This document shows, one piece after another, positions 1 to 32,802 of a DNA stretch of 32,802 bases (the first letter of the stretch is position 1; each line of letters begins with the position of its first letter). Source of the stretch: a virus; the IMG/VR virus record IMGVR_UViG_3300035698_000795, positions 1-32,802 of that record; one strand, given 5' to 3'. The position numbers and the translations under genes were made by a program. Below the pieces are notes generated by a model. That model saw nothing but the letters and a program-made list of their open reading frames with translations, did not search any database and had not been told where the DNA came from.

Positions 1-68
1 ACACCACGCAGGGCGGTGGGATTCGGTTTGATCTCCGAAAGCGGGATGACTCTGACTTCTGTTTCCAT
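1..68 (-). CDS. ParB-like N-terminal domain protein (5' end only)
   Basis: Only the first 22 codons are in the window; the gene runs off the left edge. The reading starts METEVRVIPLSEIKPNP and continues TALRGV. The pattern V-x-(I/V)-P-L-x-x-I-x-P-N-P is the first conserved strand and loop of ParB/Srx-fold proteins, which in phages occur as DNA-binding or nuclease-like proteins, often near terminase or methyltransferase genes. The ATG is preceded by AGGAG eight to nine bases upstream, which supports the start. It diverges from the primase-helicase gene across a 494-bp regulatory region. The catalytic part and any C-terminal domain are not visible, so function beyond the fold is inference. Confidence 0.6.
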   Translation of the reverse strand, partial: METEVRVIPLSEIKPNPTALRG

Positions 69-96
69 AGGGACAATCTCCTGAGTTATTTTATGT

Positions 97-183
97 GATC
101 TAGAATCGACAAGCTCACTCACGGCGCATTGATCTAGAATCACGGTTACATAAAATCGTTCAATTTGATTCTACCGTGGAATC
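97..183. repeat. TAGAATC boxes in front of the ParB-like gene
   Basis: GATCTAGAATC occurs exactly at 97-107 and again at 131-141. A third, inverted, imperfect copy lies at 167-183 as the near-palindrome GATTCTACCGTGGAATC. The boxes start about 30 bp upstream of the ParB-like start codon, where operators would control the leftward transcript. TTTTATG near 89-95 and CATAAAA near 149-155 form another flanking inverted pair. Two boxes contain a Dam-type GATC. Operator function is inferred from position and symmetry. Confidence 0.45.
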
Positions 184-205
184 GGAATGATACACAATAT
201 AGCAT

Positions 206-437
206 AAAGTGTTACAGTTTAATTCTCACGTTTCTGGCGTATAAGTTAATAACGGTAATACCGCTATATAGTGTAAATTATTTTATAAATAATCCCCTAT
301 ATATAAAGGTATAAACAAAGTGTAACACTTTCTAATAATCCATTGGAACTATACCTATCATATATACATTTTAATTAATAAAAATATAGAGTATATATAG
401 TAAGTATACTTCCAAAACACTATAGAAAAGTGTGACA
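206..437 (+). repeat. Three evenly spaced AAAGTGTNACA elements (iteron-like)
   Basis: AAAGTGTTACA lies at 206-216, AAAGTGTAACA at 317-327 and AAAGTGTGACA at 427-437, with start-to-start distances of 111 and 110 bp. The middle copy is part of a 15-bp perfect palindrome, AAAGTGT-A-ACACTTT, at 317-331. Further half-sites GTGTAA (271-276) and TTACAC (446-451) lie in the arms of the long inverted repeat. Regular spacing of a conserved short word is typical of protein-binding iterons at origins or of cooperative operators. Confidence 0.5.
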
Positions 438-481
438 TAATCTTATTACACTATATTCTTATAATACCGTTATTAACTTAT
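241..481. repeat. Long inverted repeat with 36-nt arms
   Basis: The left arm, 241-276, pairs with the right arm, 446-481, at 30 of 36 positions by direct comparison, including 17 consecutive pairs at the outer end (241-257 with 465-481) and 11 at the inner end (266-276 with 446-456). The arms are separated by 169 bp of AT-rich DNA. Weaker symmetry continues outwards: AATTCTC at 221-227 with GAGAATT at 486-492, and ACAGTT at 214-219 with AACTGT at 500-505. The whole intergenic region is therefore roughly symmetric about position 361. Confidence 0.7.
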
Positions 482-500
482 GTAAGAGAATTTACACCTA

Positions 501-524
501 ACTGTACTACTTAAGTAGTACAGT
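501..524. promoter_or_regulatory. 24-bp perfect palindrome upstream of the primase-helicase gene
   Basis: The half-site ACTGTACTACTT is followed immediately by its exact reverse complement, with no spacer, ending 38 bp before the start codon. A perfect 24-bp palindrome is a strong candidate for a dimeric repressor or activator operator. A spacer-less palindrome makes a poor hairpin, so DNA binding is more likely than an RNA role. No helix-turn-helix repressor gene is visible in the window. Confidence 0.6.
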
Positions 525-532
525 GATACAAC

Positions 533-555
533 CTGATCCAAGATCAGAGGAAGGA
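533..555 (+). promoter_or_regulatory. GATC-containing hairpin next to the primase-helicase ribosome binding site
   Basis: CTGATC (533-538) and GATCAG (542-547) form a 6-bp stem with a CAA loop, directly followed by the purine-rich ribosome binding site AGAGGAAGGA (546-555). The GTG start codon is at 563. The stem abuts the ribosome binding site and could influence translation initiation. It also carries two GATC sites for a possible Dam-type methyltransferase. The effect is inferred. Confidence 0.35.
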
Positions 556-562
556 ATTTAGT

Positions 563-3283
563 GTGACTAAGACAGAAGCAATTAAGGCATTCTTGGTTCA
601 TGCTACACGCGCCGATCTAGCATCAAAATATCATGCTGGTATGGAGTGCCAAGTTAATGTGGCACAGGATGAAGGAGAGCGTGTGGAGGGTGAGTTTCAA
701 GGTAAAGGTTGGCACGGTTGGTCAGATGGATTGACCACTTGGAAGTCGTTCCGTGTACCTTGGAAAGCTAATACGCACCCAGAGTTTAAGGACTCACGTA
801 TGACGTATGATCTGTCTGCCCACGCCGATGCTATAGGTATGACGGGGTGGTGCTGGACAGATAAAGTTTCTAAGTGGGTAGCATTCGATTTCGATGCTAT
901 CATTGGACATAGCGACAGGCATCAGAAGAAGCTAACCTCAGAAGAAATGGGTAATCTCGTATCTGCCGCCAAACTGGTACCGTGGGTCACGATCCGTAGG
1001 AGCACGTCAGGCACAGGCATACACTTGTACGTTGATGTGAACGATGTACCTACAGCCAATCACACCGAACACGCCGCACTCGCCCGATCTATCCTGAGCA
1101 AACTCAGTGCAGTAACAGGCTATGACTTCGATTCAAAAGTCGACAACTGCGGCGGTAACATGTGGGTATGGGCGCGTAAGATGATGGGTACGAACGGGCT
1201 GACCATCATCAAGAAGGGTGAGCCACTAGTTGATCTGCCGATAAATTGGCGAGACCATGTAAATGTTATCACGAAAAAACGTCGGCAAATTTCAGTGCAG
1301 GGATTGCCAGATACTCAAGAGGAGGACTTCGAGCGCATCGTATCGCATCACACGTACGTACCATTGGACGAGTCGCACAAAGCGTTGATGCAGTACTTCA
1401 TAGATCATAGCCTTCTATGGTGGTGGGATCAGGATCATCATATGTTAGTGACCCATACACAACATTTGAAAGAAGCTCATGAAGAACTCAACATGATTGG
1501 GCACTACGAAACCAATTCAAAAGGATCTAATACTGACGAACAGAATTGCTTCGCGTTCCCGCGTCGGCGTGGTGCATGGCTCGTGCGCCGCTTTACACGT
1601 GGTGTCGAGGAAGACAACTACTGGACGCAGGATAACTCAGGATGGACGTTCTGCCACTATAACGTGATTCCGGATCTACCGACGATGGCCAGAGCCTTTG
1701 GCGGCATAGAAAATAAGAAAGGTGGGTTCGAGTTCCGTGAAGCTGAGATCGCCCTCGACGTCCTGAAGAAGCTCGGTCAAGATGTTTCACTCCCGCGCAC
1801 CATGCGCCTTAGGCACACGACGCTTACGCCCACTAAGGACGGTAGGATTAGTGTCGAGGTTAAGCGTGATCCAAGCGACAACTTCGACGGTATGAGTGGT
1901 TGGCTCTCTGACCCCAAGAAGGATTGGCTTCAGATAGTTAATGTACAGCAACAACAGGGTGATGCTATTGAGCACGAAGACTTTGACGATTCGATCCGGC
2001 ACTTGATAACAGGTGCTGACGAGGATTCTGGTTGGGTACTCTGTTCAGAAGGACGCTGGAACCATGAACCACTTACACACATCAAAGCTGTCATGGCCTC
2101 GTTAGGTCTACAACATAAGGAGATTAATGGTGTTATTGGATCAAGTATTCTTAAGCCTTGGAAGCTTGTTACTCTACCCTTCCAACCAGAGTACCCTGGC
2201 GATAGAGTCTGGAATAAAGGTGCTCCACAGTTTCAGTTCGCTGCGACCCAAGATGACGAAGAGCTTAACTACCCGACGTGGCTCAAGATCTTGGAACATT
2301 GCGGCACATCGCTTGATGATGGTGTCGCGGATCATGAGTGGTGTAAGTTTAATGGAATTACCAAGGGCGCAGACTATCTCAAATGTTGGGTTGCCTCGTT
2401 GTTCCAATATCCTGATAGACCACTACCATATCTGTTCATGTACGGGCCGCAGAATAGCGGTAAGTCGATCTTTCACGAAGCCCTTGGTCTACTAATTACG
2501 AAAGGATATATTAATGCTGAAGCTGCGCTGGTCAGTGGATCACGATTCAATGCTGAGCTTGAAGGAGCTTTACTTTGTATACTCGAAGAAGTTGACTTGC
2601 GGAAGAACAAGACAGCATACAACCGTATCAAGGATTGGGTCACCTCGCGCAATATGCTTATCCACCCGAAAGGACGTACACCCTATCAGGTTACGAACAC
2701 TACTCACTGGGTGCATGACGCGAATGACTCAAAGTCCTGTCCGGTCTTCGCGGGTGATACTCGGATCACCATGTTACACGTTGACACGCTCGACCCGAAG
2801 GAACTGATCCCGAAGCATCGTATTGAACAGCTCCTAACCAGAGAGGCTAGTGACTTCATAGCCGCGCTCCTGAAGCTAGAGCTTCCTGAGTCGTCAGACA
2901 GGCTGAACGTACCAGTCATTGAGACCTCTGACAAGGCGCGTACACAAGAGTCGAATATGAACGACCTCGAACTGTTCCTTCACGAGAAGACAGAACACGC
3001 TGTAGGTTACATGATCTATTTTGACGAGTTCTACGACAGGTTCATCAACTTCTTAGATCCGGGCGCTGTATATGATTGGGCAAGACGTAAGGTTAGCATG
3101 GGTCTACCGGCTGATATTCTTAAGGCCAAGTATACGCATGACAATCGTGTTGCCCTAGGGAATATTAAGTTCCGTCACGATCCAGACGTGTCACCACCGA
3201 TGCGTGTGCCTGAACGAGTCTGTGACTTGTTCGTGGAGCGTGACAATGCATTAATAGCAACCAAAGAAGGACGGAGAGTATGA
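563..3283 (+). CDS. Phage primase-helicase (AEP-like primase plus SF3-like helicase)
   Basis: A 906-residue replication protein with two parts. The N-terminal part looks like an archaeo-eukaryotic primase/primase-polymerase: the acidic motif F-D-F-D at 108-111, S-G-T-G-I-H at 149-154 and a further Asp-rich segment near 188-194 fit the metal-binding and nucleotide-binding motifs. The C-terminal part is a superfamily-3/D5-like helicase: Walker A GPQNSGKS at 628-635, Walker B ending CILEEVD at 672-678, and a motif-C-like segment around 713-736 with GDTRI. It would unwind the fork and lay down primers for phage DNA synthesis. The start is GTG at 563, chosen for the AGAGGAAGGA site upstream. It heads the rightward operon and overlaps the next gene by 4 bp. 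The domain assignment is confident; primer-polymerase details are inference. Confidence 0.88.
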   Translation: MTKTEAIKAFLVHATRADLASKYHAGMECQVNVAQDEGERVEGEFQGKGWHGWSDGLTTWKSFRVPWKANTHPEFKDSRMTYDLSAHADAIGMTGWCWTDKVSKWVAFDFDAIIGHSDRHQKKLTSEEMGNLVSAAKLVPWVTIRRSTSGTGIHLYVDVNDVPTANHTEHAALARSILSKLSAVTGYDFDSKVDNCGGNMWVWARKMMGTNGLTIIKKGEPLVDLPINWRDHVNVITKKRRQISVQGLPDTQEEDFERIVSHHTYVPLDESHKALMQYFIDHSLLWWWDQDHHMLVTHTQHLKEAHEELNMIGHYETNSKGSNTDEQNCFAFPRRRGAWLVRRFTRGVEEDNYWTQDNSGWTFCHYNVIPDLPTMARAFGGIENKKGGFEFREAEIALDVLKKLGQDVSLPRTMRLRHTTLTPTKDGRISVEVKRDPSDNFDGMSGWLSDPKKDWLQIVNVQQQQGDAIEHEDFDDSIRHLITGADEDSGWVLCSEGRWNHEPLTHIKAVMASLGLQHKEINGVIGSSILKPWKLVTLPFQPEYPGDRVWNKGAPQFQFAATQDDEELNYPTWLKILEHCGTSLDDGVADHEWCKFNGITKGADYLKCWVASLFQYPDRPLPYLFMYGPQNSGKSIFHEALGLLITKGYINAEAALVSGSRFNAELEGALLCILEEVDLRKNKTAYNRIKDWVTSRNMLIHPKGRTPYQVTNTTHWVHDANDSKSCPVFAGDTRITMLHVDTLDPKELIPKHRIEQLLTREASDFIAALLKLELPESSDRLNVPVIETSDKARTQESNMNDLELFLHEKTEHAVGYMIYFDEFYDRFINFLDPGAVYDWARRKVSMGLPADILKAKYTHDNRVALGNIKFRHDPDVSPPMRVPERVCDLFVERDNALIATKEGRRV

Positions 3284-3633
3284 GACTTAACTACGCACTA
3301 TCCGTGATCCTAGAGATACACGGTGAACATGATTATGCACACGACTACGGTACATGTGGATTGATGTGGGACTGGCTACATGAGCACAACGATCCGTTCT
3401 ACATCCAGCGGGACAAGGAACTCTGGATCATGCATATCATGGGTATAAAGAAGACCATAACTATACACCACATAGGCTATGATGACAATGTAACTACACT
3501 CAGTAATTACATGACAGGACACAGTCTCAATGAGGTGTTAATAAAAGCAGTGATTCAGTGCTCCAAGAACCTTGCTCCCGAGTTGCTGGACTACAGCGAC
3601 ATTGATCTAAGCGCATTTGAAGGGAGAGTATGA
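3280..3633 (+). CDS. Hypothetical early protein, 117 aa
   Basis: I do not recognise this protein. It is acidic and rich in His, Tyr and Trp, with many histidines in the first half (including HGEHDYAHDYG near residues 14-24). No membrane segment or clear motif is seen. It is translationally coupled to its neighbours: its ATG overlaps the stop of the primase-helicase gene (ATGA), and its own stop overlaps the next start in the same way. A ribosome binding site is given by GGAGAG in the end of the preceding gene. Its place in the early operon suggests a role in replication or host takeover, which is inference from position only. Confidence 0.7.
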   Translation: MRLNYALSVILEIHGEHDYAHDYGTCGLMWDWLHEHNDPFYIQRDKELWIMHIMGIKKTITIHHIGYDDNVTTLSNYMTGHSLNEVLIKAVIQCSKNLAPELLDYSDIDLSAFEGRV

Positions 3634-3890
3634 TGTTTAAGTTTGCACTCGGTGCCCGCGCATCGTGTAAAATGTCTGCGTGTAACGCACCACATGGTTA
3701 CACTGGATACATAACCGCACGTACCGAGCACCTACACGGGTGTAATCGCTACTGCTTAAATGAGTACACTGATCCAGACTATGATCTGGCAGACGGTAAA
3801 TGGTTTGATGAAGACGATATATTCGTTTTACCTGAACCAGTCTGCTCTGATTTAACTAGGAGGATGATGACTAATGCCCCTACTTCCTGA
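3630..3890 (+). CDS. Small Cys-containing early protein with G-Y-x-G-x-I-T-A-R motif, 86 aa
   Basis: The segment HGYTGYITARTEHLHGCNRY (22-41), followed by KWFDEDDIFVL (57-67), resembles a widespread small phage protein type in which a conserved G-x-x-G-x-(I/V)-T-x-R-x-E-x-L-x-G-C core precedes a W-F-D-E segment, probably a small SH3-like beta barrel. Its function is unknown. Cysteines at 13, 18, 38 and 42 might bind a metal, but the spacing fits no standard zinc finger. It overlaps the preceding gene by 4 bp and the methyltransferase start by 17 bp. The family resemblance is from memory and should be treated as tentative. Confidence 0.65.
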   Translation: MMFKFALGARASCKMSACNAPHGYTGYITARTEHLHGCNRYCLNEYTDPDYDLADGKWFDEDDIFVLPEPVCSDLTRRMMTNAPTS

Positions 3891-4722
3891 GTACCTAACT
3901 AACGACGGGCCACCGGAACCGATCCGTGCGCCCTTGGCATATCCAGGCTGTAAAGCCCGCGTTGCACCAGAGATCGTAGAAGTTATGCCGTACACTGGGC
4001 GCTTCGTCGAAGTGTTCGGCGGGTCTGCGGCTGTCATGCTAGCGCGTCATAAATGTGATTATGAGGTCTATAACGACCGGAACAGCGGATGGGTTGCAGT
4101 GATGCGCTGTATCCGTGATCCTGTGAAGCTAACTAAGTTCATTGACAAGCTACAAGCCACGCCATTCTCACGAGAAGAGTTCACGTGGTCGAAGGCTAAT
4201 TGGGAGGCAACAGATCCTAGTGATGATGTTGAACGTGCGGCGCGCTGGTACCATATGATGTTCTACAGCTTCAACAGGATCGGCCGCAACCTTGGCCGTG
4301 ACCGTATGAAGATGAACATCTTTCGTAAGCTGGACAAGGCTATCGTGAACTTCCACGACGTACATACGCGCATGCAGAACGTGTTCATAGAGAACGCGGA
4401 CTGGTCGTATATGCTTGAACAGTACGATGCGACTGACACAGTGTTCTATCTCGATCCACCGTACATAGGTACGTTCGATGCTTATTCACACTGTATGAAG
4501 CCTGAAGAGCACAAAGTGATGTTGGATCGGATCTTTGAGCTTGAGGGCTACGTTGCCTTGAGTGGCTTCTCCAACCAACTATATAATAGCTATCCGTGGG
4601 ACGATTGCCATGAGTTTGAGCGACACACCTCCATGAGGCCAAAGGGTGAGTATTCGAAGAGTTGGGAAGGCCGCGACACATCGGGTGATGTGGCCATTGA
4701 ATGCCTATGGGTAAAAGAATAA
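3874..4722 (+). CDS. D12-class N6-adenine DNA methyltransferase (Dam-like)
   Basis: A 282-residue protein, typical in length for Dam-type enzymes, which transfer a methyl group from S-adenosylmethionine to adenine in DNA. The AdoMet-binding motif I is FVEVFGGSAAVML (44-56), preceded by the characteristic A-Y-P-G-x-K segment at 22-27. The catalytic motif IV DPPY is at 194-197, with YLDPPYIGTFDAYSH around it. AGGAGG lies ten bases upstream of the ATG, and the gene overlaps the preceding one by 17 bp. No cognate restriction gene is adjacent, so it is an orphan methyltransferase, likely used to protect phage DNA or for regulation. GATC specificity is assumed from the class, not proven. Confidence 0.9.
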   Translation: MPLLPEYLTNDGPPEPIRAPLAYPGCKARVAPEIVEVMPYTGRFVEVFGGSAAVMLARHKCDYEVYNDRNSGWVAVMRCIRDPVKLTKFIDKLQATPFSREEFTWSKANWEATDPSDDVERAARWYHMMFYSFNRIGRNLGRDRMKMNIFRKLDKAIVNFHDVHTRMQNVFIENADWSYMLEQYDATDTVFYLDPPYIGTFDAYSHCMKPEEHKVMLDRIFELEGYVALSGFSNQLYNSYPWDDCHEFERHTSMRPKGEYSKSWEGRDTSGDVAIECLWVKE

Positions 4723-4731
4723 GGAGGTACC

Positions 4732-4944
4732 ATGAGCGACCATAGGAAGTGTGACCATTGTGGTAAGGAAGAGACATTCATATGGCACGACGGTCAGTGC
4801 TTTGGGCACCCTTGGACGATCCTTAGATATTGGTATTGGAACAATACTAGTGATTATGGATTCGCTTACTTATGCCCAGATCATATTGATGTTGAGTTAA
4901 AGCGGCTTAAAGACAACTATAACGAAGTTGAACTAAGATGGTAA
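4732..4944 (+). CDS. Small zinc-finger-like protein, 70 aa
   Basis: C-D-H-C at residues 7-10 and C-P-D-H at 48-51 give a plausible four-ligand zinc site (CxxC ... CxxH) with an aromatic-rich linker between. The C-terminal 20 residues look helical and charged. A strong AGGAGG site lies just before the ATG. The gene sits between the methyltransferase and the exonuclease, so it is probably a small nucleic-acid-associated or regulatory protein. No specific family is recognised. Confidence 0.7.
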   Translation: MSDHRKCDHCGKEETFIWHDGQCFGHPWTILRYWYWNNTSDYGFAYLCPDHIDVELKRLKDNYNEVELRW

Positions 4945-4957
4945 AGGAGCAAGAATA

Positions 4958-5584
4958 ATGCAACACTGGAACGGGCGCCTCATGTGCGCCATTGACACCG
5001 AGACAACTGGCTTAGACGAAACACAAAGGTGTAACATCTATGAACTGGCTATTGTGCCAGTAGCATTTGATCTAACGCCTAGCACAGATGGGAAGCATAT
5101 CCCACTGAGCATCTTGATTAAGCCGAACTATGAAGATCTTAAAGTTACGGGCTACCCACCGAAGCACAAGGCCAAGATCGACAGGGCTATGGACATCGGT
5201 ATGGATCCTGTGAAAGCAATGGAACTCTTTGAGGCTTGGTGGCAAGACTTGAAGATGGGCTACACAAAGTGGGGCACGGAATTCCGTATCCTGCCGCTAG
5301 GTCAGAATTACCAGTTCGACATGGGCTTTATCAAAAAGTGGTTAGGTGGCATGGCGATCTATGAACAGTTCTTTGACTATCACTTTCGTGATACCATGTC
5401 CTCCGCATTGTATTTGAACGACCAGTTCGGCATCCATGCTAAGGACGTACCATTCCCTAAGGTGAATCTGGCGTACTTGGCATCGTCAATGGGTATCAAT
5501 AACCCTGATGCGCATACCGCGTTATGTGATGCTGTTACAACTCTAAAAGTATATCGTGAGATGTGTGCCCGTAAGGGTAGTTAA
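4958..5584 (+). CDS. DEDDh 3'-5' exonuclease (DnaQ/RNase T-like)
   Basis: A 208-residue stand-alone exonuclease. Exo I is IDTETTGL (12-19; Asp13 and Glu15), Exo II is GQNYQFDMGF (115-124; Asp121), and Exo III is D-A-H-T-A-L-C-D-A (184-192; His186 and Asp191), which makes it the DEDDh type. These enzymes use two metal ions to remove nucleotides from 3' ends. In a phage replication operon it may proofread, trim 3' ends or help degrade DNA. No DNA polymerase gene is in this window. AAGGAG lies nine bases upstream of the ATG. It is the last gene of the rightward operon and ends 6 bp before the terminator stem. Confidence 0.9.
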   Translation: MQHWNGRLMCAIDTETTGLDETQRCNIYELAIVPVAFDLTPSTDGKHIPLSILIKPNYEDLKVTGYPPKHKAKIDRAMDIGMDPVKAMELFEAWWQDLKMGYTKWGTEFRILPLGQNYQFDMGFIKKWLGGMAIYEQFFDYHFRDTMSSALYLNDQFGIHAKDVPFPKVNLAYLASSMGINNPDAHTALCDAVTTLKVYREMCARKGS

Positions 5585-5590
5585 AACAAT

Positions 5591-5624
5591 GGCGCTTGGT
5601 ACAATTAATCTTGTACCAAGCGCC
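5591..5624. terminator. Bidirectional intrinsic terminator between convergent operons
   Basis: A 14-bp perfect stem (GGCGCTTGGTACAA with its complement) closes a 6-nt loop (TTAATC). Rightwards it is followed by TTTTCT. Leftwards the opposite strand reads into TTGTTTTAA. It sits between the end of the exonuclease gene (5584) and the end of the last leftward tail gene (5654), exactly where both transcripts should stop. The stem contains the TGTACC word that also recurs in the repeat arrays at 25888 and 32681. Confidence 0.9.
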
Positions 5625-5653
5625 TTTTCTATGCCCACCTCTAGGCCGTTAGA

Positions 5654-6001
5654 TCATGGTTTCACTATACCTTGCGCTTGCGCCTTTGCAAGCTGTTCTT
5701 TTAATGAATCTGCTAGGGCGTGTACGACATCAGCGCCTTCTTTGCGCCAGATCGGCGGCACTGGCTTCTTACACATCTTACACGTACCCATTGTAACACG
5801 CTCCTCCGTAGCGTCACAGTAGTCACGGTCATGCCAAACCTCGCAACAGGGAACCTTGACGCTGACCTTACTCCTCGCCAGACATTTTTCTATAATCGGT
5901 TCAAAGACATAGGGGTCTGTGGTCGCTCTGTACCCCATTGGGCAAGCTGGCGGGCCACCCCTATGTGGGAATATCACGTAGCCGTCTCGTGAAAATCTCA
6001 T
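5654..6001 (-). CDS. Cys-rich hypothetical protein, 115 aa (last gene of late operon)
   Basis: Cysteines at 20, 40, 52, 53, 62, 74 and 77, with His57 between, suggest one or two metal sites; CKMC (74-77) looks like a zinc knuckle. The C-terminus (90-112) is a likely helix. AGAGGAGGT precedes the ATG, and only 3 bp separate it from the stop of the large tail-tip gene upstream, so it belongs to the tail operon. It could be a tail-tip accessory or a small zinc protein with no structural role. I do not recognise the family. Confidence 0.65.
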   Translation of the reverse strand: MRFSRDGYVIFPHRGGPPACPMGYRATTDPYVFEPIIEKCLARSKVSVKVPCCEVWHDRDYCDATEERVTMGTCKMCKKPVPPIWRKEGADVVHALADSLKEQLAKAQAQGIVKP

Positions 6002-6004
6002 GGT

Positions 6005-7978
6005 CTATACCTCCTCTATAGCTTCGATGTTTATGGCCTCAAGACTAATGGTTACGATCTGGGTGTTATTGTCAATATCGATATCTTTTACGAAGCAACC
6101 TATCGTTCTGGTCACGCGCTCAGGACTCTCATGGTACTGATCTATGGGCATACCGTAGCTGGTGTCGTAGCCAACTGGTGTCGTGTACTGGAAGTATACG
6201 CGATCCCATACACGCATCTCAAAGGTCACGTCCTCCAGCTTACGTTGGAACTGGAACTTGATCCGTGGGTTCTTGAGCCGTGAGAGCCATTTGTATATCC
6301 ACGGCTCAGGGTGCATGGCGCTATACTGGATTTCGTAAGGCTCATAGTCTGAGTCAACACCGTACGATAGCTCCTTGATCTCTTTGATGTAGTCAGGCTC
6401 TTGGTACGGCGTGTCGATCTTAGTTGCTATGTCATCCTCTGGGCTGTACTCAATAACCAGTGTGTTTGGGATATTATGTACATCTGTTATCGTGTTGTCA
6501 ATAGCCACCTCAGTATCAAGGATGTTGACGAGATGGATCGAGAACGATCCGCCACTGTATGTCGCTCTGGCAACGTAGCCAGCCTGTTGACACAGATCTG
6601 CTGATACGTCAAGAGATTGCGCATCTTGGTCAATGACGATGTCTACGGGCACATCCTCGTCACAGGTTGTCGGGTACCCAGTCATATCCGCAACGGCCTC
6701 GTGCAACAGATCACGCGCACTAGTACCGTCAATACGCACATCGTTGTCAACGAAGGCCAAGTAGTAGACAATAGGGTCATCGATCCTAACGAACGTGGAG
6801 GTCGGAGACTCTAACCATGTCGTATTCAATATGGTATAGAAGTCGTCAGAGATCACACGTTCCTCATCATCGACATATACGTCAACGGAATCGACGGTGA
6901 TCACAGAGCTGCTAGCGGCAAAGTAGTCTATGAACGTGTGCTTGTACACCTTAGCTCCAGAGGACAGATTCTTAGTACCTCCAAAGGATAGACGCGCTTC
7001 CTCAATAATCATTTCCGTCGCCGTATCGGGGATAACGATAAAGTGATCTAATGTACACACCTGTCCAACCTGTCTGACGACCTTACGATGTCGTCTCAGG
7101 GTCGCTGTACCGTCCTGCACCTCATGCACGTACTTGATCTTAAGCTCCATGCCCTCAAGGTATGCCGGTGTATCCAGCGTTATTGTGTCCGTCTGAATGA
7201 AGGAGCCGAATAGGTCTTCATCATCCTGTACAGTATAGTCAAGATTCTCATACATCACAGGGTTGAAGAACGCCTTGCTTGACCCCGCTACATGGATCTC
7301 AGGATCAGAGTCCTCGTCAACAGCCTCATGGAACGTGGCGTTAGGTACGTGGAACATGAACTTATTTGTCACAATCATAAGCTCGTCACCGGCTTCGAAC
7401 ATACTAATGTCCTCGACAGGAATTATCACTTGGCCAGTTGTAGGTCTGTCAACCTGCTCCGTCAGCGTTGTGAACGGGCGAATGACTAACGGTGCCGCTG
7501 CATAGTTCTTACATGATCCAAACAATAGTGGCCACGGCTCCGCATGTATGAACTCCTCATCGTACGATGTCAAATCGTCCTTACTCACAACGTATGAGAT
7601 CTGCTTATCCTTAAGCTGGTTTGTGATCTCACAGCTGAACGTATGTTCTGACTCGTCGAAGACCGGACTCTTAAGCTGGCCTTCAAACATGATGACGTCA
7701 ACATCCACACCCTCATCATCCTGTGCGACACGGTACACCTTAACAGGTGTGTCCAGTATGTACCCATCAATCATCTTGGAATAGAAATGTGCAAAGTTGT
7801 CGTTGAACCGTAAGGACATTGTCGCTACCTCACCGATCCCATCAACATGCTGAAACGATGTATAGTCCTCAATAGCCAACAAGTATGGGTACACACCCGT
7901 TTCGTTCACGTTGCCATACTTTACAGTTTCATCACTCCATGTGATCTCAACTATAGCATCTTTGAATTGTATGCTCAT
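6005..7978 (-). CDS. Large tail-tip/baseplate hub-like protein, 657 aa
   Basis: The protein is beta-rich, acidic and without membrane segments. The N-terminal ~130 residues (including a DTPVKVYR segment) read like the domain that builds the central hub ring in long-tailed phages. Residues around 145-165 (EPWPLLFGSCKNYAAAPL) and the C-terminal strand-rich ~200 residues are also reminiscent of hub proteins such as those downstream of tape measures. It is near the end of the tail gene run, a usual place for the hub or central tip protein. TAGGAGC lies upstream of the ATG. No lysozyme or peptidase motif is seen. The assignment is by size, composition and position, not by a clear motif. Confidence 0.6.
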   Translation of the reverse strand: MSIQFKDAIVEITWSDETVKYGNVNETGVYPYLLAIEDYTSFQHVDGIGEVATMSLRFNDNFAHFYSKMIDGYILDTPVKVYRVAQDDEGVDVDVIMFEGQLKSPVFDESEHTFSCEITNQLKDKQISYVVSKDDLTSYDEEFIHAEPWPLLFGSCKNYAAAPLVIRPFTTLTEQVDRPTTGQVIIPVEDISMFEAGDELMIVTNKFMFHVPNATFHEAVDEDSDPEIHVAGSSKAFFNPVMYENLDYTVQDDEDLFGSFIQTDTITLDTPAYLEGMELKIKYVHEVQDGTATLRRHRKVVRQVGQVCTLDHFIVIPDTATEMIIEEARLSFGGTKNLSSGAKVYKHTFIDYFAASSSVITVDSVDVYVDDEERVISDDFYTILNTTWLESPTSTFVRIDDPIVYYLAFVDNDVRIDGTSARDLLHEAVADMTGYPTTCDEDVPVDIVIDQDAQSLDVSADLCQQAGYVARATYSGGSFSIHLVNILDTEVAIDNTITDVHNIPNTLVIEYSPEDDIATKIDTPYQEPDYIKEIKELSYGVDSDYEPYEIQYSAMHPEPWIYKWLSRLKNPRIKFQFQRKLEDVTFEMRVWDRVYFQYTTPVGYDTSYGMPIDQYHESPERVTRTIGCFVKDIDIDNNTQIVTISLEAINIEAIEEV

Positions 7979-7986
7979 GCTTGCTC

Positions 7987-9129
7987 CTATGCTTGATCCG
8001 TTAGTTCACCGGTGATGTTAAGTACTATGTGTGGTCTAGTATAGTACGGGCCACTACCGTCGTCAGTGGCCTCCAGTATCGCCCACTCCGACGTATCGTT
8101 CTTCATGCTCACATATGTTCTACCTGTTGATGATGCCGGTGAACCAATACCGTCAGTATAGCCGTGCGCAGGTACAGTACCCAAATGTACGTACTCTAAC
8201 ACAACAGTTTGAATTGATCCAACTTGCCACGGCTTCAATATCTCAATATCCTTTTCAAGTCCTCCGGAGCTATACATTGTACCGTCTACAGTAACGCTGT
8301 AGATACCGTAATAATTACGTGGGGCCATACGTTGGTCATCCGGTATTACAAATGGCCATATACCATCCCAATTCTTCTCGTCAGTAGCTTGAACCTTTAG
8401 GTTCAAGTTTAATCGTAGGTTGTTGACAGGCACTCCAGAGTACCCAGTTAGATCTAACTCAATATTACTTGGCCCATCGGAGCCATGTACTGTCATCGTT
8501 AGCTCTCTAGTATAATATCTATACAAATAAGCGTAGCAGTACCTACTAATGATTATTCTAGGCTTATTGTGCGCATAGTATATAGGGACGATTGTACCTC
8601 CTAGGTACGAGCCAGAATACAAAGCATCATGCACCGCTGTGCCATTATACGTAGTGGCAGTATCAGGTATGATATAGGTACTGCCGACTACCGTATCTGC
8701 TCCTACGTTAGCATCAGCAGGAGGATATACCACTGGGTATAACAGCTGATCCAACAGGTACTGGATACTTGTCCACATAGGCAGATCCATCACGTTCGTG
8801 AAACTGAGTGTCGGGGCGCTGAGTCCAGTGTCTAGATCAGTAGGGTCACGCCAGTAGACGAACTCAGAACCTGACGCCAACTTATTAATAACACTTATAA
8901 TCTGTTGTAACAACAGAGACATACCCTTGTGGAAGCCAAGATCCGTACATTGTGCTGGTGTTGGGTACGTGTACGTGGGCGTACCACCATCTTCAGGGAA
9001 CATGGCCCACTGGATTAACGACAAATTTACACACGCTCTACGCTCATTTATAGCACAACAGAACGCAGAGGCAACCGTGTGCATCTGCTGTCGCAATAAT
9101 TCACTTGATATGTTTAAGGGCCAACTCAT
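7987..9129 (-). CDS. Tail-tip or upper-baseplate protein, 380 aa, unknown
   Basis: No family is recognised. The first ~100 residues look helical, with a segment of small hydrophobic and polar residues. The remainder is strand-rich, with many Tyr, Gly and Thr, as in receptor-binding or baseplate proteins. It is coupled to the preceding gene by an ATGA overlap and lies 8 bp before the large hub-like gene. GGGAG lies ten bases upstream of the start. Position in the distal tail block is the only basis for a role in the tail tip or adsorption apparatus. Confidence 0.6.
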   Translation of the reverse strand: MSWPLNISSELLRQQMHTVASAFCCAINERRACVNLSLIQWAMFPEDGGTPTYTYPTPAQCTDLGFHKGMSLLLQQIISVINKLASGSEFVYWRDPTDLDTGLSAPTLSFTNVMDLPMWTSIQYLLDQLLYPVVYPPADANVGADTVVGSTYIIPDTATTYNGTAVHDALYSGSYLGGTIVPIYYAHNKPRIIISRYCYAYLYRYYTRELTMTVHGSDGPSNIELDLTGYSGVPVNNLRLNLNLKVQATDEKNWDGIWPFVIPDDQRMAPRNYYGIYSVTVDGTMYSSGGLEKDIEILKPWQVGSIQTVVLEYVHLGTVPAHGYTDGIGSPASSTGRTYVSMKNDTSEWAILEATDDGSGPYYTRPHIVLNITGELTDQA

Positions 9130-9563
9130 TCTCCAGGCACTCCCGTCTCTACGGTACTTTTAGTAAGTGGTGTCCACGCTGTATCATACGCTGTGGCCTT
9201 CCACATCTGTCCCTTGCACCAGATCGTCTGTTCAGGGTAGTAGTATGTACCCCCGTCAAGAACGGCCGCAGGCAACGGTGGAAATAGTGTGAACGCATAT
9301 ATATACTGTGTCGCGGAACCACCGCCAGAACCAACAAGTGGTGTCCAACCGGTGTTTGTTCCATTACGCTGATACCACTTACCATCAGCATCATTGTGGG
9401 CTAGATCAGTATTCTCTGGCTCACCACCATCAGCACTCTCTGGCGTAGTATGTACTCTAATCTTGGCAACACTACTAACGTCAGTATTTATTTTTACTTG
9501 CTTTTTAAGCGCCTGATCCTTCGCCTTTTCTACGCGCCAGTTTGAAGCCGAACGCCAGTCCAT
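9126..9563 (-). CDS. Small tail protein with two W-T-P-L repeats, possible carbohydrate-binding module, 145 aa
   Basis: The chain carries two related segments, each ending in a W-T-P-L motif: W-Y-Q-R-N-G-T-N-T-G-W-T-P-L near residues 63-76 and W-K-A-T-A-Y-D-T-A-W-T-P-L near 120-132. The second segment, with YYPEQTIWCKGQMWKATA just before it, resembles chitin-binding (CBM5/12-like) folds, in which aromatic residues bind sugar chains. That would fit a host-surface-binding accessory protein. The first ~45 residues are charged and helical and may attach it to the tail. It overlaps the preceding gene by 34 bp; GGAG lies eight bases before the ATG. Sugar binding is inference. Confidence 0.6.
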   Translation of the reverse strand: MDWRSASNWRVEKAKDQALKKQVKINTDVSSVAKIRVHTTPESADGGEPENTDLAHNDADGKWYQRNGTNTGWTPLVGSGGGSATQYIYAFTLFPPLPAAVLDGGTYYYPEQTIWCKGQMWKATAYDTAWTPLTKSTVETGVPGE

Positions 9564-9955
9564 GTTTCAGTCTCCTCATGTTTCCATACCGTTAAGACAA
9601 GTTCAATGTCGTACCGATCTATGTGCATTGATGATGTAGTTACATCGAAATTACTAGTTTTACACGCCCACAAAACATTTTCATAATCAAGATACATCAT
9701 ATAGTGTTGTGATCCAAAGCGCATGTATTCAAGCCACTCCGTATGCTTAGCTGCTTTGACCTCTTGGAACTGCGTAACCATTTCACGTGTTACTATGCCG
9801 AACTTGTTCCGTTCACCCACAACGAAGCCACCGCCGTTTGTCTTAACGTATGTATTGCGCGACTTAAAAGACTTAGAGTCACCGAGTACAGGATTAGGCA
9901 TCTCTATCGTCTTTTCAAGCGCATCAGTATACGCTGGATAACCGAATATAACCAT
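9530..9955 (-). CDS. Tail component, 141 aa, unknown
   Basis: A compact alpha/beta protein with no membrane segment and many aromatic residues (for example WLEYMRFGSQHYMMYLDYEN near residues 74-93). No family is recognised with confidence. A very strong AGGAGG site lies just before the ATG, suggesting high translation. It lies between small beta-rich proteins and the W-T-P-L repeat protein and overlaps the latter by 34 bp. It may be a distal-tail or baseplate wedge-like protein, by position only. Confidence 0.6.
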   Translation of the reverse strand: MVIFGYPAYTDALEKTIEMPNPVLGDSKSFKSRNTYVKTNGGGFVVGERNKFGIVTREMVTQFQEVKAAKHTEWLEYMRFGSQHYMMYLDYENVLWACKTSNFDVTTSSMHIDRYDIELVLTVWKHEETETWTGVRLQTGA

Positions 9956-9963
9956 GCTTCCTC

Positions 9964-10311
9964 CTATTTAGCGACGAACATACCGTCGATAGTTTTACCG
10001 GTCTTGTTCTCAATGATACTAAAGTCCTCGATATAGCCCTCATAGACATTACCGTCATGCTCGATCTGAATGAACTCACCATCATAGGCGTTGAAGGCCG
10101 TGATTAATGGGTGCTCAACAATCTCAAGCTGTTCCGTCTCCTCATTCAACTGCTCTATCACGTCGATCTGATAGATTGTGAACGATATAATTTTACTCGG
10201 CTCTTGCTCCGCCTGTGCGATGAACAGACCATCCACAGTCTGGCTACGGTGCTCCTGATCCAGTGAGTCACCCCACTCGACATGTGGTGCAGTATGATCA
10301 AATATCTTCAT
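9964..10311 (-). CDS. Small acidic tail-region protein, 115 aa
   Basis: Unrecognised. It is acidic and strand-rich. The phrase T-V-D-G-L-F-I-A-Q near residues 25-33 is echoed by T-I-D-G-M-F-V-A-K at the very C-terminus, which suggests the chain begins and ends with related beta-strands. GGAGG lies six bases upstream of the ATG, and the start overlaps the end of the preceding gene by 14 bp. It belongs to the late tail operon by strand and spacing. Confidence 0.6.
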   Translation of the reverse strand: MKIFDHTAPHVEWGDSLDQEHRSQTVDGLFIAQAEQEPSKIISFTIYQIDVIEQLNEETEQLEIVEHPLITAFNAYDGEFIQIEHDGNVYEGYIEDFSIIENKTGKTIDGMFVAK

Positions 10312-10561
10312 ACTTAACCTCCAACATCGTGCACGTAAGCTCGATAGTTTGTTCTATAATAACTGTTCCAGCTATCAGTTCATACGGGTAGGTGTATACG
10401 TCGGCCATACCTGTTACGCTGAGCACATCAAGCAGGGTACAGCCAAGGCGAATAGGATCTTCGAACTCTACAGTACCGGCTATTAACTCGTACGGATCAC
10501 CATAGAATTCTGAAGATACACCACCGACGAAAGCTTCGCCAATATATTGTGTACCACTCAT
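10298..10561 (-). CDS. 87-aa protein made of an internal duplication
   Basis: Two near-identical units 36 residues apart: PYELIAGTV at 23-31 and 59-67, each followed ten residues later by C-T-L-L-D-V (41-46) or C-T-M-L-E-V (77-82). It is therefore two copies of a small beta unit. The start is taken as the ATG at 10561, which overlaps the upstream stop (ATGA) and has AAGG at normal spacing; a GTG two codons earlier would sit too close to any ribosome binding site. No known family is recognised. Position suggests a small tail-tip or decoration piece. Confidence 0.6.
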   Translation of the reverse strand: MSGTQYIGEAFVGGVSSEFYGDPYELIAGTVEFEDPIRLGCTLLDVLSVTGMADVYTYPYELIAGTVIIEQTIELTCTMLEVKYEDI

Positions 10562-10851
10562 GTCCACCGTGCCTTAACCGTAAAGGTCATTTCTGTGCTT
10601 CTGAACTGCTTGCCTGTTGCTGTGGCCAAGACATGTACTTCATACGCACCAACTTGATCTAGCTCACCAGTTAAGATAGTGTGTGCAATGATACCGTTAG
10701 CGGGGTTCGCATCTTCATATGCTACAACCCAAGTGAGATCAATTGTCGCATCAGGCTTACGGACTTCTAGTATCACGGTCGTGAATACCGATAAGTCTGT
10801 CGCTGTTACGATACGAAGTATCCCACCTATGTCATCAATATAGATCGCCAT
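10558..10851 (-). CDS. Small beta-sandwich tail protein, BppU-N-like, 97 aa
   Basis: The strand pattern, with VILEVRKPDATIDLTW (residues 26-41), a middle G-I-I-A-H-T-I segment and a final G-K-Q-F-R-S-T-E-M-T-F-T-V strand, resembles the N-terminal domain of phage upper-baseplate proteins of the BppU type and other small Ig-like tail modules. Such domains anchor receptor-binding proteins. TAGGAGC lies upstream of the ATG. It is coupled to the next gene by an ATGA overlap and lies directly downstream of the PKD-domain protein. The resemblance is moderate and from memory. Confidence 0.6.
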   Translation of the reverse strand: MAIYIDDIGGILRIVTATDLSVFTTVILEVRKPDATIDLTWVVAYEDANPANGIIAHTILTGELDQVGAYEVHVLATATGKQFRSTEMTFTVKARWT

Positions 10852-10862
10852 GTGCCTTGCTC

Positions 10863-13505
10863 CTATTCATCTATTCGGTTAATGGTTACACTTAATTCTC
10901 CAACTAGGAGATTATCAATGCTGTCCAAATTTATAACTACTGGATGTACATAATCACCAGCTTCAAGTTCAAAGATACCGTTAACCATATTGTTAACGAA
11001 CAACGCTGTGGTTAGTTCTGAGTACGTAGTCCAGTCGCGCGGCATGAAATGGGTTATCGATCCAGCTGTACCGCCAGTTGATGTGACACTAGTACCGTCA
11101 ATATTCAGGATGTAGAAACTAGACTCATTGTTCGACCAAATACGGAACGTACCGTTACAAGTTGTATCAGTGTGATCTGCGATCACAACAATAGAGTTGT
11201 GTGTGAGTCCGTGTGCCACTGACGTAGTTATCAACGTCTCCGTACCGAATGCGCTTGTGGCTATCGGTATAGACCGAGTGATCCGTGCGCCGATTAGATA
11301 CCCATTTGTCGTGGCAGCAGACTTGCTTCTAGCACCCATAATCATCTGGTAGTTACCAGCGCCATTTGTGCCTACCAAGAAACGGGATGCCCCACTAGAC
11401 TCAGACGCGACTATACAGCCGTTAGCATCATTGGTAACGATAGTCTCAAGACTAGCACCAGTATTAATTGTCTCAATATCTTCAGTCGTACCAATGACTG
11501 TAGGTAGGGTACTGGATTCAGCATTACCAGCTTGCATATTGATCTGTCCGTAGCCAGCGGGCTGTGCCAATACAATACCGTCAGTATCGTAGTCAGTGCT
11601 CGTCCACCCTACAGCCATACGTAGCTTGTTGTCGTCCGTAAGCCATATTTCCCTTTTTGTGTTATCTGATAAAGACATCCGAAAAAGTGATGGGAAGTCA
11701 GTCTTACTGAACATCTCTAGAATACCTTGTGTGACAGTATCATCGCCAAGTATAGCTTTGGGTGCCACGATCTGTTCTGTAGATTCCACGCCGGATTCGT
11801 CAATGATAACTGTTCCGTCCGCGGCATCAAATGCGCTCTGTTTCATAAGTTCCTCCTGCGTGTGTACGCGGATGTAGTGGTATTTAATGATCTCTGAGGT
11901 GCCGTTGACATTTTCCACGTACAATTTGATTGTATATGTCCCAGGCACTGTGAATGTGTACTCCGGCTCTGCGCTATGGGAGAACACTACACCATTTATG
12001 TACCAAGTTGACCAGAAACTCTCGGTACATGTTGTGTCATTATTGAAGTTAACCAAGAAGTCAGTATCGCCTATGCGCACATCACTTGAGAACGCTGCGC
12101 TAGGTATATTTGAGACTCCTGAGGACACCCAAATATAATCATACTTAGTTTCAGTAGTTGATCCAGCGCCATTCGTTGCTGTCAGTCTAACAGCTTTCAA
12201 ACCACCAGTAAGATAAGTGTATTCAGGATGTTGCTCTGTTGACGTGTATTCACCAGGATTTACTACGTAGTCAAAGTCCCATAGCCACTCCGTTGGGCCA
12301 TTAGAGGATAGATCTGTGAACTGTACAGGGTCACCTAGGGTTATTGTAGTATCATCGACATTGAACTCAGTAACAGGGACACCAGCCGGTACTGAGAAGA
12401 TGACCAGCTTACAGAACTCAGTCGTCGAGGTATGCACACCTAGATCAATGTGTTCATCATTACCGTTACCAAGTAACAGATCAGTATCACTCTCAGAATT
12501 AGGTACAGGTAAAGTTGTAGTCCCATCGGTTTTTGTACACAGCATCTTGAACGTACACTTCGTACCAGATGCATCAACAACCTCTTTCACACCCGTAGCA
12601 GCATCACCCGTGACATTGAGGCCGCCCTCAATATACTCACCTGGAGTAGTTACAAGTGCGCAACGTGCTGTATTAGTTGGGTCAGTGCTAAATACGAAGG
12701 ACTCTAGATCACCAAATACTGATGAGTCTAACCAATCGACCTGCGTCTTTGCGTAGGTCTCGAACTCCATATCAGCATCACCATTACCTACGACGAACGG
12801 GTAGAGCCTAGCAAACGCAAATGTACCACTAATAGTTGGGAGGTTGATCTCAAAATATACTGCTAAGCCACCATCTTGCCCACCTTCGTAACTAGCTTCT
12901 TGCGTAGATACATTTGCTGTACAGTCTGCTTTAACAGTTGTGGCTACAGTAGTTGCCACATTCGTCCACTCTACCGCAATCACTGGTCCGTTGAGTGTGG
13001 TGTGTTCAATACTAGCATACTTAATGTCAGCATGTGTCTTAACTGCATTCAAAGAACCTACTGCAACAACGATCTCTTGACCACTTGCCCAATCTTCATG
13101 TAGAAAGCACTCTTGCAATATATTCATTATATCGAATTCTTGCGGCGTACCTACTGTAATTTCAGTGGCACCTAGATCATACGCATCTGACCACTTGCTC
13201 CAGTGGATATCACTACCAGAACTTAGCGCTGGCGCATCACCAACAATACCTATTCGGAAGTTAAGATCGTACTCGGGCGTATGTACGGCTGTATTCTCAA
13301 GTGTTATCGTACCAGACGTAAGGATTGCTCCCTTCGGGACAACCATAGTCTGTCTTGTTACGAATGCCTCCGTACTTAATGGGGTGTACCCAACATAAAG
13401 AAAAGTTTCTAAAGAATCATCATCAGGTATTGGTGCATACGGTAACATATTATACGCAATTAACATAGGGGCATCTTGTAGCGGTGTACCTGTAGCAGTA
13501 GACAT
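10863..13505 (-). CDS. 880-aa tail protein with two PKD-like domains
   Basis: The N-terminal ~180 residues are strand-rich, as in exported jelly-roll (DNRLRE-like) modules. Two consecutive PKD-like domains follow at about 380-458 and 468-547; the first has P-V-Q-F-T-D-L-S (with W-L-W-D-F-D) and a Y-T-Y-L-T-G-G-L-K-A-V-R-L-T-A-T-N strand, and the second has E-Y-T-F-T-V-P-G-T-Y-T-I-K-L-Y-V. The C-terminal ~330 residues resemble fibre-type phage sequence with no clear motif. PKD domains are Ig-like binding modules of surface proteins. A host-surface adhesin or tail-fibre role is inferred. GGAGG precedes the ATG, and the start overlaps the upstream stop by 1 base (TAATG). Confidence 0.75.
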   Translation of the reverse strand: MSTATGTPLQDAPMLIAYNMLPYAPIPDDDSLETFLYVGYTPLSTEAFVTRQTMVVPKGAILTSGTITLENTAVHTPEYDLNFRIGIVGDAPALSSGSDIHWSKWSDAYDLGATEITVGTPQEFDIMNILQECFLHEDWASGQEIVVAVGSLNAVKTHADIKYASIEHTTLNGPVIAVEWTNVATTVATTVKADCTANVSTQEASYEGGQDGGLAVYFEINLPTISGTFAFARLYPFVVGNGDADMEFETYAKTQVDWLDSSVFGDLESFVFSTDPTNTARCALVTTPGEYIEGGLNVTGDAATGVKEVVDASGTKCTFKMLCTKTDGTTTLPVPNSESDTDLLLGNGNDEHIDLGVHTSTTEFCKLVIFSVPAGVPVTEFNVDDTTITLGDPVQFTDLSSNGPTEWLWDFDYVVNPGEYTSTEQHPEYTYLTGGLKAVRLTATNGAGSTTETKYDYIWVSSGVSNIPSAAFSSDVRIGDTDFLVNFNNDTTCTESFWSTWYINGVVFSHSAEPEYTFTVPGTYTIKLYVENVNGTSEIIKYHYIRVHTQEELMKQSAFDAADGTVIIDESGVESTEQIVAPKAILGDDTVTQGILEMFSKTDFPSLFRMSLSDNTKREIWLTDDNKLRMAVGWTSTDYDTDGIVLAQPAGYGQINMQAGNAESSTLPTVIGTTEDIETINTGASLETIVTNDANGCIVASESSGASRFLVGTNGAGNYQMIMGARSKSAATTNGYLIGARITRSIPIATSAFGTETLITTSVAHGLTHNSIVVIADHTDTTCNGTFRIWSNNESSFYILNIDGTSVTSTGGTAGSITHFMPRDWTTYSELTTALFVNNMVNGIFELEAGDYVHPVVINLDSIDNLLVGELSVTINRIDE

Positions 13506-13993
13506 TATGTTTTATCCTCCATCTTCCAAGTACCAGCTCTCGCCATTTGAATACTCTTAAGACTAGCTGATCTAGTTGCGTCAATAGCCTTAAAGAGTTC
13601 ACGCGCACAACGCATGTTACGTTGGCTAGAACATCCAATGCAGTACTTGTTGCATGGGCCACGTCCCCACTTGTTCCCGCGCAAGTTACGTGTGAGTGTA
13701 CGTACGATTATGGCCATCTTCCTGTGCGACTCGTATGCTAATGACCGATCATCAAAGATATCAATAATAGTACCACGTGCACACGATTGATTATTACCCT
13801 CGATAGTTATATCGTGTACCACGTTAGTAGCAGCACCAACAGGCTCATCACGCAATACCTTAATGACACGGCGCATAAGAGTTTTGATCTCTTTCGCAGT
13901 AGGGTTACCATCCTCACGAATCTCGTCCGCGTAGTCGAAGATGGCCCGCTTATAGTATAAGCCTATTCGTTTGAAGGCAGTTTCTGCGTCCAT
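13505..13993 (-). CDS. 162-aa tail-operon protein with a C-x3-C-x2-C-x7-C cluster
   Basis: Mostly helical and basic, with a tight cysteine cluster: Cys114, Cys118, Cys121 and Cys129 (CNKYCIGC at 114-121). The spacing could hold a zinc ion or an iron-sulfur cluster. The tail-tip protein L of phage lambda is known to bind a 4Fe-4S cluster, so metal clusters do occur in phage tails. The segment 25-110 is Arg-rich with helix pairs. It lies between the GGTGA-repeat fibre and the PKD-domain protein. TAGGAGCAA precedes the ATG. Family and function are unknown. Confidence 0.65.
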   Translation of the reverse strand: MDAETAFKRIGLYYKRAIFDYADEIREDGNPTAKEIKTLMRRVIKVLRDEPVGAATNVVHDITIEGNNQSCARGTIIDIFDDRSLAYESHRKMAIIVRTLTRNLRGNKWGRGPCNKYCIGCSSQRNMRCARELFKAIDATRSASLKSIQMARAGTWKMEDKT

Positions 13994-14001
13994 GATTGCT
14001 C

Positions 14002-15918
14002 CTATAGATACACACGATTAGTGGTATTGTCAATATCTGCTGTTTCCACGGTATCCGTGTAATCAGAAGTCTGGTCTTGTTCAATGTAGCAGATGAGTAT
14101 GTTGTTAACGTCAAGCACTACGTCCGTGATAGCCCACGGAGGAGTCCCATTAGAAGATGCGCCGTACTTAATACTTAATACGTTCTGGTCAGACAACTGG
14201 ATCAGTGCAAAGCGTCCGTAACCATTCGTAGGAAACGTGATGCTTTCAATCAATTGTTCGGTAGCGAAGCCTACCGGACTACCGTTCACATAGCCCCAAC
14301 CAGCGGCAATGTTAACACTATCGTTCGGTGTGCCTTGAGCAGAGGCGTCTAGATCAGGGTTACCTGTGGTGCGCTGTATGCCTTCTTGCATATTCAATAA
14401 TGCTTGAATGAATCCATGCATCAAAGCAGTCCCTGTCTCGATGCCGAGGGCAGTTTGCGCGGCAGCTAACGTAATAGCGCCGGTGCCGCCCTCAGTAATC
14501 GGTATAGGGATCGCTGACGGTAATGCCGTGGAATCGATCCCTAGGCTCGTGAGCGCCGCGGCCACAGTAGCGCCACCGGTACCACCACTCGCCACAGGTA
14601 GTGGTGTGGTCGTTAGCTCCAGTGTGTTAAAGATCGCATCACCAGTTGAACTAATGCTGACACCAGTTGGTACAGCCCAACCAGCGGCACCATAGTGTAC
14701 AATGTTGTTCAGCGCACCGGACGGTAGCTGTTCGATGCCAAGGTTCGAGAGCGCCGTGGCCACGTTAATCGCGCCAGTACCGCCACTAGTAATAGGTAGT
14801 GGCGTAGATGTTAGCGTCAAGGCATCGAACACGGCAACACCCGTTACAGAGAGACTAGCGCCTGAGGCGATGAGCCAACTGACACCATCACTACGTTGGA
14901 TCGCATTAGCTGTTGGCGTAGGCACAGTAATACCGAGCGCAGTACGTGCCGCGGACGCTGTTGTAGCACCGGTACCACCCTGTGCGACGGGCAACGCCGT
15001 GCCTAGCACCAATGACGCGAATGCGGCATCACCTGTACTACTTAGCGTAGCTGACGCGGCTATTGTCCAACCAGTCGTAGCGTCATAGCGTACGATCTGA
15101 TTTGCAGCACCAGAGGGCAGGGTCTCTACACCGAGATTTGTCCGCGCCGTAGACGCATCCGATGCACCCGTTCCACCCTCTAGTACTGCTAGGGGAGTCG
15201 TAAGTTCCAATGAATCAGCGGTCAATGCGCCTGTAACCACGAGCGCACCGGTGATGCTGAATGAAACAATAGTTCGTTCGTCAGTGATATCCCCAGTGGC
15301 GATATCTGTTCCAACCGTGGTGGAAACTGTTGCTAATTTATACTCATCAGAGTCAGGTGTCGTTACACCTTCCTTGTACTTAACGAGCTGATCCGAGGTG
15401 TTGAAGACGACAATATCTGTTCTACTACCGGACACAGGGAGCGTGACCGTCAGCGTCTGTGCCGCTGGTGCGTAGAAGAGGAAGTCGTCAAGCCTCCCGA
15501 TGCCGGCACTAACTTCAACAGTGTTACTATTAGGGCTTGAAGCCGTGACTGCGAGGCCAAACACAACACCGTCTGTACCATAGAGCCGTGCAACAGCTGT
15601 TTCAGTCATGATCTCTTGATGTTGCATCTGCTCGAAGTGTAACGGACTCCACAATCCAAGAACCAGTGCGCCCGCACTAAAAGTCTTTGTACCTTCTCGC
15701 GATAGGACTGTTACCGTGTCTGTGGTTATGTCTGTAACTACTACATGCTCGGCAACCGCTAGGTCATCGAGCGATCTAGAATCGGATATTACAGCTACAC
15801 AAGGTGTTGTTATGAATGTTGCACCTTCTCCGGACAGCATGTCAAAGGTTAGCGCAGATGTACTGAGGCTACCTGACAGATGCCCTGTTTTGATTACGTC
15901 TAGTTCGTAAAATTGCAT
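14002..15918 (-). CDS. Tail fibre protein with GGTGA repeats, 638 aa
   Basis: Five G-G-T-G-(A/G) motifs occur at about residues 246, 314, 380, 447 and 478, each followed by Ala/Thr-rich helix and N-L-G or A-L-G-I. This repeat is a hallmark of trimeric phage tail fibres, in which it forms the shaft. The first ~220 residues form a beta-rich attachment region, and the last ~130 probably form the tip. It starts directly after the tape measure stop, and its GGGAGG ribosome binding site lies inside the end of that gene. It likely forms a side or central fibre for host recognition. Confidence 0.85.
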   Translation of the reverse strand: MQFYELDVIKTGHLSGSLSTSALTFDMLSGEGATFITTPCVAVISDSRSLDDLAVAEHVVVTDITTDTVTVLSREGTKTFSAGALVLGLWSPLHFEQMQHQEIMTETAVARLYGTDGVVFGLAVTASSPNSNTVEVSAGIGRLDDFLFYAPAAQTLTVTLPVSGSRTDIVVFNTSDQLVKYKEGVTTPDSDEYKLATVSTTVGTDIATGDITDERTIVSFSITGALVVTGALTADSLELTTPLAVLEGGTGASDASTARTNLGVETLPSGAANQIVRYDATTGWTIAASATLSSTGDAAFASLVLGTALPVAQGGTGATTASAARTALGITVPTPTANAIQRSDGVSWLIASGASLSVTGVAVFDALTLTSTPLPITSGGTGAINVATALSNLGIEQLPSGALNNIVHYGAAGWAVPTGVSISSTGDAIFNTLELTTTPLPVASGGTGGATVAAALTSLGIDSTALPSAIPIPITEGGTGAITLAAAQTALGIETGTALMHGFIQALLNMQEGIQRTTGNPDLDASAQGTPNDSVNIAAGWGYVNGSPVGFATEQLIESITFPTNGYGRFALIQLSDQNVLSIKYGASSNGTPPWAITDVVLDVNNILICYIEQDQTSDYTDTVETADIDNTTNRVYL

Positions 15919-18900
15919 CTAGTAGATCCTCCCACGGCCACCGACTTTGACTAGTCCGCGACTCATAGCTTTGTTAATTCCGTTTGCCATTCTGCGCATA
16001 TCAACTTGTTCGTTATTGACTGCGTTCATATGCTGTGTACTATTAAATGTTACATTCTGACGTGTTGTACTTGGATTAAACATACCGTTGATCCTATCCA
16101 TTAGCGCGCCCATAGGTGTTTGAATCGGTCCAGGCACACTAGCCACAGGCTTATCAATCAGATGACCTAGCGCAGTAACAGTATCAGCCGTATTAATAGC
16201 TGTAAGCTCATCGTACGTCAGACCTTGCGCATTAAGTTCATTAGCAGTATAATTAAGACGTAACGTGTCAGTTCTTGTTTTACGTAACTCGTCTAATTGC
16301 TTTTGACTCAAGTTACTATTGTCTGTGACCACTGTTTTCTGTTCAGATAATACGTTGTCACGTATAGCGATCCCTAGTGCATCACTAACAGTATCAAGTA
16401 GACCAGCCATGTCAGCATTAGTTTGTTTACCGAAATATTCATGCCCGACTAATTGCCGTATTTCATCAACAATAACTAATGCCGCTTGCTGACCCTCCGT
16501 ATTACTTGGATTATCTACTACAGAGCGTAACGTATCTTTTAACAAATGCATGATACGTATAGTTTCTTGATCTGTTTGGAATTTACCGCCTTGACCCGTA
16601 TCTGCACCTGCTAGCACAGCATCATAGACAGCATTATACATTTCACCTTGTCCAGCACCAAAGAATTTACCTATGCTGAAATCGAATGAACTTTCTACTT
16701 CAGCAGTAAGCTCACGTATAGGTGAAAACACAAGTTCTGAATTCTTCTGTTTAGCCTGTAATTCAGCCATGGCTCTGAGACGTAATTCGCTATCAAACTT
16801 AATCGCATCTGTAGCCACATCGCGAGCATATTCTGCCTGTAATTTCGCTTTATACGCTTCTGTCTCGTCAATTAGCGCCTTCTCCATGGCAACCAAATGT
16901 GGGTAGTTATCAATATTCTGGCCAGTTGACTCTAATAACTCAGCTAATCCTTTGAACACATTAATCGCGCCATCAGTATAACTACCGAAGGAAGTCATTA
17001 ACGAATTATGTACGTTCTCCTGAGCTGCTACTAACTTATCATTAGCATCTGAGAATGGCTGTGCATACGTTTCTTCAAACTTTCCTCTATCGGCAACAGT
17101 GCGTTCTATTAGTGAATTTTTATAATCAGCACCCGTAGGTTGGAACTCTGTAATATCAAAGTCCTTAATCATATCCATGTATTCTTGGATCTTCACATTA
17201 CGTTCTTCTGCGAACGCGATCTCTTCTTTCAACGCATCAGCTTTATCAGCTTCTGCAGTGGCCACTATACCTTGTAATCTGGCCTGTTCAATATCCATGT
17301 CAACAATACGTCTACGATGCCAGTCAATGACCTTGTAGCTAGCGCCTTGATTCTTCAACATTTCAAGCTGATCCACTAAGCCCTTGTACATTATGTCAAA
17401 GTTCTTCTGCCAATCTACACCTTGCCCCGCTTGGAAGGCGTCAGTGGCTTGGTCACTAAAATGCTGGATCTTTTGTTCATACAACTTACCTTGATCATTA
17501 AGTGTCCGAGCCATTACGTTCGCACGATCCTGATAACCCCGCTTAATCTGCTGATCAAAGAATCCAGCAGCATTATAATCACCGTTCTGTCTGGCCTTCT
17601 GCAGATTACTCTCAGCCTGTTTTATGAAGTTGTCAATATCTTTTAAGGCTCTAGTCGAGTCGGCATCTTCAAGATCAAACTGGAATATGGATTCCATTGG
17701 GCCTTGCTCAATATCGTCCATAGCGTCTCTGGCTTTGTTGAACAAATCTACAGCACCGCTGAGTTGATCATTCAAAGAATCAAGCTCATTATTTAAGTCT
17801 AACGCAATATCTTGTTCAACATATTTAATCTTCTCCGCTAACTCTTCATACATTTCAACGCGATCATTAACAGACTTCTGTGTATCAGCAACTTCTTGTG
17901 CCAGTATTTCCGAGTGGTCACGCAGTAGTTCATTACCGACTTTAGTCCGTTCTTTAATCTCTTGTTTATATTCCATAAGCAACAGATTATTACGATCTGC
18001 TACAGCTTTAGCCATTGCGGCTGTTGTTTCTTCAACAGCTTGTTTTCTTTCCCTCTCAGCCGCCGCCATTTTGTACATGATATACAACATGGCCGTAAGC
18101 CCAATTATTAACCCGCCAGTCTTCAGCGTAAGAATAGTCATAGAATGGTTCATCTTGCGGAATGCCTGTATAGCTAATACACCTACAGCCGGTATTACAC
18201 CGGTATATGTTACCTGCACTAAATGTTCTAGTGCAAAAGTAAGTGCCTCAGCACCTTGTGATGCTATAACTAGATCGTCAACAAAGGCCGTACCTAGATC
18301 AGCGGCAAACACGTTAGCGATCTTGTTCTGTGCGATCTCGATCTTTTTACCTTGGTTCTCAAGGACAATCTCTGTGGCCCTCCCATAGGAGGCCATAGCA
18401 TTTTCAATAGCTTCAAGATTCTTAATGTACTTCTTAAGGCCCTTACCACTAAGAGCTAGTGCACCAGTAATACCACGAATACGATTAACTAACTTAGCCG
18501 TTTCAGAAGCACTACCGCGAGTGTGCTTATACATTTCCTGTAACAGGCCGCTGAAGCCATAGATTGCTACAGCCTGTTCACCTGTAGTGACACCCATCTT
18601 ACCAAAGATCTCATTCATGGACTCGGTTGGTTTCAACAATTTAAGCATGATACCACGTAACTGTGTATTAGCTTTACTGAACGACACACCCTGAATAGTC
18701 AATGTAGCAATCGCGGCTTGTAATTCGTTCAGACTGATCCCAAGCTGTGACGCGATAACAGCCACGTCACCAATCGACGTTGCCATATCCGTAATACGCA
18801 CACGACCAAGTTCAACAGTCTTGAACCATGATGCTGACACATTTGCCGCTTCAGACACGTTCATATTGTACGCGTTCAATGTGGCTGTCAACAGGAGCGT

Positions 18901-20100
18901 AGCGTCACTGACACTAGTGACCCCTACAGCAGCTAACTGATTCGCTTGATCTACAAAAGTGAGAATATCTGCGCCTTCAGCGATCTGATTTGACAGTGCC
19001 TGATATGCCGCTTCAACCTGAGTAGTTATGTCATTACCCCAAGTATCCGACACAGCACGTAGTCCAGCTATCCACTGGAGCGTTGTCAACTGAGCATCTT
19101 GGGATATTGTCTGGACTTCAGAAATAGACTTGTATAACTGCTTCGTGTTCTCAACACCTTCAGCTATAGCCCCAGACATTGCAGAAATCGCTCTATGGAT
19201 ACTTTGTACAGCAACCAAACGCGCCATAGTCTGCCAAGAGAGGAGTAGTCCTTCTGATTCACCCTTCAACTTCTTCATGGCGGTATCAACAGCAGTTACC
19301 TCTGCTGCCATACCCTTCTTAGTCTGAGTCAGTCGTTCGTTATAGTGTGCCTTTAATTGTGCTTTACTGAAACCTAGGTACTCTTCTTCTTTATTAAGTA
19401 ATTTACGTAGGTGATTCTTTAGTACTACTGAGGCTTTTTGATTAGCTTTCTGTATAAAGTTGTCAGCTAATCTAGACGCTTGTTTATCTTGGTGTAATTT
19501 TGCGTCACTAGCTGTTTTAGCCTTAGCTATACCGTCTTGTAGCGTCTGCGTATTTTTGAGTGTAGCGGCATCACGTATAGCCTGTTCTTCATCGGCGTTC
19601 TTTTTGTAACCTTCACGTAATTGCTGAAAATTCTTGTCGCGGATCGCTTCCTGTTTCTGTCGATATTCTCTTAAGCGTTGCGTCTTATCTTCTTGAGCTT
19701 TCTTCTCAATGCCGGCAATTTCTTTTGCTTCATCTTTAGCGGTCTTGGTATCATCAGAAGGTGATTGTAAGACAGTAGCTGAACTATGTTTAGTTAGTTC
19801 ATCAACGCCCCTACCTGTGACCCTGAACGTGGCATTCAGTGCATCACCCGCCTTAGTCATTTCATTTAATTCACCGGTGACACGTGGCATTGCGCCAGCC
19901 AGATTACCGAATGCTAGATCAAGACTACCTACATCCTTAAGTGTCACTTTGGCTGTAGTAGTAAAACCACCTTCAGGATTAGCGGTCTCTAATACCTTAA
20001 TGGTCTCGATCATGGAGTTACGCATCGCGTCAGAGGCTTTACCGGTCTTGACCGCCTCTCTAGAGATGTCCACTAGTGACCGTAGTATCTTATTTTCCAT
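15919..20100 (-). CDS. Tail tape measure protein, 1393 aa
   Basis: The longest gene in the window. It is rich in charged coiled coil: residues about 120-290 are K/E/Q/R-rich helix. A TP901-type tape-measure core lies at about 310-520, including a conserved run of A-N-Q-L-A-A-V-G-V-T and M-A-T-S-I-G-D-V-A. Two hydrophobic segments (about 635-655 and 662-682) are typical of the pore- or membrane-interacting part used in DNA ejection. Long helical stretches follow to the end. It sets tail length; at the usual rough 0.15 nm per residue it would suggest a tail near 200 nm, which is inference. It overlaps the preceding stop by 1 base (TAATG). Confidence 0.93.
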   Translation of the reverse strand: MENKILRSLVDISREAVKTGKASDAMRNSMIETIKVLETANPEGGFTTTAKVTLKDVGSLDLAFGNLAGAMPRVTGELNEMTKAGDALNATFRVTGRGVDELTKHSSATVLQSPSDDTKTAKDEAKEIAGIEKKAQEDKTQRLREYRQKQEAIRDKNFQQLREGYKKNADEEQAIRDAATLKNTQTLQDGIAKAKTASDAKLHQDKQASRLADNFIQKANQKASVVLKNHLRKLLNKEEEYLGFSKAQLKAHYNERLTQTKKGMAAEVTAVDTAMKKLKGESEGLLLSWQTMARLVAVQSIHRAISAMSGAIAEGVENTKQLYKSISEVQTISQDAQLTTLQWIAGLRAVSDTWGNDITTQVEAAYQALSNQIAEGADILTFVDQANQLAAVGVTSVSDATLLLTATLNAYNMNVSEAANVSASWFKTVELGRVRITDMATSIGDVAVIASQLGISLNELQAAIATLTIQGVSFSKANTQLRGIMLKLLKPTESMNEIFGKMGVTTGEQAVAIYGFSGLLQEMYKHTRGSASETAKLVNRIRGITGALALSGKGLKKYIKNLEAIENAMASYGRATEIVLENQGKKIEIAQNKIANVFAADLGTAFVDDLVIASQGAEALTFALEHLVQVTYTGVIPAVGVLAIQAFRKMNHSMTILTLKTGGLIIGLTAMLYIMYKMAAAERERKQAVEETTAAMAKAVADRNNLLLMEYKQEIKERTKVGNELLRDHSEILAQEVADTQKSVNDRVEMYEELAEKIKYVEQDIALDLNNELDSLNDQLSGAVDLFNKARDAMDDIEQGPMESIFQFDLEDADSTRALKDIDNFIKQAESNLQKARQNGDYNAAGFFDQQIKRGYQDRANVMARTLNDQGKLYEQKIQHFSDQATDAFQAGQGVDWQKNFDIMYKGLVDQLEMLKNQGASYKVIDWHRRRIVDMDIEQARLQGIVATAEADKADALKEEIAFAEERNVKIQEYMDMIKDFDITEFQPTGADYKNSLIERTVADRGKFEETYAQPFSDANDKLVAAQENVHNSLMTSFGSYTDGAINVFKGLAELLESTGQNIDNYPHLVAMEKALIDETEAYKAKLQAEYARDVATDAIKFDSELRLRAMAELQAKQKNSELVFSPIRELTAEVESSFDFSIGKFFGAGQGEMYNAVYDAVLAGADTGQGGKFQTDQETIRIMHLLKDTLRSVVDNPSNTEGQQAALVIVDEIRQLVGHEYFGKQTNADMAGLLDTVSDALGIAIRDNVLSEQKTVVTDNSNLSQKQLDELRKTRTDTLRLNYTANELNAQGLTYDELTAINTADTVTALGHLIDKPVASVPGPIQTPMGALMDRINGMFNPSTTRQNVTFNSTQHMNAVNNEQVDMRRMANGINKAMSRGLVKVGGRGRIY

Positions 20101-20657
20101 TAGAACGTGCTCCCTGTAAGCGCCAAACTATAAATTTGTTCTGCGAAATCTTCAAACAACTTATGCCACTTATCATCAAACGCTTTCCTGGCCTTAGGTA
20201 ATATTTGATCTATCCAACTTGATGCTGGAGGACTCGCCAGATTATTCTCATTTAGGTAGAATTGTAGTACCTTGATATCAAATAGAAAATGAAACACTGG
20301 ATTACTTGGTGATCCATATTCTATTTCATAGCAAGATTCACCTATACGTACACCTAAGTCATAAGACTTAAGTTGACCAGTACCTTCTCGGAACTTAGGT
20401 GTCTTAGAGTAATACTTCTTTGGTGCTTTGTTACGCATAGCCGCACGTACTAGGTTACGTGCGCCTACACGATCTGCTAAAGGTTGCATTTGACCCAGAG
20501 ACATCCCTGAGTCTACGACGATAGATTCAACAACTATGTCGACAAACACCTTGATACAGTCATCCCAAATATCTTGTAACTTAGTATGTATAATACCAGC
20601 TACATCAACGCTAGTGCCATTGATAATTTGGTCTACTGTGACTCTACCTTTAGGCAT
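20100..20657 (-). CDS. Tail-completion-like protein between chaperone and tape measure, 185 aa
   Basis: An alpha/beta protein. The basic central part (about 70-100, with R-N-K-A-P-K-K-Y-Y-S-K and T-G-Q-L-K-S) is loosely reminiscent of HK97-gp10-like head-tail joining proteins, which often carry an R-A-P-x-x-T-G-x-L-x-x-S motif. The gene sits between the tail chaperones and the tape measure, an unusual place for gp10-like proteins, so the match is weak. GGAGG lies five bases before the ATG, and a 12-bp hairpin lies just upstream. Its structural role is inferred from position. Confidence 0.6.
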   Translation of the reverse strand: MPKGRVTVDQIINGTSVDVAGIIHTKLQDIWDDCIKVFVDIVVESIVVDSGMSLGQMQPLADRVGARNLVRAAMRNKAPKKYYSKTPKFREGTGQLKSYDLGVRIGESCYEIEYGSPSNPVFHFLFDIKVLQFYLNENNLASPPASSWIDQILPKARKAFDDKWHKLFEDFAEQIYSLALTGSTF

Positions 20658-20669
20658 TTAATCCTCCGT

Positions 20670-20697
20670 ATGATGGCTACATCCTTGTAGCCATCAT
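20670..20697 (-). repeat. 12-bp hairpin between the chaperone and the next gene
   Basis: ATGATGGCTACA and its exact complement close a 4-nt loop. The stem begins inside the last codons of the frameshift product and contains its stop codon (20677-20679). It is not followed by a U-run on the transcribed strand, so it is not a standard terminator. It may slow ribosomes, block RNA decay, or adjust expression between chaperone and tape measure genes. Confidence 0.6.
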
Positions 20698-21341
20698 TAG
20701 TTCAACTTCATCATTTGATCTAACTCTATCATAACCTAGTAGTAGAGCTTGACTTCGCGATGTATTTTCTATCCAGTTAGGCTTCACATTCGGAGGCATT
20801 ATTCCGTATCGTTCACAGGCTCTCCAGATGGAGTAGAGTCCTGATCGCTGTTTAGGATACGTAACTTCTCTGCTTCCTGTGCCGCCTGACCAGCTAAAAA
20901 ACGCTCGGTTGCTTCTTCAACATCATCGTCACTAAGACCATTAGCCTTAATAACCAACATAATCAATCGTGACGCGTGTTTATCACCAAAGAATTGCATA
21001 AGCTCATCTTTCGCGTTGGCCCACGTGTCCGGTATCAGCATGTCAACATTAGCCCATTCAACACCTTCGGGAAGGACTATACTATTGACAAACATCCAAT
21101 CTGAATGATGGTTAACATAAACATCCATCTTTTCCTTGTAGCTTGCGTTTTCCAGATCAGGCTCTTTAATATCGCCTGGAAGTATACGGATAGGAACTTT
21201 CGGGCGAGGGCAAAGCTCGTTGAATCCGTCATAGTTCTCAATAGCTTTCGCCTTGAAAACGAACTCCTTGTCACCTCTCGGAATAACAAGCAACTCGAAA
21301 TGCGGCGCAAAGTCTGTTGCATTAACACCATTAATAATCAT
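20677..21341 (-). CDS. Tail assembly chaperone, long form made by -1 frameshift (lambda GT-like), 221 aa
   Basis: Translation starts at 21341, proceeds for 149 residues, slips back one base on TTTTTTA (20895-20901), and continues for 72 residues in the -1 frame to a TAG at 20677-20679. The extra domain is open throughout and reads L-Y-S-I-W-R-A-C-E-R-Y-G-I-M-P-P-N-V before W-I-E-N-T-S-R-S-Q-A-L-L-L-G-Y, the pattern typical of the T part of siphophage G/GT chaperones. The long form bridges tape measure and tail tube during assembly. The ATG at 20799 in the same frame might also allow independent initiation of a 40-residue piece. Frameshifting is inferred from sequence and is well known in this family. 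Confidence 0.85.
20799..21341 (-). CDS. Tail assembly chaperone, short form (lambda G-like), 180 aa
   Basis: The unshifted product. It has a mixed alpha/beta N-terminus and a helical end (about 110-160, including A-T-E-R-F-L-A-G-Q-A-A-Q-E-A-E), the usual profile of G-type tail chaperones, which coat the tape measure. It lies between the tail-tube candidate and the tape measure, as in lambda. The start overlaps the tail-tube stop by 4 bp (ATGA), with only a weak ribosome binding site, so it is probably translationally coupled. The last ~31 residues are encoded after the slip site and are absent from the long form. Confidence 0.85.
   Translation of the reverse strand: MIINGVNATDFAPHFELLVIPRGDKEFVFKAKAIENYDGFNELCPRPKVPIRILPGDIKEPDLENASYKEKMDVYVNHHSDWMFVNSIVLPEGVEWANVDMLIPDTWANAKDELMQFFGDKHASRLIMLVIKANGLSDDDVEEATERFLAGQAAQEAEKLRILNSDQDSTPSGEPVNDTE
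20895..20901 (-). promoter_or_regulatory. Programmed -1 frameshift site TTTTTTA
   Basis: On the coding strand the codons are CGT TTT TTA, giving the canonical X-XXY-YYZ heptamer (six T then A). It is positioned in codons 147-149 of the chaperone, with the -1 frame open for 72 codons beyond it. A short hairpin-forming stretch and purine-rich GAAGAAG lie upstream of the heptamer and may assist slippage. I see no strong downstream pseudoknot by eye. Confidence 0.85.
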
Positions 21342-21892
21342 GATGCAGCAGCCTCTCTAAGGGTGGTGATGGCGGTCACGTTGCATTTGCCTGTGATTGC
21401 CAGTGTACCAGCCTTGGTATCGAAAGCGATCTGTTCATAACGGAAGTCAGGAAGTGTGATCGTTTCGTTTGGTTTCGTCAACGTACCGGCACATGTCGGG
21501 ACGTATGCAATAATCAGGTCGACCGCGAACGGGCGACAACCATCTGCGTCGGTGGATACCCACGCGGAGGCCTGTCCAGTCTTGGACAGTGCTTCACGGA
21601 TAGAGGGGACTGCGGCTTCATCTGTTGCGTCAGACTTGATATAGATCCACTTGGCGTCAAGGGAGACGTCAACAGGTTCTTCATCAGCCAGACGTACATC
21701 ATCCAGTACACCACGATCGAGGAGATATTCAAGCGTACGCTTCTCGGTGAAGGTAAGATTACCTTCCCCGATACCAACCGTAATGTTCAACGGTGTCGTG
21801 GGCGTATTGTCTTGAATCTTGATCGTAGCCTGTTTCATGTCGATCTGAGCATACAGGCTCGGCCATGCCTCCAGAATACCAAAATGTAACAT
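21338..21892 (-). CDS. Major tail tube protein, 184 aa
   Basis: Position directly upstream of the chaperone gene and the length fit a tail tube subunit. The sequence has the beta-rich pattern of this family: an I-K-I-Q-D strand (23-27), G-E-G-N-L-T-F-T-E-K-R (42-52), Y-L-L-D-R-G (56-61), P-V-D-V-S-L-D-A-K-W (73-82), and a C-terminal L-P-D-F-R-Y-E-Q-I strand. It would polymerise around the tape measure to form the tube. The start at 21892 is preferred over a downstream ATG at 21838 because GGAGG lies seven bases before the first. It shares its A with the upstream stop (TAATG). Confidence 0.8.
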   Translation of the reverse strand: MLHFGILEAWPSLYAQIDMKQATIKIQDNTPTTPLNITVGIGEGNLTFTEKRTLEYLLDRGVLDDVRLADEEPVDVSLDAKWIYIKSDATDEAAVPSIREALSKTGQASAWVSTDADGCRPFAVDLIIAYVPTCAGTLTKPNETITLPDFRYEQIAFDTKAGTLAITGKCNVTAITTLREAAAS

Positions 21893-22371
21893 TATTCGTC
21901 CTCCATAGTCATTTCGTAATGACCTTCAACAGTTCCCTGCTGAATTGTGTTTGTTTCTTCTACTTGTGCGAAGTTAGTAGCTCCAAACTGATCGCGCCGA
22001 TCTGTTAGAAGCGACATACAACCTACTAGCGTATCGTCATCATTGTCGCCATCACCATAACGGTATATGTTCACGCTATTAAACAAACCTAAGGCTGTAC
22101 CTAACATCATAGGTAGGCCGAGCCAGTTGTCCGTTGTGATGTGAGTCCCTAATATGTTGATCTCCATCTTGACTTCATACTCATGGCCTTGTAGTTCAAC
22201 CACTTTCGGTCCGTCAATACGGATTTCGTAGCGACTTTTTGACTCGTCAATATCTACATCTTGCCCTATAACGTGTATCTTAGAAGCATCAATACCAGTA
22301 GCTACTAAGCCATCTTTGAAATGCTTAGCGAGTGAGACGTATAACCATCTTACTTGGTCACTATTCAGCAT
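21892..22371 (-). CDS. Tail terminator-like protein, 159 aa
   Basis: A compact alpha/beta protein, located between a neck-protein candidate and the tail tube, where tail terminators (lambda gpU type) normally lie. The start is taken as the ATG at 22371, because AGGAGG lies six bases upstream; an in-frame ATG nine codons earlier lacks a site. It overlaps the preceding gene by 11 bp. Near residues 60-85, the hydrophobic run of M-E-I-N-I-L-G-T-H-I-T-T and L-G-L-P-M-M-L-G-T is consistent with ring-forming terminators, but this is by position and general profile, not a clear motif. Confidence 0.65.
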   Translation of the reverse strand: MLNSDQVRWLYVSLAKHFKDGLVATGIDASKIHVIGQDVDIDESKSRYEIRIDGPKVVELQGHEYEVKMEINILGTHITTDNWLGLPMMLGTALGLFNSVNIYRYGDGDNDDDTLVGCMSLLTDRRDQFGATNFAQVEETNTIQQGTVEGHYEMTMEDE

Positions 22372-22759
22372 CTGTACCTCCTGACACGTTCTTAACAAGA
22401 ACCATACGACCTAGATTAATATCCAGTGGGAACGTCTTAGTAACGACCCAATCTAACGAGTTAAAACGACATTTCATACCTTCATCAACGACAGCAATAT
22501 CTGAAGCCTTCATGATAATGAGTCTTTCACTCATATCGATCCAACCACCTTGTGCTGGCCACGGAACATCGAGCGCGATTTGACGCGCACTCTTTGCGTC
22601 AAGTACAATAGCCTTCCTGATCGTGGTACTAGTCGGTGTACGTGTGATCCCACCAGTTTCGTCGTCATTGACAACTACTTCTGATCTGAACACGACCAAC
22701 TGGCCCCAGTCCTTTTTCAACCTGTACAAGACAGTTCTGATGTACCGTGCATTTCTCAT
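22361..22759 (-). CDS. Head-closure/neck-like protein, 132 aa
   Basis: A short beta-rich protein, with a basic N-terminus (R-Y-I-R-T-V-L-Y-R-L-K-K-D) and a final R-M-V-L-V-K-N strand. Its place after the capsid gene and just before the tail terminator matches head-closure or neck proteins, which seal the portal after DNA packaging and join the tail. It starts on the TAATG overlap with the small membrane protein gene. The assignment is from gene order, size and composition. Confidence 0.55.
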   Translation of the reverse strand: MRNARYIRTVLYRLKKDWGQLVVFRSEVVVNDDETGGITRTPTSTTIRKAIVLDAKSARQIALDVPWPAQGGWIDMSERLIIMKASDIAVVDEGMKCRFNSLDWVVTKTFPLDINLGRMVLVKNVSGGTDAE

Positions 22760-22983
22760 TATTTATCACCTCTAGCCGCACAACGCTCTACAATACGCGT
22801 TACCGCGTTCATCGCTGCCGTATTCGACTGAATAGTAGTAACAAGTGTTTCTTGTATCCACGTGCTCTGCTTATTCTGTTCTATATTCGTCCGCTTTTCA
22901 CGCTGCATGTCACGATAGATCACGATGGCTATAACAATACCTGCTATACCGTATTGCGCAAGTTCGTGAAGAAATAGTTCCAT
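22759..22983 (-). CDS. Small single-span membrane protein, holin-like (BhlA/UviB type)
   Basis: 74 residues: a hydrophobic segment at about 9-23 (QYGIAGIVIAIVIYRDM), then a charged helical tail (26-55) and a basic end. This layout is shared by BhlA/UviB-like holin or accessory membrane proteins. Its location between the coat gene and the neck genes is unusual for a holin and no lysin is nearby, so a structural or injection role is equally possible. GGGAG lies six bases before the ATG. It is coupled to the next gene by TAATG. Confidence 0.55.
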   Translation of the reverse strand: MELFLHELAQYGIAGIVIAIVIYRDMQREKRTNIEQNKQSTWIQETLVTTIQSNTAAMNAVTRIVERCAARGDK

Positions 22984-23011
22984 GTTGATCTCCCTTTCAT
23001 TAAGAGTTCAT

Positions 23012-23039
23012 TGGTGCCCGTCCAATGGGACGGGCACCA
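23012..23039 (-). repeat. GC-rich 12-bp stem-loop after the coat gene
   Basis: TGGTGCCCGTCC and its exact complement enclose AATG, starting 8 bp beyond the coat gene stop. The stem is strong, but no U-run follows on the transcribed strand, so it is not a classic terminator. Stem-loops directly after abundant capsid mRNAs often protect the 3' end or partly reduce readthrough into the tail genes. That role is inferred. Confidence 0.65.
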
Positions 23040-23046
23040 TGCGTGA

Positions 23047-24495
23047 TTAGTTAAGTACGAGGCAACCGAGGGTCTTGTCGAGGGTTTTGATGCCCATGAG
23101 ACAATCGAGGGTGCAACGCAGTTTCTGCGCGGCGCCATCATAAGTGATGGTGACACGGATGGATACACCGGTCTGGGGATCGGTCATCGTCCACGACTGG
23201 GCACCGGTACCAGCAGGTACGGCAGCCAGTGGGCGCATGACCACGGCGATGGCTTCACGAGTGAACGCGAAGTTGTAATCACCCGCCGGTCCGAGACCCA
23301 GTACTGCGTTATCAGCGACAGCAGCATCAAGGCCACGGTTAGGCATGAACGCGGTCGTGCTCGGGACAGCGGCGGCAGCATCGGTCTGCGTGACCACTGA
23401 ACCATAGATCGACACATCGTCTTCATCCGTCACCATGCTGGAGATCAGCTGTGCCGGACGTACTGGCAGGGTGATACCGTCGATGACTACTATGCCATCG
23501 TTGTTCGCCGCGTAGCCAGCACCAAGGTTAACCGCACCGGTACCATAGAGGGCGACCACTGCGTCATCAACAACTGCACTCTGGAGACCTGGATAGATCG
23601 TTGCGGTACCAGCAGGAGCTGTACCGGAGCCAGCCGTGACCAACTGAGGAGTCATGTCACCGGCAACCGTCAACCACGCGCCAGGAACCAGATCTGCGGC
23701 CAGACCGTCCATGACGATGGACACCGAACCGGCGGCATAACCAGCGCCGTTATTGATCGCACACGCGTCAACATCGGTTGCAGCGATGATCTGGTTATTC
23801 TGCGTCATGAAGGTCTCGAAGCCCATTTTCGTGCCAATGAAACCGGTGATCTGCGTGTTCGGGGAACCAGCTTTGTCGGCTTCGTGGAAGGTATCGAGAT
23901 TCTGGAAGTCAGCATACGTTTCTGGAGACAGGATCAGGTTGCGCCCACTGCGCGGAACCTTGTTACGGGCCATCTTCGCACCGCAGGACGTCAGCAGACC
24001 AATGGACGCGGAGCTTGCACTCAGGGCACCGACCGTGGTTCCATAGAAGTCATACTTCTGAGCGATGATGGACTCATCAATTAACTGCGCCATTGCCTGT
24101 GTCGCGGGAGCGAGGAAGTACTGGAGCAGATCTTTGAAGGACGTAGACACTTTTTTGTCCGGCAGCAAGAAGCTGACGTACGGGTGCATATTCAGGGTGA
24201 TGGGGATCGTGTCGGCTTCGGGCTTCTGACCTGTCAGATCAGCCGAAGTACGACGCATGCCCACGAAGGTCTGTGGTTTGTCGGCGTTAACCGTTTCACC
24301 GTAAGACGCGATCTCATTACTGAAATCGGTGTGTACCAGCGATGGCATCAGGAGTTCGTTGGTCAGAACCAACAGAGATTCTGCGGCCCACTTCTCCGGA
24401 ACCAAGGCTGCTACGTCGATCATGTCCGCAGTGTAATCATAGAGAGCCGTGAAGCTTTCCTGAATACCGAACATTGTGAAACTCGTTTTCTTCAT
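23047..24495 (-). CDS. Major capsid protein, P22-type coat, 482 aa
   Basis: It follows a scaffold gene and precedes neck genes. The N-terminal arm and core, including S-L-V-H-T-D-F-S-N-E-I-A-S-Y-G (52-66), V-N-A-D-K-P-Q-T-F (69-77), and a long D-E-S-I-I-A-Q-K-Y-D-F (140-150), match P22-like coat proteins with the HK97 fold. The region about 249-401 has two related insertion domains: N-N-G-A-G-Y-A-A-G near 248-256 and N-L-G-A-G-Y-A-A near 323-330, each leading to V-(M/V)-x-D-G. P22 coat has one such I-domain-like insertion. The gene looks more GC-rich than its neighbours. AAGGA precedes the ATG. Confidence 0.88.
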   Translation of the reverse strand: MKKTSFTMFGIQESFTALYDYTADMIDVAALVPEKWAAESLLVLTNELLMPSLVHTDFSNEIASYGETVNADKPQTFVGMRRTSADLTGQKPEADTIPITLNMHPYVSFLLPDKKVSTSFKDLLQYFLAPATQAMAQLIDESIIAQKYDFYGTTVGALSASSASIGLLTSCGAKMARNKVPRSGRNLILSPETYADFQNLDTFHEADKAGSPNTQITGFIGTKMGFETFMTQNNQIIAATDVDACAINNGAGYAAGSVSIVMDGLAADLVPGAWLTVAGDMTPQLVTAGSGTAPAGTATIYPGLQSAVVDDAVVALYGTGAVNLGAGYAANNDGIVVIDGITLPVRPAQLISSMVTDEDDVSIYGSVVTQTDAAAAVPSTTAFMPNRGLDAAVADNAVLGLGPAGDYNFAFTREAIAVVMRPLAAVPAGTGAQSWTMTDPQTGVSIRVTITYDGAAQKLRCTLDCLMGIKTLDKTLGCLVLN

Positions 24496-24517
24496 TAGGA
24501 ATATCCTTTTTATTGCT

Positions 24518-24532
24518 GACGCACCGTGCGTC
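24518..24532. repeat. Small palindrome between scaffold and coat genes
   Basis: GACGCAC-C-GTGCGTC is a perfect inverted repeat with a single centre base. It overlaps the first base of the scaffold stop codon and lies about 23 bp upstream of the coat start. No U-run follows. It could be a minor mRNA-processing or expression signal between scaffold and coat. Confidence 0.35.
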
Positions 24533-25368
24533 TAGCGTTGATTTTTACGTTTCTCGGCCTCTTCAGCTTTACGCATAGCGTAATAACCGTCAGGGTCTTT
24601 CTTGGCTTGGGCGTTACTATTCTTTGGCGCACCACCCTTTGGTGGGTTACCACCTCCATAGCCGCCTGTACCGCCGGCCTTGAAGAGATTACCAAACCCT
24701 TCAAGTTCAGACATACGTTTGACAGCATCGTCGACGCTTAGAGTCAAGATGACTTCTTTCGTCGGGTCATCTGCGTCAACGTCAGGGAACTTAACCTGAG
24801 TTACGAAGTTGCCTGTCGGATCACTGTTTTCATCGAGCACTGGAACAACCTCTGTCATCGGATCTAGAATCGCCTGGAGTTGAGTGGGACTGAAGGCTTC
24901 ATGCTTGGAGGATGCCGAAACAATAGCGGCCTTCTTCTCATTCGACTCATAAAGGGCTTGCCACTTTTTCTGTTCAGCAGTAGCGTTTTCGAGAGCCTCG
25001 TTATAGGCTTTCTCCTTCTTCGCAGATGCTTTCTTGGCAAGTTCGTCAGCCGTGAGGTTCTGGTTCGTCAGCTCCTCGATGCGGGCTTCCATAGCAGCAT
25101 GATCTTTACCGGACAGATTTGAACGCTTCTTAATAGCTTCAAGCTCACCAAGAGCCTTGTCCATCTGTGCCTTGTGTTCATCAGCCATTTTAGCCATAGC
25201 CACTTTGTGTGCGGCGGCTCCTGGATCTGCTGGAGGATCAACCACTGGTGGCGGATCTGTAGGCGGATCGGTGGGAGGATCACCCTCATCATAGAGGGGC
25301 AGGTGTGCTGAGATGATCCCGAATTGGTCACTCAGTACATAGTGTTGTAGCGCGTCTTTGTAACTCAT
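24532..25368 (-). CDS. Capsid scaffold protein, 278 aa
   Basis: Immediately upstream of the coat gene in transcription order. After a short leader comes a Pro/Asp-rich linker (about 25-45), then a long charged coiled coil (about 50-165, K/E/A-rich), and a Gly-rich segment (about 225-245) followed by a basic, K/R-rich tail. This acidic-linker, coiled-coil, basic-end layout is classic for scaffold proteins, which template the procapsid and bind coat through the basic C-terminus. The start is set at the ATG at 25368, because AGGAG lies upstream of it; an ATG nine codons further upstream overlaps the previous gene without a good site. Confidence 0.82.
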   Translation of the reverse strand: MSYKDALQHYVLSDQFGIISAHLPLYDEGDPPTDPPTDPPPVVDPPADPGAAAHKVAMAKMADEHKAQMDKALGELEAIKKRSNLSGKDHAAMEARIEELTNQNLTADELAKKASAKKEKAYNEALENATAEQKKWQALYESNEKKAAIVSASSKHEAFSPTQLQAILDPMTEVVPVLDENSDPTGNFVTQVKFPDVDADDPTKEVILTLSVDDAVKRMSELEGFGNLFKAGGTGGYGGGNPPKGGAPKNSNAQAKKDPDGYYAMRKAEEAEKRKNQR

Positions 25369-25369
25369 C

Positions 25370-25855
25370 TTACTTTCTCCTAGTGTCAATTGCATTTGGG
25401 TCCATAAGGTAGGGGATCAATAGGCGCCAAGCTTTAACACTCGGCACTCCCGAAATAATGAACGGGGGTAGCGTTGATCTATCAAATACGGACGATACAG
25501 GGCCATAGCCCATACTTTTCATGAACAGCCCGTCGTACTCAGCATCAGGGTCTACGCCATCAATAAGTGCGAGTGCGATCTCGCAAGTAGCGTTAATAAT
25601 AGCATCTGGTACGACAGAGTCCTCATCGCGTGGGAACTCATGGGTCTGATCTTCATCACTTTTATCGCCTCGAAAGGCGAGAGTGTCAATGGTTCTTGTG
25701 GCTTCTAGCAATGCGCGTGTCTTATTCGCATCGGAATCATCTGTCCATGCGGAACACGCTGGAAAGCGTATTGCTTCCCAGTTGTTAGCCTCAGAGATCG
25801 AAGCGTAACTACCAGTGATATCTCCACCAGTTTCTGGTAACATTGTGTAAGCCAT
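25370..25855 (-). CDS. DnaT-like head-completion adaptor, 161 aa
   Basis: S-Y-A-S-I-S-E-A-N-N-W (16-26), the helix T-R-A-L-L-E-A-T-R-T-I-D-T-L (46-59), the F-P-R-D-E segment, and P-D-A-I-I-N-A-T-C-E-I-A-L-A-L-I (about 83-98) match the phage family often labelled DnaT-like ssDNA-binding protein (DnaT_2), which in phage genomes is a head-tail connector/adaptor. It would bind below the portal. Position upstream of scaffold and coat is less usual; in many phages it follows the coat gene. AGGAG precedes the ATG. Confidence 0.8.
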   Translation of the reverse strand: MAYTMLPETGGDITGSYASISEANNWEAIRFPACSAWTDDSDANKTRALLEATRTIDTLAFRGDKSDEDQTHEFPRDEDSVVPDAIINATCEIALALIDGVDPDAEYDGLFMKSMGYGPVSSVFDRSTLPPFIISGVPSVKAWRLLIPYLMDPNAIDTRRK

Positions 25856-25887
25856 GATCTATCTCCTATTATTAAGGTTACTGTTTC

Positions 25888-25927
25888 TAGTGTACTAGTG
25901 TACCAGTGTACCAGTGTACCAGTAACC
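25888..25927. repeat. Octanucleotide repeat CAGTGTAC (about 5 copies)
   Basis: TAGTGTAC occurs twice, CAGTGTAC twice, and a degenerate CAGTAACC ends the tract, which touches the stop codon of the repeat protein gene. The unit shares the GTGTAC word with the GTGTACC array at 32681. It lies between the repeat protein and the DnaT-like gene and could be a short protein-binding tract or a slippage-prone sequence. Confidence 0.75.
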
Positions 25928-27918
25928 TATTCGTCAGCAACAGCTATATAAGCGGTGCCTTCAACGTCTGCGTTTCCAACTATATGTGCCCAGACGTAGT
26001 ACGTAGTACCCGCATCGAGCAAGAAATCTACTAAGCCGTTAATATCTGTGTACCGTGTTCCTGCAACCGTTGTCGTTCCCTCAGCATCGGACGTCAGCCA
26101 CACACCGACGTTGACGATAGGTACAAGACCTGCTAAGTCGGACGTGAACGGCGGCAACGTACATGTGTCCGCACCTGATCCACGTGAATCTGATCCAGTG
26201 AGCCAGTTACCGGCACCATGACTGGCTGAGAGTAACGTATCAATCGCTTCAGCCGTGAGAGAACCGGCTTCACCTTGCCCGAGTTGTGCTACTGATCCAG
26301 CAGTCGCGGCTACTTCGCCTGTGTCTACAGTGACCATTTTAGTGAGAGCCGATGTATCGATATCTGCAACTGTCACAGCAGAAACTGCTGTATCCAATTC
26401 AGCCTTAGTCGGTGCATCATAAGTAGCTAAGGCGGTATTTAAGTCGGTAGTGGCTAGATCGTTGAGAGCCGCTATTGAGGCCTCGAGAGCCAATAGTGTA
26501 ACGTCTGCTTTACTCGCAGTCCGCGATGCAGCGTCTGTAGTTACAGTGTTCGTAATGTTCGTCACCGTAGCAACAGCGTCCACAGCGGGGTCGAAGTCCT
26601 TGAGCGCCGCCAAGAGTGCGTCCGTCGTGACGTGGGACGCTAGAACGTCTGAGGCGGTAGCGAACCCAGTCGCAGCTAACCATGATCCCGAGCCATGGTT
26701 AGTAGATAACAACGTATCAATATCCGATGCAGTAAGTGACGCTGCGCCCTGTGCAAGTTTCGCTATTGAACCGGCAATAGGGGTAGTTTCCCCAGAGTCA
26801 GTAGTACTAAACTTAGCTAGAGCAGCAGCGATTATGTCTCCTACGGTGACGTTTTCGCTAGTGGGGTCGAAGTCGTTCAACGCGGCTATCAAAGCGTCAG
26901 TAGTTACGTGTGACGCTAGCACGTTAGCAGGAGTAGCGAACCCAGTCGCCGTTTGCCATGCGCCCGCACCATGTTGCGTTGTTAATTCTGTATTGATCTC
27001 ACCAACCGTTGGAGCCGCTGTACCAGCGCCCTGTGCCAACTTAGCTACTGATCCGGTGGCACCTACTGTCTCACCGGTGTTCACACTAGCGAACTTAGCT
27101 AGTGCTGCTGTAGCGATATCTGCTACTGTGACTGCGGCAACAGCTGAGTCAAGCTCAGCCTTAGTCGGTGCATCGTAAGTGGCTAACGCGGTATTGAGAT
27201 CAGCAGCACTCAGATCGTTAAGAGCAGCTAATCCAGCATCAAGCTCAGCCTTAGTCGGTGCATCGTAAGTGGCTAACGCGGTATTGAGATCAGTAGTAGC
27301 CAGATCATTGAGAGCAGCTAATCCAGCATCAAGCTCAGCCTTAGTTGGTGCATCGTAACCAGCGAGGGCTGTGTCAACCTCTGCATTAACTGCAGCAGCA
27401 CTCAGATCGTTCAGAGCGGCTAATCCAGCATCAAGCTCAGCCTTAGTAGGTGCATCATAAGTGGCTAACGCGGTATTGAGGTCAGATGCGGCTAAGTCGT
27501 TCAAGGCGGCCACTTCAGCACTCGTCGCCAACGCCGCAGTAGCAGAAGCCGCTGTACCATTGATCTCTGTGATATCCGCTTCAAGAGTATCTGCGCCCGC
27601 GAGGGAATCGTACACATTCGCTGTAACCACTGTACCTTGCCACCACATTGTGAGTGCACCAGCTTTTACGACCTTAACAACGATTGACCCAAGTGTAGCT
27701 GTGTCAGTTGTCGTCAGCGGGATCGGGTAGAAGCCATCGTCATCATGTGTCGTGGTTGGCGTAGTAGCACTGGTCTGTGCGAACGCGGCACCATTCTTAC
27801 TGATCATAATATCGCCTTGAGCGATTGACAGCGCAGTTTCAGCGGTCTTGAAGTCTACGTCATCCGTTGCCGGACCCATTTTCAAGATTTTAGCTGTACT
27901 CTGTTTTACTATGTTCAT
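25927..27918 (-). CDS. Repeat-rich structural protein with 30-residue L-N-D-L / Y-D-A-P-T-K-A-E-L repeats, 663 aa
   Basis: A helical Ala-rich protein: most of the chain repeats L-N-D-L-(S/A)-x-x-D-L-N-T-A-L-A-T-Y-D-A-P-T-K-A-E-L-D, alternating with segments such as V-A-D-I-x-x-x-A-L-x-K (with T-V-D-T-G-E) and H-G-A-G-x-W. This repeat type occurs in phage tail-fibre and head-fibre proteins, where it probably builds an extended trimeric stalk. The N-terminal ~110 residues and C-terminal ~90 residues (a beta-rich end with G-T-T-V-A-G-T-R-Y-T-D-I) are probably attachment and tip. Here it lies in the head module, so a head fibre or decoration is possible. AAGGAT lies upstream of the ATG. Confidence 0.72.
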   Translation of the reverse strand: MNIVKQSTAKILKMGPATDDVDFKTAETALSIAQGDIMISKNGAAFAQTSATTPTTTHDDDGFYPIPLTTTDTATLGSIVVKVVKAGALTMWWQGTVVTANVYDSLAGADTLEADITEINGTAASATAALATSAEVAALNDLAASDLNTALATYDAPTKAELDAGLAALNDLSAAAVNAEVDTALAGYDAPTKAELDAGLAALNDLATTDLNTALATYDAPTKAELDAGLAALNDLSAADLNTALATYDAPTKAELDSAVAAVTVADIATAALAKFASVNTGETVGATGSVAKLAQGAGTAAPTVGEINTELTTQHGAGAWQTATGFATPANVLASHVTTDALIAALNDFDPTSENVTVGDIIAAALAKFSTTDSGETTPIAGSIAKLAQGAASLTASDIDTLLSTNHGSGSWLAATGFATASDVLASHVTTDALLAALKDFDPAVDAVATVTNITNTVTTDAASRTASKADVTLLALEASIAALNDLATTDLNTALATYDAPTKAELDTAVSAVTVADIDTSALTKMVTVDTGEVAATAGSVAQLGQGEAGSLTAEAIDTLLSASHGAGNWLTGSDSRGSGADTCTLPPFTSDLAGLVPIVNVGVWLTSDAEGTTTVAGTRYTDINGLVDFLLDAGTTYYVWAHIVGNADVEGTAYIAVADE
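27151..27510. repeat. Near-identical 90-bp tandem DNA repeat in the repeat protein gene
   Basis: The word AAGCTCAGCC starts at 27151, 27241, 27331 and 27433, giving periods of 90, 90 and 102 bp, and most of each unit matches at DNA level, including synonymous positions. A more diverged copy starts near 26398. DNA-level identity suggests recent duplication and an ability to expand or shrink by recombination. Confidence 0.75.
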
Positions 27919-27928
27919 GCTTCTATCC

Positions 27929-29290
27929 TTATGTATGCAAAGCTAAGTAGTAGTTATCTGCGCCACTTGGCGGTTCCGTTTGCTGTGCGCCAAGGTCTTT
28001 GAAATTATCCGGTGTACCGTCTTGTACTATGTCTGATCCGACACCAGCACTACGACACTCTGCGCCACCATTAGCCGTACTATTGAGTGAGTAGTCACCA
28101 CTACCGCTTAACGTAAAAGGATCTACTGTTAACAACACGTCACCAACACCCTCTGGCCATACGCTACGATTACCTAGCGTGTTACTATAGAACGCGTTGT
28201 TACGATTCAAACATACTCTATTAGGGTATGTTGATGGGCAAGTTATACCCCAACCACCATTGAGTGCAATTATGCAGTTAACTATCGACATAGTTCCTAA
28301 AGCGTGTCCACTCGTGATCTCAATACCATCGCCAGTATTATTAGCTATTGTACAATTATTCAGCACCGTTGATCCTATACCTATGATATTTATACCGTCA
28401 ACACCATTATCTGTAACCTTACAATTATTAAAGATAAAGTAAGACGCGGTCGATATGTGAGCTAAATTAAGTCCATGATTAGTATTGTCCGAGAAACTAC
28501 AGTTAGTAAAGATGGCGTAGGAAGTCTGATTACTCGAGACCCCGTTATAGTTACCGTCTATCTTACAATTCAGGTACTCTGTTCTAGGCGTAGTATAGCT
28601 AGTACCTACTCCAGCAGCAGCCGAGTCAGTAGCTCCAGTAATATAACAGTCCTCAATAATACTCGCCGCAACATTACTTAGGCCGCCCATCGAAGATGTA
28701 GCAGCACCATCTGCATCTAGTTTTAGACCTATTAAGTGTATGTAATCATTACCTACAAATATTGCTGACCATCCATACCCTGAAGGCTTAATGATCGGTT
28801 GCGTCACTGCGCCAGATTCAGCTTGGAAAGTAATGTACCCATCAGTGGTATCGCCACTACAAGTAATCGCCACACCTGAAAGGTACGTACCAGACTTGAA
28901 CTCTGCTGTCCAACCAGGTTGGTAGTCCTGCCAGTCACGCTGTGTCGTATCATTCTGGATCGTCTTGCGCCATCCACCTACAGCCCAGTTGGACGCTGTA
29001 CGGGTGGCTGTGCATGCCTGTCCGATAGTGACTGCTGTACATGTTGCCGCACCACCAGTAAAAGCAGTGATCTGAAAGATATGTATATCGCCAGCAACAC
29101 CAGCGAACCAGATTGAGTCTGCGTCAGCACCACCTGCACCTGATCCAGAGAGATCCACAGTTTCGTTAAAAGTAATCGTTGTTGTCGCTACGTCAGCATT
29201 CGTGCCAGTCACAGCTATATCCGGACCGGCGCCTGAAGCACCAGTATCGTTGCCACTTGCGGCATCATATCTGATAGTTGGAAATGGCAT
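27929..29290 (-). CDS. Right-handed beta-helix protein, 453 aa
   Basis: From about 130 to 400 the chain has regular stacks of short strands with N-C, D-N or S-N turns, for example S-I-I-E-D-C-Y-I, then N-C-K-I-D-G-N-Y-N-G-V-S-S-N, I-F-T-N-C-S-F-S-D-N and I-F-N-N-C-K-V-T-D-N-G-V-D-G-I-N-I-I. This is the pectate-lyase-like parallel beta-helix seen in phage tailspikes, depolymerases and surface decorations. The first ~100 residues form a separate Gly/Thr-rich beta domain. No catalytic triad is obvious, so it may bind rather than cleave polysaccharide. TAGGA precedes the ATG. Its place inside the head module is unusual. Confidence 0.8.
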   Translation of the reverse strand: MPFPTIRYDAASGNDTGASGAGPDIAVTGTNADVATTTITFNETVDLSGSGAGGADADSIWFAGVAGDIHIFQITAFTGGAATCTAVTIGQACTATRTASNWAVGGWRKTIQNDTTQRDWQDYQPGWTAEFKSGTYLSGVAITCSGDTTDGYITFQAESGAVTQPIIKPSGYGWSAIFVGNDYIHLIGLKLDADGAATSSMGGLSNVAASIIEDCYITGATDSAAAGVGTSYTTPRTEYLNCKIDGNYNGVSSNQTSYAIFTNCSFSDNTNHGLNLAHISTASYFIFNNCKVTDNGVDGINIIGIGSTVLNNCTIANNTGDGIEITSGHALGTMSIVNCIIALNGGWGITCPSTYPNRVCLNRNNAFYSNTLGNRSVWPEGVGDVLLTVDPFTLSGSGDYSLNSTANGGAECRSAGVGSDIVQDGTPDNFKDLGAQQTEPPSGADNYYLALHT

Positions 29291-29299
29291 TAATTATTC

Positions 29300-29608
29300 C
29301 TATAGCATCTGTGGTGCTCGGACACAAAGCTTTTCGATCTTTGCGTCATTGCCTGTTACGTCAAGCTCAGCGAGTACAGAATTAGCAACGCTGAGTGCGC
29401 TATTCACGTCTGAGCCTACCAGTGTGCTGGCTCCATCGGTACGTCCGTCTATGACTTCGCTTGTATCGTTCGGGATCATAGCATTGATGCCACCGATAAA
29501 GTTCAACTTGGCGGCAGTGAGACGAACTTGCGCGGCACGGAGTATTTCCATTGTAGCGCGCATTTCGTTAACAAATAAGATTGCTTCTGGGTCAGTTATA
29601 TCAGCCAT
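29300..29608 (-). CDS. Small helical structural protein, 102 aa
   Basis: The start is set at the ATG at 29608, because AAGGAGAG lies directly upstream, overlapping the stop of the previous gene; an in-frame ATG 22 codons earlier lies within that gene and lacks a site. The protein is mostly helix (about 10-40 and 60-80), soluble, with a hydrophobic middle. It is not recognised. It lies between two large surface-type proteins and may be a linker or trimerisation piece for them, which is inference. Confidence 0.6.
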   Translation of the reverse strand: MADITDPEAILFVNEMRATMEILRAAQVRLTAAKLNFIGGINAMIPNDTSEVIDGRTDGASTLVGSDVNSALSVANSVLAELDVTGNDAKIEKLCVRAPQML

Positions 29609-29618
29609 CGATCTCTCC

Positions 29619-30941
29619 TTAGTTATTGTTTGCCATCTGTTGTAAATACTGGTGCGGTGCGCCGGACGCGCCACTCGAGTACGTAATATTTAATCTTGGG
29701 TAGTCTGACAGATTGCGCGCATAGAATGTAGTAATAGATCCGTCATCATCACCTATACGTAGATATGAACCGCATTCATCAGAAGTTTCAGCTCTAGCTT
29801 CGAACTCTAGCTTACAGCTGATGTGTGTTGCACTATCAACTACAGCACCCTTAACGCCTGTGGTCGTGGTTCCTGTAATATCATAATAATACGTGGTTGC
29901 GTTGACTGACGCTGTCTGGGCGGTCAGTAGTGCAGTCCCGTAATTAAGCGCCTCTAACACAGTCTCTGAGTTAGTCTCTGTCCACGATCCAACGTCCTTA
30001 GCAAACACTGAAAACGCTGTGGCTGATCCGTCTAGTGCTCTCAGTTGTAAGTCAGCAGCTGTGACCGTTTCACCAGCAACCTCCGTTGGGATAAGAAACC
30101 GTATATGACACTCATTATACTGGTCATCACGGTCACCCCAATAGGTTGATCTGTTCGCTGTGGCCTCTGTCTGCTCAGTAGTTGCCGTGGGGTCAATGGC
30201 TAGTGGGTATACTGCGTTTCTTATGATGGCCAACGGCACTACGATGACTATCTTACCGCCGCGTAGTCTGTAGCTTAAGAGCTTTTCACGGCCATCTGAG
30301 TCAATCGCCACAGGTCGCGGGAACACGAGAGCCGTGGTACCGTCAGCACGTTGCCATTCCACTTGTCCGTCTACCAGGACTGGTATCAGCGTTGCAGACT
30401 GGTAGCTATAAGCTATTACATATACGTCTGCGTCAGCGTGAACCTCAGGTCTGGCGGCTATGATCTCGAAGCTCTTGATCCGGTCTGCTTCAACGACATA
30501 CTTGGTTGTGATCCCTGGAAAGATACCTACCTGATCCAGTGTACCTGTGTCTTGTTTGACTGTGCTGGTCGGGTCTAACGCTATGATCTGCGCCTTGATA
30601 TTATTGTTAGTGTCAAGGTCGAGAGCCGCGTAAGGCTTCGTAGTTAATATATCATCAGCAACCTTGTACCTAGCAACACCGTTGTCACGGAGGCGGAACT
30701 GGATCGTGTTTCTGTCTTCATAGTGCCCGTCAGCATCCTTTGTGAGGTTGATCTCAATCTCATTGAGATCCTCGGACACAGGGTACCAGATCTTACGTGC
30801 ATGGGAGATCACGGTGTGCTCATGTGGAGCTAGTTGTCTTTCAACAGCCAATTCTGAGCCAGGATACACGTGTTCAAGATGCAAGGCTCTTGTGCCGTGC
30901 GCCTTGAAATCTTTTAGGGCGTGTACCTTACCTCTAAGCAT
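29619..30941 (-). CDS. DNRLRE-like surface protein, 440 aa
   Basis: The middle carries a V-Y-P-L-A-I-D-P-T motif near 245-253, preceded by V-I-V-V-P-L, which matches the Y-P-V-x-I-D-P-T signature found just before DNRLRE-type beta-sandwich domains in large exported proteins. The following ~150 residues (Y-W-G-D-R-D, A-A-D-L-Q-L-R-A-L, W-T-E-T-N-S-E, and a final Y-P-R-L-N-I-T-Y) have the DNRLRE domain pattern of strands. Cell-surface-type sequence in a phage suggests an adhesion or decoration function. It overlaps the portal stop by 8 bp. The domain call is from remembered motifs. Confidence 0.65.
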   Translation of the reverse strand: MLRGKVHALKDFKAHGTRALHLEHVYPGSELAVERQLAPHEHTVISHARKIWYPVSEDLNEIEINLTKDADGHYEDRNTIQFRLRDNGVARYKVADDILTTKPYAALDLDTNNNIKAQIIALDPTSTVKQDTGTLDQVGIFPGITTKYVVEADRIKSFEIIAARPEVHADADVYVIAYSYQSATLIPVLVDGQVEWQRADGTTALVFPRPVAIDSDGREKLLSYRLRGGKIVIVVPLAIIRNAVYPLAIDPTATTEQTEATANRSTYWGDRDDQYNECHIRFLIPTEVAGETVTAADLQLRALDGSATAFSVFAKDVGSWTETNSETVLEALNYGTALLTAQTASVNATTYYYDITGTTTTGVKGAVVDSATHISCKLEFEARAETSDECGSYLRIGDDDGSITTFYARNLSDYPRLNITYSSGASGAPHQYLQQMANNN

Positions 30942-32658
30942 CTGTGTCTACATCCTTCGTACCACCGGTTCCGTCATTCTTATTAGGGCCAGGTCTGGTG
31001 CTCGTATCAGGGACTTTCTGATCCAATGTACCTTCTTCAGGATCTGCGTCATCGCTCATCTCAGTCTGTGCGGCTAAGATACGGGTCGCCTTCTCAATAT
31101 GATCCTGTGCAGCACGTTCCGCTTCACCCTCAGGGTATCCGCGGAGGGCTACTGCTAGTTCTGACCCAAGAATCGCGGCGGTGTAGTCAGCACGAACTGT
31201 CTCGGCTGAGACGATACCGTCTAAGGCGTCAATATTAGCTAGGATCGTGGATAACTGTTCCCTCGGTATCTTACCTTGCAACAATTTTGTCGCGATCTGC
31301 TTAGCAACTTCTTTTTGAAAGACTAGTTCGTTGATCTCGTCCTTAATGGCGAGAAGCTTTGTGGCTTCTTCAAGACGTTCATCATCACCCTTGAGACTGT
31401 ACGAATCAGGATAGACTATAGTCATACTGAGTTCAGCACCTTCATAATGAGACCAGATCGCCGCAACCTGTCTTTCTATATATAATAGCTCCATACCGAT
31501 GTATGAAAGACCGGCTTCAAGACCCTGCTGATCCTGCTTCTTACTCTCGGCAGATGCACGTGTAGGTGCAATGTTCGTCAGGGCCAGATTGATCAGTTGT
31601 CTGATCTCCATCTTCAACTGTTCCTGTTTGGCCATGCTAGCCATGATAGAGTCAGTCGGTGGCCCTATGAAGTCTGGTTGATCCAAGCCCTTCGCGTACC
31701 TACGACCCTGTACCGAACCGGTCTTGACAAGCGGATCTTGGCTAGAGTCTACAGCGCCCTCGGCGCTACCGTCCTCTTGCGTACCCTTCTTACTCCAACT
31801 AAAGTCAACACCTGGAGCGAACTGTTCAACATAGAACGGAATGTTGCTCTTGATAGCGTAGCTCATATCGGAGGATGCTAGGTTCGTTAAGGACTTCTGG
31901 TAGCCAGCTATATCGACGAGCAAGCTCTGGGACAGACCACCAATTACGAACGGGATCATAGGTAGTTCAAGGATTGTGCCCTTGTCAGTGATCTCTAGAC
32001 CTTCAGCATCGTAGATCTTTATGGTTACGGTCGTACGGGTCTCGTCGAGCATGACCAGTCTATACTGTACGGCAAAGCCCGTGACAAGGCTAGTCGTTTC
32101 TTCAATAACCTCTACATTATCCTTAAGGAGGACGGACATCAGCGTACCGTCTAACTGGTCAAAGTGCCAAGAGAGTATATCTTCCGCATTGTACTTGTAC
32201 AAATATGGTCGTGCTTGAGAATCGGCCTTTGAGGTGGGTTTTTCTGAGTCTTTCGGAGACTTATCGACAAAGACGCCAACTTTGCCTATGGCCAGGAGAT
32301 CCTCAAGCACGACACGCCCTATGAAGGAGTTCATATCGTTACCATTACGATCTACTCCGATCAAGTCTGAATTTGCTTCTTCTAAGGTGGTTGGTCCGCC
32401 CTGACGGTCAATATCTGCCAAACGCTGGTAGATTGAGTTCTTAACATCAAGAAGGGCGGCTTTACCCTGTGCGGCACAATAGGAAATGGCTTTTCGTTCT
32501 TCAAGATCAGTACCATTCTCGAACTTAGAGAAGGATACAACATATTTGTCGACGTAAGCTTCGCCGCCTAACATGGTATCACGATAAAGTTCCCATGCAC
32601 CGACTTTATCAGTGTAATCTGGGTGTTTTATCTGTTTTATGTCTACTTGTTCTGCCAT
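30934..32658 (-). CDS. Portal protein, 574 aa (DUF4055-like)
   Basis: Typical portal length and first gene of the visible head module. The N-terminal A-W-E-L-Y-R-D-T-M-L-G-G segment, L-E-D-L-L-A-I-G-K-V-G-V-F-V-D (about 121-135), the M-I-P-F-V-I-G-G-L segment (about 235-243), and the S-L-T-N-L-A-S-S-D helix (about 259-267) fit DUF4055-type portals of siphophages. A long helix (about 340-385) would form the portal stem/wing. Twelve copies form the DNA channel at a capsid vertex. AAGGA lies ten bases before the ATG, and the GTGTACC array starts 23 bp upstream of it. Terminase is expected beyond the right edge. Confidence 0.83.
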   Translation of the reverse strand: MAEQVDIKQIKHPDYTDKVGAWELYRDTMLGGEAYVDKYVVSFSKFENGTDLEERKAISYCAAQGKAALLDVKNSIYQRLADIDRQGGPTTLEEANSDLIGVDRNGNDMNSFIGRVVLEDLLAIGKVGVFVDKSPKDSEKPTSKADSQARPYLYKYNAEDILSWHFDQLDGTLMSVLLKDNVEVIEETTSLVTGFAVQYRLVMLDETRTTVTIKIYDAEGLEITDKGTILELPMIPFVIGGLSQSLLVDIAGYQKSLTNLASSDMSYAIKSNIPFYVEQFAPGVDFSWSKKGTQEDGSAEGAVDSSQDPLVKTGSVQGRRYAKGLDQPDFIGPPTDSIMASMAKQEQLKMEIRQLINLALTNIAPTRASAESKKQDQQGLEAGLSYIGMELLYIERQVAAIWSHYEGAELSMTIVYPDSYSLKGDDERLEEATKLLAIKDEINELVFQKEVAKQIATKLLQGKIPREQLSTILANIDALDGIVSAETVRADYTAAILGSELAVALRGYPEGEAERAAQDHIEKATRILAAQTEMSDDADPEEGTLDQKVPDTSTRPGPNKNDGTGGTKDVDTDA

Positions 32659-32680
32659 TTGCGTCTGTTCCTTGTTTCCA

Positions 32681-32802
<122 letters not shown>

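Follow-up and report, generated by a model that had tools for sequence, protein, structure and literature searches.

A conserved -1 slippery site in a candidate G/GT tail-assembly chaperone gene from a family of uncultured tailed phages

The G/GT frameshift is conserved in dsDNA tailed phages, including the gpG/gpGT pair of lambda (review PMC5009743). Both lambda products bind the tape measure protein through their G part, and the longer one binds the tube subunit through its T part (PMC5009743). This device is already known in many tailed phages; the sequence family described here is new. The DNA analysed, referred to as the window, comprises positions 1 to 32,802 (32,802 nt) of the IMG/VR record IMGVR_UViG_3300035698_000795, which belongs to an uncultured tailed phage. 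One gene of the window very probably yields two tail-assembly chaperones, G and GT, by -1 ribosomal slippage on T_TTT_TTA.

The slip site and its gene neighbourhood

The virion genes of the window lie in a run on the minus strand, from the portal through the tape measure. The features are as follows.

32658-30934, minus strand: portal
Minus strand: scaffold and major head protein, from a profile search of the window, with small genes between these and the probable tail tube
21338..21892, minus strand: probable tail tube protein, named by position
20799..21341, minus strand: G, putative tail assembly chaperone, zero-frame ORF of 180 aa plus stop
20902..20921, minus strand: site of the upstream Shine-Dalgarno-like element GA(T/A/G)GAGGC, weak in the window (GAAGAAGC)
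20895..20901, minus strand: slippery heptamer T_TTT_TTA, G codons 147-149
20677..20895, minus strand: T, -1 frame extension, 72 codons plus stop
20677..20799, minus strand: ATG ORF of 40 codons, equal to the C-terminal part of T, with a TAATG overlap with the G stop
20100..20657, minus strand: 185-aa protein between GT and the tape measure
15919..20100, minus strand: tape measure protein (phrog_991, E 9e-28; PhageMin_Tail of Pfam, E 7e-23)

A slippery site in register was found near the end of the G gene, with the shifted frame open beyond it. Counted from 0, TTTTTTA begins at base 440 of the gene, which is the third base of codon 147, and codons 148-149 are TTT TTA (Phe-Leu), giving the canonical X_XXY_YYZ register for a -1 shift. 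The heptamer in this register at codons 147-149, first pointed out in a sequence-only reading, was confirmed at 20901-20895 on the minus strand. In-register X_XXY_YYZ heptamers are found just eight times across 28 genes of the window, and among these TTTTTTA is present only in G. After the slip, the -1 frame reads SWSGGTGSREVTYPKQRSGLYSIWRACERYGIMPPNVKPNWIENTSRSQALLLGYDRVRSNDEVELMMATRM (72 aa), and its stop ends at 20677. The same reading had placed all 72 open codons past the zero-frame stop; their number is correct, but it is counted from the slip, since the zero frame continues for 31 codons beyond the slip and the -1 frame reaches 41 codons beyond the zero-frame stop. Upstream of the slip, the -1 frame is closed by a stop only 7 codons away, which rules out a long independent ORF for T.

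On the proposed mechanism, most ribosomes would terminate at the zero-frame stop and release G (180 aa), whereas some would slip back by one base on T_TTT_TTA and produce GT, a fusion of 221 aa made of G codons 1-149 and the 72-codon T. This would be a two-tRNA slippage, in which the P-site Phe-tRNA and the A-site Leu-tRNA re-pair on TTT TTT. If the two products act as in lambda, the tape measure protein would be coated by G, and the T part of GT would capture tube subunits and initiate their polymerisation around the tape measure.

The position of the gene is in line with these predicted roles. G/GT lies between the tail tube, named by its position, and the tape measure, named by profile. The product of the tube gene itself matches nothing in PHROGs or Pfam; tblastn with the window's protein found a homologue in 69 loci, and in 68 of these relatives it is directly upstream of G/GT. 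The tape measure was downstream of G/GT in all 53 loci where tblastn detected it, and the gene order common to the relatives is tube - G/GT - X - tape measure. At the place of X, an ORF of similar size to the window's 185-aa gene comes after T (median 184 aa, 56 loci), and 33 loci match the window's own protein by tblastn.

With regard to this 185-aa gene (20100-20657), its homologues weakly match tail-completion/Neck1 profiles (phrog_169, E 0.0055; HK97-gp10_like, E 0.096). The protein is perhaps a tail-completion (HK97 gp10-like) protein; if it is, its place between GT and the tape measure is unusual. Elsewhere in the window, a 906-aa protein (563-3283, plus strand) carries a DUF5906 domain (E 1.8e-15), has a weak VapE-like match and is perhaps a primase/helicase.

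Conservation of the heptamer and of the shifted frame

Searches with the window's fusion found 12 relatives in IMG/VR and no match among cultured phages; the single match among genome contigs (L025) was discarded as a chance match to another frame of an epimerase-like gene. With an alignment of the G parts, 186 relatives were found in one IMG/VR scan, and the known G/GT device thereby gains a widespread environmental family. The best 80 of the 186 were fetched for comparison. Once near copies and truncated contigs had been taken out, a non-redundant set of 70 loci remained, namely the window and 69 loci from IMG/VR; one copy of the window (L013) is represented in this set by the window itself.

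Before near copies were removed, TTTTTTA was present at the homologous aligned place in 69 of about 85 loci. In the non-redundant set, the site is TTTTTTA in 58 loci, TTTTCTA in four, TTTTTTG in three, TTTTATA in two, and TTTTCTT, GTTTTTA and TTTCTTA in one each. From the codon usage of the same G genes, about 1.4 TTTTTTA sites would be predicted among the 70 loci. Because one search pattern of the two required the peptide FL at the slip place, the presence of Phe-Leu is partly selected, while the choice of codons is not. Loss of the heptamer in close relatives that keep both frames would have spoken against the frameshift; TTTTTTA is kept in 58 of 70 loci, and most of the others still carry T_TTY.

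The same counts bear on whether T could be made by transcriptional slippage on the six-T run instead of by ribosomal slippage. Most relatives share the run with the window, as this explanation needs, but it is broken in those with TTTTCTA, TTTCTTA, TTTTATA or TTTTCTT, and these retain the -1 frame at an unchanged place. Six T residues are moreover a short run for polymerase slippage, and we consider this origin of T highly improbable.

All 70 loci have an open -1 frame of 62 codons or more (median 75.5), and the zero-frame stop comes 6-41 codons after the slip. In a protein alignment of the 70 sequences, T residues R17, Y21, C27 and P34 are invariant, and P14, W24, E28, R29, W41, A50, R59 and E62 are nearly so. 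The AlphaFold2 model of T consists of two helices with a mean pLDDT of 89. The most conserved block, YSIWRACER, is upstream of the ATG that overlaps the TAA stop of G in the window, an overlap that could allow the C-terminal part of T to be made as a separate 40-aa protein by re-initiation. Only 16 of 70 loci, however, have a start codon 12 nt or less from the zero-frame stop, and only eight have one early enough for the whole conserved T domain. Re-initiation is accordingly even harder to credit than polymerase slippage, and the 40-codon ATG ORF at 20677..20799 is probably not a separate gene.

Ribosomal slippage, the preferred reading, also agrees with the substitution pattern. The pooled pN/pS was 0.33 in the -1 frame, whereas the zero and +1 frames gave 1.10 and 1.77, respectively, as estimated from 24 pairs at 68-99% DNA identity that share sequences and are not independent. 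Judged by these ratios, purifying selection acts on the -1 frame across the family, and the shifted frame is conserved as protein in the 70 non-redundant loci, as the sequence-only reading would require. This selection, together with the recurrence of the frame break at one and the same codon across dozens of independent contigs, leaves almost no room for the general possibility that the -1 frame is what is left of an in-frame gene that has decayed, or that it results from an error in the window's sequence.

Slip-site variants and the likely rate of shifting

The exact heptamer is lost in about one relative in six, and the departures from TTTTTTA need about eight changes on the GT tree. T_TTY is kept in 69 of 70 loci; the minimal -1 site is Z_ZZN (PMC5009743). 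Two supported tree groups, L102/L091/L103 and L070/L089, carry T_TTT_CTA or T_TTT_CTT, and L012 and L042 have TTTTATA at the slip place. In L102/L103 and L070/L089, the Leu tRNA should not re-pair, and P-site slippage would therefore have to suffice. The fusion in the -1 frame is kept at the non-canonical sites of L089, L070, L102, L103, L042 and L012; L091 has a canonical A_AAT_TTT one codon upstream of the slip place.

That distant relatives without the exact heptamer keep both frames fits a drift of the slip site and not an absence of shifting. A more specific reading is that the site moved several times, from T_TTT_TTA to T_TTT_CTA, T_TTT_ATA or T_TTT_CTT, where A-site re-pairing is not expected, and that the fusion was kept; if these sites still shift, P-site slippage alone suffices there. 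We put this forward tentatively, as a possibility that we would not yet favour. If it is true, the family is a natural series for the study of slip-site evolution, and its natural variants can be tested side by side.

Stimulatory elements were sought on both sides of the site. Across the family, the 60 nt downstream of the slip have a mean fold z of -0.88 versus -0.85 for the upstream control, and in the window the fold downstream of the slip is no better than that of shuffled sequences, as judged from pseudoknot-free folding. An upstream Shine-Dalgarno-like element is found in 64% of loci versus 20% of control stretches. The Glu residues at its place are, however, also conserved for the sake of the protein; GAG is the codon for 39 of 56 of them, versus 47% in the rest of G. 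No strong element of this kind is present upstream of the slip in the window, whose own copy is weak. In E. coli tests, T_TTT_TTA was less shift-prone than A_AAA_AAG (PMC5009743). Given this weaker heptamer, and a window with neither a detected downstream structure nor a strong Shine-Dalgarno-like element, the rate could be low; a modest frameshift rate is plausible.

Identity of the two products and comparison with known systems

The G of the window has no significant PHROG or Pfam match. No significant profile match to XkdN-like chaperones (PHROG 389) was obtained for the family either, the best phrog_389 match being non-significant (E 0.063, in two of the 70 members). The AlphaFold2 model of G is confident (pLDDT 92). 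Its best solved match is YqbN (3klu; Z 6.6, 97 residues, 3.2 A, 11% identity), the sole PDB match with Z >5 among the 475 chains compared, the runner-up reaching Z 3.2; as this Z is below 8, the likeness may be one of shared arrangement only. YqbN is a homologue of XkdN, a tail chaperone of PBSX. Foldseek gave no usable PDB match for the G model; in BFVD, nine of the first 25 matches are annotated as tail assembly chaperones, none of which reaches E 0.001. Taken with the position of the gene and the frameshift, the YqbN and BFVD matches are suggestive of a tail-chaperone fold in G.

With regard to T, no significant sequence or fold relative was found in PHROGs, Pfam, PDB or BFVD, and the extension thus showed no significant homology to a known tail chaperone. 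In the PHROG and Pfam searches with G and T, a few scattered family members gave E values of 0.001-0.01 to families of no known function. Searches of solved structures by sequence, with G and T as queries, returned just weak, unrelated matches, and Foldseek gave no usable match of the T model in BFVD. DNA-binding regulators were the only matches in a second structural alignment of the T model; with Z of 2.5 or less, they were rejected. The extension was first described as a recognisable T-type domain. Given these negative searches, the name T is drawn from the position of the extension, its linkage to G and its conservation across the family. On the evidence of the slip site, the conserved -1 frame and the gene neighbourhood, the earlier proposal of a G/GT-type tail chaperone pair is supported.

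The same reading had warned that standard annotation would miss the fusion, and this was borne out in kind by two cultured Nanhaivirus phages, Dinoroseobacter phage R26L (L104; PP882867.1, 54659-55431) and Pseudanabaena phage Pan1 (L105; ON968452.1, 22160-22928). Their -1 extensions, of 124 and 137 codons, are 51% identical to each other; R26L has the stretch annotated as a hypothetical protein by itself, and the Pan1 record carries no annotation for it. Frame-by-frame annotation would likewise overlook the long chaperone in all members of the present family, for which T_TTT_TTA followed by Y[AS]IWRACERxGIxPP, just upstream of the tape measure, can serve as an annotation pattern.

In comparison with XkdN/YqbN (PHROG 389; PDB 3klu), the G model matches the 3klu structure, at the low identity and sub-8 Z given above. 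The Nanhaivirus phages R26L and Pan1 resemble the window in having a related major head protein, and R26L also in its tape measure; like the window, they have a chaperone between tube and tape measure with a conserved -1 extension. Unlike in the window, the Nanhaivirus heptamer, in G_GGA_AAC_TGA at the end of the 'pre-tape measure chaperone' gene, sits directly before the stop, and the extension is 124-137 codons long; in the cultured-phage search, Nanhaivirus gave no detectable match to the window's G or T. Lambda G/GT differs from the family in four respects: the family has no detectable sequence kinship to annotated families, its heptamer is T_TTT_TTA, it has one more conserved gene between GT and the tape measure, and its zero-frame tail after the slip is very variable (6-41 codons). 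The arrangement is nevertheless that of lambda, with a tube gene, a chaperone gene carrying a -1 heptamer near its end and then the tape measure, a short and a predicted long product, and a slip site that is retained while the protein sequence changes.
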